Source of the DNA: Paramagnetospirillum marisnigri
GTDB lineage: Bacteria > Pseudomonadota > Alphaproteobacteria > Rhodospirillales > Magnetospirillaceae
Reading direction: 5' to 3'
NCBI RefSeq assembly: GCF_001650715.1
Contig: NZ_LWQT01000131.1
Location: forward strand, 62,001 to 126,000
DNA: 64,000 bases
The first letter of the stretch is position 1. Each line of letters starts with the position of its first letter. A program made the position numbers and the translations under genes. Positions 1 through 64,000 of this stretch are shown in pieces. The notes beneath the pieces were generated by a model. The model saw only the letters and a program-made list of their open reading frames with translations. It did no database searches and had not been told where the DNA came from.

Positions 1-803
1 CGGTGGACGTCAAGACCAGCGAGGTGGTGTGGCGCCAGAACGTCTCCGGACCGGTGCGCGGCGCGCCGACGGTGCGCGGCGGTCGCATTTTCGTGGTGAC
101 GGTGGACAACCAGACCCATGCCCTGGCGGCCGAGGACGGCTCGCCGCTGTGGACCCATTCCGGCATTTCCGAGGCTACCGGCCTGCTGGCGGGCAACAGC
201 CCGGCGGTGGATGGCAATACAGTGGTGGTGGCCTATACGTCGGGCGAGCTGTTCGCCCTGAAGATCGAAACCGGCGGCGTCATCTGGCAGGATTCGCTGA
301 TCACCGTGCGCCGGACCGAGAATGTGGGCGCCTTGATGGATATCCGTGGCCGCCCCGCCATCGACCGTGGCCGGGTCTATGCCATCGGCAATGGCGACCT
401 GATGGTCTGCGTCGATCTGCGCACCGGTCGTCGGTTGTGGGAAAAGGAAATCGGTGGCGTCCAAAGCCCTTGGATTGCGGGCGACTACATTTTCGTGGTC
501 ACCAATGGCAACGAGGTGGTGGCGCTGGAGGCCAAGACCGGCCGCATCCTGTGGGTCACCCAGATGCAGAGCTGGGAAAAACCCACGGAAAAGGAGGGCC
601 GCATCATGTGGTCCGGCCCCATCCTGGCCTCCGACCGGCTGATCCTCGGCAGTTCCACCGGCAAGCTGGTGGCGCTGTCGCCCTATACCGGCGAGATGCT
701 GGGCTGGGACAAGTCGCCCGACGGCGTCAGCATTGCACCCGTGGTGGCGGGCGGCAGCCTGTATTTCCTCACCGACGACGCCGATCTGGTCGCTTTCCGT
801 TAA
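1..803 (+). CDS. bamB: BamB-like PQQ beta-propeller protein (5' partial)
   Basis: This is the C-terminal part of a beta-propeller protein. At least five blades are visible, each with the pattern 'G.V.AL...TG...W' (for example [11 protein letters not shown] and [12 protein letters not shown]). These are typical of the outer-membrane assembly lipoprotein BamB, which scaffolds BamA in the periplasm. The reading frame is open from the left edge; a GTG at position 3 is in frame but lies in mid-propeller, so the true start and any lipoprotein signal are outside the window. It sits 35 bp upstream of der, the same bamB-der order seen in E. coli and in many other proteobacteria, which supports the call. 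A quinoprotein dehydrogenase is unlikely because none of the long dehydrogenase insertions are seen. Confidence 0.8.
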
Positions 804-838
804 ACCTCTCCTTTGTCGGGGGGGATGCAAGGTTCCTT

Positions 839-2242
839 ATGACGTTCACCGTTGCCATTATCGGCCGCCCCAATGTGGGCAAGTCCACCCTGTTCAATCG
901 CCTGGTGGGGCGCAAGCTGGCCATCGTCCATGACCAGCCCGGCGTCACCCGTGACCGCCGCGAGGGCCGCGCCACCCTGATGGGCATGGAGTTCCGGGTG
1001 GTGGACACCGCCGGATTCGAGGACGACGGCGGTGATTCCGTCGAGGCCCGCATGCGCCGCCAGACCGATCAGGCGGTGACCGCCGCCGATGTGGCCCTGC
1101 TGCTGATCGACGCGCGGGCCGGAGTGACGCCGTTGGACCGTCATTTCGCCGATTATCTCCGCCGCCTGCCGACACCGGTGATTCTGGTGGCCAATAAATG
1201 CGAGGGCAAGGCCGGGGCTCCTGGTCTGTACGAGGCCTATGGCCTGGGCATGGGCGAGCCGGTGCCGGTCTCGGCCGAGCATGGCGAGGGCATGTACGAG
1301 TTGTTCGAGGCGCTGATGCCCCATGCCAAGGCGGCGGGCGCGCTGGACGACGAAGACGAGGACGAGGACGATTTCGCCCCGCCCGGCGATGAAGAGGCCG
1401 AGGACGCCGAGCCCGATCCCGGCCGCCCGCTCACCATGGTCATCGTCGGCCGTCCCAATGTGGGCAAGTCCACCCTGGGCAACCAGTTGCTGGGCCAGGA
1501 CCGCCTGCTGACCGGCCCCGAGGCCGGTCTGACCCGCGACGCCATCGCGGTGGAATGGGAGCACAAGGGCCGCCGCCTCAAGCTGGTGGACACCGCCGGT
1601 CTGCGCAAGAAGGCCCAGATCAGCGACGCCATCGAGAAGCTCTCGGTGGGCAATACCATCGAATCCATCCGCATGTCGGAAGTGGTGGTGCTGGTGATGG
1701 ACGCCGCCGCCATCCTGGACAAGCAGGACCTGACCATCGCCCGGCTGGTGGTGGACGAGGGCCGCGCCCTGGTCATCGCCATCAACAAGTGGGACATGGT
1801 GGACGATCCCCAGACGGCGCTGAAGCGCTTGCGCGACCGGTTGGAAACCTCGCTGCCCCAGGCCAAGGGCGTCACCACCGTCACCCTGTCGGCCCTGACC
1901 GGGCGCGGCGTCGACCGGCTGATCGACGCGGTGCTGGAGACCTGGGACACCTGGAACCGCCGCATTCCCACAGCAGGGCTCAATCGCTGGCTGGAAGAGG
2001 TCATCGAACGGCATCCGCCGCCCGCCCTGCCCGGTGGCCGGCGCTACAAGATCCGTTACATGACCCAGGCCAAGGCGCGGCCGCCCACTTTCGTGCTGTT
2101 CGCCACCAAGCCCGACCAGTTGCCGGAATCCTATATCCGCTATCTGATCAACGGCTTGCGCGAGGCTTTCAAGCTGCCGGGCGTGCCCATTCGCCTGCAC
2201 ATGCGCGCCGGCAAGAATCCCTACGCCGCCAAGGACAAATAG
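839..2242 (+). CDS. der: GTPase Der (EngA), ribosome assembly
   Basis: Der is a tandem-domain GTPase needed for 50S ribosome maturation. The 467-residue product has two complete G domains. P-loops GRPNVGKST occur near residues 9-17 and 204-212, each followed by its own DTAG switch II motif, with NKCE and NKWD as the base-recognition motifs. A KH-like RNA-binding domain follows from about residue 375. The two G domains are joined by a very acidic linker (about residues 168-195, runs of D and E), longer than in enteric Der. The ATG at 839 gives a start directly on the first G domain ([12 protein letters not shown]); the open frame extends far upstream but overlaps the bamB-like gene and looks non-coding there. 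A strong hairpin follows the stop codon. Confidence 0.97.
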
Positions 2243-2247
2243 AGGAA

Positions 2248-2273
2248 GGGGCGGTTCCGGTGGGAACCGCCCC
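2248..2273. terminator. Shared hairpin terminator between der and dctM
   Basis: A perfect 11-bp GC-rich stem (GGGGCGGTTCC / GGAACCGCCCC) with a 4-base loop lies between the stop codons of two converging genes. It has no clear T-tract on either strand, so termination strength is uncertain. Confidence 0.65.
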
Positions 2274-2279
2274 TGACGC

Positions 2280-3746
2280 CTATTTCTTCTCTTCGGTGCC
2301 GTACATGCCGCCACCGCCGCCGTAATCTTCCTGCTGCACCTCGATCTGGATCTTGGAGGTGTCGACCGCCGCCTTGTTGTCCAGGCCACCGGTGACCAGT
2401 TGGGGGAAGGCGATCACCAGGCCGACCATGATGATCTGGATGAACACGAAGGGCACCGCGCCCCAATAGATCTGGCCGGTGGTGATCTTGGCGGTCATCT
2501 TGCCGGTGACCTTGTCGATATAGTCGGACTTAGGCGCCACGCTGCGCAGGTAGAACAGCGCGAAGCCGAAGGGCGGATGCATGAACGAGGTCTGCATGTT
2601 GACGCCCAGCAGGACGCCGAACCAGATCAGGTCGATGCCCAGTTTCTCGGCCACCGGTCCCAGCAGCGGCACCAGGATGAAGGCCAGTTCGAAGAAGTCG
2701 AGGAAGAAGGCCAGCACGAACATCAAGACGTTGACCACGATCAGGAAGCCGAGCTTGCCGCCGGGCAGGCCGGTCAGCAGGTGCTCGACCCACAGATCGC
2801 CGTTGACGCCCCGGAACACCAGACCGAACACGGTGGAGCCCACCAGGATGAACAGCACGAAGGAGGACAGCTTGGCGGTGGTGTCCATGGCCTGCTTCAG
2901 CAGGCTCCACTCCAGCTTGCGCTTGGCCAGCGCCAGGATCAGGGCGCCGGCTGCGCCCATGGCGCCGCCCTCGGTGGGAGTGGCGATGCCGAGGAAGATG
3001 GTGCCCAGCACCAGGAAGATCAGCACCAGCGGTGGCAGCAGGCAGGTGAGGGACCGGATCACCAGTGCCGCGCCGCGCAGGGAGCGGGCTTCCAGCGGCA
3101 GGGCCGGGGCCGTCTTGGGATAGATGGTGGTCAGGAGGAAGATGTAACCGGCGTAAAGGGCTGTCAGCACGAAACCGGGGATGAAGGCGCCGGCATACAT
3201 GTCGCCCACCGACCGGCCCAACTGGTCGGCCATGATGATCAGCACCAGCGAGGGCGGGATGATCTGGGCCAGGGTGCCCGAGGCAGCGATGACGCCCGAT
3301 GCCACCCGGCGGTCATAGCCGTAGCGCAGCATGATGGGCAGCGAGATCAGGCCCATGGAGATCACCGAGGCCGCCACCACGCCGGTGGTGGCCGCCAGCA
3401 GGGCGCCGACGAAGATCACCGCATAGGCCAGACCGCCCCGGATGGGGCCGAACAGCTGGCCGATGGTGTCCAGCAGGTCCTCGGCCATGCCGCTTCGTTC
3501 CAGGATCAGGCCCATGAAGGTGAAGAACGGGATGGCCAGCAAGGTGTCGTTGCGCATGATGCCGAACACGCGTTCGGGCAGCGCCTGGAACAGTTGCGAG
3601 TTGAGCAGGCCCAGCTCCATGCCCACCAGGCCGAAGACGATGCCGTTGGCCGCCAGGGCGAAGGCCACCGGATAGCCCAGCAGCAGGAACACCACCAGTG
3701 CTCCGAACATCAGCGGCGCCATGTTGGCGATGAGGAAGGCGGTCAT
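2280..3746 (-). CDS. dctM: TRAP transporter large permease (DctM family)
   Basis: Large membrane subunit of a tripartite ATP-independent periplasmic transporter, which imports organic acids using the Na+ or H+ gradient together with a substrate-binding protein. The 488 residues are almost entirely hydrophobic segments with the DctM-type N-terminus (a hydrophobic start followed by a GYPVAFALA segment) and the conserved FTFMG and MHPPFGFALFYLR motifs. The C-terminal about 35 residues form a polar, glycine-rich tail. The ATG at 3746 overlaps the TGA of the upstream small permease gene (ATGA), indicating translational coupling. No dctP binding-protein gene is present nearby, so the substrate cannot be inferred from context. 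Confidence 0.93.
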   Translation of the reverse strand: MTAFLIANMAPLMFGALVVFLLLGYPVAFALAANGIVFGLVGMELGLLNSQLFQALPERVFGIMRNDTLLAIPFFTFMGLILERSGMAEDLLDTIGQLFGPIRGGLAYAVIFVGALLAATTGVVAASVISMGLISLPIMLRYGYDRRVASGVIAASGTLAQIIPPSLVLIIMADQLGRSVGDMYAGAFIPGFVLTALYAGYIFLLTTIYPKTAPALPLEARSLRGAALVIRSLTCLLPPLVLIFLVLGTIFLGIATPTEGGAMGAAGALILALAKRKLEWSLLKQAMDTTAKLSSFVLFILVGSTVFGLVFRGVNGDLWVEHLLTGLPGGKLGFLIVVNVLMFVLAFFLDFFELAFILVPLLGPVAEKLGIDLIWFGVLLGVNMQTSFMHPPFGFALFYLRSVAPKSDYIDKVTGKMTAKITTGQIYWGAVPFVFIQIIMVGLVIAFPQLVTGGLDNKAAVDTSKIQIEVQQEDYGGGGGMYGTEEKK

Positions 3747-4306
3747 GCGGCTTCTCCATCGGCGGCGGTGTGGTGGTGGTGGCCGTGCTCGCCCGGATCA
3801 GGAATGTCGCCGGTCAGGATGGCGATCTTCTTGATCAGCTCCGAGATGCCTTGCAGCAGCAGCAGGAAGAAGCCCACCGGAATCAGCAGCTTGACCGGCC
3901 AGCGGATCAGGCCGCCCGCGTCACCCGACATTTCCAGATGGGTGAAGCTTTTCATGAACATGGGCCAGGCCAGGGTCATGATCAGGATGACCATGGGAAA
4001 CAGGAAGAAGATGGTGCCCAGGATGTCGATCCAGATCTGGGTGGGGCGCGCCAGCCGACCGCAGACCACGTCGATGCGGATATGCTCGTTGCGCAGCAAG
4101 GTGTATCCGGCGCACAGCAGGAACACGGTGGCGAACAGGTACCACTGCACCTCCAGCCAGGCATTCGAGCTGTAATTGAACGCGTAGCGAACCGAGGCGT
4201 TCAGGGAACTGATGATGACCATGAGCAGGATCAGCCATTTCACGGCCTGCCCTACCCGTTCGTTGATCTGGTCGATCAACGCGCTCAACGACAGAAGTGG
4301 TTTCAA
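3743..4306 (-). CDS. dctQ: TRAP transporter small permease (DctQ family)
   Basis: Small four-helix membrane subunit of the TRAP transporter. It has hydrophobic segments near residues 20-40, 55-75, 95-120 and 135-155, the family pattern SLNASVRYAF after helix 1, and EVQWYLFATVF in helix 2. I chose the TTG at 4306 because a GGGAGGA ribosome-binding site lies 8 bases upstream and the product (187 residues) begins just before the first helix; the longer frame to 4552 would run into the divergent radical SAM gene and adds no recognisable sequence. The C-terminus is histidine-rich (HGHHHH). The stop overlaps the dctM start by four bases. Confidence 0.88.
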   Translation of the reverse strand: MKPLLSLSALIDQINERVGQAVKWLILLMVIISSLNASVRYAFNYSSNAWLEVQWYLFATVFLLCAGYTLLRNEHIRIDVVCGRLARPTQIWIDILGTIFFLFPMVILIMTLAWPMFMKSFTHLEMSGDAGGLIRWPVKLLIPVGFFLLLLQGISELIKKIAILTGDIPDPGEHGHHHHTAADGEAA

Positions 4307-4436
4307 GGGCCCATCCTCCCGACTGACCGGCGCCGACTTGTATCGTCGGCTGCTGTGGCGTGGCTGGACATGGTAATCCAGGCCGATTGACGCCGCCATT
4401 GCGGAAATCCGATTGCGAAAGTGATATGTAGGCGCG

Positions 4437-6347
4437 ATGAAACATTCTTTCGAGCCCCCCATGTCTTCGGAAAGATGCGGAAACGCCGTTCCTTTTCTAC
4501 CCATGACCCGGGCGGAAATGGATCGGCTGGGCTGGGACAGCTGCGACATCATCCTGGTGACCGGCGACGCCTATGTGGACCATCCCAGCTTCGGCATGGC
4601 CATTGTCGGCCGCCTGCTGGAATCCCAGGGCTTCCGGGTGGGCATCATCGCCCAGCCGGACTGGAGCAGGCCGGAGGCGTTCAAGGCCCTGGGGCGGCCC
4701 AACCTGTTCTGGGGCGTCACGGCGGGCAACATGGATTCCATGGTCAACCGCTACACCTCGGATCGGCGGCTGCGCCACGACGACAGCTATACCCCGGGCG
4801 GGGAGGGGGGGCGGCGGCCCGACCGGGCGGTGATCGTCTATGCCCAGCGCTGCCGCGAGGCCTTCAAGGAGGTGCCGGTGGTGCTGGGCGGCATCGAGGC
4901 GTCCTTGCGCCGCATCGCCCATTTCGACATCTGGTCGGAGAAGCTGCGCCGCTCGGTGCTGATGGACGCCAAGGCCGATATCCTGGTGTTCGGCAATGCC
5001 GAGCGGGCCATCGTCGAGATCGCCCGGCGAGCCCGGGCGGGCGAGGCCCCCAAAACCATGACCGACATCCGGGGCACCGCCGTGGTGCGGGCCTCGGTGC
5101 CGGAGGGTTTCCGGGAACTGGACGCCAGCGACATCGAGGCGGCGGTGCCCAACACCCGGGGTGACGCGGTGGTGGTGCGGCTGCCCTCCTTCGAGCAGGT
5201 CCAGGCCGATCCGGTGCTCTATGCCCAGGCGTCGCGGGTGCTGCACCAGGAAAGCAACCCGCTTAACGCCCGCGCCCTGGTCCAGCGCCACGGCGACAAG
5301 GAGGTGTGGCTCAACCCGCCGCCGCTGCCGCTGCCCACCGCCGAGCTGGACGCGGTCTATGACCTGGCCTATGCCCGCGCCCCCCACCCCGCCTATGGCG
5401 GCGCCAAGATTCCCGCCTGGGAGATGATCCGCTTTTCCGTCAACATCCTGCGCGGCTGTTTCGGCGGCTGCACCTTTTGCTCCATCACCGAGCATGAGGG
5501 CCGCATCATCCAGAACCGTTCCCAGGCCTCCATCTTGCGCGAGATCGCCGAGATCAGGGACCGGACGCCGGGCTTCACCGGCACCATTTCCGATCTGGGC
5601 GGCCCCACCGCCAATATGTGGCGTCTGGGCTGCCGCGAGCCCGAGGTGCAGAAGGTCTGCCGCCGCCTGTCCTGCGTCTATCCCGATATCTGCAAGACGC
5701 TCGGCACCGACCATGATCCGCTGATCGCGCTGTACCGCGCCGCCCGCGCCGTGCCCGGCGTCAAGCGGGTCAATATCGGCTCGGGGGTGCGCTACGATCT
5801 GGCGGTGCGCAGCCCGGCCTATGTGGAGGAACTGGTCCGCCATCATGTGGGCGGCTATCTCAAGATCGCGCCTGAGCATACCGAGGACGGGCCGCTGGCC
5901 ATGATGATGAAGCCCGGCATCAAGACCTATGAGCGCTTCCGCGCCATGTTCGAGACGGTGGCGGCCAAGGCGGGCAAGACGCTCTACCTGATCCCCTATT
6001 TCATCGCTGCCCATCCCGGCACCACCGACCAGGACATGCTCAATCTGGCGCTATGGCTGAAGAAGAACGGCTTCAAGCTGGATCAGGTCCAGACCTTCCT
6101 GCCGTCGCCCATGTCGCTGGCCACCGCCATGTACCATTCCGGCCGCGACCCGCTGCGGCCGGTGCGCCGCGATGGCGGGGCCGTCTTCTCGGCCAAGGGG
6201 TTGAAGCAGCGCCGCCTGCATAAGGCCTTCCTGCGGTTCCACGATCCCGAGAACTGGCCGATCCTGCGCGAGGCCCTGATCCGCATGGGCCGCTCCGACC
6301 TGATCGGGCCGGGAAAAAATCACCTGGTTCCCCGGGGGAACAGGTGA
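4437..6347 (+). CDS. YgiQ-family radical SAM protein
   Basis: Member of the UPF0313/YgiQ family of radical S-adenosylmethionine enzymes, whose reaction is not established as far as I know. The radical SAM cluster motif CxxxCxxC is present as [18 protein letters not shown], with cysteines 341, 345 and 348. The N-terminal domain carries the family signatures [20 protein letters not shown] and [10 protein letters not shown]; the C-terminal half has [14 protein letters not shown] and [12 protein letters not shown]. At 636 residues it is shorter than the E. coli protein because it lacks the long basic C-terminal tail. The ATG at 4437 is 130 bp from the divergent dctQ start, so the two probably share a promoter region. 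The stop overlaps a possible GTG start of the next gene. Confidence 0.93.
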
Positions 6348-6391
6348 GCGGCGCACTTGCTTTTGGCCGAACTCCGTCTTATGTCAGTGAC

Positions 6392-6964
6392 ATGCCTGTA
6401 CAAAAAACCTCCGGCTATCTCGCCGGGCAAATCCTGATCGCCATGCCGCAGATGGAGGACGAGCGCTTCGCCCGATCCATCGTCTATCTGTGCGCCCACA
6501 GCGCCGATGGTGCCATGGGGATCGTGGTCAACCGCCTGTTCGGCGGCATCACCTTTCCGCAGTTGCTGGAACAGCTGGATATTCCGCCGACGCCGGAATG
6601 CGAGCAGATTCGCATCCATTTCGGAGGGCCGGTGGAAAGCGGTCGCGGCTTCGTGCTGCACACCGCCGATTACATCCAGGAAAACACCATGATGGTGGCC
6701 GATGGCGTCGCCCTGACCGCCACGGTGGATGTGCTGAAGGCCATGGCCGCCGGAACCGGCCCGTCCCAGAGCCTGTTGGCGCTGGGCTATGCCGGGTGGA
6801 GTTCCGGGCAGCTGGATTCGGAAATCCGCGAGAATGCCTGGCTCAACGTGCCCGCTGATGCCGATCTGCTGTTCGGCCGCGACCTGGAGCATAAATACGA
6901 GCAGGCCATTGCCAAGCTGGGCATTGAAGTCGGTCTGCTGTCGGCGGATGCCGGGCACGCCTGA
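6392..6964 (+). CDS. AlgH/YqgE family protein (UPF0301)
   Basis: Small soluble protein of the UPF0301 family, named after the Pseudomonas alginate regulator AlgH; its biochemical role is unclear. Diagnostic segments are [30 protein letters not shown] and [14 protein letters not shown], in the usual order. The ATG at 6392 gives 190 residues, matching the normal family length. An alternative GTG at 6344 overlaps the preceding stop, has a better ribosome-binding site (GGGGGAAC) and would add 16 residues ([16 protein letters not shown]), so the start is not settled. Confidence 0.9.
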
Positions 6965-6978
6965 CCGGCGACGTGTTG

Positions 6979-7434
6979 ATGATGGACGCCACCACCGCGA
7001 CGGCGAGGTTTGCCATGGATCGGTTCATGCAGGGCTACAAGGCCGCTTGGGAACAGCGTGACCCGGCCATGTTCGCCGCCCTGTTCACGCCCGATGGCCG
7101 CTACCACAACACACCCTTCCAGGTTCAGAACGGCACCGCCGAACTGATGGAATACTGGAAGCGGGTGCAGCTTCAGGAAGACGTCAAGGTCAGTTACGAG
7201 GTCCTGTCCGACACCGGCGCGGGCGGGCTGGCGCACTGGCACGTCACCTATCAGGTGGCCTCCGAGGAGTTGTTCCAGATCTGGGCCAAGTCGACTGGAA
7301 CCAATCTGGTCTCGCGCAAGCCGGGCGATCCGCTGCCCCGGATGGTGCTGGACGGCATTCTCCAGGCCAGCCTCGCGAATGGCCGCTGCACCGAGGCGCG
7401 GCTGTGGTGGCACAGCATGCCCCAGGCGACATAG
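6979..7434 (+). CDS. NTF2-like (SnoaL-like) domain protein
   Basis: A 151-residue protein with the cone-shaped NTF2/SnoaL-type fold signature: an N-terminal helix with FMQGYKAAWEQRDPAMFAALF, then DGRYHNTPF, and a C-terminal sheet containing HWHVTYQV. Such proteins are either small enzymes (isomerases, dehydratases) or binding modules. Nothing visible here fixes a substrate. ATG 6979 or the adjacent ATG 6982 is preferred over GTG 6973. It follows the AlgH-like gene by 14 bases and is probably cotranscribed. Its stop is 9 bases from the converging aroC stop. Confidence 0.7.
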   Translation: MMDATTATARFAMDRFMQGYKAAWEQRDPAMFAALFTPDGRYHNTPFQVQNGTAELMEYWKRVQLQEDVKVSYEVLSDTGAGGLAHWHVTYQVASEELFQIWAKSTGTNLVSRKPGDPLPRMVLDGILQASLANGRCTEARLWWHSMPQAT

Positions 7435-7443
7435 GGAACCGGG

Positions 7444-8535
7444 TCAGAACCCGCCCGACTGCGCCCGCAATCTGAGCAGATGATCGGCCAGGGTCACCGC
7501 CATCATGGCTTCCGCCACCGGCACGGCGCGGATGGCGACGCAGGGGTCGTGGCGGCCCTTGGTGGACACCTCGACCTCGTTGCCCTGGCGATCCACGCTC
7601 TTCTTCGGCGTCAGGATGGAGCTGGTGGGCTTGACCGCCAGACGCACCACCACATCCTGGCCGGTGGAAATGCCGCCCAGGATGCCGCCCGCCTTGTTGG
7701 ACAGGAATTTCACCTGCCCGTCGTTGCCCATGCGCATCTCGTCGGCATTGTCCTCGCCGGACAGGCTGGCGGCCTCGAAGCCCGCGCCGATCTCGACACC
7801 CTTGACGGCGTTGATGCTCATCATCGCCTTGGCCAGATCGGCGTCCAGCTTGTCATAGACCGGTGATCCCAGGCCGACGGGCACGTTGGAGGCCACCACC
7901 TCGACCACGCCGCCGATGGAGGATCCATTCTTGCGGATGGAATCCAGATAGGTCTCCCATTCCTTGGCGGCCTGGGCGTCGGGGCACCAGAACGGATTGG
8001 CCTTGGTCTCGTCCCAGTCCCAGGCGCCGTAGTCGATGGCCTGGATGCCCATGCGGACCATGGCGCCGCGGATGGTGACGCCGCCCGGCACCAGGGCGTC
8101 CAGCACCATGCGCGCCACCGCGCCCGCCGCCACCCGCATGGCGGTTTCGCGCGCGCTGGAGCGGCCGCCGCCGCGATAGTCGCGGATGCCGTATTTCTGC
8201 TGATAGACCCAGTCGGCATGGCCGGGGCGGAAGCTGTCCTTGATCTCGCCGTAATCCTTGGACCGCTGGTCGGTATTCTCGATCAGCAGGCCGATGGGGG
8301 TGCCGGTGGTCTGGCCCTCGAACACGCCGGACAGGATCTTGACCTCGTCGGCCTCGCGCCGCTGGGTGGTGAAGCGGTTCTGGCCCGGCTTTCTGAGGTC
8401 GAGCCAGGCCTGGATATCGGCCTCGGCCAGCGGGATGCGCGATGGCACCCCGTCGACCACGCAACCGATGGCCGGGCCATGGCTCTCGCCAAAGGTGGTG
8501 AAGCGGAACAGATGTCCGAATCCGTTGCCAGACAT
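7444..8535 (-). CDS. aroC: Chorismate synthase
   Basis: Last step of the shikimate pathway: converts 5-enolpyruvylshikimate-3-phosphate to chorismate using reduced FMN. All three classical signature regions are visible: [16 protein letters not shown] near residues 17-32, the RPGHAD...[17 protein letters not shown] segment in the middle, and [18 protein letters not shown] near the C-terminus. The length of 363 residues is normal. The ATG at 8535 is preceded by GAGGGA. A 107-bp repeat element separates it from fabI upstream, so it may have its own promoter. Confidence 0.97.
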
Positions 8536-8580
8536 AATTTTCGTCCCTCAGTCGCCGGGCGCGTGCCGCTCGGTTTGATC

Positions 8581-8687
8581 TGTCATCCCGACGACCAGCG
8601 GAAGGAGGGATCTCGTCCTGGCAACGGCCTTTCAGAACTGGTTCTGCTGGAGCAGGCGGAGATCCCTCGACTTCGCTCGGGATGACA
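8581..8687. repeat. Intergenic palindromic repeat element (nested hairpins)
   Basis: An imperfect 107-bp palindrome fills the gap between aroC and fabI. The outer arms TGTCATCCCG (8581-8590) and CGGGATGACA (8678-8687) are exact complements. Inner arms GGGATCTC (8607-8614) and GAGATCCC (8659-8666) match again. A central hairpin CAGAAC-TG-GTTCTG lies at 8633-8646. The layout is that of a REP/MITE-like dispersed element rather than a terminator. A different element with a related CGTCA...TGACG outer repeat occurs at 44265-44324. Confidence 0.75.
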
Positions 8688-8698
8688 GGAAAGTTGGA

Positions 8699-9517
8699 TC
8701 AGTCCTTCGCGACGGTGATGTCGGGGGCGTCCACCGCCTTCATGCCGACAACGTGATAGCCGCAGTCGACGTGGTGGGTTTCGCCCGACACGCCCGACGA
8801 CAGGTCGGACAGCAGGTAGAGACCGGCGCCGCCGATGTCTTCCAGGGTGACGTTGCGCTTCAAGGGGCTGTTATACTCGTTCCACTTCAGGATATAGCGG
8901 AAATCGCCGATGCCCGATGCCGCCAGGGTCTTGATGGGACCGGCCGACAGGCCGTTGACGCGGATGTTCTGGCCGCCCAGGTCGACGGCGAGATAGCGCA
9001 CGCTTGCTTCCAGCGCCGCCTTGCAGACGCCCATGACGTTGTAATGGGGCATCACCCGCTCGGCGCCGTAATAGGTCAGCGTCAGCAGCGAGCCGCCATC
9101 GCTCATCAGGGCCGAAGCCCGGCGCGCCACCGAGGTGAACGAGAACACCGAGATGTGCATGGAGGTCAGGAAGTTCTGCAACGAGGTGTCGGCATAGCGG
9201 CCGCGCAGCTCGTTCTTGTCGGAATAGCCGATGGCATGGACCACGAAATCCAGCTTGCCCCATTCCTTCTCGATGGCGGCGAACACCGCGTCGATGGACG
9301 CCTCGTCGGAGACGTCGCAGGGCAGGACCAGATTGGAACCGACGCTTTGCGCCAGCGGACGCACGCGCTTTTCCAGCGCCTCGCCCTGATAGGTGAAGGC
9401 GAGTTCGGCACCCTGGGCGCGCGCCGCCTGGGCAATGCCCCAGGCGATGGAACGATCATTGGCGACGCCCATGACAAGGCCTCTCTTGCCGGCCATCAGG
9501 GGAGCGGGAGCGGTCAT
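8699..9517 (-). CDS. fabI: Enoyl-[acyl-carrier-protein] reductase (NADH)
   Basis: FabI catalyses the final reduction of each fatty-acid elongation cycle. The 272-residue protein has the FabI-type nucleotide-binding start GKRGLVMGVANDRSIAWGIA, HAIGYSDKNELRG, and the catalytic Tyr159 and Lys166 in YNVMGVCKA, at the Tyr-x6-Lys spacing that separates FabI from ordinary short-chain dehydrogenases. GLSAGPIKTLAASGI follows as expected. The ATG at 9517 has GAGGACC upstream. It precedes aroC on the same strand with the repeat element between them. Confidence 0.97.
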   Translation of the reverse strand: MTAPAPLMAGKRGLVMGVANDRSIAWGIAQAARAQGAELAFTYQGEALEKRVRPLAQSVGSNLVLPCDVSDEASIDAVFAAIEKEWGKLDFVVHAIGYSDKNELRGRYADTSLQNFLTSMHISVFSFTSVARRASALMSDGGSLLTLTYYGAERVMPHYNVMGVCKAALEASVRYLAVDLGGQNIRVNGLSAGPIKTLAASGIGDFRYILKWNEYNSPLKRNVTLEDIGGAGLYLLSDLSSGVSGETHHVDCGYHVVGMKAVDAPDITVAKD

Positions 9518-9530
9518 GCGGGGTCCTCAT

Positions 9531-9598
9531 CTGATTGGGTGAATGGCTGCGGTCGCCCCCCGGGGGGCCTACCCAGGGGACCTACATACACCAATCAG
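9531..9598. other. Inverted-repeat structure upstream of fabI
   Basis: Outer arms CTGATTGG (9531-9538) and CCAATCAG (9591-9598) enclose a GC-only palindrome of the form CCCCCCGGGGGG near 9555-9568. It lies between the CBS-protein stop and the fabI start, both on the minus strand. It could end the CBS transcript or be a protein-binding site in the fabI leader. No T-tract is visible. Confidence 0.4.
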
Positions 9599-9622
9599 GG
9601 AGCAGGGCAAAGGTGTTAGGCG

Positions 9623-10060
9623 TCAGCCCAGAATCTCGCTCAGGTCCTCCTTGGCGGCCACTTCCCGCTCGAAGCTGGACAGTTCCTTGCCGAGCGCGTC
9701 GCGGATGGAGACCATTCCCACCGGAATGCCCGCCTCCACCACCGGCATGTGGCGGAAGCCCCCATCGTGCATCAGGTGCAGGGCATGGCCCAGCTTCCGG
9801 TCCGGGGAGACGGCGGCGGGGGCGGGTGTCATCACCGAGGACAGCGGGGTGGCGTCGGGGTCCCGAGCTTCGGCCAGGACGCGGAACAGGGCATCGCGCT
9901 CGGTGAATATTCCCGAAAGACGACCGGCATCATCGGTGATCATGACCGCGCCCACATGGCGGGATTTCATCTCGCGGGTGGCTTGGCGGACGGTGGCGGT
10001 GGGTGGCAGGGTCAGGATGGTCTGGGACTTGATGACGTCGCGGATCAGGCGATTGGGCAT
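9623..10060 (-). CDS. Two-CBS-domain (Bateman module) protein
   Basis: A 145-residue protein made only of two CBS motifs. The first runs from about residue 5 to 60 (VRQATREMKSRHVGAVMITD then GIFTERDALFRVL) and the second from about 70 to 130 (MHDGGFRHMPVVEAGIPVGM). Such stand-alone Bateman modules bind adenosine nucleotides and regulate partner proteins. The start is set by GGGAGGA placed 6 bases before the ATG at 10060; the open frame further upstream is proline/arginine-rich and looks non-coding. The partner is unknown. Confidence 0.88.
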   Translation of the reverse strand: MPNRLIRDVIKSQTILTLPPTATVRQATREMKSRHVGAVMITDDAGRLSGIFTERDALFRVLAEARDPDATPLSSVMTPAPAAVSPDRKLGHALHLMHDGGFRHMPVVEAGIPVGMVSIRDALGKELSSFEREVAAKEDLSEILG

Positions 10061-10130
10061 GATGGTTCCTCCCCCGGTTGGCTTTCCACCCATATGGGGA
10101 TCGGCGATGTCGGCATCAATGCGCGGCGGG

Positions 10131-10619
10131 TCAACGCCTCTGCGGGCGGTCCAGGGGCTGATAGCTGGCGCCATTCCAGCGGAACCACTGCGACGGCGTC
10201 TCGATGGTGGCCCAGCCCCCCAGGCGCGAGGATGTGACAAACACCCCATCGGCTTCACCAAAGCCCCAGCCGATGGGAGCCCAGCCCTTGGAGGTCCATT
10301 GCGCCACCACCATGGGCTGGCCCTTGGCCGAGGCCCAGGCCGGGGCGTCGATTAGAAGGAACAGTTCGGTGCGGCCGTCCTCGTTGAGGTCGATACGTCC
10401 GGCCCTGACCTGATCGCGGAAAAAGCCGAACTGACCGCCGCCGTTGTAATAGGCCCGCCAATGGGTCTTCAGCAATGCGTCGATATCGGGAGTTTCCCCC
10501 TCGGGCAGGGGCTGCAGTGCCACCTGGGCCACGAGACGGCCGTAATCCTGCGCCAGGGCGGCGCCAGGAGCGGCAAGGCCTGATATGGCCAGGATCACGA
10601 TGGTCAGCAGGATGCGCAT
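10131..10619 (-). CDS. Exported hypothetical protein
   Basis: I do not recognise this 162-residue protein. It begins with a clear signal peptide (MRILLTIVILAISGLAAPGA, cut probably after ALA at about residue 23). The mature part contains one DxNxDGxxE calcium-loop-like motif (DLNEDGRTELFLL) and a tryptophan-rich C-terminal region (SKGWAPIGWG, TPSQWFRWNG). It is probably periplasmic. It is divergent from the rhodanese gene across an AT-rich promoter region and lies 70 bp upstream of the CBS gene on the same strand. Confidence 0.65.
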   Translation of the reverse strand: MRILLTIVILAISGLAAPGAALAQDYGRLVAQVALQPLPEGETPDIDALLKTHWRAYYNGGGQFGFFRDQVRAGRIDLNEDGRTELFLLIDAPAWASAKGQPMVVAQWTSKGWAPIGWGFGEADGVFVTSSRLGGWATIETPSQWFRWNGASYQPLDRPQRR

Positions 10620-10727
10620 GGGAGACGGAGAGTAAGGGCGGCGGCCTCGTGCCGTCAACGACGCCATATACAACACTATAAAAAATGTAATTAAATTCAT
10701 AAAATCAATTATGGTGGTATTTTTGTG

Positions 10728-10756
10728 TTGAATTGTGGTTTGTGGTGCGGTATACC
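10728..10756 (+). promoter_or_regulatory. Sigma-70-type promoter for the rhodanese gene
   Basis: TTGAAT (10728-10733) and TATACC (10751-10756) are separated by exactly 17 bases in an unusually AT-rich stretch (10660-10760). The predicted start of transcription is about 33 bases before the ATG at 10796. Confidence 0.55.
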
Positions 10757-10795
10757 GGTCCCCGTGATGTTGTTTCGTTTCCTGGAGAACCGGAC

Positions 10796-11131
10796 ATGAG
10801 CGCTTCGGAAGTCGGCCTGATCGAGTTGGAGCCCCATACCGTCAAGGCCATGCTGGACGCGGGCGAGGCCGTGCTGGTGGATGTCCGCGAGGATGACGAG
10901 TTCGCCGAGGCTCATATCGACGGTGCGGTTCTATCCCCCATGAGCGATTTCGAGCTTGAGACCTGGCCCAGCTTTCCCGGGCGCAAGGTGATCATTTCCT
11001 GCCTGGGTGGGGTGCGTTCCGCCGCCGTGGCCCGCAAGCTGATGGCTTCGGGCCAGGGTTGGGCCATCCACCTGAAGGGCGGTCTCAATGCCTGGCGCGA
11101 TGCCGGCCTGCCGGTGGTTGAGCAGGGCTGA
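10796..11131 (+). CDS. Single-domain rhodanese-like protein
   Basis: A 111-residue rhodanese homology domain, used for sulfur transfer or sulfane carriage. It has DVREDDEFAEAHIDGAV (substrate-pocket strand) and the active-site loop CLGGVRSA with catalytic Cys69. A C-terminal GGLNAWRDAGLPV is the standard last helix. There is no signal peptide, so it is cytoplasmic. The ATG at 10796 is preceded by GGAGA. It is followed by a rho-independent terminator and so is probably monocistronic. Confidence 0.9.
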   Translation: MSASEVGLIELEPHTVKAMLDAGEAVLVDVREDDEFAEAHIDGAVLSPMSDFELETWPSFPGRKVIISCLGGVRSAAVARKLMASGQGWAIHLKGGLNAWRDAGLPVVEQG

Positions 11132-11155
11132 TCCCGCTTCATCCGCCGATTTTCC

Positions 11156-11182
11156 GACGGGTTCCATACGGCCCGTCTTTTT
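11156..11182 (+). terminator. Rho-independent terminator after the rhodanese gene
   Basis: Stem GACGGG (11156-11161) / CCCGTC (11172-11177) with a 10-base loop, followed by TTTTTC and a pyrimidine run. Confidence 0.75.
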
Positions 11183-11315
11183 CCTCTCTCTCGACTTCAC
11201 GCCGCCTTCCCTCGGGGAGGCGGTTCTTGTTTGCGGCGCACGGGTTGCGGCGGCGCGGGCAGCGGCGTAAGGTGGCCGGCATCGGGGTGCAAGCCGCCGT
11301 GCTTGGGGAATGGGA

Positions 11316-12158
11316 ATGCGCAGTACGTGGCCGTTTGTCGCCGGAATCATCATTGCGATATTGGTGACTCTGTTCAACCTGCCGATCATGGCGGGGGCGG
11401 CGCTGGTCATGAAGCTGGTGGCCGCCAGGGGGGGCGACGCCGTCGCCATGACGGGGGCATCGGGCTTTTCCATCCGTGACGAAAGCGGACGCTACGTCAC
11501 CACCATGAACAACACGAATTTCAGTATCCTCAGCGTGCCCCTGGTGGGCGAGCCGCGCCCGCGCCGCATACTGGCCCGGCTGCAGGTGCGGCTTGGCGAG
11601 GATGGCGAGGGACAGGCGGTGCTGGACGCCTGGCCCATGGCAGGTCCCAGCGACTTCCGCAAGGGCACCGCCTACACCATCCGCTCCCCGGCCAATGCGG
11701 CCTATCTCGGTGACGACAGCCTGTTCTGGACCGAGCGCGCCGGACGCAAGACCGCCTATTCCCTGTCTGATGGTGCCCGGCTGTTCGATGCCGACCTGCC
11801 GCTGCTGCAGTTCGTCTTCGAGCCCGAGCTCCGCCGCATGGCCGCCGTGGCGGTGGCCGAGGACGAGTTTACCGCCCGTGGTGTCGCCGTGATCAGCTAT
11901 GCCGCCCCTGGGCGGGTGCTGCGCCGGGTGGTGCTGGTGGCCGATGACACCTTCCGGGCCAATACATTGCGCGCCACGATCACCGCCACCCGCCTGGTGT
12001 CCTTCACCGATGACGCCCTGGGTGGCCGGGTGATCGACTTACCGCTGGCGGCGGGATCGGTGCGTATTCCGGTCACGCCCCAAGATATGGATCTGTCGCG
12101 AGCCAAGTTGCCCGCGGGTCTGAGGCTGGTTCCCATCCAGCCCTGGGGGGGAAGCTGA
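11316..12158 (+). CDS. Membrane-anchored hypothetical protein
   Basis: An unrecognised protein of 280 residues. One hydrophobic segment near residues 5-35 (FVAGIIIAILVTLFNLP onward) should anchor it in the inner membrane, leaving a mostly beta-rich periplasmic domain of about 240 residues. No catalytic motif is evident. The second ATG at 11316 is favoured over 11310 because the GGGGA ribosome-binding site abuts the first ATG directly. It is separated by 204 bp of AT-richer DNA from the downstream kinase gene. Confidence 0.7.
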   Translation: MRSTWPFVAGIIIAILVTLFNLPIMAGAALVMKLVAARGGDAVAMTGASGFSIRDESGRYVTTMNNTNFSILSVPLVGEPRPRRILARLQVRLGEDGEGQAVLDAWPMAGPSDFRKGTAYTIRSPANAAYLGDDSLFWTERAGRKTAYSLSDGARLFDADLPLLQFVFEPELRRMAAVAVAEDEFTARGVAVISYAAPGRVLRRVVLVADDTFRANTLRATITATRLVSFTDDALGGRVIDLPLAAGSVRIPVTPQDMDLSRAKLPAGLRLVPIQPWGGS

Positions 12159-12362
12159 TGGTGATGGTGGAATAGTTCCATTTACGTCGGTGCAGACATA
12201 ATTTCCACTCTGTCATTGAAAGGAAGCAGAGCATCGGCCATCATCGGGCAAGTGCTTTTGTTTCATCATATCATCCTTGAACGACGCTCTTATTCCTTAG
12301 GATAATTCAATGCGCCGTTTTGGATGTAGAGTGGATTGGCTTTGATATGACTGTCGCTTGCC

Positions 12363-14537
12363 GTGGGTGATGTGCGGCATATCCTGATCGTCGAGGACAG
12401 TATGACCCAGGCCTTCAGCCTGGAATATCTGCTGTCGGAAAACGGATATCGCGCTTCCATCGCGGGCAACGGGCAGCAGGCGCTGGACATGGCGCTGGCG
12501 CACCATCCGGATCTGGTGGTCAGCGACATCACCATGCCGATCATGGGGGGCTTCGAGTTTTGCAGCCGGGCCAAGGCCAACCCGCAACTGCGCCACATCC
12601 CCATCCTGCTGCTGACCGACCTGTCCAATCCCGACGACATCATTCATGGTCTGGAAGCCAGGGCCGATGGCTATATCACCAAGCCCTACGAGGAAGGCTT
12701 CCTGCTGCGGAAGATCCAGGCCCTGCTGGCCCGCAGCGCCGAGGCATCCCCGCCCTCGCCCGAGGAGGAAGCCGAGGCCATCGATTTCGTGCTGGGCGAC
12801 CAGCGTCACGTCATCACCGCCAGCCGCAAGCACATCCTGGACATGTTCCTGTCCACCTACGAGCATTCGCTGGCGCAAAAGAAGATCCTGGAACAGAAGC
12901 AGCGCGAATTGAATGATATCAACGCCAAGCTGGCGACCAGCCTGGACAGCCTGAAGATGTCGGAGGAGCGGTTCCGCTCCTTGGTCGAGACCGTTCCCGA
13001 TATCGTCTATCGCCTGGATTCCGATGGCCGCTTCAGCTTCCTCAACAGCGCCATCGAGCGGCTCGGCTATCACCGGGGTGAACTGATCGGCACCCATTTC
13101 AGCGAGATCATCGTTCCCGCCGAGTTACCCTCGGTCAGTTGGGAAGCGGCGGTGGCCAAGCGTGACGGCCCGTTGCCGCCCGAGCCGCCCAAGCTGTTCG
13201 ACGAACGCCGTTCGGGGCGGCGCATGACCGCCGGGCTGGAAGTGCGTCTGCGGACCAAGTCGGGCATGACCGCCGAGCATGGCGAGGTCAAGGCCCTGGG
13301 CAATTCGCCGCTGGTGGTGGAAATCAGCAGTTCCGGCCTCTATGGCGAAGGCAACGAGCAGCAGCGCAACTATGTGGGCACGGTGGGTGTCATCCGTGAC
13401 ATCACCGACCGCAAACGCGCCCAGGATGCCCTGCAGCACGAGCGGGAGTTCCTGGAAAAGCTGATCAACACCTTGCCGCTGCCCATCTTCTTCGTGGACA
13501 TGGATGGTGCCATCCAGCGGATCAATTCGGCGCTTCTGCGGTTTTTCGGCCTGAATTCCGACGAGGTGCTGGGGTGCAAGTGGCACGACATCCTGCCGCC
13601 CGAGGCCGCCGAGCGCATGGCCGCCGGTGATCGCGACGATCAGCAGAACGAGATCATCTACGAGGCGACGTTGCCCGCCGCCGACGAGGAGCGCCGGGTC
13701 CTGGTCACCAAGATCCGCTTCCATAAGCCGGGCGAGGGGGCGCAGGGGCATATCGGCGTGCTGATCGACGTCACCGAACGCACCCGCACCGAGATGGAGT
13801 TGCGCAACGCCAAGCGACTGGCCGACGAAGCCACTAAGGCAAAGTCGGATTTCCTGGCGACCATGAGTCATGAACTGCGCACGCCGCTGAACGCCATTCT
13901 CGGCTTTTCAGAGATGATCACCATGCACTCCCAGGAAGGCGAGTGTTCGCCGCGTTATCGCGACTACGCCGCCAGCATCTACGAATCCGGCTCGCATCTG
14001 CTGGCCATCATCAACGACATCCTGGATATCTCGGCGGTGGAGGCGGGCAAGCTGACCCTGCATTTCGACGAGATCGAGGTGGCGGTGCTGGTGGAGTCCG
14101 CCGAGCGGTTGATCCAGGTCCGTGCCGAGAAGCGCAACCTGCAACTGGGGCTCGATCTGTCCTCGGCCCCCGCCTGCATCATGACCGATGCCCGGCGGAT
14201 GAAGCAGATCCTGATCAATCTGTTGGGCAATTCCGTCAAGTTCACCCCGGATGGTGGCTGGGTGTCGCTGCGGGTGGGCCGCACCCTGGATGGCGGCGTC
14301 AGTTTCTCGGTCAGCGATAACGGCATCGGCATGGATGAGGACGGCGTCGCCAAGGCGCTGTCGTTGTTCGGTCAGGTGGACAGCCGTCTGGCGCGCAAAT
14401 ACGAAGGCACCGGCCTTGGCCTGCCGCTCAGCCGCCATCTGGCGGAATCCCTGGGGGGGCGGTTCGAGGTGGAAAGCGCCTTGGGGCAGGGGACGACGGT
14501 TACCGTCACCCTGCCCGCCAGTTGCGTCATCCGTTGA
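12363..14537 (+). CDS. REC-PAS-PAS sensor histidine kinase
   Basis: A 724-residue cytoplasmic signalling protein with an unusual order: an N-terminal receiver domain precedes the kinase. The receiver (residues 1-125) keeps the acidic pair Glu11/Asp12, phospho-acceptor Asp55 (VVSDITMP), Thr85 and Lys107. A short coiled linker leads to PAS 1 (about 195-340, ending in VIRDITDRKRA) and PAS 2 (about 350-470). The HisKA dimer has His503 in MSHELRTPL. The ATPase domain has DNGIGMDEDGV and GTGLGLPLSRHLAESLGG. There are no membrane segments. The start is a GTG at 12363 without an obvious ribosome-binding site. Its last 11 bases overlap the 3' end of rpoH on the other strand. Confidence 0.92.
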   Translation: MGDVRHILIVEDSMTQAFSLEYLLSENGYRASIAGNGQQALDMALAHHPDLVVSDITMPIMGGFEFCSRAKANPQLRHIPILLLTDLSNPDDIIHGLEARADGYITKPYEEGFLLRKIQALLARSAEASPPSPEEEAEAIDFVLGDQRHVITASRKHILDMFLSTYEHSLAQKKILEQKQRELNDINAKLATSLDSLKMSEERFRSLVETVPDIVYRLDSDGRFSFLNSAIERLGYHRGELIGTHFSEIIVPAELPSVSWEAAVAKRDGPLPPEPPKLFDERRSGRRMTAGLEVRLRTKSGMTAEHGEVKALGNSPLVVEISSSGLYGEGNEQQRNYVGTVGVIRDITDRKRAQDALQHEREFLEKLINTLPLPIFFVDMDGAIQRINSALLRFFGLNSDEVLGCKWHDILPPEAAERMAAGDRDDQQNEIIYEATLPAADEERRVLVTKIRFHKPGEGAQGHIGVLIDVTERTRTEMELRNAKRLADEATKAKSDFLATMSHELRTPLNAILGFSEMITMHSQEGECSPRYRDYAASIYESGSHLLAIINDILDISAVEAGKLTLHFDEIEVAVLVESAERLIQVRAEKRNLQLGLDLSSAPACIMTDARRMKQILINLLGNSVKFTPDGGWVSLRVGRTLDGGVSFSVSDNGIGMDEDGVAKALSLFGQVDSRLARKYEGTGLGLPLSRHLAESLGGRFEVESALGQGTTVTVTLPASCVIR

Positions 14538-15393
14538 CGAAACCCGCCTGAACCAGATCACGGACCTTGTCGAAGGCCTTGACCTCGATCTGGCGGATGC
14601 GCTCGCGCGAAACACCGTAGCGTTCGCCCAGTTCCTCAAGGGTCGGCGGAGTGTCGCGCAGCCTGCGCTCCATAAAAATCTCCCGCTCGCGTTCGGTCAG
14701 GCTTTCCATCGCCTTGGCGATCAGGCCACGGCCCTTGTGCAGTTCTTCGCGCCGGGCATAGACCGCTTCCTGGCTATCGGCATCGTCGGGCAGCAGATCC
14801 TGGATCTCGGTGCCGCCCTCGCCGACCCGCAGGTTCAGCGAGGCATCACGTCCCGCCATGCGCCGGTTCATGGCCACCACGTCGCTTTCCTCCACATGGA
14901 GTTCGCGGGCGATGGTGGTGACATCCGCCGGGGCGAGGTCGCCGGAGTCCAGCAGGCGAAGCCGCGACTTGATCCGCCGCAGGTTGAAGAACAGCTTCTT
15001 CTGCGCCGCCAGGGTGCCGATCTTGACCATGGACCACGAATTCAGCACGAATTCATTCAGCGACGCCTTGATCCACCACATGGCGTAGGTGGCCAGGCGG
15101 AAGCCGCGCTCGGGGTCGAATTTCTTGACCGCCCGCATCAGGCCGATATTGCCTTCGGAAATCAGGTCGGCCACGGGCAGGCCGTAATGGCGATAGCCGA
15201 TGGCGATCTTGGCGACCAGCCGCAGATGGCTGGTGACCAGTTTGTGGGCCGCCTCGGTATCCTGGTACTCGATCCATCGCCGCGCCAGCATGAATTCCTC
15301 CTCGATGTCGAGGATGGGAAAGGCGCGGATGTCACGAAGATATTTGGTAAGTCCGTCGTCACCGCCGAGGACGGGAAGGGCTGCTGCCGACAT
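14527..15393 (-). CDS. rpoH: Heat-shock sigma factor RpoH (sigma-32)
   Basis: A sigma-70-family factor of 288 residues directing RNA polymerase to heat-shock promoters. Region 2 contains LISEGNIGLMRAVKKFDPERGFR and ATYAMWWIKASL; the RpoH box appears as QKKLFFNLRR; region 4.2 has TLEELGERYGVSRERIRQIE. The ATG at 15393 is preceded by GGGGAGA. Alphaproteobacteria often have more than one rpoH, so paralogy cannot be judged here. The upstream 700 bp holds several large palindromes. groESL in this window is preceded by CIRCE, so it may be under dual heat-shock control, although its visible promoter looks sigma-70-like. Confidence 0.95.
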   Translation of the reverse strand: MSAAALPVLGGDDGLTKYLRDIRAFPILDIEEEFMLARRWIEYQDTEAAHKLVTSHLRLVAKIAIGYRHYGLPVADLISEGNIGLMRAVKKFDPERGFRLATYAMWWIKASLNEFVLNSWSMVKIGTLAAQKKLFFNLRRIKSRLRLLDSGDLAPADVTTIARELHVEESDVVAMNRRMAGRDASLNLRVGEGGTEIQDLLPDDADSQEAVYARREELHKGRGLIAKAMESLTEREREIFMERRLRDTPPTLEELGERYGVSRERIRQIEVKAFDKVRDLVQAGFVNG

Positions 15394-15638
15394 GATCAAT
15401 CTCCCCAGTTGAGCCACCACCCACCTCCCATGAGGAGGGCGTCGTTCGAAGCTGGACAGTTCGCTAGTCGGCCTTGTGCCAAAGAATGAACATCGTCATA
15501 TCCTCCGTTCGAGCAACATGACTCGGAACCCGCCAAGGGGCAGCGTCCCGAAAGCCTCAATCGGTCGGTCCCAGGCTGGGCCCCGACTTCGAACATTATG
15601 CCAACACCATCGGTGGGAATCAAGCGTCGCACCGGTTC

Positions 15639-15715
15639 CTAGTGTGGTGAATTCGAAGTTCCTATCATTTCTCCGCACCCGACATTAGGAACTTCGAATT
15701 CGCAAACCACACTAG
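15639..15715. repeat. Palindrome A (hairpin element)
   Basis: Outer arms CTAGTGTGGT (15639-15648) and ACCACACTAG (15706-15715), inner arms GAATTCGAAGTTCCTA (15649-15664) and TAGGAACTTCGAATTC (15686-15701), with a 4-base GCAA asymmetry and a 21-base loop. In total 26 base pairs can form. Confidence 0.85.
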
Positions 15716-15731
15716 AAACAATAAGTTACTG

Positions 15732-15800
15732 GTGTCCAGATCGATTCTGAAATTCGAAAGGAGCTTGAATTGGATGCTGCGAATTTCAGAATCGGGACAC
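15732..15800. repeat. Palindrome B (hairpin element)
   Basis: Arms GTGTCC (15732-15737) and GGACAC (15795-15800) enclose GATTCTGAAATTCG (15743-15756) and CGAATTTCAGAATC (15780-15793). The apical part contains GGATGCTGCG (15772-15781), which is repeated in palindrome C. The outer end CACTAG directly joins palindrome C. Confidence 0.85.
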
Positions 15801-15867
15801 TAGCACTACTTTGGCACTTTAGGCTCCTTGCGGATGCTGCGGAGCCTAAAGTGCCAAAGTAGTGCTA
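15801..15867. repeat. Palindrome C (perfect 27-bp arms)
   Basis: A perfect inverted repeat. Arms at 15801-15827 and 15841-15867 (starting TAGCACTACTTTGG and ending CCAAAGTAGTGCTA) are exact complements over 27 bases, with a 13-base loop TTGCGGATGCTGC. It is contiguous with palindrome B. Confidence 0.9.
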
Positions 15868-15905
15868 GGCGGAGTCCGCATGGCAGCCATTCCAACCCAG
15901 CGAAT

Positions 15906-15923
15906 CCAAATCCAAGGATTTGG
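15906..15923. repeat. Short perfect palindrome
   Basis: CCAAATCC-AA-GGATTTGG: 8-bp exact arms around a 2-base centre. It could be a protein-binding site or a helix in a transcript. Confidence 0.6.
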
Positions 15924-16028
15924 TCCGATGATGATCCTACTCCCTCGGCCACCCAATTGATCGAACGGGCCGAACGAACATCAAGTCCCCCGCCGATCGC
16001 TCGCTCCCCCGGGCGGTTGGGGGTCACG

Positions 16029-16061
16029 AACCCCGCCCTGGATTGCCGCCAGGGCGGGGTT
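16029..16061 (+). terminator. Strong hairpin, terminator-like
   Basis: AACCCCGCCCTGG (16029-16041) pairs perfectly with CCAGGGCGGGGTT (16049-16061) around a 7-base loop, followed by a T-rich GTTGCTTTGG. No annotated plus-strand gene precedes it, so it may end an unannotated transcript from the palindrome region. Confidence 0.5.
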
Positions 16062-16126
16062 GTTGCTTTGGGGCCTCGGCCTGGGCGGTGGCGTGTTATG
16101 GTGGCCGCTCAATCGGGAGATAAGGG

Positions 16127-16582
16127 ATGGATTTCGACGGCGAGCACCTGATTCCGGCCCCCCGTCATGAGGTCTGGCGCGCCCTCAACGACCCGGCCGT
16201 GCTGGTGGCCTGCATTCCGGGCTGCGAGACGCTGGAAAGCACCGCTCCGGGCCGATACGCCGCCACCATAGCCGTCCGCATCGGCGTTCTGGCCGCCCGC
16301 TTTTCCGGAACCCTGGCGCTGGAGGACGTGATCGAGGCCGAAGCCTATACCCTGAAAGGTCAGGGCCAGGGGGGTGTCGCCGGCTTTGTCGGCGGCAGTG
16401 CCCGGGTGACCTTGATCGACCAAGACGGTGATACCATGTTGCAATGGAAGGCCGAGGGGCAGATCGGCGGTCGGCTGGCCTCGGTGGGGGGCCGCCTTCT
16501 TCACGGATTCGCGTCGAAAACCGCCGCCGAGTTTTTTAAGAGATTTATCGGCAGTCTCGGGTGCCAACCCGATTGCGCCTAA
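16127..16582 (+). CDS. CoxG-like SRPBCC domain protein
   Basis: A 151-residue member of the carbon monoxide dehydrogenase subunit G (CoxG) family in the SRPBCC/START-like fold. Typical features are HEVWRALNDPAVLVACIPGC near residues 14-33, a central glycine-rich strand (GQGQGGVAGFVGG) and a final helix with LLHGFASKTAAEFFKRF. CoxG proteins recruit or mature molybdenum hydroxylases, but no coxMSL or related genes are present here, so the partner is unknown. The ATG at 16127 follows GGGAGATAAGGG. A TetR-type gene follows 66 bp downstream. Confidence 0.8.
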   Translation: MDFDGEHLIPAPRHEVWRALNDPAVLVACIPGCETLESTAPGRYAATIAVRIGVLAARFSGTLALEDVIEAEAYTLKGQGQGGVAGFVGGSARVTLIDQDGDTMLQWKAEGQIGGRLASVGGRLLHGFASKTAAEFFKRFIGSLGCQPDCA

Positions 16583-16648
16583 GTTGTCCATTGATCCAAT
16601 AATACTCAGCCACAAAAAGTCACAGCATGTTTGAGCAGGGGCCTCGTC

Positions 16649-17350
16649 ATGGACGCTCTTCACAATCTCCAAAGCTTGGGACACTCCGCCGGGGGATTCG
16701 GCTCGGATGGGGCGGGGCCGGAAAAGGCCCGTCGCCGACTGCCGCGGCAGCAGCGTGAGAAGCTCATCGTCGACGAGGCCATCAAGTTTTTCGCCGAGGT
16801 TGGATTCGAGGGGCAAACCCGCGCCCTGGCCCAGCGCCTGGGCGTCACCCAGCCTTTGCTGTACCGGTATTTCCCCGACAAGGATGCCCTGATCGAGCGC
16901 GTCTATCGCGAGGTGTTCCTGGGGGGGTGGGACAATGACTGGCGCGATGCGCTGACCGATCGTTCGGTGCCCTTGGTCGACCGGGTCGAGCAGTTCTATC
17001 TCAGTTACACCAAGGCCAATTTCAGCTATGAGCGGGTGCGGCTGTTCATGTTCGCCGGGCTGAAGGACGAGTCCATCGCCAGTCGCTACATGGCCCATGT
17101 GCGCGAGAACCTGTTCTTGCCGCTGTGCCGTGAAATCCGCGCCGCGGCCGGGGTGGAGCGCGATGCCGACATCTCGCCCTACGAAATCGAGCTGGCCGCC
17201 GGACTGCATGGCGCCATCGCCTATGTCGGGCTGCGGCGCTGGGTCTTTCGCACCCAGACGCCGGACGACATGGATCTGGTGATTCGCCAGTTGGTGCGCA
17301 GCAGCATGGCCGGAATTCCCGACGCCTTCCGCGACATCGCCGCACGGTAA
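16649..17350 (+). CDS. TetR-family transcriptional regulator
   Basis: A 233-residue DNA-binding repressor-type protein. The helix-turn-helix lies at about residues 35-75 (FFAEVGFEGQTRALAQRLGV followed by LLYRYFPDKDAL), with the family's invariant LYRYF motif. The C-terminal ligand/dimer domain is all-helical. The ATG at 16649 has AGGGGC upstream; a TTG 18 bases earlier is less likely. The N-terminal 30 residues before the HTH are long and glycine-rich for the family. Possible targets are its own gene or the flanking CoxG-like and kinase genes. Confidence 0.88.
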   Translation: MDALHNLQSLGHSAGGFGSDGAGPEKARRRLPRQQREKLIVDEAIKFFAEVGFEGQTRALAQRLGVTQPLLYRYFPDKDALIERVYREVFLGGWDNDWRDALTDRSVPLVDRVEQFYLSYTKANFSYERVRLFMFAGLKDESIASRYMAHVRENLFLPLCREIRAAAGVERDADISPYEIELAAGLHGAIAYVGLRRWVFRTQTPDDMDLVIRQLVRSSMAGIPDAFRDIAAR

Positions 17351-17418
17351 GGACCGTTTGCCGGCCTCGCCGCTTGATATGGGGCTCGGCGTTCCAGGCA
17401 TGATTGTGAGCATTTGCC

Positions 17419-17447
17419 ATGGAATGTTACCTTCCCTGATGGAATGT
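17419..17447. promoter_or_regulatory. Direct repeat, candidate operator
   Basis: ATGGAATGT occurs at 17419-17427 and again at 17439-17447, exactly 20 bp apart (about two helical turns), immediately upstream of the 7TM kinase ribosome-binding site. This layout suits a cooperatively bound regulator. Confidence 0.4.
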
Positions 17448-17465
17448 GGCGGCAAGGGGGAGGGT

Positions 17466-19430
17466 ATGAACATGGCGTCGGGCCGTCGCGGGCGAGGCGG
17501 CCGGTCTCCAGTCCAGGGGGCATTGGCTCTGCTTCTGGCGCTGCTGGTCTGTTGGGGGGGGGCGGCGAGTGCCGCTGACATGCTGCGCTTGGACGCTGAT
17601 GGACAGCCGGTGGTGTCGCTTGATGGCCATCTGTCGATGCTGGCCGATGCCGATGGTCGGCTGACTGTCGAACAGGCGGCCCTTCGCGCCGATTTCGTCG
17701 ATCTTGATCCCCAAAGCCGTCCCGGCATCGCTTCGGGAACCGTCTGGTATCGCTTTACCGTGGCACGCTCCGCCGCCGCTCCATCGGAATGGGTGCTGGC
17801 CTTCGGCGAGCCGGACATGGAGGATGTCCGCGTCTATGTGCCCCGCCCGGGGGGCTTCGCCGAAATCCGCCTGGGACGCGCCATTCCCAGCCGCGACCTG
17901 CCCATGGCCGCCCGTCGCCATGCCGCATCCCTGGACCTGTCAGGCGAGGAGCCGACGACCATCTATCTGCGGCTGGCCTCGGACAAGATCCGCTTCGAGG
18001 CGGCCGAACTGTGGCGACCCGGCGCCCTGGTCTTCCAAGAGGCCCGCCAGTCGGCACTCTTCGGTTTGCATTTTGGCGTGTTGGCCATGCTCGTGGTGGT
18101 CTACGCCCTCTTCGGGCTGTGGCTGCGCGACGGCGCCATGCTGGCCTATTGCCTGTATGTGGCCACCATCGTCAGCCGGGGCCTGTCCCACACCGGCATG
18201 GCCGCCTTGCTGTTTCCCTGGGCGGGGGCCGGACTGGGAAACCTGTTGACCGGCATAGGCCTGATGGGAGGCATGGCGGCCTTCATCCTGATGTGGGATC
18301 GCATCCTCGACCTGCGCCGGACCTTTCCGGTCATGCACCGGATCTATGGCGTGGTGGGGGGGCTGGTGGCGGTGTCGGTCCTGGTCACCGATACGCCGCT
18401 GTTCCCGCTGCTCGTCAGGCCCGCTCAGGTGGCGATGCTGGCGGCCAGTCTCGCCAGCATCGTATTGGCGGTGTTGCTGGTGCGGCGCGATCCCCGGGAT
18501 ATCCTGATGAAATTCTATCTCTGCGCCTTCCTGCCCGTGGTGCTGGTCTGGGCGGCCGAGATTGGTGCCGCCTTGTGGCCGGGGAAGGTTCCCGCCGATC
18601 TGGGGCGCGGCATGGATGTGGCCGCCATCATGATCCATATCGCCATTCTCAGTATTGCCCTGGCCTATCGTCTGCGGCGGCTCCAGCGCGAGCGCAGCCT
18701 GGCGGAACTGGCGCTGGCCAGCGAGCAGATGGCGCGCCAGCGGTTGCGCACCTTTGTCGATATGGCCACCCACGAATTCAAGACGCCGCTGGCGGTGATC
18801 GACAGCGCGGTGCAGATGCTGGAATTGCGGACGCCGCCGGGTCAGCCGGATATCACCACCCGGCATGACACCATCCGTCGGGCGGTTCGTCGATTGGTGG
18901 CGCTGGTGGATACCTGCCTGGCGACGGATCGCGACATCACGCCCGCCTTGCGTCCGCGCCCGATGAATCCGGCCGAGTTGGTGGCGGCGGTGGCCGATCG
19001 GCACCGCGATCCGCGCTATCCCGATCTGATGGTGGACGTCACCGACCTGCCCGCGGTCATCGTGGCGGACGCGGACCTGTTGGGCATCGCGCTCGACGCC
19101 CTGGTGGACAATGCCCGGAGACACGGTGCCGCCGAATCGCCGGTGGACCTGACGGCAAGCGCCGACCGCCAGCAGGTTGTCTTCACCGTCGCCGATCGCG
19201 GCCCGGGAATTGCCCCCGGCGATGTCCGCCACATCTTCGAAAAGCACTACCGCGGCGTTGCCAGCGCGACCATTCCGGGAAGCGGCCTGGGCCTTCACCT
19301 GGTCCGCATCATCGCCGACCTGCATGGCGGCACGGTTGATGCCCATCCCCGGCCGGGCGGCGGCGCCTTGTTCCGGCTGTGCCTTCCGGTGGTGACCGAT
19401 GATCCGGTGCCGGAGACGCGGCCGGTGTGA
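17466..19430 (+). CDS. 7TM (7TMR-DISM) sensor histidine kinase
   Basis: A membrane histidine kinase of 654 residues. A signal peptide (about residues 1-36, ending AASA) is followed by a periplasmic 7TMR-DISMED2-type sensing domain (about 40-180, with GTVWYRFTVARS and WVLAFGEPDMEDVRVY). Seven membrane helices follow (about 195-405), then a HisKA domain with His436 in MATHEFKTPL and an ATPase domain with DNARRHG, DRGPGIAPGD and GSGLGLHLVR. It is an EFK-type rather than ELR-type H-box. ATG 17466 or 17472 follows AAGGGGGAGG. No response regulator gene is adjacent. DISM domains commonly sense carbohydrates or other small ligands, but the ligand here is unknown. Confidence 0.9.
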   Translation: MNMASGRRGRGGRSPVQGALALLLALLVCWGGAASAADMLRLDADGQPVVSLDGHLSMLADADGRLTVEQAALRADFVDLDPQSRPGIASGTVWYRFTVARSAAAPSEWVLAFGEPDMEDVRVYVPRPGGFAEIRLGRAIPSRDLPMAARRHAASLDLSGEEPTTIYLRLASDKIRFEAAELWRPGALVFQEARQSALFGLHFGVLAMLVVVYALFGLWLRDGAMLAYCLYVATIVSRGLSHTGMAALLFPWAGAGLGNLLTGIGLMGGMAAFILMWDRILDLRRTFPVMHRIYGVVGGLVAVSVLVTDTPLFPLLVRPAQVAMLAASLASIVLAVLLVRRDPRDILMKFYLCAFLPVVLVWAAEIGAALWPGKVPADLGRGMDVAAIMIHIAILSIALAYRLRRLQRERSLAELALASEQMARQRLRTFVDMATHEFKTPLAVIDSAVQMLELRTPPGQPDITTRHDTIRRAVRRLVALVDTCLATDRDITPALRPRPMNPAELVAAVADRHRDPRYPDLMVDVTDLPAVIVADADLLGIALDALVDNARRHGAAESPVDLTASADRQQVVFTVADRGPGIAPGDVRHIFEKHYRGVASATIPGSGLGLHLVRIIADLHGGTVDAHPRPGGGALFRLCLPVVTDDPVPETRPV

Positions 19431-19506
19431 GCCGAGAAAGTCCTGGCAATCTCTGGTGGCCGGCCCCACCTATGAGTCAGAATGATAGCCATTCGCGGAA
19501 ACCGCC

Positions 19507-19956
19507 ATGCAGCATCGCCTTCGTGTTCCAGTCTGCAGTCCGGCGCCAATGCCCACCGAGCCGCCCGGCCTACGCTGGCGGCGGATGGCGACGGCGGTGC
19601 TGCGCGGCCTGAGACGTCGCTGTCCCCGCTGTGGTGTCGGTGACTCGATGGAGGGGTATCTGCGGATTCGGCAGGTCTGTTCCCACTGCGGCCAGTCACT
19701 GGGGCATATCCGCGCCGATGACGGCCCCGCCTATTTCACCATGCTGATCGCGGGCCATGTGGTGGTGCCCTTGGCCCTGCTGGCCGAGCAGCTTTGGCAT
19801 CCGCCCCTGGTCCCCATGATGGCGGTGGGTGGGGTGGGCATGGCCGTCCTGATCTGGCGACTGCTGCCCCGGGTCAAGGGGGGGGTGCTGGCCTGGATGT
19901 GGGTATTGGGGCTCGATGGTGCCGAGGTCCAGGGCGACCCCGAGCACCACGGCTGA
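19507..19956 (+). CDS. DUF983 family membrane protein
   Basis: A 149-residue protein of the DUF983 family. It has a two-part zinc-ribbon-like CPRCG...CSHCG pattern (near residues 39-62), the signature DDGPAYFTMLIAGH, and two hydrophobic segments (about 78-95 and 100-117). Its function is unknown; related genes are often near heme or cytochrome oxidase genes, not seen here. ATG 19507 is the longest start; an internal Met near residue 15 (MPTEPPGLRWRR) is possible. Confidence 0.85.
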   Translation: MQHRLRVPVCSPAPMPTEPPGLRWRRMATAVLRGLRRRCPRCGVGDSMEGYLRIRQVCSHCGQSLGHIRADDGPAYFTMLIAGHVVVPLALLAEQLWHPPLVPMMAVGGVGMAVLIWRLLPRVKGGVLAWMWVLGLDGAEVQGDPEHHG

Positions 19957-19963
19957 GACGGCT

Positions 19964-20758
19964 TCAGATCAGGAACAGGTTGTCCAGGGCCTTGAACAGG
20001 TCGTCGGCGAAACTGGCGCCCTTGAACAGCACGGGAATGCGCTTGGGTAGCAGCTTCAGGCTGTCGTCGTCCTTGTCCAGGCTGGTGATTACCGCCAGCG
20101 GGATATTGCGCGTCGACGGCATGGCCGACAGGGCCATGGCGAGGTCGATGCCTTCCAGGGCGGGCATCACCGCCGAAATGATCACCAGATCGGGCTTGGT
20201 CTGCACCACCATGCCAAAGGCCTGCACCGAGTCCGGGACCATGGAGACCCGGTAGCCGCATTGCTGCAATTCCCGTTCGACGAAGCGGGTCTGGGCCCCC
20301 GGCGGCATCACCAGCAAGACCTCGACATTGCGGATCTCGATGTCGCCCAGGTCGAAACCGAGCTTGGCGGGCAGTTTCCGCACCAGGCTGGCGGGGTCAG
20401 CCTCGGCGTCGGCACTGCCTTGGGTCAGCCGCCCCAGCAGATCGAAATAGCCCTGGATATCGTCCCACAGCCGGGGCGGGGCCACTTTGGGGGTGTTGGC
20501 CAGGTATTCATCCAGCCGGTGGGCGACGGTGGCCAGCCGATGCAATGCGAAATTGGCCGCCTGCCCCCGGATCAGCACCGCGGCGCGGCGGCATTCGGTC
20601 GCCACTTCCCCCAGATCGCGATGACCGTTACGGGCGGCGTCGAAGGCGACGTCCAGACCCTGCAGGGTCTCGGTCATCTCCTCGATGAATTCCTGGCGAA
20701 GCTGGTCCACCACTTCCTGAGCGGACTTGCTGTGGTGGCCGTTTCCGGTTTCAGACAT
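19964..20758 (-). CDS. Degenerate Hpt-receiver signalling protein
   Basis: A 264-residue protein that looks like a phosphotransfer protein stripped of its phosphorylation sites. Residues about 15-110 are helical and resemble an Hpt domain (LIRGQAANFALHRLATVAHR), but the position of the phospho-histidine is not His. Residues about 145-262 follow the receiver fold (VEVLLVMPPG, PDLVIISAVMPALEG, AVITSLDKDDD, PVLFKGASF). The phospho-acceptor Asp is Ser, the acidic pair of the first loop is missing, and only the late Lys is retained. It therefore cannot signal by normal phosphorylation and is more likely a protein-interaction module. It is divergent from the CBS-PAS-GGDEF-EAL gene across 242 bp. 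Confidence 0.75.
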   Translation of the reverse strand: MSETGNGHHSKSAQEVVDQLRQEFIEEMTETLQGLDVAFDAARNGHRDLGEVATECRRAAVLIRGQAANFALHRLATVAHRLDEYLANTPKVAPPRLWDDIQGYFDLLGRLTQGSADAEADPASLVRKLPAKLGFDLGDIEIRNVEVLLVMPPGAQTRFVERELQQCGYRVSMVPDSVQAFGMVVQTKPDLVIISAVMPALEGIDLAMALSAMPSTRNIPLAVITSLDKDDDSLKLLPKRIPVLFKGASFADDLFKALDNLFLI

Positions 20759-21000
20759 CAGATCGGACTCGCTCTTCCATCAAGAGGTCCCGAACACCCA
20801 GCAGCAGTGTAATCGACCACCCGACGTATCTCCAACGCTTTAGACCATGCCCTAAGTGTTATTTTGGGGGCCGGTTGATTGAACGATAGTTGCACGCAAC
20901 GGCAAGTTCAGTAAGACTGGAACGGCCAGATGGGGATCGGGCTTTCCTTGATGACAATATATCCATATGCCTCGAGGCTTGATTGAAGGTGGAACGTCCC

Positions 21001-23532
21001 GTGCCCCCCGACCAATTGGTTGAACGCATCCTTCGGCGCGAGCTGCTGAGTTGCGCCCCCGATACGCCCATCCTTGAAGCCGCCACCATCATGGCGGAGA
21101 AGCGCTGCTCGTCCATCGTGATCGTCGCCGACGGCCGCCCGATGGGCATCTGGACCGAGCGCGACGCCCTGGCGGTGGACCTGGGCAGCCCCGACGCGTT
21201 TACGAAGCCGATTGCGTCGGTCATGAGCACCCCCATCAAGACCATTTCCGGCACGACCACCCTGGGCGACGCCGGTATGCGATTCCAGTTGGAAGGGGTC
21301 CGGCATTTCGTGGTGGTGGACGATGCCGGTGTCGCCATCGGTATCGTCAGCCAGAGCGATGTCATCCTGCGCCATGGTGTCGAGCACTTCCTGGTGCTGC
21401 GCACCGTGCGCTCGGCCATCAACCGGCCCATGGTCACCATTCCCGCCGATACCGACCTCAGGAACGCCATCGCCCAACTGCGCTCCGCCAGGACCGACGC
21501 CGCCGTGGTCCTGGGCGCGGATTCCGACAGCCACGGCATCGTCACCGAGCGCGATGTGTTGCGCCTGATCGCCGGTCGCAAGGGCATTCCCGCCACGGTC
21601 GGGTCCATCGCCTCGCGGCCGCTGATCTCGGTGCGCCACGACGATTCGCTGCTGGGTACCCGCAATCTGCTGGAAGAAAAGGGCATCCGGCATGTGGGCG
21701 TGGTGGATGACGCCGGCCAGTTGCTGGGGCTGCTGTCGTTCTCCGACATCCTGTCGACCTTGCAATATGAATATGTCCATCGCCTGGACGAGGCGCTGCG
21801 CGAACGCGACGAGGCGCTGCTGCGCTCGCGCAAGGACCTCAACCTCGCCCACAAGGTGATCGAGGCCTCGCTGGACGGAATCATGATCCTGGATTCCCAC
21901 AACCGGGTGGAATTCGTCAATCCGGCCTTCACCCACATGACCGGCTACGCCCCGGAAGAGATCATCGGCAAGACGCCGTCGATCCTGAAGTCCGGGCGCC
22001 ATGACGATGCCTTCTACACCCATATGTACCAGACCCTGGACAAGCAGGATTACTGGCAGGGCGAGATATGGAACCGCCGCAAGAACGGCGAGATCTATCC
22101 GGAATGGCTGACCATCAACGTCATCCGCGACGAGGACGGTTCGGTCAGCCAGTACGCCGCCATCTTCAGCGACATCACCGAGCGCAAGAAGACCGAGGAG
22201 CGGATCAAGAACCTGGCCTATTTCGACGTCCTCACCGGGCTGCCCAACCGGCGCCTGTTCCTGGACCGTCTGCAGCTGGCCATCGCCAATGCCCATCGCC
22301 ACGGCCATTTGATGGCGATCATGTTCCTCGACCTGGACCTGTTCAAGCGCATCAACGATTCCCTGGGCCACGGGGTCGGCGATCAGGTGCTGGTGGAGAC
22401 CGCCGCCCGGTTGTCCCATTCGGTGCGGGAAGGCGATACGGTGGCGCGCCTCGGCGGCGACGAGTTCACCATCCTGCTGCCCGAGATCGAGCATCTGGAG
22501 GATGCCGCCAAGCTGGCCGAACGCGTCATCGGCCAGGTCAAGCAGCCCTTCATCATCGACGATCACGAACTCTACATCACCACCTCCATCGGCATCGGCG
22601 TCTATCCCGAGGACGGCGAAACGGTGGAGACCCTGATCAAGAACGCCGATACCGCCATGTACCGGGCCAAGGATCTGGGGCGCAACAGCTACCAGATGTA
22701 TACGCCCGCCATGAACGCGCGCTCGTTCGAGCGCCTGACCATGGAGGCCAGCCTGCGCCACGCGGTGACGCGGGGCGAGTTCAAGCTGGTCTATCAGGTC
22801 AAGGTGGACATGGACACCGGCCGCATGTCCGGCGTCGAGGCGCTGGTGCGCTGGAACCATCCCGAGATGGGGCTGGTGTCGCCCGCCGTGTTCATTCCCC
22901 TGGCCGAGGACATGGGCGTCATTTCCGATATCGGCGAATGGGTGCTGCGCGAGGCCTGCAAGCAGTGCAAGCACTGGCACGACCTCGGCCTGCCGCCGGT
23001 GCGCATCGCCGTCAACGTCTCGGCACTGCAGTTCCGCGAGACCAAGGTTCCCGACGTGGTGGCGCGCGCGCTGCGCGACACCGGCCTGCCGCCCCATTTC
23101 CTGGAACTGGAACTGACCGAGACCGTGCTGATGCAGCGGGTGGACGAGGTGGTGGTGGTGCTGAAGGAACTGCGCGCCATGGGCGTGCGCATCTCCATCG
23201 ACGATTTCGGTACCGGCTATTCCTCGCTCAGCTATCTGAAGCGCATGCCCATCGACGCGCTGAAGGTGGATCGCTCCTTCGTCAACGACATCTTCGATGA
23301 AGAGGACAAGGTCACCGAGGAAGGCGCCGAGATCGTCTCGACCATCATCAGCCTGGCCCACAATCTCAAGCTCAAGGCCATCGCCGAGGGTGTGGAGACA
23401 CCGGCCCAGGCGGCCTTCCTGCAGTCCAAGGGCTGCGACGAGGTCCAGGGCTTCCTCATCAGCCGCCCGGTCTCGGGCGAGGATCTGATCAGCCTGTTCG
23501 ATCGCGACCTGCTGCCCGAGGCCCAGGAATAG
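21001..23532 (+). CDS. 4xCBS-PAS-GGDEF-EAL cyclic-di-GMP protein
   Basis: A bifunctional-type cyclic-di-GMP enzyme of about 843 residues without membrane segments. Four CBS motifs (two Bateman modules, about 5-255) come first, each ending in a pattern such as GIWTERDAL, GIVSQSDV, GIVTERDVL or LLSFSDIL. A coiled linker and a PAS domain (about 285-390, with VNPAFTHMTGYAPEEIIGKT) follow. The diguanylate cyclase domain has an intact GGDEF at 485-489. The phosphodiesterase domain has an intact EAL at 613-615 plus ELTETVLM and DDFGTGYSS. Both active sites look competent. The start is uncertain: GTG 21001 with AAGGTGGA is preferred over TTG 20983. Adenosine nucleotide sensing by the CBS domains is inferred. 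Confidence 0.93.
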   Translation: MPPDQLVERILRRELLSCAPDTPILEAATIMAEKRCSSIVIVADGRPMGIWTERDALAVDLGSPDAFTKPIASVMSTPIKTISGTTTLGDAGMRFQLEGVRHFVVVDDAGVAIGIVSQSDVILRHGVEHFLVLRTVRSAINRPMVTIPADTDLRNAIAQLRSARTDAAVVLGADSDSHGIVTERDVLRLIAGRKGIPATVGSIASRPLISVRHDDSLLGTRNLLEEKGIRHVGVVDDAGQLLGLLSFSDILSTLQYEYVHRLDEALRERDEALLRSRKDLNLAHKVIEASLDGIMILDSHNRVEFVNPAFTHMTGYAPEEIIGKTPSILKSGRHDDAFYTHMYQTLDKQDYWQGEIWNRRKNGEIYPEWLTINVIRDEDGSVSQYAAIFSDITERKKTEERIKNLAYFDVLTGLPNRRLFLDRLQLAIANAHRHGHLMAIMFLDLDLFKRINDSLGHGVGDQVLVETAARLSHSVREGDTVARLGGDEFTILLPEIEHLEDAAKLAERVIGQVKQPFIIDDHELYITTSIGIGVYPEDGETVETLIKNADTAMYRAKDLGRNSYQMYTPAMNARSFERLTMEASLRHAVTRGEFKLVYQVKVDMDTGRMSGVEALVRWNHPEMGLVSPAVFIPLAEDMGVISDIGEWVLREACKQCKHWHDLGLPPVRIAVNVSALQFRETKVPDVVARALRDTGLPPHFLELELTETVLMQRVDEVVVVLKELRAMGVRISIDDFGTGYSSLSYLKRMPIDALKVDRSFVNDIFDEEDKVTEEGAEIVSTIISLAHNLKLKAIAEGVETPAQAAFLQSKGCDEVQGFLISRPVSGEDLISLFDRDLLPEAQE

Positions 23533-23539
23533 GGCGGGG

Positions 23540-24736
23540 CTATTCCGCCGGGACGGGGCGTTCGGCGGGCAGCCGCGATGCCACCACCGCCACCACCGCC
23601 GCCGAGGCCGCCAGCAGGATGAACAGCGCCTCGAAGCCGCCGGTGGCGCCGCGTATCACCGAGACCAGCGGCACCCCCAGGCCGGAGACGCCGAAGGACA
23701 GCACGAATTTCAGCCCGAAGGCGGTGCCCCGCCACTTGGCCGGGGTATAGCGGGCCAGCAGCATGTTCTCGGCCGGTATGGCCGCCATGTTGAAACTGAC
23801 CGCCAGCACCGCCACCGCCACCAGCCCCAGGCCCGAGGCATGGGCCACCGCCAGCAGCAACGGCACTTGCACCGCCGCCACCACCATATAGATGCGCTTG
23901 GGGCTGATCCGGTCGGCCAGATGCCCGGCCAGGACCTGGGTCAACCCGGCCAGCAGGTAGACCACGGTGACGCCGCCCGCCGCCGCCCAGATGCCCGTGT
24001 CGCTCAGCCGCTCGGCGAAGACCTTGGGCAGGGCGGGCTGGGTCGCCTGATAGATCAGGCCGGCGCACAGCATGGTGATCGACAGCACGATACCGGCGCG
24101 GATGGTGTCATCCTTGCTGGCCACCGGCTCGGGGCGGCGGTCGGCCTTGGTCTCCACCACCACGCCCAGGCGCAGCATCACCAGGAACAGCAGTCCGGTG
24201 GCGAACACCACCACGCCGGGAACCACGAAGGCGGCCCGCCAGCCCGAGACCTCGATCAGTCCACCCGCCACCAGACCGGCCAAAGCGGGGCCGATGCCGC
24301 CGAACACTCCGTTCAGGCCGATGGCCTTGCCCTTGTCCTCGGCGTTGCGGATCAGCCAGGCAATGCCAACCGGGTGGTAGATGGAGCCGAACAGGCCCAT
24401 CAGGCCCAGGGCGCAAGCCAGCATCCATGGCCCCTGGGCGAAGCCGACTCCCACCGCCGCCGCGCCCAGGCCGAGAAAAAAGACGCTCATCATGCCCACC
24501 GTGCTCCAGCGGTCGCCCAGCCAGCCCGCCAGCGGCGCCATCAGGCCGTACAGCAGCTTGCCTGCCACGATCAGCGCCAGAACCTCCTCGTAGGTCAGGC
24601 CCATCTCGGCGGGCAAGACCAGGGCGCAAATGAAGAAGATGGGCTCGAAGATATGGGCATAGGCATGGCCCGCGCAGGAGAAGGCCAGGGATGCCTGTGC
24701 GGAACGATGGGAAATAGCGGAGGCGGGCATGGGCAT
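23540..24736 (-). CDS. MFS transporter
   Basis: A major facilitator superfamily permease of 398 residues with twelve predicted helices and a central cytoplasmic loop (about residues 195-215, KADRRPEPVASKDD). The loop 2-3 motif appears as PLAGWLGDRWSTVG, and the second half has its counterpart GHLADRISPKRIY. Substrate cannot be assigned. ATG 24736 (or 24730) gives normal family length; the frame continues upstream but into the divergent gene. It converges with the GGDEF-EAL gene (7 bp apart). Confidence 0.85.
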   Translation of the reverse strand: MPMPASAISHRSAQASLAFSCAGHAYAHIFEPIFFICALVLPAEMGLTYEEVLALIVAGKLLYGLMAPLAGWLGDRWSTVGMMSVFFLGLGAAAVGVGFAQGPWMLACALGLMGLFGSIYHPVGIAWLIRNAEDKGKAIGLNGVFGGIGPALAGLVAGGLIEVSGWRAAFVVPGVVVFATGLLFLVMLRLGVVVETKADRRPEPVASKDDTIRAGIVLSITMLCAGLIYQATQPALPKVFAERLSDTGIWAAAGGVTVVYLLAGLTQVLAGHLADRISPKRIYMVVAAVQVPLLLAVAHASGLGLVAVAVLAVSFNMAAIPAENMLLARYTPAKWRGTAFGLKFVLSFGVSGLGVPLVSVIRGATGGFEALFILLAASAAVVAVVASRLPAERPVPAE

Positions 24737-24896
24737 GGAACCGGCAGGGAGGTGGTCGGAGCACAATGACGGCATCGCCGTGAATTTTGCAACGCGGCAG
24801 TAGGCTGGAATACCGTGCGGCCTTGCATCGCAAAGGGCTTTCAACGACATTGGCATGGTTTCATGATCCTTCAATGCACTCGAACGGCCTATCCGC

Positions 24897-25547
24897 ATGA
24901 GCACGTCATCGGTTCTCATCATCAGTGTCGCTGCCGGCATCATCCTGGTGGTGGGCGGCGGTCTGATGATGTACATGGCCGGACTGGTCAAGAACGCCTA
25001 CGAGCTGAAGGTCCAGATCAACGCCGATATCGAGGAAAAGCTCGGCAAGATGGCCGAGGACCTCGACAAGAAGAGCCGCTGGATCAAGCGCGACCTGCTG
25101 GAGGAGATCGAGAAGATCAAGTCGGCCCTGGAGGTCGACAACGCCCGGAAATTCGAGGGGCTGGGCGAGCCGCTGATCAAGCGCATCGACGAGTTGGACC
25201 AGATCGTGCGCAAGGAACGCGACGAATGGGTCAAGGCCATCGAGAGCGACCGGGAAAACATCACCAAGCTTGACGGCAAGATCGGTTCCTTGCGCCGCGA
25301 TCTCAAGCAGTTGGAACAGAATGGCGGGGTTGCCGCCGCCGTGGATGCCGCCGCCGCCGCCTTGGCGGGGGGCAGCGTGGCACCGACCGAGGCCGCCGCC
25401 GACCCGACGCTGCTGGCGGCTGCCACCGCCCGGCCGCCCGCCGCTGTCGCTGCCCCGGTTTCCGCTTCCGCTCCGGCCAAGTCGGCGGCGGATCCCAAAA
25501 GCATGCCGGGCTTTTTGCCAGATCTTGGCACGAAGAAACGCACATGA
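24897..25547 (+). CDS. Membrane-anchored coiled-coil protein
   Basis: An unrecognised 216-residue protein. A single N-terminal membrane helix (about residues 5-30) is followed by a long charged helical/coiled-coil region (about 35-145, rich in K, E, D with leucine heptads, such as KKSRWIKRDLLEEIEKIK) and an Ala/Pro-rich low-complexity tail (about 150-205). The topology suggests a cytoplasmic scaffold or partner protein. Its stop codon overlaps the start of the HD-GYP gene (ATGA), which strongly suggests a joint function with that cyclic-di-GMP protein. Confidence 0.75.
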   Translation: MSTSSVLIISVAAGIILVVGGGLMMYMAGLVKNAYELKVQINADIEEKLGKMAEDLDKKSRWIKRDLLEEIEKIKSALEVDNARKFEGLGEPLIKRIDELDQIVRKERDEWVKAIESDRENITKLDGKIGSLRRDLKQLEQNGGVAAAVDAAAAALAGGSVAPTEAAADPTLLAAATARPPAAVAAPVSASAPAKSAADPKSMPGFLPDLGTKKRT

Positions 25548-26839
25548 CCGTTGTCCTGGGGCAATCACTGAAGCGTCAATTGGCGTGGCGGCTTGGACTG
25601 GGCGGGGTGATCATCGCCGTCGTGCTGGGGGGGCTGGTCTACTGGCACGAGATCGAGCGGATCGAGGAGGATTTCGTCGACGAGGCGGTGGCCCAGGCGG
25701 CCAGCCTGTCGTCCCTGCTTCCGCCACGGCTGGACACCGCCACCTCCCCCCAGGCGCAGCACGCCCTCAAGGCCTTCCTGGCCGAGCACGCGACGGCGTG
25801 GAACCATTTCATCGGCGCCGAAATCTATGGTCTTGACCATGCTCCGCTGGCCGAGGCCCTTGCCCCTGGCGCCACCGAGGTGGAACAGGCCATCGACCGA
25901 TCCCGGCATGTCTTCCCGTCTCCGGGGGAAAGCTGGTACTTCGCCCATCGGCTCAATGGCAAGGTCTATCTCCAGGTCGTGACCGGACTGACAGGGCCGG
26001 ACGGCATCGCGCCGCTGGGTTATTTCGAGGGTATCTATCACATCGCTCCCAAGCGCATCGCCGAGGCACGCCATGCCGGGCTGCGCAGCACGATCCTGGT
26101 GATGCTGGCGGTGTTGGCGGCCTCTGGCCTGCTCTATCCCGTCATTCTTCAGCTCAATCGCAAACTGGTGCATGGGGCTCGGGCATTGCTGGCGGCCAAT
26201 GTGGGCGCCATCGAGATGCTGGGTAATGCCATCGCCAAGCGCGACAGCGACACCAACAGCCACAATTACCGGGTCACCCTTTATGCCCTGAAGCTGGCCC
26301 AGGCGGTGGGACTGCCGAGGCCGGTGATCCGCAGCCTGATCAAGGGGGCTTTCCTGCATGACGTGGGCAAGCTGGCCATTCCCGATTCCATCTTGCTCAA
26401 GCCGGGCAAGCTGGATGACGTGGAATTCGAGATCATGAAGACCCATGTGGCCCACGGACTCGATATCGTGCGGCGGTTCGAATGGCTGCATGACGCCGCC
26501 GACGTGGTCGGCCACCACCACGAGAAGTTCGATGGCAGTGGCTATGACCATGGCCTGGCGGGCGAGGCGATTCCCGTCACCGCCCGAGTATTCGCCATCG
26601 CCGACGTGTTCGACGCCCTGACCTCGCGCCGTCCCTATAAGGAGCCGCTGTCGGTCTCCCTGGCCACCGCCATCATGGCCGCCGGGCGGGGCAGCCATTT
26701 CGACCCCGCCTTGCTGGACCCGTTCTTCGCCATGGCCGAGGACCTGTACCGGGAATACGGCGGCCGCGAGGATATCGGCCTCGACCACACCCTAAGGCAT
26801 CTGGCGGTCCATTATTTCGAGGACTCGCTGGAGGGGTGA
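25544..26839 (+). CDS. Membrane HD-GYP domain protein (GYD variant)
   Basis: A 431-residue probable cyclic-di-GMP phosphodiesterase. Two membrane helices (about 15-35 and 183-205) flank a periplasmic sensory domain of about 150 residues. The HD-GYP domain follows: His272-Asp273 in FLHDVGKLAIP and HHEKFDGSGYD at 325-335. The proline of the defining GYP motif is replaced by Asp335, while HHE, DG and GY are kept. The metal ligands therefore appear intact, and activity is plausible but the c-di-GMP GYP contact surface is altered. Translation is coupled to the upstream coiled-coil protein by an ATGA overlap. Confidence 0.9.
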   Translation: MTVVLGQSLKRQLAWRLGLGGVIIAVVLGGLVYWHEIERIEEDFVDEAVAQAASLSSLLPPRLDTATSPQAQHALKAFLAEHATAWNHFIGAEIYGLDHAPLAEALAPGATEVEQAIDRSRHVFPSPGESWYFAHRLNGKVYLQVVTGLTGPDGIAPLGYFEGIYHIAPKRIAEARHAGLRSTILVMLAVLAASGLLYPVILQLNRKLVHGARALLAANVGAIEMLGNAIAKRDSDTNSHNYRVTLYALKLAQAVGLPRPVIRSLIKGAFLHDVGKLAIPDSILLKPGKLDDVEFEIMKTHVAHGLDIVRRFEWLHDAADVVGHHHEKFDGSGYDHGLAGEAIPVTARVFAIADVFDALTSRRPYKEPLSVSLATAIMAAGRGSHFDPALLDPFFAMAEDLYREYGGREDIGLDHTLRHLAVHYFEDSLEG

Positions 26840-26891
26840 TGTTGCCGATTCTGGCACGCCTGATCGGGACGAAGGTCGTCGGGATGACACA

Positions 26892-27534
26892 TCACGTCGA
26901 GCCAGCGCCGGTCTGAGCCCCCTCCACCAGGGCCGCCATGTCGGCATGGCCGTCGCGGCGCAGCCCCTCGGCCACGCCCTGGCGGTCGGCGATGTTGCGG
27001 TTCTGGCTCAGCTTCCACTTGCCCTCCAGTCTGGCGATGGTCATCTCGAAGCCGACGATGCCCCCCAACTGGGCGGCGATAAAATCGGCGGGGGCATCCT
27101 CCACCGCCCAGGGCGGGGACCGGCCCCGCTCGTGACGGGCGGTGAGGCCCGCGACCACCGCGCGCAGCCGGTCGGCGTCGTCGAACACCGTCACCGGGCC
27201 GCTGGCATGGACCGCCACATAGTTCCAGGTGGGCACTACCTTGCCGGTTTCGGCCTTGGTGGCGTACCAGGACGGAGACACATAGGCGTCGGGGCCGGGG
27301 AAGATCACCAGCGCGCTTGCCGCTTGCGCCAGTGCCCGCCACTGGGGGATTGGCGCGGGCCAGATGGCCGGTCAGGCTGCCGTGCTCGCCCCTGGTCCGG
27401 TCCAGCAACAGCGGCAGATGAGTGGCCTCCATGCCGTCCTCGCCCGCGGTGACCAAGATGGCCAGACCGGCGGCTTCCATGGCGTCGTGCAGGATTGGCA
27501 GGTCGTCTTGCCTGAAGTGGCTGGGGAGATACAT
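26892..27534 (-). pseudogene. PaiB-like FMN-binding regulator, frameshifted
   Basis: An FMN-binding split-barrel protein of the PaiB/transcriptional regulator family split over two frames. The first frame (from ATG 27534: MYLPSHFRQDDLPILHDAM ... GHLARANP) continues correctly only after dropping one base in a run of five G on the plus strand near 27344-27348. The second frame then reads QWRALAQAASALVIFPGPDA and on through YVSPSWYATKAETGKVVPTW to GAQTGAGST. The two parts together give about 213 residues, the normal family length, with no other damage. It is either a very recent pseudogene or a homopolymer sequencing error. It is convergent with the HD-GYP gene and divergent from prfB. Confidence 0.8.
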
Positions 27535-27616
27535 GGGGGCCTCCGATTCCGACAGGGTTGCCTTGGCCGGTCGACTTCCTTAAAAAGACCCGTCCGCAAA
27601 CACAAGGGGAATGCTC

Positions 27617-28729
27617 ATGCGCGCCGAAATCGAGGCGCTGGCCTCCGACATTCAGCGCTCCGTCGCGCTTCTGAAGCGTCATCTCGACTGGGATGCCGCG
27701 CAGATGCGCCTGGACGAGCTGAACGCGGCCGCCGAGAACCCGGACCTGTGGAACGACGCCGCCGAGGCGCAGAAGATCATGCGCGAACGCACCGAGCTGG
27801 ATACCTCCATCTCCGGGGTGCGTGGCGCCGAGCGCGACCTCTCCGACCTGCTGGAACTGATCGAGCTGGGCGAGGCCGAGGGCGACCAGTCGGTGGTGGA
27901 CGACGCCGAAAGCCAGATTCGCACCCTCAAGGACCGCATGGCCAAGATGGAGCTGGAGACCTTGCTGTCCGGCGAGGCCGACCACAACGACTGCTACCTG
28001 GAAATCAATGCCGGGGCGGGCGGCACCGAATCCCAGGACTGGGCCCAGATGCTGCTGCGCATGTATACCCGCTGGGCCGAGCAGCACGGCTACAAGGTGG
28101 AATGGCTGGAACAGAGCGAGGGCGAGCAGGCGGGCATCAAGTCGGCGACCGTGCGCATCCTCGGCCACAACGCCTATGGCTGGCTGAAGACCGAAAGCGG
28201 CGTCCACCGCCTGGTGCGCATTTCGCCCTATGACAGCGCCGCGCGCCGGCACACCAGTTTTTCCTCGGCCTGGGTCTATCCGGTGATCGACGACACCATC
28301 GACATCCAGATCAATGAAAGCGACTGCCGCATCGACACCTATCGCGCCTCCGGCGCCGGTGGCCAGCACATCAACAAGACCGATTCGGCGGTGCGCATCA
28401 CCCATATTCCCACCGGCATCGTCGCCGCCTGCCAGATGGAACGCTCGCAGCACCAGAACCGGGCCCGGGCCTGGGACATGCTGCGCGCCCGCATGTACGA
28501 GGCCGAGCTGCAAAAGCGCGAGGCCGCCGCCCAGGCGCTGGAAGACCAGAAGACCGATATCGGCTGGGGCCACCAGATCCGATCCTACGTGCTGCAGCCC
28601 TACCAGATGGTCAAGGACCTGCGCACCAATGTGGAAACCTCGGATACCCAGGGCGTGCTGGACGGCGACCTGGATCGCTTCATGGCGGCATCCCTGGCCA
28701 GCCGCATCAAGGGCGAGGTCGCCGACTGA
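27617..28729 (+). CDS. prfB: Peptide chain release factor 2
   Basis: RF2 terminates translation at UGA and UAA. The 370-residue protein has the peptidyl-tRNA hydrolysis motif GGQ at 248-250 ([10 protein letters not shown]). The stop-codon recognition region is [14 protein letters not shown], with SPY (203-205) in place of the enteric SPF. I favour ATG 27617 because the ribosome-binding site AAGGGGA directly abuts the ATG at 27611. The reading frame is continuous, so the programmed frameshift that controls prfB in E. coli is absent. A short terminator overlaps its stop codon. Confidence 0.96.
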
Positions 28730-28745
28730 GGCCGCCGGCCTTTTT
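28729..28745 (+). terminator. Terminator of prfB
   Basis: AGGCC-GCC-GGCCT followed by TTTT, beginning at the last base of the prfB stop codon. The stem is short (5 bp) but the T-tract is good. Confidence 0.6.
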
Positions 28746-28824
28746 CCCCGCTTGTTCATTTGCATTTCGCCGGAAGCGACCTATACCTTACGGTGGTTGC
28801 ACACTCTCGTCATGAAGGACGGAC

Positions 28825-29901
28825 ATGAAGCGGATAGTCTTCACGGCATTGGTCGCCCTCATCCTGGCGGTCGCGGGCATGGGCGATGCGCTGGCCAAGG
28901 CCGGCAGCGGCTCCAAGTCAAGCGGCGGCAGCTTTGGCTCCAAGGGCTCGCGCACCCATGACGCCCCCATGGAACGCAGCCTGACGCCCCCCACCATGGG
29001 CACCCTGGGCGCGCCCTCGGGCGTGCAGCGCCCGGCCGGGCCGCCGCCCGCGCCCTCGACGGCGCCCCGCCCCGGCAATGTGGATGCCGCGCCGCTGGCG
29101 CCGCAGTCGCAGCTTGGCCGTCCCGGCATGGCCGGAGCCGCCATGGCCCCCGCCGCCCAGCCCGGTTTCTTCCAGCGCAACCCCTTCATGGCCGGTCTGG
29201 CCGGTGGCCTGGTGGGCGCCGGTATCGGCGGCATGATCTTCGGCCATTCCCCGGCCCTGGCGGCGGCGGGCGAGTCCGCCCCCGGCGCCGGCATGCTGGG
29301 CCTGCTGCTGCAGCTGTTGCTGATCGGCGGCCTGGTCTATCTGGCGGTGCGGCTGTTCCGCAGTCGCTCGCAGGCGGCGGGTCCGGCCGTGGGCAATCCC
29401 TATATGCGAGCGGCTCCGGATCAGCATGTGGAACCGGCGCTGACCGGCTATGCGCCGCAGCCCCAAGCCCAGCTTCAGCCCCGCATCGAGCAGGAATTCC
29501 AGCCCAGCGCCGATGACCAGCAGGCCTTCACCGAAATCCTGCAAGGCGTTCAGAAGGCGTGGAGCGATGGCGATCTGGCGGGCCTGCGCCGCTGGGCTAC
29601 CCCCGAAGTGGTGTCGTTCCTGTCCGAGGATATGAGCCGCAACGCCAGCGAGGGCCTGATCAACAAGGTGGAGCAGGTGGCCTTGCTCAAGGGCGATGTC
29701 AGCCAGAGCTGGAGCGAGAACGGCTTCGACTACCTGACCGCCGTGCTGACCTTCCAGTGCATCGACACCATGGTGCGCATGGATAACGGCCAGGTGGTGG
29801 GCGGCAGCCCCTCCGTGCCGGTGCAGCATACCGAGGCCTGGACCTTCGTGCGCTCGGCCCAGGGCGGCCGCTGGCTGCTGTCGGCGGTGGAACAGGTCTG
29901 A
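28825..29901 (+). CDS. Tim44-like domain protein
   Basis: A 358-residue exported or membrane protein. It starts with a signal peptide (residues 1-24, ending ALA). A Ser/Gly/Pro-rich linker (about 25-110) follows, then two hydrophobic segments (about 118-145, GLAGGLVGAGIGGMIFG, and 155-175, LLLQLLLIGGLVYLAV). The C-terminal Tim44-like domain (about 225-355) contains the characteristic LRRWATPEVVSFLSEDM and WTFVRS...WLLSAVEQV. Bacterial Tim44-like proteins are poorly characterised. The N-terminal GSKSSGGSFGSKGSRT segment is typical of this group. It is ended by a hairpin terminator. Confidence 0.85.
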   Translation: MKRIVFTALVALILAVAGMGDALAKAGSGSKSSGGSFGSKGSRTHDAPMERSLTPPTMGTLGAPSGVQRPAGPPPAPSTAPRPGNVDAAPLAPQSQLGRPGMAGAAMAPAAQPGFFQRNPFMAGLAGGLVGAGIGGMIFGHSPALAAAGESAPGAGMLGLLLQLLLIGGLVYLAVRLFRSRSQAAGPAVGNPYMRAAPDQHVEPALTGYAPQPQAQLQPRIEQEFQPSADDQQAFTEILQGVQKAWSDGDLAGLRRWATPEVVSFLSEDMSRNASEGLINKVEQVALLKGDVSQSWSENGFDYLTAVLTFQCIDTMVRMDNGQVVGGSPSVPVQHTEAWTFVRSAQGGRWLLSAVEQV

Positions 29902-29922
29902 TCCCGCATTACCGGGAAACGA

Positions 29923-30282
29923 TCACGGCCCGCGGCGTTTCGTCGCGGGCCGTCTCTTTTGCGTGCGGGCGCGAAGGGCGGCGTCGAAGGCGGCGCGGCC
30001 CCAGCGGCACAGCTCCTCGGGCTCGTCCATCACATCGGCCGGGACCTCCCAATAGGGCATGGTCATGGGTTTGTGCTCCCACGGCTTGAACGGCGCCGAG
30101 CCCGCTTCCTCGAACATGGGACGGTTGTGGTCGTCGGCCTTGAGATACAGGGTCTCGAAGGCGATCAGGGCGAACATCCGCCCGTCGAGGTAAATGCCGA
30201 AGCCGCCGAACATGGACTTGGCCACCACCGGCCCCAACGGTGACAGCAGATCGCAGACATGGTCGGCCAGTTCGCGGGTCAT
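29923..30282 (-). CDS. TfoX/Sxy N-terminal domain protein
   Basis: A 119-residue protein with the TfoX N-terminal domain: LSPLGPVVAKSMFGGFGIYL near residues 13-32, then FALIAFETLYLKAD and the closing MPYWEVPADV. Full TfoX/Sxy regulates competence in gammaproteobacteria; the single-domain alphaproteobacterial version has no proven role. The C-terminus is strongly basic. The start codon follows the ParE-like toxin stop with no gap (TGAATG), so it is the third gene of the toxin-antitoxin operon. Its last codons overlap the terminator of the converging Tim44-like gene. Confidence 0.85.
   Translation of the reverse strand: MTRELADHVCDLLSPLGPVVAKSMFGGFGIYLDGRMFALIAFETLYLKADDHNRPMFEEAGSAPFKPWEHKPMTMPYWEVPADVMDEPEELCRWGRAAFDAALRARTQKRRPATKRRGP
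29925..29960 (+). terminator. Terminator of the Tim44-like gene
   Basis: ACGGCCCGCG (29925-29934) pairs with CGCGGGCCGT (29944-29953), followed by CTCTTTT. It lies inside the 3' coding end of the converging TfoX-like gene. Confidence 0.75.
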
Positions 30283-30576
30283 TCAGCCACGCTCCCGCCA
30301 GCCGCGCGGATCACGGCTTGAATGGAAGCAGGCCAGAACATGGATGACATCGGGGTGAATCAGAAAAAACAGCCCATAGGGAAAGTGCCGCAGCAAAGCG
30401 CGTCTTATCCCCCTATGGAGCACGGGAAATTGCCGAGAATTGCTTTTCATGCGTCCGACGATATGGTCGATTTCGGCGACGAAGGCTTCACCCAATCCCG
30501 CGCGGCGGGCTTCGTACCACGCTGCGGCTTCGGCAATTTCGACCCTGGCGGCGGGGCCGAACACGACCTCGGGCAT
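30283..30576 (-). CDS. RelE/ParE-family toxin
   Basis: A 97-residue protein with the ParE-type pattern: PAARVEIAEAAAWYEARRAG at the N-terminus, FVAEIDHIVGRMKSNSRQFP in the middle, and the terminal strands HFPYGLFFLIHPDVIHVLAC. Family members poison gyrase or cleave mRNA; which applies here cannot be told. The ATG at 30576 shares one base with the antitoxin stop (TGATG), the classical coupling of type II toxin-antitoxin pairs. Confidence 0.85.
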   Translation of the reverse strand: MPEVVFGPAARVEIAEAAAWYEARRAGLGEAFVAEIDHIVGRMKSNSRQFPVLHRGIRRALLRHFPYGLFFLIHPDVIHVLACFHSSRDPRGWRERG

Positions 30577-30785
30577 CAGGTCAGGCGCTTGGAAAGGTCC
30601 GCGCGGAAGGCCTCCCACGGCACGGCCTGGGCAAGGTCCTGTTCGACGCTTTCGAGCCTTCGGTCCAGTTCCGCCTGTTGTGCCGGGGTGACCGGAACAG
30701 CCGGTGACTCAAGGCTTTCCCACAATTCTCCGATCAGGGCTAACCGCTGCTCAGCGCTGAGGTGTTCGAAGGCGAGGGTGGGCAT
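30576..30785 (-). CDS. Antitoxin, addiction module protein family
   Basis: A 69-residue acidic protein matching the small unstable antitoxin family often paired with RelE/ParE toxins. It has an N-terminal helix with HLSAEQRLALIGELWESLE and a C-terminal part WEAFRADLSKRLT that likely wraps the toxin. ATG 30785 gives the usual length. It is the first gene of a three-gene operon (antitoxin, toxin, TfoX-like). Confidence 0.82.
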   Translation of the reverse strand: MPTLAFEHLSAEQRLALIGELWESLESPAVPVTPAQQAELDRRLESVEQDLAQAVPWEAFRADLSKRLT

Positions 30786-30919
30786 GGGCGTATCCGATGG
30801 CTGTTGAGCCTCACCGTGACAGCATGACAATGCCGCGTGGGTTTGTCGAGCCACCCCGATCTCCCGGAAATGGGATTGGTGGAAAGACGGTGGTCTGGAG
30901 CATCGCTCCAGGCGGGCAT

Positions 30920-30959
30920 GGGCGGCAGCCCATTCGCGGAAGCGAATAGGTCGCCGCCC
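30920..30959 (-). terminator. Compound hairpin downstream of fumA
   Basis: Nested stem GGGCGGC...GCCGCCC (30920-30926 with 30953-30959) around ATTCGC...GCGAAT (30932-30937 with 30942-30947). It begins 6 bases after the fumA stop. It has no T-tract. Confidence 0.6.
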
Positions 30960-30965
30960 GAAACC

Positions 30966-32582
30966 TCAATGCGCGAACTCCGCAAAAAAGTCGTTGCCCT
31001 TGTCGTCGACCACGATGAAGGCGGGGAAATCGACGACCTCGATGCGCCAAATGGCTTCCATGCCCAGTTCGGGGTATTCGATGACCTCGACCTTCTTGAT
31101 GCAGTCCTGGGCGAGGCGGGCGGCGGCGCCGCCGATGGAGCCCAGATAGAAGCCGCCATGCTTCTTGCAGGCGTCGGTGACGGCCTTGGAGCGGTTGCCC
31201 TTGGCGATCATCACCATGGAGCCACCCGCCGCCTGGAACTGCTCCACATAGGAGTCCATGCGTCCGGCGGTGGTGGGGCCGAACGAGCCCGAGGCGAAGT
31301 TGGAGGGTGTCTTGGCCGGACCGGCGTAGTAGACGCCCATCTGCTTGAAGTATTCGGGCAGGCCCTCGCCCCGGTCCAGGCGTTCCTTCAGCTTGGCATG
31401 GGCGATGTCGCGGGCCACGATCATGGGGCCGCTGAGCGAGACGCGGGTCTTGATCGGGTATTGCGACAGGGTCTTCCTGATCTGGTCCATGGGCTGGTTG
31501 AGGTCGATCTTGACCACCTCGCCCGCCAGCTTGGACGGATCGATATCGGGCAGATACTTGGCCGGGTCCTTCTCCATGGCTTCCACATAGACGCCGTCCT
31601 TGGTGATCTTGCCCAGGATCTGGCGGTCGGCGGAACACGACACGCCGATGGCCACCGGGCACGAGGCGCCGTGGCGGGGCAGGCGGATGACGCGGACGTC
31701 ATGGCAGAAATACTTGCCGCCGAACTGGGCGCCGATGCCCATGTCCTGGGTCATCTTGAGCACCACCTGCTCCAGTTCCACGTCGCGGAAGGCCTGGCCG
31801 TATTTGTTGCCCGAGGTGGGCAAGCTGTCGAGATAGCGGGCCGAGGCCAGCTTCACCGTCTTCAGCGCCATCTCGGCCGACAGGCCGCCGATGACGATGG
31901 CTAGGTGATAGGGCGGGCAGGCCGAGGTGCCCAGCGTCCTGATCTGGGCATCAAGGAACTTCAACAGGGCGGTGGGGTTCAGCAGGGCCTTGGTCTGCTG
32001 GTACAAGAAGGTCTTGTTGGCCGAGCCGCCGCCCTTGGCCATGAACATGAACTTGTAGGCGTCGCCCTCGGTGGCATAGAGGTCGATCTGGGCCGGCAGG
32101 TTGGTGCCGGTGTTGACCTCTTCGTACATGTCCAGGGGGGCGGTCTGGGAATAGCGCAGATTGAGGTCGGTATAGGCCTGCTGCACGCCCTTGGAGATGG
32201 CGGCCTCGTCATTGCCGCCGGTCCAGACCTGCTGGCCCTTCTTGCCCATGACGATGGCGGTGCCGGTATCCTGGCACATGGGCAGCACGCCGCCGGACGC
32301 GATGCAGGCGTTCTTCAGCAGGTCATAGGCGACGAAGCGGTCGTTGGGCGAGGCCTCGGCGTCGTCGAGGATATTGCGCAACTGCTGGAGATGGCCGGGA
32401 CGCAGCAGGTGCGAGGTGTCCTTGATGGCCTCGACGGTCAGGCGCGTGATGGCCTCGGGCTCCACCGTCACCACCGTCTTGCCGCCCAGCGACGCGGTGC
32501 CGATCCCATCGCTGGTGATCTTGCGATAGGGGGTGTCGTCATGCGACAGCGGGAAGATCTCGTGGAAGGTGAAATCGGTCAT
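30966..32582 (-). CDS. fumA: Fumarate hydratase, class I (iron-sulfur)
   Basis: Class I fumarase interconverting fumarate and malate in the TCA cycle with an oxygen-sensitive [4Fe-4S] cluster. The 538-residue protein has the three cluster cysteines in [31 protein letters not shown] and [10 protein letters not shown]. It also has the beta-domain signature [11 protein letters not shown] and [14 protein letters not shown]. The length corresponds to the fused one-chain form. Together with nifJ it points to a microaerobic or facultative lifestyle. ATG 32582 starts [12 protein letters not shown]. It is transcribed away from the tmRNA/sspB region on the same strand. Confidence 0.96.
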
Positions 32583-32702
32583 GGCAGGCGGCCTCGACGC
32601 AAGGGGGATGGGTGGTGCCGTCCCACCCGTTCGAGGGTGGCCGACGGCTCCTGGTCAAACACCTTTTTCGGGGGCGCGTCAAGGGTGGAAGGGGCGAAGC
32701 CG

Positions 32703-33191
32703 CTACTTCTTGCGGAACTTGTCCAGCGCCACCACCTTGCCGTTGTCGCCGCCGCCATCCCTGGGCGGCTCGGTGGGTTCGGGCGGGGTCAGGGCTTCCA
32801 TTCCCGGGTCTTCGTCGATCTCGTCCTCGTCGAAGGGGACCGCCTGGAACTGCAGCCCGAACTTGGCGGAAGGGTCGGCGAAGCCGGTGACGGCGGCAAA
32901 GGGGATGATCAGGCGTTCGGACTTGCCCGAGAAGGACAAGGTGACGCCGAAGCCCTCGTCTTCCACGTTCAGATCCCAGAACTGGTGCTGCAGCACGATG
33001 GTCATCTCGTCGGGATGACGCGCCGTCAGGTGGTCGGGAATGGCGACACCGGGGAAATGGGTGCGGAAGGTCACATAGAAGTGATGGTCGCCGGGAAGTC
33101 CGTGCAGGGCGGCGAAGTCCAACGCGTCGCGGACCACGCTGCGCAGGGCCTCTTCCACCATCTTGTCGTATCGCAGTTCTTCCACCGGCAT
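32703..33191 (-). CDS. sspB: ClpXP adaptor SspB, alphaproteobacterial type
   Basis: SspB tethers ssrA-tagged proteins to the ClpXP protease. The 162-residue protein has the alphaproteobacterial SspB pattern: ALRSVVRDALDFAALHGLPG, HFYVTFRTHFPGVAIPDHL, and IVLQHQFWDLNV. A long acidic/proline-rich linker (about residues 120-150) follows, ending in the ClpX-docking tail KVVALDKFRKK. ATG 33191 is preferred over TTG 33215, which lies in the terminator of the neighbouring tmRNA gene. It is directly downstream of ssrA on the same strand, placing tag and tag-reader side by side. Confidence 0.92.
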   Translation of the reverse strand: MPVEELRYDKMVEEALRSVVRDALDFAALHGLPGDHHFYVTFRTHFPGVAIPDHLTARHPDEMTIVLQHQFWDLNVEDEGFGVTLSFSGKSERLIIPFAAVTGFADPSAKFGLQFQAVPFDEDEIDEDPGMEALTPPEPTEPPRDGGGDNGKVVALDKFRKK

Positions 33192-33212
33192 TTGGCCCAA
33201 TCCATCCCATGG

Positions 33213-33250
33213 CAAAATAAGTGGGGGGCTTCTGTTGCCCGGTGCCCCCC
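33213..33250 (-). terminator. Terminator of ssrA
   Basis: On the minus strand GGGGGG (33250-33245) pairs with CCCCCC (33228-33223), followed by ACTTATTTT. It ends the tmRNA precursor about 25 bases before the sspB start. Confidence 0.7.
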
Positions 33251-33501
33251 GGACCGCGCTTACGGGTTAAGCCGCAGCGGCAAGTTCAACGTTGTCGTTG
33301 GCACTTGTTAGGGTTGACCCGATAACGGTGGTATCATGCCGAACGCAAACCATGCCTTTACTGCGCACGTCGATCCTGTTTCGCCCCCAGGGATTCCGGT
33401 CGCGATGACCGGAAAGAAGTCTGGTGGAGGCGCCGGGTACCGCCCCCGGGTCCGTAACGTCTATTCCACACGGCGTTTAGCGTCATAGCCGGTTGCCCGG
33501 C
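33215..33501 (-). ncRNA. ssrA: Two-piece (circularly permuted) tmRNA
   Basis: The tmRNA rescues stalled ribosomes. The gene reads on the minus strand and is permuted, as in other alphaproteobacteria. The acceptor piece comes first and ends CGCCTCCACCA at 33422. A 33-base intervening segment with the hairpin CCGGTC-ATCGC-GACCGG follows. The coding piece then begins GGGGGCGAAACAGGATCGAC at 33388. GGGGGCG and CGCCTCC form the seven-pair acceptor stem. The tag reading frame (33302-33267) encodes ANDNVELAAAA followed by TAA, giving A-ANDNVELAAAA on the tagged protein. The 5' end (about 33501) is inferred from a TATATT box, and the 3' end from the terminator. Piece boundaries are approximate. Confidence 0.93.
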
Positions 33502-33507
33502 CCGACC

Positions 33508-33513
33508 AATATA
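33508..33513 (-). promoter_or_regulatory. Candidate -10 box of ssrA
   Basis: TATATT on the minus strand, about 7 bases before the expected 5' end of the tmRNA precursor. No good -35 hexamer is visible at 16-18 bases. A perfect hairpin GACTCGC-GGAT-GCGAGTC (33547-33564) lies between here and the thyA start. Confidence 0.4.
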
Positions 33514-33605
33514 AGGGCGCGTTTCGGGAAGCGCCAGCCTTGTCATGACTCGCGGATGCGAGTCCTGCTAGACTGCCGCGGTGCAACCAAGGAATCGGAG
33601 ACACG

Positions 33606-34400
33606 GTGAGGCAGTATCTCGACCTGCTGGAGCGCATCCGGCGCGACGGCGTCTTCAAGGCGGACCGGACCGGCACCGGCACCACCAGCGTGTTCGGCCA
33701 CCAGATGCGCTTCGACCTGTCCCAGGGCTTCCCCCTGGTGACCACCAAGAAGCTCCACACCCGCTCCATCTTCGTCGAGCTGCTGTGGTTCCTGCGCGGC
33801 GACACCAATATCGCCTGGCTGAAGGACAACAAGGTTTCCATCTGGGACGAATGGGCCGATGCCAACGGCGATCTGGGGCCGGTCTACGGCAAGCAGTGGC
33901 GGTCCTGGGCGGCGCCCGATGGGCGCGTCATCGACCAGATGTCGCAACTGGTGGACTCGATCCGGAAAAATCCGGATTCGCGGCGCCTGATCGTCTCGGC
34001 CTGGAATCCGGCCGACGTGGACAGCATGGCGCTGCCGCCCTGCCACTGCCTGTTCCAGTTCTACGTGGCGGAGGGCAGGCTGTCCTGCCAGCTTTACCAG
34101 CGCTCGGCCGACGTGTTCCTGGGGGTGCCATTCAATATCGCCTCCTACGCCCTGCTGACCCATATGATCGCCCAGGTGACGGGGTTGCGGGTGGGCGACT
34201 TCGTCCACACCTTTGGTGATGCCCACCTTTATTCCAATCACATGGAGCAGGCCGAATTGCAGTTGTCGCGCCAGCCGCTCGACCTGCCCCGGCTGGTGCT
34301 GAACCCGGCGGTCACGGACCTGTTCGCCTTCACCATGGATGACATCACGGTCGAGGGCTACCAGTCCCATCCCCATATCGCCGCGCCGGTGGCGGTATGA
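33606..34400 (+). CDS. thyA: Thymidylate synthase
   Basis: ThyA methylates dUMP to dTMP using methylene-tetrahydrofolate. The 264-residue protein matches the E. coli form in length, with catalytic Cys146 in [12 protein letters not shown], the N-terminal [19 protein letters not shown] and the folate-binding [12 protein letters not shown]. The start is GTG 33606 with GGAGA upstream. Its stop overlaps the folA start (ATGA), the usual thyA-folA coupling: DHFR regenerates the dihydrofolate that ThyA produces. dut, elsewhere in this window, supplies dUMP. Confidence 0.97.
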
Positions 34401-34906
34401 CTCTTCCGGTCGCTCTCATCGTCGCCGTCGCCGCCAATGGGGTGATCGGCAAGGACAACGCCCTGCCCTGGCATATCCCCGAGGACCTGAAATGGTTCAA
34501 GCGCAACACAATGGGCAAGCCGGTGATCATGGGGCGCAAGACCTGGGACTCCATCGGGCGGCCGCTGCCGGGGCGCGCCAATATCGTGGTGACCCGCCAG
34601 GAGGGCTGGACCGCCGAGGGTGCCCATGCCGCCGCCTCGCTGTCGGCGGCGCTGGCTCTGGCGGCCGAGCTGGCGCCCGAGGCCCCGGAACTGATGGTGA
34701 TCGGCGGGGCCGCGCTGTTCGCCGAGGTGCTGCCCCGTTGCCGCCGCATCTATCTGACCGAGGTGCGGCGCGCCTATGACGGCGACGTCCATTTCCCCCA
34801 TTTCGACCGTACCGGCTGGCGGGAGGTGTCGCGGGACCGCCAGGAGGGCGACCCCGTCCGTAACCTTCCGGATTGCGATTTCATCGTACTTGAACGGGTG
34901 ACATGA
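34397..34906 (+). CDS. folA: Dihydrofolate reductase
   Basis: DHFR reduces dihydrofolate to tetrahydrofolate with NADPH. The 169-residue protein has the conserved [20 protein letters not shown] (the acidic Asp of the active site in the helix after LPWH), [16 protein letters not shown] and VIGGAALF. It overlaps thyA upstream and sppA downstream by four bases each, so the four genes thyA-folA-sppA-SDR are one translationally coupled unit. Confidence 0.97.
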
Positions 34907-36660
34907 TGCGCCGACTGGGTCGATTTCTGCTGGTTGTCCTCGCCCTGGTGGGCGTCTTGTCGCTGTCGGCGGTGGGGCTGGGCGTCTGGCTGGCGCTGCA
35001 GGTCTCGCCGCGAACCGAGCACGACCTGCCCGACAAGGCGCTGCTGACCCTGGACCTGGAAGCCCGCTTCAAGGCCCAAGCCGATGGTGATCCCCTGGCG
35101 GCGCTGTCGGGGGAGAAGTCCTACGAACTGCGCCAGGTGCTCGATGCCCTGGACCGCGCGGCCAAGGACGACCGGGTGGTGGGGCTGTTCGCCAGTCTGG
35201 GCCATGCCGGCTTGGGTCTGGGCGAGGTGCAGGAACTGCGTGACGCCGTCACCCGCTTTCGCGCCAGCGGCAAGCCCGCCACCCTGTTCGCCGAAACCCT
35301 GGGCGAGGGCGGCGGCGGCACCCAGGACGTCTATCTTGCCTCCGCCTTTGGCGAGGTCTGGCTGCAGCCCTCGGGCGAGGTGGGGTTGACCGGCCTGATG
35401 GCGGAAAGCCCGTTCCTCAAGGGCACTTTCGAGCTGCTGGGGGTCAAGCCGCAATTCTTCGGCCGTCATGAATTCAAGTCGGCCATCGACATGTTCACCG
35501 AGACCGGCTTCAGCCCGGCCCACCGGGAAAATCTGGGGCGGCTGCTGGATTCCCTTCACGAGCAATTGGTGGCGGGCATCGCCTCGGGCCGCAAATTGGC
35601 GCCCGACGTGGTGGCCGGTTTGGTGGGCAAGGGGCCGTTCCTGCCCGCCGAGGCCAAGGCCGCCGGGCTGGTGGATTACATCGGCTATCGCGACGAGGCC
35701 CTGGCGCCGCTGCTGGACGGGACGGCCGAGGAGCTGGACTTGGCCGACTACGCCGCCCATCTGGTCGAGGCCAAGGGCACCAAGGTGGCGCTGATCCAGG
35801 GTGTCGGCGCCATCCATCGCGGCGAGTCCCGCCACGGTTTTGATTCCGAGCCCGATTTCGGGGCGCGCACCATCGCCGAGGCGCTGCGCGAGGCCGCCGA
35901 GGACGACTCGGTCAAGGCCATCCTGTTCCGCGTCGACAGCCCCGGCGGCTCCTATACCGCCTCGGATACCGTCTGGCGCGAGGTCAAGCGCGCCCGCGAG
36001 GCGGGCAAGCCGGTGGTGGTGTCCATGGGCAATATGGCGGCTTCGGGCGGCTATTTCGTCGCCATGGCCGCCGACCGCATCGTCGCCCAGCCGGGAACCG
36101 TCACCGGTTCCATCGGCGTCTTCACCGGCAAGCTGGTGCTGGAGGAGTTCTGGAAGAAGATCGGCGTATCCTGGGACGAGATGCACCGGGGCGACAACGC
36201 CGCCATCTGGAGCGCCAACCGGCCGTTCACGCCCGAGGCCAAGGCCCGTATCGACGCGTTGCTGGATCATATCTATGCCGATTTCACCGGCAAGGCCGCC
36301 GCCGGTCGCGGCCTGTCGGCGGAGAAGATGGATCAGGTGGCGCGCGGCCGCATCTGGACCGGCGCCGATGCCCGGACCCTGGGGCTGGTGGACGGGCTCG
36401 GCGGCTGGTTCGAGGCCAAGGCGGCGGTGCGCGAGGTGGCGGGCCTGAAGCCGGATGAGGGGCTGCGGCTGGTGGAGTATCCCCGGCCGCGCAAGGTCTG
36501 GGAATTGCTGGCCGAGGCCATGGCCGGGGGCACGGTGGCCGAGCGGCGCCACCTCGCCCAATTGTCGCGTGCCGTCACCGCGCTGGAGCCCGTGCTGGCG
36601 CCGCTGGCCCAGCTTCAGGGCCAGGCGCCCTTGCGCCTGCCCCCCGGCGCGACGCCATGA
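34903..36660 (+). CDS. sppA: Signal peptide peptidase SppA, 67K type
   Basis: A membrane-bound serine protease that degrades cleaved signal peptides in the periplasm. The 585 residues contain the duplicated ClpP-like fold of the long SppA form. An N-terminal membrane anchor (about 5-28) is followed by the catalytic Lys192 in RHEFKSAIDMFTETGFS from the first half and nucleophile Ser381 in NMAASGGYFVAMAADRI from the second half. Both halves are needed for one active site. ATG 34903 overlaps the folA stop. The stop overlaps the next gene. Its place in a folate/thymidylate operon is unusual. Confidence 0.95.
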   Translation: MMRRLGRFLLVVLALVGVLSLSAVGLGVWLALQVSPRTEHDLPDKALLTLDLEARFKAQADGDPLAALSGEKSYELRQVLDALDRAAKDDRVVGLFASLGHAGLGLGEVQELRDAVTRFRASGKPATLFAETLGEGGGGTQDVYLASAFGEVWLQPSGEVGLTGLMAESPFLKGTFELLGVKPQFFGRHEFKSAIDMFTETGFSPAHRENLGRLLDSLHEQLVAGIASGRKLAPDVVAGLVGKGPFLPAEAKAAGLVDYIGYRDEALAPLLDGTAEELDLADYAAHLVEAKGTKVALIQGVGAIHRGESRHGFDSEPDFGARTIAEALREAAEDDSVKAILFRVDSPGGSYTASDTVWREVKRAREAGKPVVVSMGNMAASGGYFVAMAADRIVAQPGTVTGSIGVFTGKLVLEEFWKKIGVSWDEMHRGDNAAIWSANRPFTPEAKARIDALLDHIYADFTGKAAAGRGLSAEKMDQVARGRIWTGADARTLGLVDGLGGWFEAKAAVREVAGLKPDEGLRLVEYPRPRKVWELLAEAMAGGTVAERRHLAQLSRAVTALEPVLAPLAQLQGQAPLRLPPGATP

Positions 36661-37397
36661 ACGGCGATGTCCGCTCGGTGGTGGTGACCGGCGCCAGCCG
36701 GGGCATCGGCCATGCCATCGCCCGGCGCTTCCTGGCCGAGGGCTGGCGGGTCATCACCTGCGCCCGGGCCGACGTGCCCAAGGAATGCATGCTCGACCGC
36801 AACTGGGCGCGCCATTTCGTGGCCGATCTGGGCGATCCGGCGGGAGCGGAAGGCTTCGTCGCCGAGGCCATGGCGTTTCTCGGCGCTGATCCGCTGCACG
36901 CCCTGATCAACAACGCGGGCGTCAGTCCCAAGACCCCCTATCGCGAGCGGCTCGGCGTTCTGAACGGCCCCATCGACGGCTGGAAGGACGTGTTCGAGCT
37001 GAACTTCTACGCGCCGCTGCGCCTGGCGCGCGGCTTCGCCTCGGCGCTGCATCGCGGCCGGGGCGCCATCGTCAACATCACCTCCATCGCGGGCCACTAC
37101 GTCCATCCCTTCGCGGGTTCGGCCTATTCCACCTCCAAGGCGGCGCTGTCGGGCCTGACCCGCGAGATGGCGGCCGAGATGGCCCAGTTGGGGGTGCGGG
37201 TCAACGCGGTGGCGCCCGGCGAAATCCGTACCGAGATGATCTCGGCGGAATACGAGGCGCTGGTGCCGCGTATCCCGCTGGAACGCATGGGCACGCCCGA
37301 GGATGTGGCGGGGACGGTGTTCCGGCTGTGCGGCCCCGATTTCGCCTATGTGACCGGCACCGAGGTGTTCGTCACCGGCGGCCAGCAGCTTTATTAG
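36657..37397 (+). CDS. Short-chain dehydrogenase/reductase
   Basis: A 246-residue SDR with NAD(P)-binding TGASRGIGHAIARRF (residues 11-25), NNAGVS, a catalytic Ser (NITSIAG) and the YSTSKAA motif. The C-terminal EVFVTGGQQLY is standard. Substrate is unknown. It follows folA in the operon, but the TGxxxGxG motif is the ordinary SDR type rather than the TGxxxRxG form of pteridine reductases, so a folate role is not supported. ATG 36657 overlaps the sppA stop by four bases. Confidence 0.9.
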   Translation: MNGDVRSVVVTGASRGIGHAIARRFLAEGWRVITCARADVPKECMLDRNWARHFVADLGDPAGAEGFVAEAMAFLGADPLHALINNAGVSPKTPYRERLGVLNGPIDGWKDVFELNFYAPLRLARGFASALHRGRGAIVNITSIAGHYVHPFAGSAYSTSKAALSGLTREMAAEMAQLGVRVNAVAPGEIRTEMISAEYEALVPRIPLERMGTPEDVAGTVFRLCGPDFAYVTGTEVFVTGGQQLY

Positions 37398-37438
37398 GTA
37401 TAGGGCTGCCGATTTCGAAGAAAATCGTCCGAAGCCGC

Positions 37439-37467
37439 TTGACTCATCCCCAACCTGACCCTAGATG
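37439..37467 (+). promoter_or_regulatory. Promoter of groESL
   Basis: TTGACT (37439-37444) and TAGATG (37462-37467) with 17-base spacing, placing the transcription start inside the CIRCE operator just downstream. Confidence 0.7.
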
Positions 37468-37468
37468 G

Positions 37469-37495
37469 TTAGCACTCGTCGCCGGAGAGTGCTAA
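37469..37495. promoter_or_regulatory. CIRCE operator (HrcA site)
   Basis: Perfect TTAGCACTC-N9-GAGTGCTAA, the binding site of the heat-shock repressor HrcA, located between the -10 box and the groES ribosome-binding site. hrcA itself is not in the window. Confidence 0.97.
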
Positions 37496-37539
37496 CGGCG
37501 CCCCGGCCGAATCAAAACGTCTTACGGAGGTTGTTCCCG

Positions 37540-37827
37540 ATGAAGTTCAGACCGCTCCATGATCGCGTGCTGGTGAAGCGCCTCGACGCGGAAGAAAAGA
37601 CCGCTGGCGGCATCATCATCCCCGATACCGCCAAGGAAAAGCCCATGCAGGGCGAAGTGGTGGCCGTCGGTTCCGGCACCCGCGGCGACGACGGCAAGCT
37701 GGTCGCGCTGGACGTCAAGGCCGGTGACCGCGTCCTGTTCGGCAAGTGGTCCGGCACCGAGGTCAAGATCGACGGCGAAGAGCTGTTGATCATGAAGGAA
37801 TCCGACATTCTCGGCATTCTCGCCTAA
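37540..37827 (+). CDS. groES: Co-chaperonin GroES
   Basis: The 95-residue lid of the GroEL folding chamber. It has the N-terminal [13 protein letters not shown], the mobile loop with [16 protein letters not shown], and a conserved C-terminal end [14 protein letters not shown] 37540 follows GGAGG; the open frame before it is leader sequence containing CIRCE. groEL follows 29 bases later. Confidence 0.98.
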
Positions 37828-37844
37828 CCCAATTCGCAAAATAG

Positions 37845-39515
<1,671 letters not shown>

Positions 39516-39551
39516 GTCCAGCCTTCCGGCCAACCGGCCCAACGGTATCGG

Positions 39552-39587
39552 AACCCCTCTCCCGCAAGGGAGGGGGGTTTTCGTTTT
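39552..39587 (+). terminator. Terminator of groESL
   Basis: CCCCTCTCCC-GCAA-GGGAGGGGGG followed by TTTTCGTTTTT: a long stem with a tetraloop and a T-rich tail. Confidence 0.9.
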
Positions 39588-39606
39588 TGGGGAATGCGAC
39601 GGGGGC

Positions 39607-40926
39607 CTATTTCCTGACGCTATTGTCCACGACCCGGCCCTTGATCCGGCGCTTCTCGAAATTCTTCAAGATCAGATAGGTGGCCCAACCCACCAGCAGC
39701 AGGCTGATGGTGAAGGCGGAATAGGAGATGGGCCAGGGGATGCCCTGGGTCATCATGGAGAATTCCGACATGCCGCCGACGCCCGCCAGCACGTTCAGGG
39801 GCATGAACACCACGCTGACCACGGTCAGCTGGGTGACGCGGCGGTTCTGGTTGACGTTGATGAAGCCGATGGTGGCGTCCATCAGGAAGTTGATCTTTTC
39901 GAACAGGAAGGTGGTGTGGCTGTTGAGGGAATCGATGTCGCGCAGGATTTCCTTGGCGTCCTCGGTCTGGGACGGCGACAGGAAGCGGCCACGGATCAGG
40001 AAGGACACCGCCCGCTGGGTATCGAGCATGTTGCCGCGGATCAGACCGTTCAGATCCTCTTCCTCGGCGATATCGGACAGGATGCGCGAGGCGTCGGTAT
40101 CGCTCAGCGACTCGCCCAGCACCTCCTGGCCGACCCGGCGCAGGGTGGAATAGGTGTCTTCCAACTGGTCGGCGGAATATTCCACGTCGGCGCCATAGAG
40201 GTCGAGCAGCATGTCCTTGCAGTCGAAGGCCTTGCTGGGCTGGTTGCGGGCGCGCAGCCGTTGCAGCCGGAACACCGGCAGTTCCTCGTTGCGCACCGTG
40301 AACAGGATCTTGTCGTGGATGATGAAGGCCACCGGCACGCTGCGGGCCTTGTCCTCGCGGGCCAGCAGGAAGTTGGAATGCAGGTGGACCTCGTCGCTTT
40401 CCTCCTCGTAGAACCGGGCGCTGACCTCCAGGTCGGTGAGTTCCTCGGGATTGGGCAGTTCCAGGCCATAATGCCGGGCGATCCAGCCGCGCTCGGACCG
40501 GGTGGCGTCCAGGATGTCGATCCATAGCGGCTGCAGACCATCGAAGTCCGCCCGCGATTCCAGGTCGAGGATGCGGATGCGACCGTCCACCACCACATAG
40601 GCGGCGACCTGACCCTGGCGGAACTCCGGCACCCGGGCACCGGCCAGCTGGCCGCCCAGCACGCTTGATATTTCCCACAACACGTCGTTGATCCGGTCGG
40701 GAGGGAGCAACGGCCACAGCCGCTGGGCATCTTCCACCGGCACGGCTTCCAGGATGCGGCCGATCTCGGTGGCGGACTGGCGGGCCAGAACCGAATGCAG
40801 TTCGGCGATATGCTGCTTGTGGGTGATGCCTTCCACCAGTTCATGCTGCCGCGATGCCTGGCTGCGGACCATGGCCTCGACGATCTTCTGCTTGCCCAGC
40901 AGCTCCAGAACGGTTTGCAGCGACAT
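39607..40926 (-). CDS. CorA-like metal transporter with MgtE_N-like domain
   Basis: A 439-residue divalent-cation transporter-type protein combining two families. Residues about 25-110 resemble the MgtE N-terminal regulatory domain (HIAELHSVLARQSATEIGRI and LLPPDRINDVLWEI). The rest follows CorA: a cytoplasmic alpha/beta domain, a long helix, and two C-terminal membrane helices. The CorA selectivity motif Gly-Met-Asn is changed to Gly-Met-Ser (385-387, GVGGMSEFSMM), so ion selectivity may differ from classical CorA. The C-terminal KNFEKRRIKGR is the usual basic end. ATG 40926 is preferred to GTG 40938. Transport of Mg2+ is the default inference only. Confidence 0.85.
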   Translation of the reverse strand: MSLQTVLELLGKQKIVEAMVRSQASRQHELVEGITHKQHIAELHSVLARQSATEIGRILEAVPVEDAQRLWPLLPPDRINDVLWEISSVLGGQLAGARVPEFRQGQVAAYVVVDGRIRILDLESRADFDGLQPLWIDILDATRSERGWIARHYGLELPNPEELTDLEVSARFYEEESDEVHLHSNFLLAREDKARSVPVAFIIHDKILFTVRNEELPVFRLQRLRARNQPSKAFDCKDMLLDLYGADVEYSADQLEDTYSTLRRVGQEVLGESLSDTDASRILSDIAEEEDLNGLIRGNMLDTQRAVSFLIRGRFLSPSQTEDAKEILRDIDSLNSHTTFLFEKINFLMDATIGFINVNQNRRVTQLTVVSVVFMPLNVLAGVGGMSEFSMMTQGIPWPISYSAFTISLLLVGWATYLILKNFEKRRIKGRVVDNSVRK

Positions 40927-41087
40927 AGGGATATCCACTTTGGAAGGGCGACGGCGGCGGCATGGTAGTCCAATCGCGTCCGGACGAGAACGTCGAAAGT
41001 CGGGGGGCGGGAATCACCCCTTGCGCACTGTGTTAACGCTCGTTAGGTTAATCACACTATCGCCTCGTAATTTGCGGGAGCATTACA

Positions 41088-42293
41088 GTGCTGGATGGTC
41101 GTCGCGTCCTTCTGATTATTTCCGGCGGGATCGCCGCCTATAAATCGCTGGAGCTGATCCGCCGGCTGAAGGATCGGGGCTGCGCCGTGCGCTGCATCCT
41201 GACCAAGGGCGGCGCGAATTTCGTCACGCCGCTGGCGGTGGCGGCCCTGTCGGGTGACAAGGTCTACCAGGACACCTTCGACCTGAAGGACGAGTCCGAG
41301 ATGGGCCATATCCGCCTGTCGCGCGAGGCCGATCTGGTGGTGGTGGCGCCCGCCACCGCCAATCTGCTGGCCAAGATGGCGGCGGGCATCGCCGATGATC
41401 TGGCCTCGACCGCGCTTCTCGCCACCGACAAGCCGGTGCTGGTGGCGCCCGCCATGAACACCCTGATGTGGGAGCATCCCGCCACCCGCGCCAATATGGC
41501 GACCCTGGAAGGGCGCGGTGTCGCCCGCATCGGCCCCAATGCCGGCGACCTAGCCTGCGGCGAGGTCGGCGGCGGCCGCATGGCCGAACCCGCCGAGATT
41601 TTGGCCGCCATCGAGACCAGCCTGTCGGACGGCCCCTTGAAGGGGGTCCGGGCGGTGGTGACCTCGGGGCCGACCCACGAGGCCATCGACCCGGTGCGCT
41701 ATATCGCCAACCATTCCTCGGGCAAGCAGGGCCATGCCATCGCCGCCGCCCTGGCCCGGCTGGGAGCCGAGGTCACCCTGGTCAGCGGTCCAGTCCACAT
41801 CCCTGATCCAGCCGGAGTGCGGGTGGTGCGGGTGGACAGCGCGGTGGAGATGCTGAACGGTGTGCGCGCGGCCCTTCCCGCCGATGTGGTGGTCTGCGCG
41901 GCGGCCGTGGCCGATTGGACCGTGGCCAACCGGGCGACGGAGAAGCGCAAGAAGAAGGTGGGGGCGCCGCCGCCGGTGATCGAGCTGGCCCCCAATCCCG
42001 ACATCCTGATGACGGTGTCCAAGGCGGAAGGGGGCTTGCGGCCGAGGCTGGTGGTGGGCTTCGCCGCCGAGACCGAGGCGCTGCTGGACAATGCCAGGGA
42101 CAAGCTGGCCCGCAAGGGCTGCGACTGGATCGTGGCCAACGACGTGTCGGAAGGCAGCGGCACCTTCGGTGGCGATGCCAATCTGGTGCATGTGATCGAC
42201 GCGGATGGCATCGATAGCTGGCCGCGCATGGGCAAGGACGCGGTGGCGGCCCGGCTGGCCGAACGCATCGCCAATGTTTTGAGGGGGCTTTGA
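41088..42293 (+). CDS. coaBC: Bifunctional CoaBC, coenzyme A biosynthesis
   Basis: Adds cysteine to 4'-phosphopantothenate and decarboxylates the product to 4'-phosphopantetheine. The N-terminal flavoprotein decarboxylase (about 1-180) has [18 protein letters not shown], the [17 protein letters not shown] loop and the substrate-flap Cys157 in [13 protein letters not shown]. The C-terminal synthetase (about 185-400) has [20 protein letters not shown] and AAVADWTVA. The start is GTG 41088 with GCGGGAG upstream. dut follows after 4 bases, the common coaBC-dut order. panE, also in the window, acts earlier in the same pathway. Confidence 0.97.
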
Positions 42294-42297
42294 TCCC

Positions 42298-42753
42298 ATG
42301 GTTTCCGTTATTCTGAAGCGGCTGGATCATGCCGCCGACCTGCCCGTGCCCGCCTATGAGACGGCGCATGCGGCGGGCATGGACCTGATGGCCTGCATCC
42401 CCGCCGATATGGAAATCGCGCCGGGCGAGCGGGTGCTGGTGCCCACTGGCTTCGCCATCGCCCTGCCGGACGGGTTCGAGGCGCAGGTGCGGCCGCGCTC
42501 GGGGCTGGCGGCCAAGCACGGCGTCACCGTGCTGAACGCGCCCGGCACCATCGACGCCGATTATCGCGGCGAGATCGGCGTCATCCTGATCAATCATGGT
42601 TCGGTCGGATTCATGGTGTCGCGGGGCATGCGCGTCGCCCAACTGGTGGTGGCGCCGGTATCGCGGGTGGAGTGGGATTTGGCCGAGGCCCTGCCGGAAA
42701 CGGCCAGGGGGGCGGGTGGTTTCGGTTCCACGGGAACGGGACGAAAGGGGTAG
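42298..42753 (+). CDS. dut: dUTP diphosphatase
   Basis: Hydrolyses dUTP to dUMP, keeping uracil out of DNA and feeding thymidylate synthase. The 151-residue trimeric-type dUTPase has all five motifs: [40 protein letters not shown] and the C-terminal GAGGFGSTG that closes over the active site. It is part of the coaBC-dut-Rrf2 operon; the next start codon lies 4 bases after its stop. Confidence 0.97.
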
Positions 42754-42757
42754 GGGG

Positions 42758-43213
42758 ATGCTTCGACCTTCCAAGAAGATGCTGTTCGCCATCGAGGCGG
42801 TGCTGGACATCGCCTATCACGCGGGCGGCGAGCCGGTGCAAAGCCGCGAGATCACCCGGCGCCAGGGCATTCCCCGGCGCTATCTGGAGCAGACCCTGCA
42901 GCAACTGGTCCGTGCCGGGGTCCTGGTGGGCGTGCGCGGCCCCCGGGGCGGCTACCGCCTGGCCCGCGAACGCCGCCGCATCTCGGTGGGCGAGATCGTC
43001 CGGGTGGTGCGCGCCCTGGAAACCGCCGAGGACCCCTATCAGGACATGCCCGCCTCGGAACTGGGCAAGCATGTGATCCGGCCCATGTGGGGCGATCTGT
43101 CCGAGGCGATCATGACCCAGCTGGACGGCATCACCGTCGACGACCTGTGTATGCGCGCCTACAAGGGTGGCATTCCCAGCGAGGCGCACCAGAAGTTGGA
43201 CTTCATCATCTAA
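42758..43213 (+). CDS. Rrf2-family regulator, probable cysteine-metabolism repressor
   Basis: A 151-residue Rrf2 winged-helix protein with KKMLFAIEAVLDIAYHAGGE, QSREITRRQGIPRRYLEQTL (recognition helix) and GVRGPRGGYRLARERRRI (wing). It has only one cysteine and lacks the three-Cys cluster of IscR, so it should not hold an Fe-S cluster. That resembles CymR-type regulators, which control cysteine synthesis together with CysK. The gene directly precedes cysK and a perfect palindrome separates them, so regulation of cysK is a reasonable inference. ATG 42758 is preceded by GGGGG. Confidence 0.88.
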   Translation: MLRPSKKMLFAIEAVLDIAYHAGGEPVQSREITRRQGIPRRYLEQTLQQLVRAGVLVGVRGPRGGYRLARERRRISVGEIVRVVRALETAEDPYQDMPASELGKHVIRPMWGDLSEAIMTQLDGITVDDLCMRAYKGGIPSEAHQKLDFII

Positions 43214-43225
43214 CCATGTTAATCT

Positions 43226-43245
43226 GTAAATCAGATATGATTTAC
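43226..43245. promoter_or_regulatory. Perfect palindrome upstream of cysK, candidate Rrf2 operator
   Basis: GTAAATCA-GATA-TGATTTAC: exact 8-base arms with a 4-base centre in an AT-rich gap of 55 bases between the Rrf2 gene and cysK. It lies 23 bases before the cysK start, where a bound repressor would block transcription. Confidence 0.6.
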
Positions 43246-43268
43246 GAAAATTTTGTGGGGAATTGACG

Positions 43269-44237
43269 ATGGCCACGGAAACCCAGACCTCTGCCGCCTT
43301 TCGGGGCAAGATTTACGACAGCATCATCGATACCATTGGCGCCACGCCGCTGGTCCGCTTTGGTCGCCTCGCGGCCGAGGCCGGGGCCAAGGCCGACATC
43401 GTCGGCAAGCTGGAATTCTTCAACCCGCTGGCCTCGGTGAAGGACCGCATCGGCTTCGCCATGATCCAGGCGGCGGAAGCCTCGGGCCAGTTGAAGCCGG
43501 GCGGCACCATCATCGAGCCGACCTCGGGCAATACCGGCATCGCGCTGGCCTTCGTCGCCGCCGCGCGCGGCTACAAGCTGATCCTGTGCATGCCCGAAAG
43601 CATGTCGCTGGAGCGGCGCAAGATGCTGCAACTGCTGGGCGCCGAGATCGTGCTGACCCCCGCCTCCAAGGGCATGACCGGCGCCGTGCGCCAGGCCGAG
43701 GAACTGGTGGCCGCCACGCCCGGCTCCATCATGCCGCAGCAGTTCAAGAACGCCGCCAACCCGGCCATCCACGAGAAGACCACCGCCGAGGAAATCTGGA
43801 ACGATACCGCGGGCAAGGTGGATATCGTGGTGTCGGGCGTCGGCACCGGCGGCACCATTTCCGGCATCGGCCGGGTGCTGAAGGCGAGGAAGCCCAGTCT
43901 CAGGATGGTGGCGGTGGAGCCCGAGGACAGCCCTGTGCTGTCGGGCGGCGCTCCCGGCCCCCACAAGATCCAGGGAATCGGCGCCGGTTTCGTGCCCGAC
44001 ATCCTGGACCGCTCGGTGGTCGACGAAATCCTGCAGATCGGCAATGAAACCGCGCTGTCCACCGCGCGCAAGGCGGCCAAGCTGGAAGGCGTGCCGGTGG
44101 GCATCTCCTCGGGTGCGGCCATCGCGGCGGCGCTGGAACTGGGGACGCGGCCCGAGAACGCGGGCAAGCTGATCGTCGCCATCATCCCCAGCTTCGCCGA
44201 ACGCTACCTGTCGACCGCCCTGTTCGATCAGGTGTAG
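43269..44237 (+). CDS. cysK: Cysteine synthase A
   Basis: O-acetylserine sulfhydrylase, which makes cysteine from O-acetylserine and sulfide with PLP. The 322-residue protein has the PLP lysine Lys58 in [13 protein letters not shown], the substrate loop [11 protein letters not shown], the phosphate-binding [13 protein letters not shown], and [11 protein letters not shown] 43269 follows GTGGGGA. The upstream palindrome and Rrf2 gene indicate control by sulfur or cysteine status. It is followed by a palindromic repeat. Confidence 0.97.
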
Positions 44238-44264
44238 TGGCGCCCTGCCGTATTCCAGTATGAT

Positions 44265-44324
44265 CGTCATGGCCGGGCTTGACCCGGCCATCCATGGACC
44301 CCCGGATCAAGTCCGGGGGTGACG
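44265..44324. repeat. Double-hairpin intergenic repeat
   Basis: Two adjacent hairpins, ATGGCCGGG-CTTGA-CCCGGCCAT (44269-44291) and CCCCCGGA-TCAAG-TCCGGGGG (44299-44319), enclosed by an outer CGTCA...TGACG repeat. The pattern is that of a dispersed REP-like element common in alphaproteobacteria. It may also end the cysK transcript. Confidence 0.75.
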
Positions 44325-44344
44325 ATTCAGGCAGGACAGAGTTC

Positions 44345-45145
44345 ATGGATTTCACCGAGGAGCAGATACATCGCTATGCCCGGCACATCATCCTGCCGGA
44401 AGTGGGCGGTATCGGTCAGGAAAAGCTGCTGAACTCCTCGGCCCTGGTGATCGGAGCGGGCGGACTGGGCTCGCCGGTCATTCTCTATCTGGCGGCGGCC
44501 GGGGTCGGCACCATCGGCGTCGTCGACGACGATGACGTGGAGCTGTCCAACCTGCAGCGCCAGATCATCCATGCCACCTCGCGCATCGGCATGGCCAAGG
44601 TGGAGTCGGCGGCCCGCAGCGTCGCCGACATCAATCCCGACGTAAAACTGGTGCCGATCCGCCAGCGCCTCGACAAGGACAACGCCCGGGCCATCTTCCG
44701 CGACTTCCAGGTGGTGGCCGACGGCTCCGACAATTTTCCCACCCGTTTCCTGGTCAACGACGCGGCGCGGCTGGAGGGCAAGACCCTGGTCTCGGCCGCC
44801 ATCCTGCGCTTCGATGGGCAGTTGGCCACCTACAAGCCCGGCGGACCGTGCTATCGCTGCATCTACCGCGAGCCGCCGCCGGAAGGCCATGTTCCCACCT
44901 GTTCCAGCGCGGGCGTGCTGGGCGCCATCGCCGGGACCATGGGCGCCATGCAGGCCACCGAAGTGCTGAAGGAACTGCTGGGGATCGGCGACAGCCTGGC
45001 GGGCAAGCTGGTGATCTATGACGCGCTGTCGGTGACCTTCCGGAGCGTGCGGGTGCCGCGCGATCCCGGCTGTCCCCTGTGCGGCGATCATCCCAGCATC
45101 ACCGACCTGTCCGGGCATGGGAGCACCGCCAATGTCTGCGGCTGA
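44345..45145 (+). CDS. moeB: MoeB/ThiF-family adenylyltransferase
   Basis: An E1-like enzyme that adenylates the C-terminus of a small sulfur carrier (MoaD or ThiS). The 266-residue protein has YARHIILPEVGGIGQEKL, the nucleotide-binding GAGGLGSPVILYLAAAGVG, the Asp-containing DGSDNFPTRFLVND, and a structural zinc site formed by CYRC and CPLC. No C-terminal rhodanese domain is present. MoeB versus ThiF cannot be separated from sequence alone. ATG 44345 follows the repeat element. It overlaps a DsrE-family gene by 14 bases, consistent with a sulfur-transfer operon. Confidence 0.9.
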   Translation: MDFTEEQIHRYARHIILPEVGGIGQEKLLNSSALVIGAGGLGSPVILYLAAAGVGTIGVVDDDDVELSNLQRQIIHATSRIGMAKVESAARSVADINPDVKLVPIRQRLDKDNARAIFRDFQVVADGSDNFPTRFLVNDAARLEGKTLVSAAILRFDGQLATYKPGGPCYRCIYREPPPEGHVPTCSSAGVLGAIAGTMGAMQATEVLKELLGIGDSLAGKLVIYDALSVTFRSVRVPRDPGCPLCGDHPSITDLSGHGSTANVCG

Positions 45146-45578
45146 CAAGACCTCGCCCGCCAAGCTCTCCATCGTGGTGTTCTCGGGCGATTTCGACCGT
45201 ATCCATTATGCCCTGGTGATGGCGGCGGCGGCGGTGGCCTCCAACACGCCGGTGACGCTGTTCTTCACCATGTGGGCCGGTCGCGCCCTGGAGGCGCCCT
45301 CAACCGATGGCGTTGCGGCCTGGCGTCGCCTCAAATGCTCGGATGGACGCCTGGCGGGCGAGATGGACGACGACATCAAGGCCAAGGGCGTCGGCAGTTT
45401 CGAGGAACTGCTGGAGGCCTGCGTCGCCCTGGGCGTCACAGTCATGGTCTGCGAGATGGGGCTGAAGGCGCTCGGCATGGACCCCGACGGCCTGCGTCCC
45501 GACGTGCCGGTGGCCAAGGGCGGCGTCGTCACCTTCCTGGCCGACGCGTCCAGGGATGGGGCCATGCTGTTCGTGTGA
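45132..45578 (+). CDS. DsrE/DsrF-family sulfur relay protein
   Basis: A 148-residue protein with the DsrE-like flavodoxin-type fold: LSIVVFSGDFDRIHYALVMA at the N-terminus, VTLFFTMWAGRALE, and a conserved cysteine in VTVMVCEMGLKALGM that could carry sulfane sulfur. Family members act in sulfur relay. Translation is coupled to moeB, and cysK lies upstream, so a role in moving sulfur to cofactors is plausible. It converges with the HlyD gene (4 bases between stops). Confidence 0.85.
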   Translation: MSAADKTSPAKLSIVVFSGDFDRIHYALVMAAAAVASNTPVTLFFTMWAGRALEAPSTDGVAAWRRLKCSDGRLAGEMDDDIKAKGVGSFEELLEACVALGVTVMVCEMGLKALGMDPDGLRPDVPVAKGGVVTFLADASRDGAMLFV

Positions 45579-45582
45579 AGCC

Positions 45583-47244
45583 TCAGCGCTCGCGGAAGGC
45601 TTCGTGACGCAGCTTGAGCACCGGCTTGATCAGGAATTCCATCACCGAACGGGTGCCGGTATGGATTTCCACCGTGGCCTGCATGCCGGGGCTGATCAGC
45701 CGCTTGGCCGCCTCCTCGCCGATATAGGCGCGGTCGGTCTGCACCACCACCCGGTAATAGGGCTGGGCATTGGGGGTCTGGGGCACGGTGGTGTCGGGGG
45801 CCACCAGGATGACGTCGCCCTCCAATCCGCCATAGGTGGTGTAGTCATAGGCGCTGATCTTCACCGTGGCGCGCTGACCGGTCTGGACATAGCCGCGGTC
45901 CATGGGGCTGAGACGGGCGTCGATCTGCAGGCGCTCGTGCAACGGCACGATCTCCATGATGGGATCGCCGGGCCTGACCACGCCGCCGATGGTGTTGGCC
46001 CGCATGTTCTTGACGATGCCGTCGATGGGGCTGGTGACGGTGGTGCGGCGCTGCTGGTCGGTGGCCTGGCTCAGCAGTTCGCGATGGCGGGCGATATTCA
46101 GCTCCACCTCGGCCATCTCGCCCTGGGCGGTGCGCTGGAAGCGGGCCTGCTCCTCCTCCAGCCGTGAGCGCGCTTCCTGCTGGCTGGCCTGGGCGCGGGG
46201 GATGGAGGCATGGATGCTTTCCAACTGCCCCTTCAGGTCCTCCACCTGGCTTTCCATCTGGACATGGTCCATGCGCGACGCCAGGCCGGACTTCACCAGA
46301 TCCTTGGACATGGCGAAGCGTTCCTGGGCCAGGCGCAGGCTGGTGGTGATGGAGCGCTGCTTGGTCTCGTATTCATGGACTTCCAGCCCCTTGCCGCGCA
46401 CCTGTTCCTGCAGCACCGAAAGCGTGGCCTTCAGGGCGGCGCGCCTTGCCTCGAACGAACGGCGCTCGGCTTCCACCAGGGAGTGCTGGCGTTTGGCCTC
46501 GGCCTCGGGAAAGATCAGCGGCTCGCCGGTCAGCTCGGCCTGGAGACGGGCGCGTTGCAGGGTATAGCCGTCGAGGCGGACCTGGAGTTCTTCACGGTTG
46601 AGGGAACTGACCGGCAGGTCGATCAGCATCAGCGGCGCGCCTTCGCGCACCACGTCGCCATCGGCCACGTGGATTTCGCGCACGGTGCCGCCTTCCAGAT
46701 GCTGGATGACCTTGACCTTGCCCTCGGGCACCACCTCGCCCTCGGCGATGGCGACCTCGTCCAGTTGCGCCAGCATGGCCCAGGCCAGGAAGATGGCGGT
46801 GAGCGTCATCACCGCCCGGGCCAGCGGCCGCCAGGTGGGCAGGGGATAGGAATTGGCCAGACGGTACAGCCGCATGCCGTGCTGGGGGGCGTGATAGTCC
46901 TGCTCGGGCGCGGGCTCGATGGGGTGGAGCGAGGGCAGGAACCAGTGGACGGTACCGCGAACCAGCCGTTGGGGCAGGGCCAGCAGGCCCTGGGGGCGCT
47001 TGTCCGGATCGGCGTCGGGCGCGGCGAACAACCAGGCGATGAAGCGACCCAGGGCGCCCAGGCGCTGGGCCAGCAGGGCGGCGGTGGAAGGCGGCGGTGG
47101 CGGCGGTCCGCCGCCGGGACCGGGGGGGGCTCCGGGAGCGCCACCGGCCATGGCGGCCGCCAGCATCTGCATCATCTGTTCCTGGCTGATCTGCGGCTGC
47201 ACCGGATCGGCCGGGACTGGTGGGGTGGTCTGGGGCTCGCTCAT
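45583..47244 (-). CDS. Type I secretion membrane-fusion protein (HlyD family)
   Basis: Periplasmic adaptor linking an ABC exporter to an outer-membrane TolC-type channel. The 553-residue protein has one membrane helix at about 142-162 and a biotinyl-lipoyl half domain (EGEVVPEGKVKVIQHLEGGT). Long coiled-coil hairpins (about 230-395) and a C-terminal beta-barrel (SPIDGIVKNMRANTIGGVV onward, ending ISPGMQATVEIHTGTRSV) follow. Unusual is the long N-terminal cytoplasmic part (about 140 residues), with a Gly/Pro-rich start including PPGPGGGPPPPPP; ordinary HlyD has about 50-60 residues there. It overlaps the upstream ABC gene by four bases. Confidence 0.92.
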   Translation of the reverse strand: MSEPQTTPPVPADPVQPQISQEQMMQMLAAAMAGGAPGAPPGPGGGPPPPPPSTAALLAQRLGALGRFIAWLFAAPDADPDKRPQGLLALPQRLVRGTVHWFLPSLHPIEPAPEQDYHAPQHGMRLYRLANSYPLPTWRPLARAVMTLTAIFLAWAMLAQLDEVAIAEGEVVPEGKVKVIQHLEGGTVREIHVADGDVVREGAPLMLIDLPVSSLNREELQVRLDGYTLQRARLQAELTGEPLIFPEAEAKRQHSLVEAERRSFEARRAALKATLSVLQEQVRGKGLEVHEYETKQRSITTSLRLAQERFAMSKDLVKSGLASRMDHVQMESQVEDLKGQLESIHASIPRAQASQQEARSRLEEEQARFQRTAQGEMAEVELNIARHRELLSQATDQQRRTTVTSPIDGIVKNMRANTIGGVVRPGDPIMEIVPLHERLQIDARLSPMDRGYVQTGQRATVKISAYDYTTYGGLEGDVILVAPDTTVPQTPNAQPYYRVVVQTDRAYIGEEAAKRLISPGMQATVEIHTGTRSVMEFLIKPVLKLRHEAFRER

Positions 47245-49031
47245 TGGCCGCCCCCCACGCCGATGCGCACCCCGCCCAGGGGCTGGGAAGGCTGGGAACT
47301 GAAGCCCTGGGGGGGAACCGGCGGCTGGGGCGGTTGTGGCCGCACTCCGAACAGCCGTTGCAGGGTTTCCGCCGCCGGACCCGCCGCCGCCACCGTTCCC
47401 TTGTCCAGCACCACCACGTCGCGGCAGATGGGCAGCAATACCGGGCTATGGGTGACGACGATGACGGTATGGGTCTTGGCCAAGTCCGCCAGGGTGGCGC
47501 GCAGGTCCTCTTCCGCCTGGCGGTCCAGGCTGGCCGAGGGCTCGTCCAGCAGCAGCACCGGCGGGTCGCCGATCAGGGCGCGGGCGATGGCGATACGCTG
47601 GCGCTGTCCGGCCGACAGGCGTGACCCCGCCTCGCCGATGGGGGTGCCGTAGCCGTCGGGCAGGTCGACGATGTACTGATGCACGCCCGCCACCTTGGCG
47701 GCTTCCAGGATGGCCTCGTCGTCGCAGCCCGGCGCGCCATAGGCGATGTTGTCGCGGATGGACGCGTTGAACAGCACGCATTCCTGCGGCACATAGCCCA
47801 TCCAGCCCGCCAGCTCCGCCCGGGTGAACTGGGCGATGTCCGAGCCGTCCAGCAGCACCCTGCCCTTGGCGGGGTGATACAGGCCCAGGATGATCTTGAG
47901 CAAGGTGGTCTTGCCGCTGCCATTCTTGCCCAGGATGGCGGTCATGCCGTTGGGGCGGATTTCCAGCCGGTCGATGGCCGAGGCCGCCTGGCTTTTCTGG
48001 TCATAGGCGAAGGAGATGTCTTCCAGCGTGATCAGGCCGGTGGGGCGCTCGCGTTTGATGGCGCTTTCGCGGCGCTCCTCGCCCTCGGCGAAGACCTCGC
48101 CCAGGCGCTCCACCGATTGGCGGAACGAGGCGAAGGTCTTCCAGGCGCCCACCAACTGGTTGATGGGGCCATAGAGGCGCGAGGACAGCATGTTGCAGGC
48201 CACCAGGGCGCCCATGGACAGCTCGTGGTCCATGATATAGATGGCGCCCACCGTGGTCAGGGCGGCGCTGCCCAACTGGGTCAGCATCTGGCCCACATTG
48301 ACATAGGCGTCGTTGGCGGCGCCGCGCTGGATGGACTGCTCGATGGTGCCCGCCTGCTTTTCCTCCCATAGCGGGCGGATGGCGCGGTCCAGGGCCACCG
48401 CCTTGACGGTGGCGCGTCCGGCGATGATCTCGGCCACCAGGGCGTCGCGGGCCGACTGGACGTTCCTTTCCTTGCCGCTGCTCTCGGCCATGGCGCCGCC
48501 CGATTTCCAGGCCAGCACCAGGAAGGCGGCGAACATCACCAGGAACACCACCGCCAGCGGCTTGCCGATGACGAAGATCACGCCCAGGAAGATCAGGACA
48601 TAGGGCAGGTCGGCCAGCAGGGTTGCGGTGGCGCCCGACACGGTGTTGCGGATGGTGTCGACGTCGCGGAACAGGGTCTGCCAGAACGAGGCCGGGCGGC
48701 TTTCCAGCGCGCGCAGCGGCAGATGCATCACCTTGTCGAACAGCTTGGTGCCGATTTCCACGTCGATGCGCAGCGCGGCGGTCTGCATGATCCGCCCGCG
48801 CGAGGTGCGGATGATCCAGTCGAAGGCCAGCAGGCAGCCGACACCGATGGCGAGCCCCTTCAGGGTGGCCATGCCGTTATGGCCGATGACGCGGTCATAG
48901 ACCTGCATCACGAAGATGGGCACCGCCAGCGCCATCAGGTTGATGAACAACGACGCCGTCAGCAGCTCGCGCATCATCGGGCGCAGCGGCTCCAGGATCG
49001 GTTTCAGCCAGTCGGTCTTGTCGGTGTTCAT
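47241..49031 (-). CDS. Type I secretion ABC transporter (permease-ATPase)
   Basis: Inner-membrane exporter of a type I secretion system, 596 residues. Transmembrane domain about 20-310; ATPase domain from about 340, with Walker A GKNGSGKTT, signature LSAGQRQRIAIARAL and Walker B VLLLDEPSASLD. It lacks the N-terminal C39-like peptidase domain, so it belongs to the group exporting RTX-type proteins with C-terminal signals. The C-terminal about 40 residues form a Pro/Gly/Gln-rich tail (PPQPPVPPQG), mirroring the low-complexity start of the HlyD partner. Candidate cargo is the giant RTX protein at 56.6 kb. Confidence 0.93.
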   Translation of the reverse strand: MNTDKTDWLKPILEPLRPMMRELLTASLFINLMALAVPIFVMQVYDRVIGHNGMATLKGLAIGVGCLLAFDWIIRTSRGRIMQTAALRIDVEIGTKLFDKVMHLPLRALESRPASFWQTLFRDVDTIRNTVSGATATLLADLPYVLIFLGVIFVIGKPLAVVFLVMFAAFLVLAWKSGGAMAESSGKERNVQSARDALVAEIIAGRATVKAVALDRAIRPLWEEKQAGTIEQSIQRGAANDAYVNVGQMLTQLGSAALTTVGAIYIMDHELSMGALVACNMLSSRLYGPINQLVGAWKTFASFRQSVERLGEVFAEGEERRESAIKRERPTGLITLEDISFAYDQKSQAASAIDRLEIRPNGMTAILGKNGSGKTTLLKIILGLYHPAKGRVLLDGSDIAQFTRAELAGWMGYVPQECVLFNASIRDNIAYGAPGCDDEAILEAAKVAGVHQYIVDLPDGYGTPIGEAGSRLSAGQRQRIAIARALIGDPPVLLLDEPSASLDRQAEEDLRATLADLAKTHTVIVVTHSPVLLPICRDVVVLDKGTVAAAGPAAETLQRLFGVRPQPPQPPVPPQGFSSQPSQPLGGVRIGVGGGQ

Positions 49032-49193
49032 GACGCCCTGATTTGGGCCCGAGGCGAGGCCCGATGCAAATGGAAAGTGACGGGAGGATGAACAGGAATA
49101 GATGGATTCTATATCCCTGATTTGATATTTGTCAGGTTACAAGCGGCCGTGGCCCAGGGAACGCTCGGCCATAACAGCCAGGGGGACACGGGA

Positions 49194-50897
49194 ATGGGCG
49201 GCAATTTGAAAATCGGACAGCGCTTATGGCTGGGCTTCGGCGTGCTGTGCGCGCTGATCGCCGTGGTGGTTGGCACCATCGCCTTCGAGGCCAGCGGCGT
49301 GCGCTCGGCCACCGAGCGCATGATCGGATTCCGCATGCCTGTGGCCCAGACCAGCACCGCCATCGAGGGCGAGATGTTCGCCTCGCTGGCCGCCCTGCGC
49401 GGTTACCTCCTGACCGGCAATGACAGCTTCAAGCAGGAGCGGGTCGATGCCTGGGCCGAGATCGACCACCACATGGCGGGCATGGACGACTTGGCCAAGC
49501 GCTTCACCAATCCCCGTAATATCGAACTGTGGAAGGAAGCCCGCACCCTGCTGCTGGGGCTGAAGGCGGCCCAGGCCAAGGCCGAGGCCCTGGGGCCGGG
49601 GCCAGACGCCGTCTCCGTCCTGGTCTCCGAGGCGGTGCCGCGGGTGCGTCGCCTAGTGGTGGTCTTCCAAGGCGAGAAGGGAGCCAACGGCCGCCGCTCG
49701 GGCGGCATGATCGACAACCAGCAGCGCATGCTGAACGACGATTCCCAGGAAGTGGATTCCCTGGTGGGGATGATGGTGACCATTTCGGTGGTGGCGCTGG
49801 TGATCGGCCTGGCTGCCGCCATGCTGATCGCCAACCGGACCGCCGCCAGCATCGTGCCCCCCTTGGCCGCCATGACGCGCGTCATGGAGAATCTGTCCAA
49901 GGGCGATACCTCGGTGGAGATTCCCGCCCAGGGACGTGGCGACGAGGTGGGGGAGATGGCTTCCGCCATGGTGGTTTTCCGCGCCAATCTGATCCGCCAG
50001 CGCGAGTTGGAGGAAGCCCAGCGCCGGGCCGACGAGGCCAGCCGCCAGCGGGCCGCCCGCATCGAGGCGCTGACCAATGACTTCGACCGCGCCGCCGCCG
50101 AGATGGTCAACCATGTGGCCTCGGCGGCGACCCAGTTGCAGTCGACGGCCAGCGCCATGAGCTCTACCGCCACCCAGACCAGCCATCAGGCCACCACCGT
50201 CGCCGCCGCCTCGGAAGAGGCTTCGGTCAATGTGCAGACCGTGGCCGCCGCCGCCGAGGAACTGTCATCCTCCATCGCCGAGATCGGTCGTCAGGTCGCC
50301 CATTCCAGCCAGATATCGCGCAGTGCGGTGGGGCAGGCCTCCGAAGCGGGCCAGGCGGTCAACCAATTGGCCGAGACGGTTCAGCGCATCGGCGAGGTGG
50401 TGAACCTCATCAACGATATCGCGTCCCAGACCAATCTGCTGGCGCTCAACGCCACCATCGAGGCGGCGCGCGCCGGCGAGGCGGGCAAGGGCTTCGCCGT
50501 GGTCGCCAACGAGGTCAAGACCCTGGCCAACCAGACGGCGCGGGCCACCGGCGAGATCGGCACCCAGATCACCGCCATCCAGGATCAGACCCGCCGGGTG
50601 GTGGACACCATCGGCAGCATCGTCCAGGTGATCGAGGAAATCGGCGAGATTTCCAGCCATGTGGCCGATGGGGTCAGCGCCCAAAGCGCCGCCACCCAGG
50701 AAATCGCCCGCAACGTGGAGCAGGCGGCGGCCGGGACGACGGAAGTCAGCAGCAATGTCATCCAGGTGCAGGCGGCGGCCGATCAGACCGGCTCGGCCTC
50801 GCGCGAGGTGCTGGACGCCTCGCAGTCCCTGGCGCGGCAGTCCAGCAGCCTGAAGGGCACCATCGACCACTTCCTTAACGACGTGCGCACGGCGTGA
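49194..50897 (+). CDS. Methyl-accepting chemotaxis protein
   Basis: A membrane chemoreceptor of 567 residues. Helix 1 lies at about 10-32 and helix 2 at about 190-210, enclosing a four-helix-bundle periplasmic domain (with [20 protein letters not shown]). A HAMP domain (about 212-265) and a long signalling coiled coil follow. The hairpin tip is [20 protein letters not shown], the site that contacts CheA/CheW, followed by [20 protein letters not shown]. There is no CheR-binding pentapeptide at the C-terminus (it ends NDVRTA). ATG 49194 follows GGGGGACACGGGA. It is divergent from the type I secretion genes. Confidence 0.95.
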
Positions 50898-50911
50898 TGG
50901 GCGGGAAGGAG

Positions 50912-50929
50912 GCGGGCGAAGGCGCCCGC
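50912..50929. terminator. Hairpin between MCP and panE
   Basis: GCGGGCG-AAGG-CGCCCGC with perfect 7-base arms between two converging genes. There is no T-tract. Confidence 0.5.
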
Positions 50930-50940
50930 GCTCCGCTAGC

Positions 50941-51861
50941 CTAGCGACTCCGTCTCGCCTCGTAGGCCTGAAGGTGGCAGCGGGCGAGGCGCAGGGTCGG
51001 CGCCGCCAGGCCAGAGGCCCTGGCGCGGTCCACCATGTCGCCGATGATGTGCTCGCCCTCGGTGCGGCCCCCCGCCTCCAGGTCGCGCAGCATGGAGGCG
51101 GTCTGGCGCGAGGCCGGATCGGTGACGAAGCCCAGAGCCAGATCACGGGCGGCCTGACGCGGCGCATGCCCGGCGGCGGCGGCGATGGCGGCGCATTCCT
51201 CGAACACTTCGCGGGTGATGGCCTCGCCCTCCGACGTCGCCATGATGGCGCCCACATCGGCCCGCATCAGGCAGGTCATGCCCGCCAGGGTGGCCAGCAG
51301 GGTGTATTTCTCCCAGGCCTCCTGCATCAGCTCCGGCGAATGGACGCTGGTGAATGCCGCCTTGGCGAAACTGGCGGCAATGGTCTCGCTGCGCGGGCTG
51401 GTGCCGCCGTCACGCTCGCCGAAGGTGACGCGGTTGATGGTGTTCATCACCACCACCTCGCCATCGGGACCCAGGGTGGAGAAGATGTGGCACAGCCCGC
51501 CCAGCACCTTGTCGCGGCCGAAGGCGGCGTCCAGCGGCCCGTAATGGGCCAGGCCGTTGAGGATGGGCAGCACGGTGGTGTCCGGCCCCACCGCGGGGGC
51601 GACGGCGGCGATGGATTCGGCCAGATCATAGGCCTTGCAACTAAGGACGATCAGGTCCCAGTGGCCCGACAGGGATTCGGCGGTGACGGTCTTGACCGGA
51701 AAGGCGGCATCGCCGGTGGGGCTCTTGATCACCAGTCCGGTCTCGGCCAGCTTGGCGGCGCGCTTGGGCCGCACCAGGAAGGTGACATCCTCGCCAGCCT
51801 GGGCCAGCCGCCCGCCGAAATAGCCGCCGGTGCCTCCGGCCCCCAGAATCAGGATGCGCAT
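50941..51861 (-). CDS. panE: 2-dehydropantoate 2-reductase
   Basis: NADPH-dependent reduction of ketopantoate to pantoate in the coenzyme A pathway. The 306-residue protein has the Rossmann start MRILILGAGGTGGYFGGRLA, the catalytic Lys in LSCKAYDL, and the second-domain motif EKYTLLATLAGMTCL. The family is broad and some members act on other 2-keto acids. ATG 51861 is the natural start. It is followed by a hairpin shared with the converging chemoreceptor gene. Confidence 0.9.
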   Translation of the reverse strand: MRILILGAGGTGGYFGGRLAQAGEDVTFLVRPKRAAKLAETGLVIKSPTGDAAFPVKTVTAESLSGHWDLIVLSCKAYDLAESIAAVAPAVGPDTTVLPILNGLAHYGPLDAAFGRDKVLGGLCHIFSTLGPDGEVVVMNTINRVTFGERDGGTSPRSETIAASFAKAAFTSVHSPELMQEAWEKYTLLATLAGMTCLMRADVGAIMATSEGEAITREVFEECAAIAAAAGHAPRQAARDLALGFVTDPASRQTASMLRDLEAGGRTEGEHIIGDMVDRARASGLAAPTLRLARCHLQAYEARRSR

Positions 51862-51917
51862 TCTCGTTCTCCGGTATTACCAGTGCCGAGGCTAGCCAAG
51901 CCGAGGCCGCGCGGCAA

Positions 51918-51948
51918 CGAAAAAGCCCCTCCCGTGGGGGAGGGGCTT
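51918..51948 (-). terminator. Terminator of nifJ
   Basis: On the minus strand AAGCCCCTCCC...GGGAGGGGCTT is followed by TTTCG, a stem of 11 bp with a short T-tract just after the nifJ stop. Confidence 0.85.
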
Positions 51949-51964
51949 ACTTCAGGATAAGGTC

Positions 51965-54900
51965 CTATTCCGCCGCGTCGGTCTTGGGCGGCGGCGTCAC
52001 GTCGGGGGCTCCGGCGAAGCGGCGCAGCATGGCGAAGCGACGGCGGATATTGGACTCGGCGTGGTCCACCAGACCGCGATAGCGCTCCGGATCGGCCCGT
52101 TCCACCATCTGGAAGCGGGCCTCGCCCTTCATGAACTCGTCCAGCTTGCCGTTGGGCTCCTTGCTGTCGAGGGTGAGGGGGCTTTCATTGGTGCCCAGCT
52201 TGCGCGGGTCCCAGCGATAGAGCGGCCAATAGCCGGCATCCACCGCCATCTTCTGCTGGTCCAGGCCATGGGCCAGGTCATAGCCGTGGGCGATGCAGTG
52301 GGAATAGGCCACGATCAGCGACACGCCCGGCCAGGACACCGCGTCCTGGAAGGCGCGCACCGTCTGCACGTCCTTGGAGCCGAAGGCGATATTGGCCACA
52401 TAGACGTCCTCATAGGCCATGGCCATCATGCCCAGGTCCTTCTTGGGCAGGGTCTTGCCGGCGGTGGCGAACTTGGCCGAGGCGCCGATGGGGGTCGCCT
52501 TGGACTGCTGGCCGCCGGTATTGGAATAGACCTCGGTATCCATCACCAGGATGTTGACGTTCTTGCCCGAGGCGAAGACGTGGTCGAGGCCGCCATAGCC
52601 GATGTCGTAGGCCCAGCCGTCACCACCGACGATCCACACCACCTTTTCCACCAGATAGTCGGCCACCTGCTCCAGGCGGCGCGCCAGCGGGTCATTGACG
52701 CCGGAAATGGCCCGGCGCAAATCCTCGATCCGCTTGCGCTGGACCCCAATCAGCACCTCGGTGGACTGGTCGGCATGGAAGATCTCGTTGGCCAGGATTG
52801 AAGGCACCTTGCCCGTCGAGGCCAGGGCGGAAAGCAGGATGCGGGCGTGTTCCTTGTGGCGGTCGAGGGCGAGGCGGAAGCCAAAGCCGAATTCCGCGTT
52901 GTCCTCGAACAGCGAATTGGCCCAGGCCGGTCCCCTTCCCTCGTCATTGACGCTGTAGGGCGTCGAGGGCAGGTTGCCGCCATAGATGGACGAGCAGCCG
53001 GTGGCGTTGGCGATCATCAGCCGGTCGCCCCACAACTGGGTCATCAGCTTGAGATAGGGAGTCTCGCCGCAGCCCAGGCAGGCGCCGGAGAATTCGAACA
53101 GCGGCTGAAGGAACTGGGCGGTCTTGACCGAGGGTGTGCCCAGCTTTTCCTTGTCGACCTCGGGCAGGGCGCGGAAGAAGTCCCAGTTGATCTTCTCGGC
53201 CTCGATGGTGTCGGTCTTGTCGACCATCTTGAGGGCGAGGCGCGACGGGTCCTTCTTGTCCTTGCCGGGGCAGACCTTGACGCACAGCGTGCAGCCGGTG
53301 CAGTCCTCGGGCGCCACCTGGATGATGTAGGAATCGCCCTTGAACTCGCCGCCGCGATAATCCATGCGCTTGAAATCGGCGGGCGCGTTGGCCATGTCGG
53401 CCGGGCTGGCCACCTTGGCGCGGATGGCGGCATGGGGGCAGACCAGGGCGCATTTGTTGCACTGGATGCACGGCCCCTGGTCCCAGACCGGGATTTCGGC
53501 GGCGATGTTGCGGCGCTCGTACTGGGCGGTGGCGGTGGGCCACACCCCATCGACGGGGAAGGCCGAGACCGGCAGCAGGTCGCCGTGGTTGCCCAGCATC
53601 ATGGCGGTGACCCGCTTGACGAAGTCGGGCGAGTAGTCCGGCACGATGGGCGGCTTGGCCCGGCTGGAGGAGGCCTGGGCCGGGATGGTCATCTCTTCCA
53701 GGTGGTGCAGCGTCTGGTCCACCGCCTCGAAGTTCTTGGCGACGATCTTTTCCGACTTGCGGCCATAGGTCTTCTCGATGGCCTTCTTGATATGGCCGAT
53801 GGCCTCGTCGCGGGGCAGCACGCCGCTCAGCGCGAAGAAACAGGTCTGCATGATGGTGTTGATGCGGTTGCCCATGCCGGTGGCCAGGGCCACCTTGCGG
53901 GCGTCGATCACATGGACCTTGACCTGCTTGTCGATGATCTCCTGCTGGACCTCGCGCGGCATGTGGTCCCAGGCCTCGTCCTTGGAATAGGGCGAGTTCA
54001 GCAGGAAGGTGGCGCCGGGCTTGGCGTAGCGCAGCACCTCGTACTTATCCAGGAAGACGAAGTGGTGGCAGGCGACGAAGTCGGCCTCTTCCAGCAGATA
54101 GGCCGACTGGATCGGCTCGGGGCTGAAGCGCAGATGCGAGATGGTGATGGCGCCCGACTTCTTCGAATCATAGACGAAATAGCCCTGGCCCTGGAACCCG
54201 GCGTTCTCGGCGATGATCTTGATGGAATTCTTGTTGGCGCCCACGGTGCCGTCGGCGCCCAGGCCGAAGAACACCGCGCTCTTGACCTTGGGCTGGTCCA
54301 GGCGGAACGAGGAGTCCACCGCCAGCGACAGATGGGTGACGTCGTCCAGGATGCCGACGGTGAAGCGGCGCTTGGGCTTGTCCTTGGCCAGTTCGTCATA
54401 GACCGCCTTGACCATGGCGGGGGTGAATTCCTTGGAGGCCAGGCCGTAACGGCCGCCGATCACCACCGGATCGGCCAGGGTGGTGACGCGGCGTCCCTCC
54501 GCCTTGGCCTCGGCCAGGGCGGCGACCACGTCGAGATAGAGCGGCTCGCCGACGGCGCCGTGTTCCTTGCAGCGATCCATCACCGCGATGGCTCGCGCGC
54601 TGGGCGGAATGGCGGAGACGAAGGCGTCGATGGAGAACGGGCGATACAGACGCACCTTCAGCACGCCCACCTTCTCGCCCCGGGCAACCAGGGCGGCGGC
54701 GGTCTCGTGCACCGTCTCGGCGCCCGAGCCCATGATGATGATGACCCGCTCGGCCTCCGGGTGGCCGACATAGTCGAACAGCTTGTAGGCGCGGCCCGTC
54801 AGCTTGGCGAAGCGATCCATCTCCTGCTGCACGATGCCGGGACAGGCGTCGTGCCAGCGGTTCCTCGCTTCCTGCATCTGGAAGAAGGTGTCCGGGTTCT

Positions 54901-55561
54901 GGGCGGTGCCGCGGAGCGTGGGATGGTCGGGAGAGAGCGAGCGGTCGCGATGGCCCTTGATGGCCGCGTCATCCATGAGCGAATGGAGGTCGTCGTCGGT
55001 CAGTTCCTCGATCTTGGCCACCTCGTGCGAGGTGCGGAAGCCGTCGAAGAAATGGACGAAGGGGACGCGCGAATGCAGCGTCGAGGCATGGGCGATGGCG
55101 GCCATGTCGTGGGCTTCCTGCACCGAAGCGGCGCCCAGCATGGCGAAGCCGGTCTGGCGGCAGGCCATGATATCGGAATGGTCGCCGAAGATGGACAGGC
55201 CATGGGTGGCGACGGTGCGCGCGCTGACATGCATGCAGAACGAGGTCAGCTCGCCCGCGATCTTGTACATGTTGGGGATCATCAGCAGCAGGCCCTGGCT
55301 GGCCGTGAAGGTGGTCGCCAGCGATCCCGCCTGGAGCGCGCCGTGGACCGCGCCGGCGGCGCCGCCCTCATGCTGCATCTCGGCCACTTCCGGGATGACG
55401 CCCCAGATGTTCTTCTTGTGCTCGGCCGCCCACTGATCGGCCAGTTCGCCCATGGTGGACGACGGCGTGATCGGATAGATCGCCGCAACCTCGCTGACCC
55501 GGTAAGCCACGGAGGCGCAAGCCTCGTTGCCATCGACCGTGATCAAAGCCCTTTTCGCCAT
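51965..55561 (-). CDS. nifJ: Pyruvate:ferredoxin (flavodoxin) oxidoreductase
   Basis: Single-chain oxygen-sensitive enzyme of 1198 residues that oxidises pyruvate to acetyl-CoA and CO2 and reduces ferredoxin or flavodoxin. It can supply electrons to nitrogenase. Domain order: pyrimidine-binding domain with ACASVAYRVSEVAAIYPITP; domains II and III; a two-cluster ferredoxin domain (CIQCNKCALVCPHAA and CTGCTLCVKVCPGKD); the proximal cluster cysteine region CLGCGETPYLK; and the TPP-binding GDGWAYDIGYGGLDHV with MDTEVYSNTGGQ. All parts are intact. No nif cluster is adjacent, so the role may be general anaerobic metabolism. It is followed by a good terminator. Confidence 0.97.
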   Translation of the reverse strand: MAKRALITVDGNEACASVAYRVSEVAAIYPITPSSTMGELADQWAAEHKKNIWGVIPEVAEMQHEGGAAGAVHGALQAGSLATTFTASQGLLLMIPNMYKIAGELTSFCMHVSARTVATHGLSIFGDHSDIMACRQTGFAMLGAASVQEAHDMAAIAHASTLHSRVPFVHFFDGFRTSHEVAKIEELTDDDLHSLMDDAAIKGHRDRSLSPDHPTLRGTAQNPDTFFQMQEARNRWHDACPGIVQQEMDRFAKLTGRAYKLFDYVGHPEAERVIIIMGSGAETVHETAAALVARGEKVGVLKVRLYRPFSIDAFVSAIPPSARAIAVMDRCKEHGAVGEPLYLDVVAALAEAKAEGRRVTTLADPVVIGGRYGLASKEFTPAMVKAVYDELAKDKPKRRFTVGILDDVTHLSLAVDSSFRLDQPKVKSAVFFGLGADGTVGANKNSIKIIAENAGFQGQGYFVYDSKKSGAITISHLRFSPEPIQSAYLLEEADFVACHHFVFLDKYEVLRYAKPGATFLLNSPYSKDEAWDHMPREVQQEIIDKQVKVHVIDARKVALATGMGNRINTIMQTCFFALSGVLPRDEAIGHIKKAIEKTYGRKSEKIVAKNFEAVDQTLHHLEEMTIPAQASSSRAKPPIVPDYSPDFVKRVTAMMLGNHGDLLPVSAFPVDGVWPTATAQYERRNIAAEIPVWDQGPCIQCNKCALVCPHAAIRAKVASPADMANAPADFKRMDYRGGEFKGDSYIIQVAPEDCTGCTLCVKVCPGKDKKDPSRLALKMVDKTDTIEAEKINWDFFRALPEVDKEKLGTPSVKTAQFLQPLFEFSGACLGCGETPYLKLMTQLWGDRLMIANATGCSSIYGGNLPSTPYSVNDEGRGPAWANSLFEDNAEFGFGFRLALDRHKEHARILLSALASTGKVPSILANEIFHADQSTEVLIGVQRKRIEDLRRAISGVNDPLARRLEQVADYLVEKVVWIVGGDGWAYDIGYGGLDHVFASGKNVNILVMDTEVYSNTGGQQSKATPIGASAKFATAGKTLPKKDLGMMAMAYEDVYVANIAFGSKDVQTVRAFQDAVSWPGVSLIVAYSHCIAHGYDLAHGLDQQKMAVDAGYWPLYRWDPRKLGTNESPLTLDSKEPNGKLDEFMKGEARFQMVERADPERYRGLVDHAESNIRRRFAMLRRFAGAPDVTPPPKTDAAE

Positions 55562-55826
55562 ATCGGCCCCACTCTATAGCTGCGTTGTCTTAAACCTCCC
55601 CCTGGCCCGGGAGTCTGCGCTCTCCATCGGTCGGCCAAGGGACCGGCAGAATAGACGGCGCCCCCGATTCTCCGCAAGTCCCTTACGAAAACGGCCTTGA
55701 AGAAGTAATAATATTTCCAAAATTCGGGTGGGCGACGGGGTGCGTCCGTTCGGTCCTACCATTGCGGGCGTCCGTCATGATAGACAGATCAAATCCGCTT
55801 GGCATTGAAATTTCGGATGGGCAGCG

Positions 55827-56237
55827 ATGGCCGGTTCCGCGATTACCGACTGGGAAATCATCCAGAACACCGATCTGGTGAGTTCCATGATGGACGTCAT
55901 TCCCCATCCGATCTTCTTCAAGGACAAGGATGGGCGCTATCTCGGCTGCAATCAGCAGTTCTGCGCCATGTTGGGGGTCGAACGTGAAAACATCCTGGGA
56001 CGCACGGTGTTCGAAGTGGCGCCATCGGACCTAGCCCAGGTCTATCACGATGCCGACATGAAGCTGATGGCCGAAGGCGGCACCCAACGCTACGCCTCGT
56101 CGGTTCGCTATGGCGACGGTATCGTGCGGCGCGGCGTCTTCTTCAAGGCGGTCTATAACGACACTGCCGGCCATCTGGCCGGGTTGGTCGGCATGTTCTA
56201 CCCGATGGAGTTCCTGCTGGACGTCATCGAGATGTAG
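55827..56237 (+). CDS. Stand-alone PAS domain protein
   Basis: A 136-residue protein consisting of one PAS domain and no output domain. Features are MDVIPHPIFFKDKDGRYLGC, FCAMLGVERENILGRTVFEV and the closing VYNDTAGHLAGLVGMFYPM. Single PAS proteins act as sensors or adaptors for partner kinases. The 265-bp gap to the divergent nifJ is lower in GC and should hold both promoters; no clear FNR-type site was seen there. ATG 55827 gives a complete PAS fold. Confidence 0.85.
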   Translation: MAGSAITDWEIIQNTDLVSSMMDVIPHPIFFKDKDGRYLGCNQQFCAMLGVERENILGRTVFEVAPSDLAQVYHDADMKLMAEGGTQRYASSVRYGDGIVRRGVFFKAVYNDTAGHLAGLVGMFYPMEFLLDVIEM

Positions 56238-56246
56238 GGCTCGGGC

Positions 56247-56390
56247 TCAGGCCGCCTGGAACAGCAGCCCGCGGCGGCGCTGCAGTTCGGTGGTGGCCAG
56301 GCCCCAGATGCGCGACCCCCTGACCCTGGTATCGGCGACGATGCGCTCCACCAGGGACATGGGGATGTTTCGGATCCATTCTTCAAGCAC
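56247..56390 (-). CDS. Possible small protein, 47 residues
   Basis: An open frame with normal GC-rich codon use starting at GTG 56390, with CTGGAG eight bases upstream. It encodes VLEEWIRNIPMSLVERIVAD, then a basic segment (RVRGSRIWGLATTELQRRRG) and LLFQAA. I recognise no family. The frame is open further upstream to 56585, but codon use there is atypical. Its stop lies 9 bases past the converging PAS gene stop. Real expression is uncertain. Confidence 0.35.
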   Translation of the reverse strand: MLEEWIRNIPMSLVERIVADTRVRGSRIWGLATTELQRRRGLLFQAA

Positions 56391-56621
56391 GGCGGCTACT
56401 CCAGTCTGTTTATGCTGCGGTGCACAATCAACATATTGCGGCCTGTTCGGAAAAAGCCACATCCTTTCCGGCAGGGGTCCCATGCTTCCGGCGCAATGGT
56501 CATACCTAAGGTCAGGGCTGTGATTTTTCCTTTGCACATCGTCCCCGAGTCGGTTCAGAGTAGTCCAGTGAACCCCGGACCTCATTGAGGCCGGGATTTT
56601 TTTTGCTCAAGGAGCTGCGCG
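56391..56621 (+). promoter_or_regulatory. Leader region of the giant RTX gene
   Basis: About 230 bases of lower-GC DNA with no convincing open frame. It must hold the promoter and leader of the giant gene. It ends with an intrinsic terminator (56574-56604) that nearly touches the ribosome-binding site AAGGAG at 56609-56614. I found no match to a known riboswitch by eye. Confidence 0.5.
56574..56604 (+). terminator. Intrinsic terminator in the leader of the giant RTX gene
   Basis: CCCGG-A-CCTC pairs with GAGG-CCGGG around an ATT loop (one bulged A), followed at once by eight T (56597-56604). Only four bases separate the T-tract from AAGGAG, which serves the ATG at 56622. Transcription of the giant gene from any upstream promoter has to pass this site. 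Confidence 0.8.
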
Positions 56622-59600
56622 ATGGCCGACCAGAACGACACCAATTCGCCCAATACCGAAAACTCCGGTAGCGGCGAAAATGCCCAACAGGCGTTGGACG
56701 ATCTGACGGTATTGCAGAACGTCGAGAACCAGACGCTCGGCGATACGCGCCTTAATGTGGCCCGGCCGGTGGATGTCAGCGACACCTCGCTCGGCAATCT
56801 GGCCAATGTCCAGCAGGGCTCGCGCAGCGCCCCGCAGGTCCAGGATGTCGGTGCCATCACCGGCGGCGTCAGTGTCGCGCTTGACGTCGCCATCGAAAGC
56901 ACCCAGGGCGGGACCACCAAGCCGGTCGAGTTGGAATCCACGCCGGTGGACACCGTCGAGGAAACTCCGGTGGTCGAAATCGAGGCGCAGTCGGCCAAGC
57001 CGCTGAACGTGCGCGCTTTCGACGATCTGGCCCGCCCGGACGAGACCTTCAAGCCGCAGGAACTGCCCGAGGGGCGCCCGACCGAAGTCGATGCTCCCGA
57101 TGGCGTGGTGACCGGCGGCATCCAGCAGGCCGTGGTCGAGGAAGCCCCGGTCGTCGAGGAAGCCGAGCAGCAGGAGACCATCAACACCGCCCCTGACGCG
57201 CCGGAAATCACCATCGATACCGGCGAGGCCGAGAATGTCAGCCCGGAACTGACCGGGGCTTCTCTCTACTCGCTGGAAGATACCCCTCGCAGCTTCCGTT
57301 TCGGCGTGTCGGCCTCGGATGCCGATGGCGACACCCTGACTTTCGCCATCACCAATCCCGCCCATGGCAGCATCACCCAGAACGCCAGCGGCGAATACAT
57401 CTACAATCTGGAAGGCGACTGGAACGGCACCGATTCCTTCACCGTCACCGTCGATGACGGTAACGGTCATTCGGTGTCGAAGACCTTCTCGGTCAATATC
57501 GAAGGCATGGCCGATGGCGCCACCATCACCTCGGTGGACTCGGTGTTCATCCAGGAAGGCGGCCAGTTCGGTCTCGACCTCAATGTGGTCGACGCCCACT
57601 ATAACGAGGATGTGACCGGGGTCAGCCTGAACGGCGCCCCCATGGGCACCACGCTCACCATCGGTGACGAGGTTATCGCCCAGAACGCCGATGGCAGCTT
57701 CTCCCTGAGCGCCGACCAGGCCAATTCGCCCAACCTGTCCATCAAGCCGCCGGAAGATTTCTGGGGCAAGATCGATCTGGTGGTGGAAGCCACCGCCGTC
57801 GATCATGGTGCCCAACTGGCCGAGCACGCCACCGCCATCACCTCGCGGACCATTTCCATCGAGGTCAATGCTCCGCCGGAAGTGGCTGACCAGCTCGCCA
57901 GCGTGGACCAGGCCTCCACCATCACCGGCACTATCAGCGCGGTGGATCCCGACAGCGAGGCCCTGACCTATCATCTGGTGGATGCCACCGGCCAATTGGT
58001 GGACAGCATCACCAACGAGCACGGCACCATCACCATCGATGCCGATACCGGCCGCTATACCTTCACCGCCAATGACGACACCCGCGCCCTGGCCGCCGGG
58101 GAAAGCATCACCGATCTGTTCGATATCCAGGTCAGCGATGGCGAGGGCGGTGTCACCACCGCCTCGTTCGACGTCACCATCGACGGCGCCAATGATGGGC
58201 CGGAAATCGAGGCCGTGACCCTGGCCGGCGGGGCCGAGGATACCTCCGTCATCATCCGTGCCAGCGACCTGTTGCAGGGCGCTACCGATCTTGATGGCGA
58301 TACCCTGTCGGTGAGCAGTCTCAGCGCCACCCACGGTACTGTTGTGGACAATGGTGACGGCACCTTCACCTTTACCCCCGATGCCAACTACAACGGCGCG
58401 GTTGAGTTCAGCTACACGGTGTCCGATGGTAACGGCGGTACCGCTACCGGTGAAACCAGCATCGATCTGGCGTCGGTCAATGACGGCCCGACCAATGCGG
58501 GCGTCGACCTGGGCGACATGGCCGAGGACGGCTCGATCACCTTCACCCGTGACCAGCTGCTGGCCAATGCGTCGGATATCGACGGCGACACGCTGTCGGT
58601 GAGCAATCTGTCGGTGGCCAATGGCCAGCTGACCGAGAACGCCGACGGCACCTTCACCTTCACCCCCGACGCCAATTTCAACGGCTCGGTCGAGGTGACC
58701 TATACGGTCTCGGACGGCCAGGGCGGCACGGTTGCGGGTTCGGCGACGCTGGACGTCAACGCGGTCAATGACGGCCCGACGGTGTCCGGTGACGTCAGCC
58801 TGGGCGCGGGCACCGAGGATCGCTCGGTGACCATCAATGCCCGCGACCTGCTGGGCAATGCCAGCGACGTGGACGGTGATACCCTGTCGGTGAGCGGCCT
58901 GAGCGCCAGCCACGGCACCATCACCGACAATGGCGACGGCACCTTCACCTTCACCCCCGAGGCCAATTACAGCGGCGGCATCGACCTCAGCTACACCGTG
59001 TCCGACGGCCAGGGCGGTTCCACATCGGCCAGCGCCAGTTTCGATCTGGCGGCGGATGCCGATGCGCCCATCCTGTCGGCGTCGAACATCAGTGTTGATC
59101 TCGGCGCGGGCCAGGCCCAGACGCTGAGCGGCACCGCCAATGCCGATACCATTTCCGGCGGTTCCGGCAATGACGTGATCAATGGTGGCGCGGGCAACGA
59201 CGTCATCTATGGCGATGGCACCGGGACTGTCACGGTTCCGCTCAACATCTCCGACCGTTTGACCGATACCGATGGCTCGGAAAGCCTGAGCAGTGTCACC
59301 ATCAGCGGCTTGCCCGCCGGGGCGACCCTGTCGGCCGGAACCCAGAATGCCGATGGCAGCTGGACTTTGTCCTCCGACCAGCTGAGCGGTCTGACCGTGA
59401 CCAGCACCGAGGGCAGCAATCTGCACCTGACGGTGAGCGCGGGTTCGGTGGAAGCCTCCAACGGCGACACCGCGACCACCACCACCAGCTTCGACGTGAC
59501 CTTCACCGGCACGGCGGCGGGCAACGACACCCTGTCGGGTGGCGCGGGCTCCGACCTGCTGGACGGCGGCGCGGGCAACGACGTGCTGAACTTCTCGGCC

Positions 59601-62600
59601 GATGGGTCCTGGAGCGGCGGCTTCGTCGCCAAGAATGTCGGCGACATGCAGCATGGCGGCACTAACGAGACCTTCGCCATCGCGGGCGACAATCAGAGCC
59701 AGGACGTGTTCCGCGGCGGCGCCGGTACCGACACCATCGTCATGGGATCGGGCAATGACGCCCTGTTCCTGGATGACGGCTACAGCGCCTCGCCGACCGG
59801 CGGCGCCCGCATCGACGGCATCGAAAGCATCAATGCCGGTGACGGCAACGACGTGGTCGATCTGACCTCCAACCGCTACGCGGTGGGCGACACCGCCATC
59901 GATGGCGGTTCGGGCAACGACGTGCTGATGGCCAGCCAGGGCAACGACGTCATCGATGGCGGCAGCGGCAACGACTACCTGTACGGCGCGTCGGGCAACG
60001 ACACCCTGCGCGGCGGCGAGGGTGCCGATACCCTCAACGGCGGTTGGGGCAACGACGTGATCGACGGCGGCGCCGGAAATGATACCGGCGTGTTCGTGGC
60101 CGGTCAGGGCGGAAGCGACGTCTATGACGGCGGTTCGGGCACCGACACCTTCAAGGTGCAGTTGACCGCGGCCCAGTATACCCCGGCGGTCCATGCCGAG
60201 TTGCAGCAGTTCGAGGCCTTTGTCGCCAATCCGGCCAATCAGGGCCAGAGCTTCCACTTCAACACCCTTGGCGTCGATGCCAAGAATTGGGAAGGCGTCA
60301 AGGTCGTGGTGGATGGCCGCGAGGTCAACCTGGAGAACGCGCCGACCATCACCAATGCGCCGTCTTCGACCACCGACGAGGATCACACCAAGAGCGCGAC
60401 CATCACGGCGGCCGATAGCGATCCGGGCGACACCGTCACCTATTCGCTGGTGGACGCGGCGGGCAACAAGGTTTCCAGCCTGACCACCGAGCACGGCACG
60501 GTCAGCCTGAACGCCACCACTGGCGAATACACCTTCACCCCCAATGCCGATGCCCAGCATATGGGCGTGGGCGCTTCCGTCACCGACAGCTTCAAGGTTG
60601 TGGCCACCGATAATCACGGCGTGTCCAGCGCGGCCTCCACCGTGGGCGTCACCATCACCGGCAGCAATGACGGCCCGACCGTGACTCTGGCGGGCGGCTC
60701 TGGGACCGAGGATCGTGTGGTGACCGGTACGGTCTCCGGCCACGACATCGATACCGGCGATACCATGGCCTATCACGTTTCCGGCGGTGTGGCCGATGGC
60801 CAGGGCAACGAGGTGCTGACCACGGACCATGGCACCGTCAGCCTGAACACCAGCACGGGTGAGTACACTTTCACCCCCGATGCCAATTGGTCTGGCAATG
60901 ACAGCTTCAGCGTCACCGTCTCGGACGGCCATGGCGGCAGCGTTACCCAGGCGGTCAACCTGAATGTGGACGCGGTGGCCGACGCCCCCGAACTCAGCCT
61001 GGAACTGGGGACCGGTTCGTCGGTGACTCTGCCGGGCGAGACGACGGAAGTGACCATCACCTCCGCCAACATGCTGGCCGGGGATAGCGGATTCTCGGTG
61101 TCGGCGCTCAAACTGGACGGTTCGGCCGGAAACCTTTCGAGCAACCAATATGGCTTCGGTGTCGCTGGTGGCGCCTCGGGCGATTCCGCTGAACTGGGCC
61201 AGTCGCGCGGCAGTTCCGAGAAGATCGTGGTCGAATTCGACAACGATGTCTCGTCTGCCGATGTCTCGTTCGGTTGGCTGGCGAGCAACGAGCAGGCCCA
61301 TTACGACCTGTACAAGGACGGCGTGAAGGTGGGCGAGGGGACGGTGAGCGGCATCACCGACAGGGTCGATCCGACCATCAGCGTCAGCCCCACCAATGGC
61401 GGCAGCTTCGATCAGATCGTTTTCTCGGCGCCCAGCGGCGGCGACAACGACTACATGATCAACTCCATCAGCTTCCAGGAAGCCGAGCCCGGCGACCGGG
61501 TCGTCGACTATCCGCTGAATGTTACGGCCAGTCTGACCGATGCCGATGGCTCTGAGAGCCTGGCGGTCAGCCTGAACGGCCTGCCCGAGGGCGCGATCAT
61601 CATGGACGCTCTTGGCAATGTGGTCGGGACGGATGCCGGCGATGGCACCTGGTCGCTGCCTGGCGGTCAACTCGACGGACTGACCCTGCGGGTGCCTGCC
61701 GATAGCGAAGGCTTCACCCTGGGCGCCACCGCGACTTCGACCGAATCCAGCAACCAAGCGTCGGCCTCGACCTCGGTCAGCGTCACCGTGGAAAGTCATA
61801 ACAATGATCCGACGGTAACCCTTGAGGGCGGAACCGGCACCGAGGACAACGCGGTGACCGGCCAGGTGGTCGGCGCCGATATCGATGTCGGCGATACCCT
61901 GGGCTTCCATGTGGATGGTGGCGTCTCGGATGGACAGGGCAACGAGCTTCTGACCACCGACCACGGCACTGTCAGCCTGAACACCAGCACGGGCGAGTAC
62001 ACCTTCACTCCCAATGCCAACTGGTCGGGCGATGACAGCTTCAGCGTCACCGTTTCGGACGGCAACGGCGGCAGCGTCACCCAGAGCGTCGACGTGCATG
62101 TGGATGCGGTGGCCGATCAGGCCAGTGTTTCCGTCGCCATCGGCGACGGCACCGTCGAGCCGGGCGGCAGCTTCACCGTCACCAACCATGACGGCGAGGC
62201 CGGGTATCACAATACCTACGGCTATTACGTCATGGACGATAATGGCAACCCGGTCAGCGGCGAGGTCATCTGGAAGGATGTCCATGACACCAACGGCCAG
62301 TCGGTGACCATCGAAGGCGTCGATCCCGACCAGGTGGGCTTCTTCATCATCCCCAATGGCGACCAGAACGGCTCGATCCGTGACGGTTCCGACATTAGCT
62401 TCTCCAAGGATGCCTCGGGTAATTGGCAGGTTTTGGACGGCAACGGACGTGCCTTGTCGGGCACCGGCACCAAGGTTCTGTTCGACAATCCGGCGCTGAA
62501 TTCCGATCGCCTGACCCATATGGAAGACACCAGCAAGGATGGTGGCAACCAGAACTGGGAAGACCTGAACGGCGGCGGCGACCGCGACTACAACGATCTC

Positions 62601-64000
62601 AACATGTCGGTGAGCTGGAACGAGGCCGAACCGACCTCGACCCATCCGCTGACCGTGTCGGCCAACTTCCCCGACATGGACGGCTCGGAAGGCCACACCG
62701 TCACCATCAGCGGCCTGCCGGAAGGTGCGGTGCTGATGCAGGACGGCGTGGTCCTGACCCCGGGCGCCGATGGCAGCTACGCGCTTGATCCCACCGATCT
62801 GGCGGGTCTGACCGTCACCACGCCCGCCGGGTTCAGCGGCGAACTGAGCGTCGATGTCACCGCCACCGCGGCGGACGGCAGCTCCATCGCCAGTTCCTCG
62901 GCCAGTGCCGAGGTGACCCTGGATCTCGGCAATGACGGCCCCGATGCCGGTGCGGCCGAGAGCGTGACCACCAACAAGAACGTCACGGTCAGCGGCGAGG
63001 TGGAAGCCACCGACACCGATGGTGACCAGCTCAACTTCAGCCTGGCCACCGGTAATGACGGTCCGCAGCATGGCAGTGTCGTGCTGCAGCCCGATGGCAG
63101 CTTCACCTATACCCCGTCCACCAACTTCGTCGGCACCGACAGCTTCAAGGTGGTGATCGATGACGGTCATGGCGGCAGCACCGTCGAGACCGTCAGCGTC
63201 ACCGTGGCCTCGCCCAATGCGGCGCCGGTGATCGATCTGGCCAACACCACCACCTCGGTGAGCATCGACACCTATACGGGTGACGGCAGCGCCGAAGGCG
63301 ACGTGGACGCCACCGACGCCAATGTCGGCGACGCTGTCAGCTATCATCTGGTCGACGCGGCCGGTCATCAGGTGGACAGCCTGACCACCGCCCACGGCAC
63401 CGTGACCATCGACAGCGCCACCGGCGAATACGTCTTCACGCCCGCCGAGGGAACCTCGCTGGGCGCTGGGCAGAGCGTGGTGGACACCTTCTCCGTCGTG
63501 GCCGTGGACAACCATGGCGCCACCTCGACCCCGGCCGAAGTGTCGGTGCGGGTGACCAATAGCGATATCGGACCGGTGGCCACCGATGACTCCGCCATCG
63601 ATACCGTGGCGCAGGGCGCGGCCCTGTCCGTCGATATCGGCACTGTGAACGTCATCGAGGGCACTCCCGCGGAAGCGACTGGCTGGGATGGGCTGGATGC
63701 CATGGGCGATCCGACCACGGCCGCCGCGACCACGACCTATGGCAGTGATCTCAACTCGGCCCTCAATTTCAATGGCAACACCACCGACCTTGTCAGCGTC
63801 GGCCGTGACAACAATTCCAGCATCAGCACCGGCAACGGTGATGATCAGGTCACCATCGGCCGCAACGTCAATGCCAAGCTCGATCTGGGCAACGGCAACA
63901 ATGCCCTGGATGTCGTTGATGATGTCAACGCCTCGGTCTCCGCCGGTTCCGGCAATGATACCGTGCGGGTGGGGGATGACCTGAACGCCAGGATCGATCT
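56622..64000 (+). CDS. Giant RTX / cadherin-like / VCBS / DUF4114 repeat protein (3' partial)
   Basis: An open frame of at least 2459 codons running off the right edge; no stop in the window. The N-terminal about 190 residues are acidic and disordered, with no signal peptide. Cadherin-like and VCBS-type repeats follow (e.g. DGDTLSVSxLS...GTFTFTPxAN...YTVSDGxGG, about residues 217-810). RTX nonapeptides lie around 840-865, 970-990 and 1095-1180 (GGSGNDVINGGAGND). More VCBS repeats follow, then a DUF4114-like domain (about 1850-2000, ending DLNGGGDRDYNDLNMSV), further repeats, and an Asn/Gly/Asp-rich beta-roll-like stretch at the edge. It is a calcium-binding surface or secreted adhesin by family inference, and a likely type I secretion cargo. 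ATG 56622 has AAGGAG upstream. Confidence 0.9.
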   Translation, partial: MADQNDTNSPNTENSGSGENAQQALDDLTVLQNVENQTLGDTRLNVARPVDVSDTSLGNLANVQQGSRSAPQVQDVGAITGGVSVALDVAIESTQGGTTKPVELESTPVDTVEETPVVEIEAQSAKPLNVRAFDDLARPDETFKPQELPEGRPTEVDAPDGVVTGGIQQAVVEEAPVVEEAEQQETINTAPDAPEITIDTGEAENVSPELTGASLYSLEDTPRSFRFGVSASDADGDTLTFAITNPAHGSITQNASGEYIYNLEGDWNGTDSFTVTVDDGNGHSVSKTFSVNIEGMADGATITSVDSVFIQEGGQFGLDLNVVDAHYNEDVTGVSLNGAPMGTTLTIGDEVIAQNADGSFSLSADQANSPNLSIKPPEDFWGKIDLVVEATAVDHGAQLAEHATAITSRTISIEVNAPPEVADQLASVDQASTITGTISAVDPDSEALTYHLVDATGQLVDSITNEHGTITIDADTGRYTFTANDDTRALAAGESITDLFDIQVSDGEGGVTTASFDVTIDGANDGPEIEAVTLAGGAEDTSVIIRASDLLQGATDLDGDTLSVSSLSATHGTVVDNGDGTFTFTPDANYNGAVEFSYTVSDGNGGTATGETSIDLASVNDGPTNAGVDLGDMAEDGSITFTRDQLLANASDIDGDTLSVSNLSVANGQLTENADGTFTFTPDANFNGSVEVTYTVSDGQGGTVAGSATLDVNAVNDGPTVSGDVSLGAGTEDRSVTINARDLLGNASDVDGDTLSVSGLSASHGTITDNGDGTFTFTPEANYSGGIDLSYTVSDGQGGSTSASASFDLAADADAPILSASNISVDLGAGQAQTLSGTANADTISGGSGNDVINGGAGNDVIYGDGTGTVTVPLNISDRLTDTDGSESLSSVTISGLPAGATLSAGTQNADGSWTLSSDQLSGLTVTSTEGSNLHLTVSAGSVEASNGDTATTTTSFDVTFTGTAAGNDTLSGGAGSDLLDGGAGNDVLNFSADGSWSGGFVAKNVGDMQHGGTNETFAIAGDNQSQDVFRGGAGTDTIVMGSGNDALFLDDGYSASPTGGARIDGIESINAGDGNDVVDLTSNRYAVGDTAIDGGSGNDVLMASQGNDVIDGGSGNDYLYGASGNDTLRGGEGADTLNGGWGNDVIDGGAGNDTGVFVAGQGGSDVYDGGSGTDTFKVQLTAAQYTPAVHAELQQFEAFVANPANQGQSFHFNTLGVDAKNWEGVKVVVDGREVNLENAPTITNAPSSTTDEDHTKSATITAADSDPGDTVTYSLVDAAGNKVSSLTTEHGTVSLNATTGEYTFTPNADAQHMGVGASVTDSFKVVATDNHGVSSAASTVGVTITGSNDGPTVTLAGGSGTEDRVVTGTVSGHDIDTGDTMAYHVSGGVADGQGNEVLTTDHGTVSLNTSTGEYTFTPDANWSGNDSFSVTVSDGHGGSVTQAVNLNVDAVADAPELSLELGTGSSVTLPGETTEVTITSANMLAGDSGFSVSALKLDGSAGNLSSNQYGFGVAGGASGDSAELGQSRGSSEKIVVEFDNDVSSADVSFGWLASNEQAHYDLYKDGVKVGEGTVSGITDRVDPTISVSPTNGGSFDQIVFSAPSGGDNDYMINSISFQEAEPGDRVVDYPLNVTASLTDADGSESLAVSLNGLPEGAIIMDALGNVVGTDAGDGTWSLPGGQLDGLTLRVPADSEGFTLGATATSTESSNQASASTSVSVTVESHNNDPTVTLEGGTGTEDNAVTGQVVGADIDVGDTLGFHVDGGVSDGQGNELLTTDHGTVSLNTSTGEYTFTPNANWSGDDSFSVTVSDGNGGSVTQSVDVHVDAVADQASVSVAIGDGTVEPGGSFTVTNHDGEAGYHNTYGYYVMDDNGNPVSGEVIWKDVHDTNGQSVTIEGVDPDQVGFFIIPNGDQNGSIRDGSDISFSKDASGNWQVLDGNGRALSGTGTKVLFDNPALNSDRLTHMEDTSKDGGNQNWEDLNGGGDRDYNDLNMSVSWNEAEPTSTHPLTVSANFPDMDGSEGHTVTISGLPEGAVLMQDGVVLTPGADGSYALDPTDLAGLTVTTPAGFSGELSVDVTATAADGSSIASSSASAEVTLDLGNDGPDAGAAESVTTNKNVTVSGEVEATDTDGDQLNFSLATGNDGPQHGSVVLQPDGSFTYTPSTNFVGTDSFKVVIDDGHGGSTVETVSVTVASPNAAPVIDLANTTTSVSIDTYTGDGSAEGDVDATDANVGDAVSYHLVDAAGHQVDSLTTAHGTVTIDSATGEYVFTPAEGTSLGAGQSVVDTFSVVAVDNHGATSTPAEVSVRVTNSDIGPVATDDSAIDTVAQGAALSVDIGTVNVIEGTPAEATGWDGLDAMGDPTTAAATTTYGSDLNSALNFNGNTTDLVSVGRDNNSSISTGNGDDQVTIGRNVNAKLDLGNGNNALDVVDDVNASVSAGSGNDTVRVGDDLNARID
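58293..59060 (+). repeat. Three tandem cadherin-like repeats, 96-97 residues each
   Basis: The motif DGDTLSVS starts at 58293, 58581 and 58872, spacings of 288 and 291 bp (96 and 97 codons). The intervening sequence is conserved (NGDGTFTFTP, YTVSDGxGG). These are in-gene tandem duplications. Confidence 0.85.
59905..60160 (+). repeat. RTX nonapeptide block
   Basis: Consecutive GGxGxDxLx-type repeats (GGSGNDVLMASQGNDVIDGG, then SGNDYLYGASGNDTLRGG, and so on) that form a calcium-bound parallel beta-roll. Smaller blocks occur at 59146-59215 and 59530-59595. Confidence 0.85.
60678..61002 (+). repeat. In-gene duplicated VCBS-like unit, copy 1
   Basis: Encodes a unit of about 108 residues (from VTLAGGSGTEDRVVTGTV to VDAVADAPEL). 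The unit reappears at 61815-62130 with high identity at both protein and DNA level, for example LTTDHGTVSLNTSTGEYTFT in both copies. Confidence 0.85.
61815..62130 (+). repeat. In-gene duplicated VCBS-like unit, copy 2
   Basis: Second copy of the unit at 60678-61002 (from VTLEGGTGTEDNAVTGQV to VDAVADQASV). The copies are about 1.1 kb apart, and most differences are at third codon positions. Confidence 0.85.

Follow-up and report, generated by a model that had tools for sequence, protein, structure and literature searches.

IS630-family elements are described with ends of about 24 bp and TA targets that are duplicated on insertion (PMC2170065), and the TA in CTAG is preferred according to the title of Tenzen and Ohtsubo (1991), which is cited there. 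The closest described system to the element reported here is RUP of Streptococcus pneumoniae, an IS630-Spn1-related MITE which is short and non-coding, has IS630-like ends and a TA target, occurs in many copies and is over-represented between convergent genes (PMC2229807, PMC3049150). Our element, made of two palindromes called A and B, is likewise short, non-coding and present in many copies, with IS630-like ends and a probable TA target, and it is probably a further variant of RUP-like IS630 MITEs. When likened by description, the two differ in that RUP has 107 bp and 9-bp terminal inverted repeats, whereas A+B consists of two large covarying hairpins with a 13-bp linker and is spread class-wide. 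In contrast to the IS630 elements themselves, A+B is without a transposase gene and has a second, inverted copy behind each of its ends.

Other described repeats are less alike. MITEPsy1 of Pseudomonas syringae is classed as IS5-like with a question mark, and its ends, as described, are unlike those of A+B. RIME, Bru-RS, CIR and the REP of Alphaproteobacteria are repeats of related bacteria and several are palindromic, but their lengths and ends do not coincide with those of A+B in a comparison made by description only. REPs in general are given as palindromes of 20-40 bp tagged GTAG or CGTC (PMC3733652). For two elements of another family, IS701, repeats of 4-9 bp and no site consensus are reported (PMC8024623). 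Among the titles and opening lines of abstracts found in the literature, none describes this twin-hairpin element, which does not prove its absence, and the available text of a review of prokaryotic MITEs (PMC10969869) has no occurrence of the terms searched.

Hairpins A, B and C and their neighbours

The window, i.e. the whole stretch of 64,000 nucleotides of Paramagnetospirillum marisnigri that was analysed, contains three large palindromes, A, B and C, located between a minus-strand sigma-70 family gene, which we take to be rpoH, and a plus-strand gene for a CoxG-like protein (Table 1). Pfam regions 1.2, 2 and 4 are over cut-off in the sigma-70 family protein. In a hairpin scan of the window with spacers up to 80, the longest perfect arms are those of A (16 bp), B (15 bp) and C (28 bp), with 13 bp for the runner-up, and the DNA-fold z-scores of the three are -9.6, -7.0 and -11.6, respectively. 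The existence of three palindromes, proposed earlier in a sequence-only reading of the region, is confirmed by these coordinates, arms and scores. That reading had placed them head to tail, but one CTAG belongs to both B and C.

Table 1. Positions of the hairpin cluster, its parts and the neighbouring genes in the window.
Feature	Position	Strand	Basis
Sigma-70 family factor (rpoH-like), neighbour gene	14527..15420	-	Pfam, ORF
Probable paired-hairpin MITE (A + 13-bp linker + B), outer CTAG on both sides	15639..15803	+	own-genome places, covariation, model R1
Hairpin A: CTAGTGTGGT + 16-bp stem, 4-nt bulge in inner (3') arm	15639..15715	+	
Linker AAACAATAAGTTA, 13 bp, A to B	15716..15728	+	
Hairpin B: stem of 9 + 15 bp, inner (5') arm with 4-nt bulge, outer arm IS630-end-like	15729..15803	+	
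CTAG common to B and C	15800..15803	.	
Hairpin C: apparently palindromised IS701-type right end, CTAG in common with B	15800..15868	.	
CoxG-like protein, neighbour gene	16127..16582	+	Pfam PF06240 (COXG domain), ORF

In the stem of A the bulge separates arms of 10 and 16 bp, and the stem of B holds one G-T pair. Hairpin C has perfect arms and a 13-nt loop; its perfection had been seen correctly, while the length of its arms, given as 27 bp, was measured as 28 bp. The sequence CTAGTGT stands at both ends of the window copy of A+B, as noted before, though the left end of B reads CTGGTGT in the window (CTAGTGT in copies L002, L003, L004 and L007). Also, the apical sequence said to be common to B and C is found as the 10-mer GGATGCTGCG in both loops, at 15772-15781 and 15832-15841, exactly 60 bp apart. 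These loops are of different IS origin. The common tip may be a coincidence.

Two further structures were observed in the window. A terminator-like hairpin with 13-bp arms lies at 16029-16061, upstream of the CoxG-like gene, and an alphaproteobacterial (permuted) tmRNA gene is recognized by Rfam at 33220-33540 on the minus strand.

Copies of A+B, their ends and their sites

Palindromes A and B form one element of 165 bp and C is a separate thing, so that the three are not siblings. In the 131 contigs of its own genome, A, linker and B occur together at six places with differing flanks, and B occurs alone at a seventh. CTAG is present at the start and the end of the window copy and of the copies in contigs C49, C88 and C46, while the right CTAG is missing from the copy at C131:27323 and the left one from the copy in C120. 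Within the genus, five of 17 genomes match, although in G009 the match is weak and the sequence is a shorter relative. The element is also present on nine plasmids of Roseibium and Labrenzia, where 70% of the query is aligned at 68-70% identity, and searches with two distant copies as queries added no further plasmid carriers.

With a covariance model (R1) built from 15 aligned copies, the element is detected in 20 of 385 alphaproteobacterial genomes, or 17 of 277 genera; at most seven candidates were scored per genome, and the copy numbers are therefore lower bounds. Of 398 genomes drawn from the phylum as a whole, 14 match and all 14 belong to Alphaproteobacteria, the share of the 398 lying outside this class being unstated. 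A scan of contigs with a pattern of the A stem gave 28 stretches, and the seven that were read comprise four real copies, all in an assembly titled Terasakiella sp. PR1, and three chance matches of a 17-mer. After removal of duplicates, 86 copies were available for the architecture: 73 have 160-177 bp and 13 have 118-142 bp, some of the short ones being truncated. The element is thus short, repeated and bounded by terminal inverted repeats, as a MITE is. The earlier suggestion of mobile, MITE-like DNA in many copies with conserved ends is borne out by the matches in the genome, the genus and the class, and the search that it had called for in the genome and in relatives did yield many copies, with compensatory changes among them.

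The B side of the element matches the ends of IS630 elements. When the outer arm of B in the window is compared with an IS630 end of G004, a genome of the same genus, 24 of 26 positions agree, against 18 of 26 for the best of 60 shuffled queries. In genome G386, the end beside a piece of an IS630 gene equals the outer B arm of the MITE at 24 of 24 positions in six of seven cases and at 23 of 24 in the seventh. The arm of hairpin A reaches 19 of 26 at best against IS630 ends, where the shuffle figure of 18 belongs to the B query, and the match to an IS630 element therefore holds for B and is weaker for A. Judged from these ends and from the empty sites described below, A+B is a paired-hairpin MITE, probably mobilised by IS630 transposases. 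With the queries used, no intact IS630 of the matching kind was found in the own genome, where a partial copy lies in C86 and a weak match in C95; a Sphingobium IS630 protein was matched (E<=1e-20) in two of 15 other MITE-bearing genomes, in G386 over 81 of 365 residues. Given this distribution, the mobiliser may have been lost, may be more distant, or may lie beyond the assembly. As a side observation, two IS630 elements lie apparently end to end with one common CTAG in another genome (L080 positions 304-2615, G008:C38).

Relatives also provide sites in which the element is missing. For three own-genome copies, the two flanks were joined without the element, and the joined sequence aligns through the junction with that of relatives, so that presence and absence at orthologous sites is found for these three. 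The junction letters are a single CTAG for the C49 copy compared with G004, and CTAA or diverged letters in the others. The comparison of the window locus in relatives, which had been recommended earlier, shows the insert to be missing in two genus-mates, as the conserved blocks are spaced by 33 bp in G004 (251 bp with the insert) and by 62 bp in G015 (244 bp), and less tightly in G011 (176 versus 342). This absence is read from match coordinates; MAFFT opened no large gap there and the empty site is too diverged for a base-by-base reading. CTAG stands at the start in 61 of the 86 copies and at the end in 66, counts that are compatible with a TA target within CTAG, which may itself be partly element sequence.

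The terminal CTAG also contains the stop triplet TAG. A coding-frame test was applied to the 164 element ends that have 300 nt of flank or more, and 55 coding frames run into the element. Of these frames, 37 are in phase with the terminal TAG, and 36 of the 37 read TAG in that copy. Against a null of one third the p-value is 2.8e-7, but this null is unfair because the same phase is favoured at CTAG sites elsewhere and at further tetramers. For other CTAG sites of the same loci and the window, 13 of 30 are in phase (Fisher test of the difference from the element ends, one-sided p 0.028, two-sided 0.040), and GTAC, CATG and GATC likewise favour the TAG phase. Most of the bias may therefore come from target choice together with purifying selection, and the idea of stop-codon siting as a special device was rejected, the bias being modest over other CTAG sites and in the same direction as that of other tetramers.

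Pairing in the two hairpins

The claim that base pairing is maintained while the sequence changes is upheld for A+B. Among the 15 aligned copies, 95.7% of the cells are paired and both partners have changed in 15 of 50 pairs; for example, the column pair 113/154 shows all four Watson-Crick types. On each of five covariation measures taken singly, none of 500 shuffles was as high, a result which kinship among the copies can inflate. Slid controls gave 25-45% pairing, a contrast flattered by a structure that was derived from the window copy. The architecture is kept as well: of the 73 long copies, 68 have a linker of 13 bp, and the 4-nt bulge, placed on the linker-facing arm of each hairpin in the window copy, keeps this layout in the model. 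The two arms within a hairpin are identical at 92.9% of the positions (3386/3644), a value that leans high as the alignments were fitted to the structure. Between A and B, identity of the outer arms is 68.6% (1199/1748, 73 copies). Therefore, A and B are related, each hairpin keeping its own pairing, and the stems of these two cannot be called otherwise unrelated, as they had been.

We account for this pairing at the level of DNA. In the proposed mechanism, A+B would be a MITE of about 165 bp with two mirrored hairpins, in which each outer arm would serve as the recognition end for an IS630-family (Tc1/mariner-type) transposase inserting at the TA of CTAG, and each inner arm would be an inverted copy of its own outer arm. 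The transposase would act in trans from an IS630 of the same or another replicon. To judge from the end sequences and their positions, insertion would regenerate the TA followed by the first G of the element, so that both ends read TAG and the element could sit exactly on a stop codon with the gene undamaged. The pairing of the arms would be upheld by template switching from arm to arm, or by a need for the hairpin in transposition. A bolder version is conceivable, to which we give a rather low probability. According to it, A+B would be a new design of transposition substrate in which an IS630 end is present four times, as inverted copies arranged in a rigid mirror pattern with 4-nt bulges and the 13-bp linker. 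The hairpins would extrude as DNA for excision or synapsis, and arm-to-arm copying would keep the arms of each hairpin complementary although their sequence drifts. The element would then spread across Alphaproteobacteria through CTAG stop codons as harmless sites.

Somewhat less probable in our estimate, and unlikely on the whole, is that A+B is kept as a transcribed hairpin RNA which acts in the 3' ends of mRNAs through stability, termination or regulation, its mobility being incidental. The strong folds and the compensatory changes would suit such a role, as would copies at the 3' ends of genes, where six of the 86 lie at both stops of convergent genes in the frame test. Selection on RNA predicts that G-U is tolerated and A-C is not on the transcribed strand. 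An unoriented tally over the 86 copies gave 128 G-U against 82 A-C mismatches, an excess in the predicted direction for which the strand and the alignment were chosen by the RNA model. In the gene-sense sample, which consists of 24 copies with one flanking gene ending at the element in the frame test, the excess is absent, with 32 G-U against 39 A-C (two-sided p 0.48; a small sample). Selection at the RNA level was rejected on this ground, and within the limits of the sample nothing points to it for A+B.

An RNA family was rejected likewise. No Rfam family reaches its gathering score at A-C, the tmRNA families being alone in doing so in the window, and the 13 sub-threshold matches at A-C are mostly to microRNA precursor models. 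The transcribed hairpin RNAs of the sequence-only reading are thus unsupported. Regulation of rpoH was looked at through the promoter and terminator scan, in which no intrinsic terminator is called in A-C; this counts little against a role in RNA, as the scan admits loops of 3-8 nt. Finally, identity with IS630 ends would explain the conservation of the arms without any role for the host.

Hairpin C as the end of an IS701-type element

Four contigs of the own genome (C56, C89, C62 and C120) start with the right end of one IS. Hairpin C is identical to this right end over 48 nt when read from its right and over 28 nt when read from its left, compared with 17 nt for the left end of the IS. Both ends of C are thus an IS701-type end with CTAG outside, and by this comparison C appears to be a palindromised right end, 69 bp long, of an IS701-type element. 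The family name rests on annotated genes of other species: the 17-bp end CTAGCACTACTTTGGCA flanks an IS701 transposase gene on both sides in a Mesorhizobium plasmid and stands beside one in a Rhizobium plasmid. While IS701 elements have such ends next to a transposase gene, C retains the palindromised right end alone. Searches of the own assembly, one of them run without a positive control, found no IS701 transposase with the queries used. The limit of 48 nt falls at the inner base of a small hairpin within the right end of the IS, which suggests that the palindrome was produced by fold-back copying.

The common CTAG of B and C has counterparts elsewhere. In C120 another A+B copy is joined at its B side to the right end of the IS, just as B is joined to C in the window, and CTAG-sharing junctions of IS701-type with IS630-type elements are also found in Sphingobium pUT1, Mesorhizobium pB2-1-8 and G007. 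The first two of the latter surfaced because the query held the junction and the third came from an IS630 protein search, so that no rate can be derived from cases found through IS630-related queries. A pattern of the IS701-type end occurs at 21 places in five of 385 genomes, and at just two of these places, C120 and the window, is an A+B element adjacent; as the pattern contained CTAG, it cannot show target choice. A general preference of IS701-type elements for IS630-type ends as targets is not borne out by the query-driven cases and the two places out of 21.

Some side observations concern the same contigs. In C62 (L010 74-129), a further CTAG-ended palindrome beginning with GGCGTAAACTCATAAAT abuts the IS701-type right end with the CTAG in common. 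The 17-mer GGCGTAAACTCATAAAT is also present in C89 (L009 from 74), with a second, inverted copy at 325-341. Six contigs (C45, C48, C56, C62, C89 and C120) begin with exactly 77 bp of the IS end, a pattern suggesting that the assembly broke where several copies of an IS had been collapsed into one.

The reading of A, B and C as one hairpin family with interchangeable stems was built on their adjacency, their common CTAG ends and the common loop 10-mer. It is now very improbable and was rejected, since C equals the IS701-type right end over 48 nt, B matches IS630 ends with A as its relative, and no other complete C palindrome is among the matches listed for the own genome. A REP/BIME-type origin, with RAYT (Y1) transposases as the mobilising enzymes, is just as implausible. 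Although mirror-paired intergenic hairpins with a fixed linker resemble REP doublets as described (PMC3733652), the units here have 69-77 bp and CTAG ends, and one matches IS630 ends, compared with 20-40 bp for REPs.

The account that we favour, and consider likely, is that A+B is a non-autonomous MITE of the IS630 type and C the remnant of a separate IS701-type element that landed at its end. In that second event, an IS701-type element bounded by CTAG would have used the CTAG at the right end of B. The remnant would be a perfect palindrome made from the terminal 48 bp of the IS, for which fold-back copying at the small hairpin would be the simplest origin.

With this account a puzzling hairpin cluster is reduced to two ordinary insertion events. 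At the same time, a widely spread family of twin-hairpin MITEs is documented and its likely mobiliser is named. The family offers a test case for whether compensatory changes in a repeat indicate RNA function or the mere upkeep of a DNA palindrome, and it is an example of how elements with CTAG ends may stack upon each other and settle harmlessly on stop codons.
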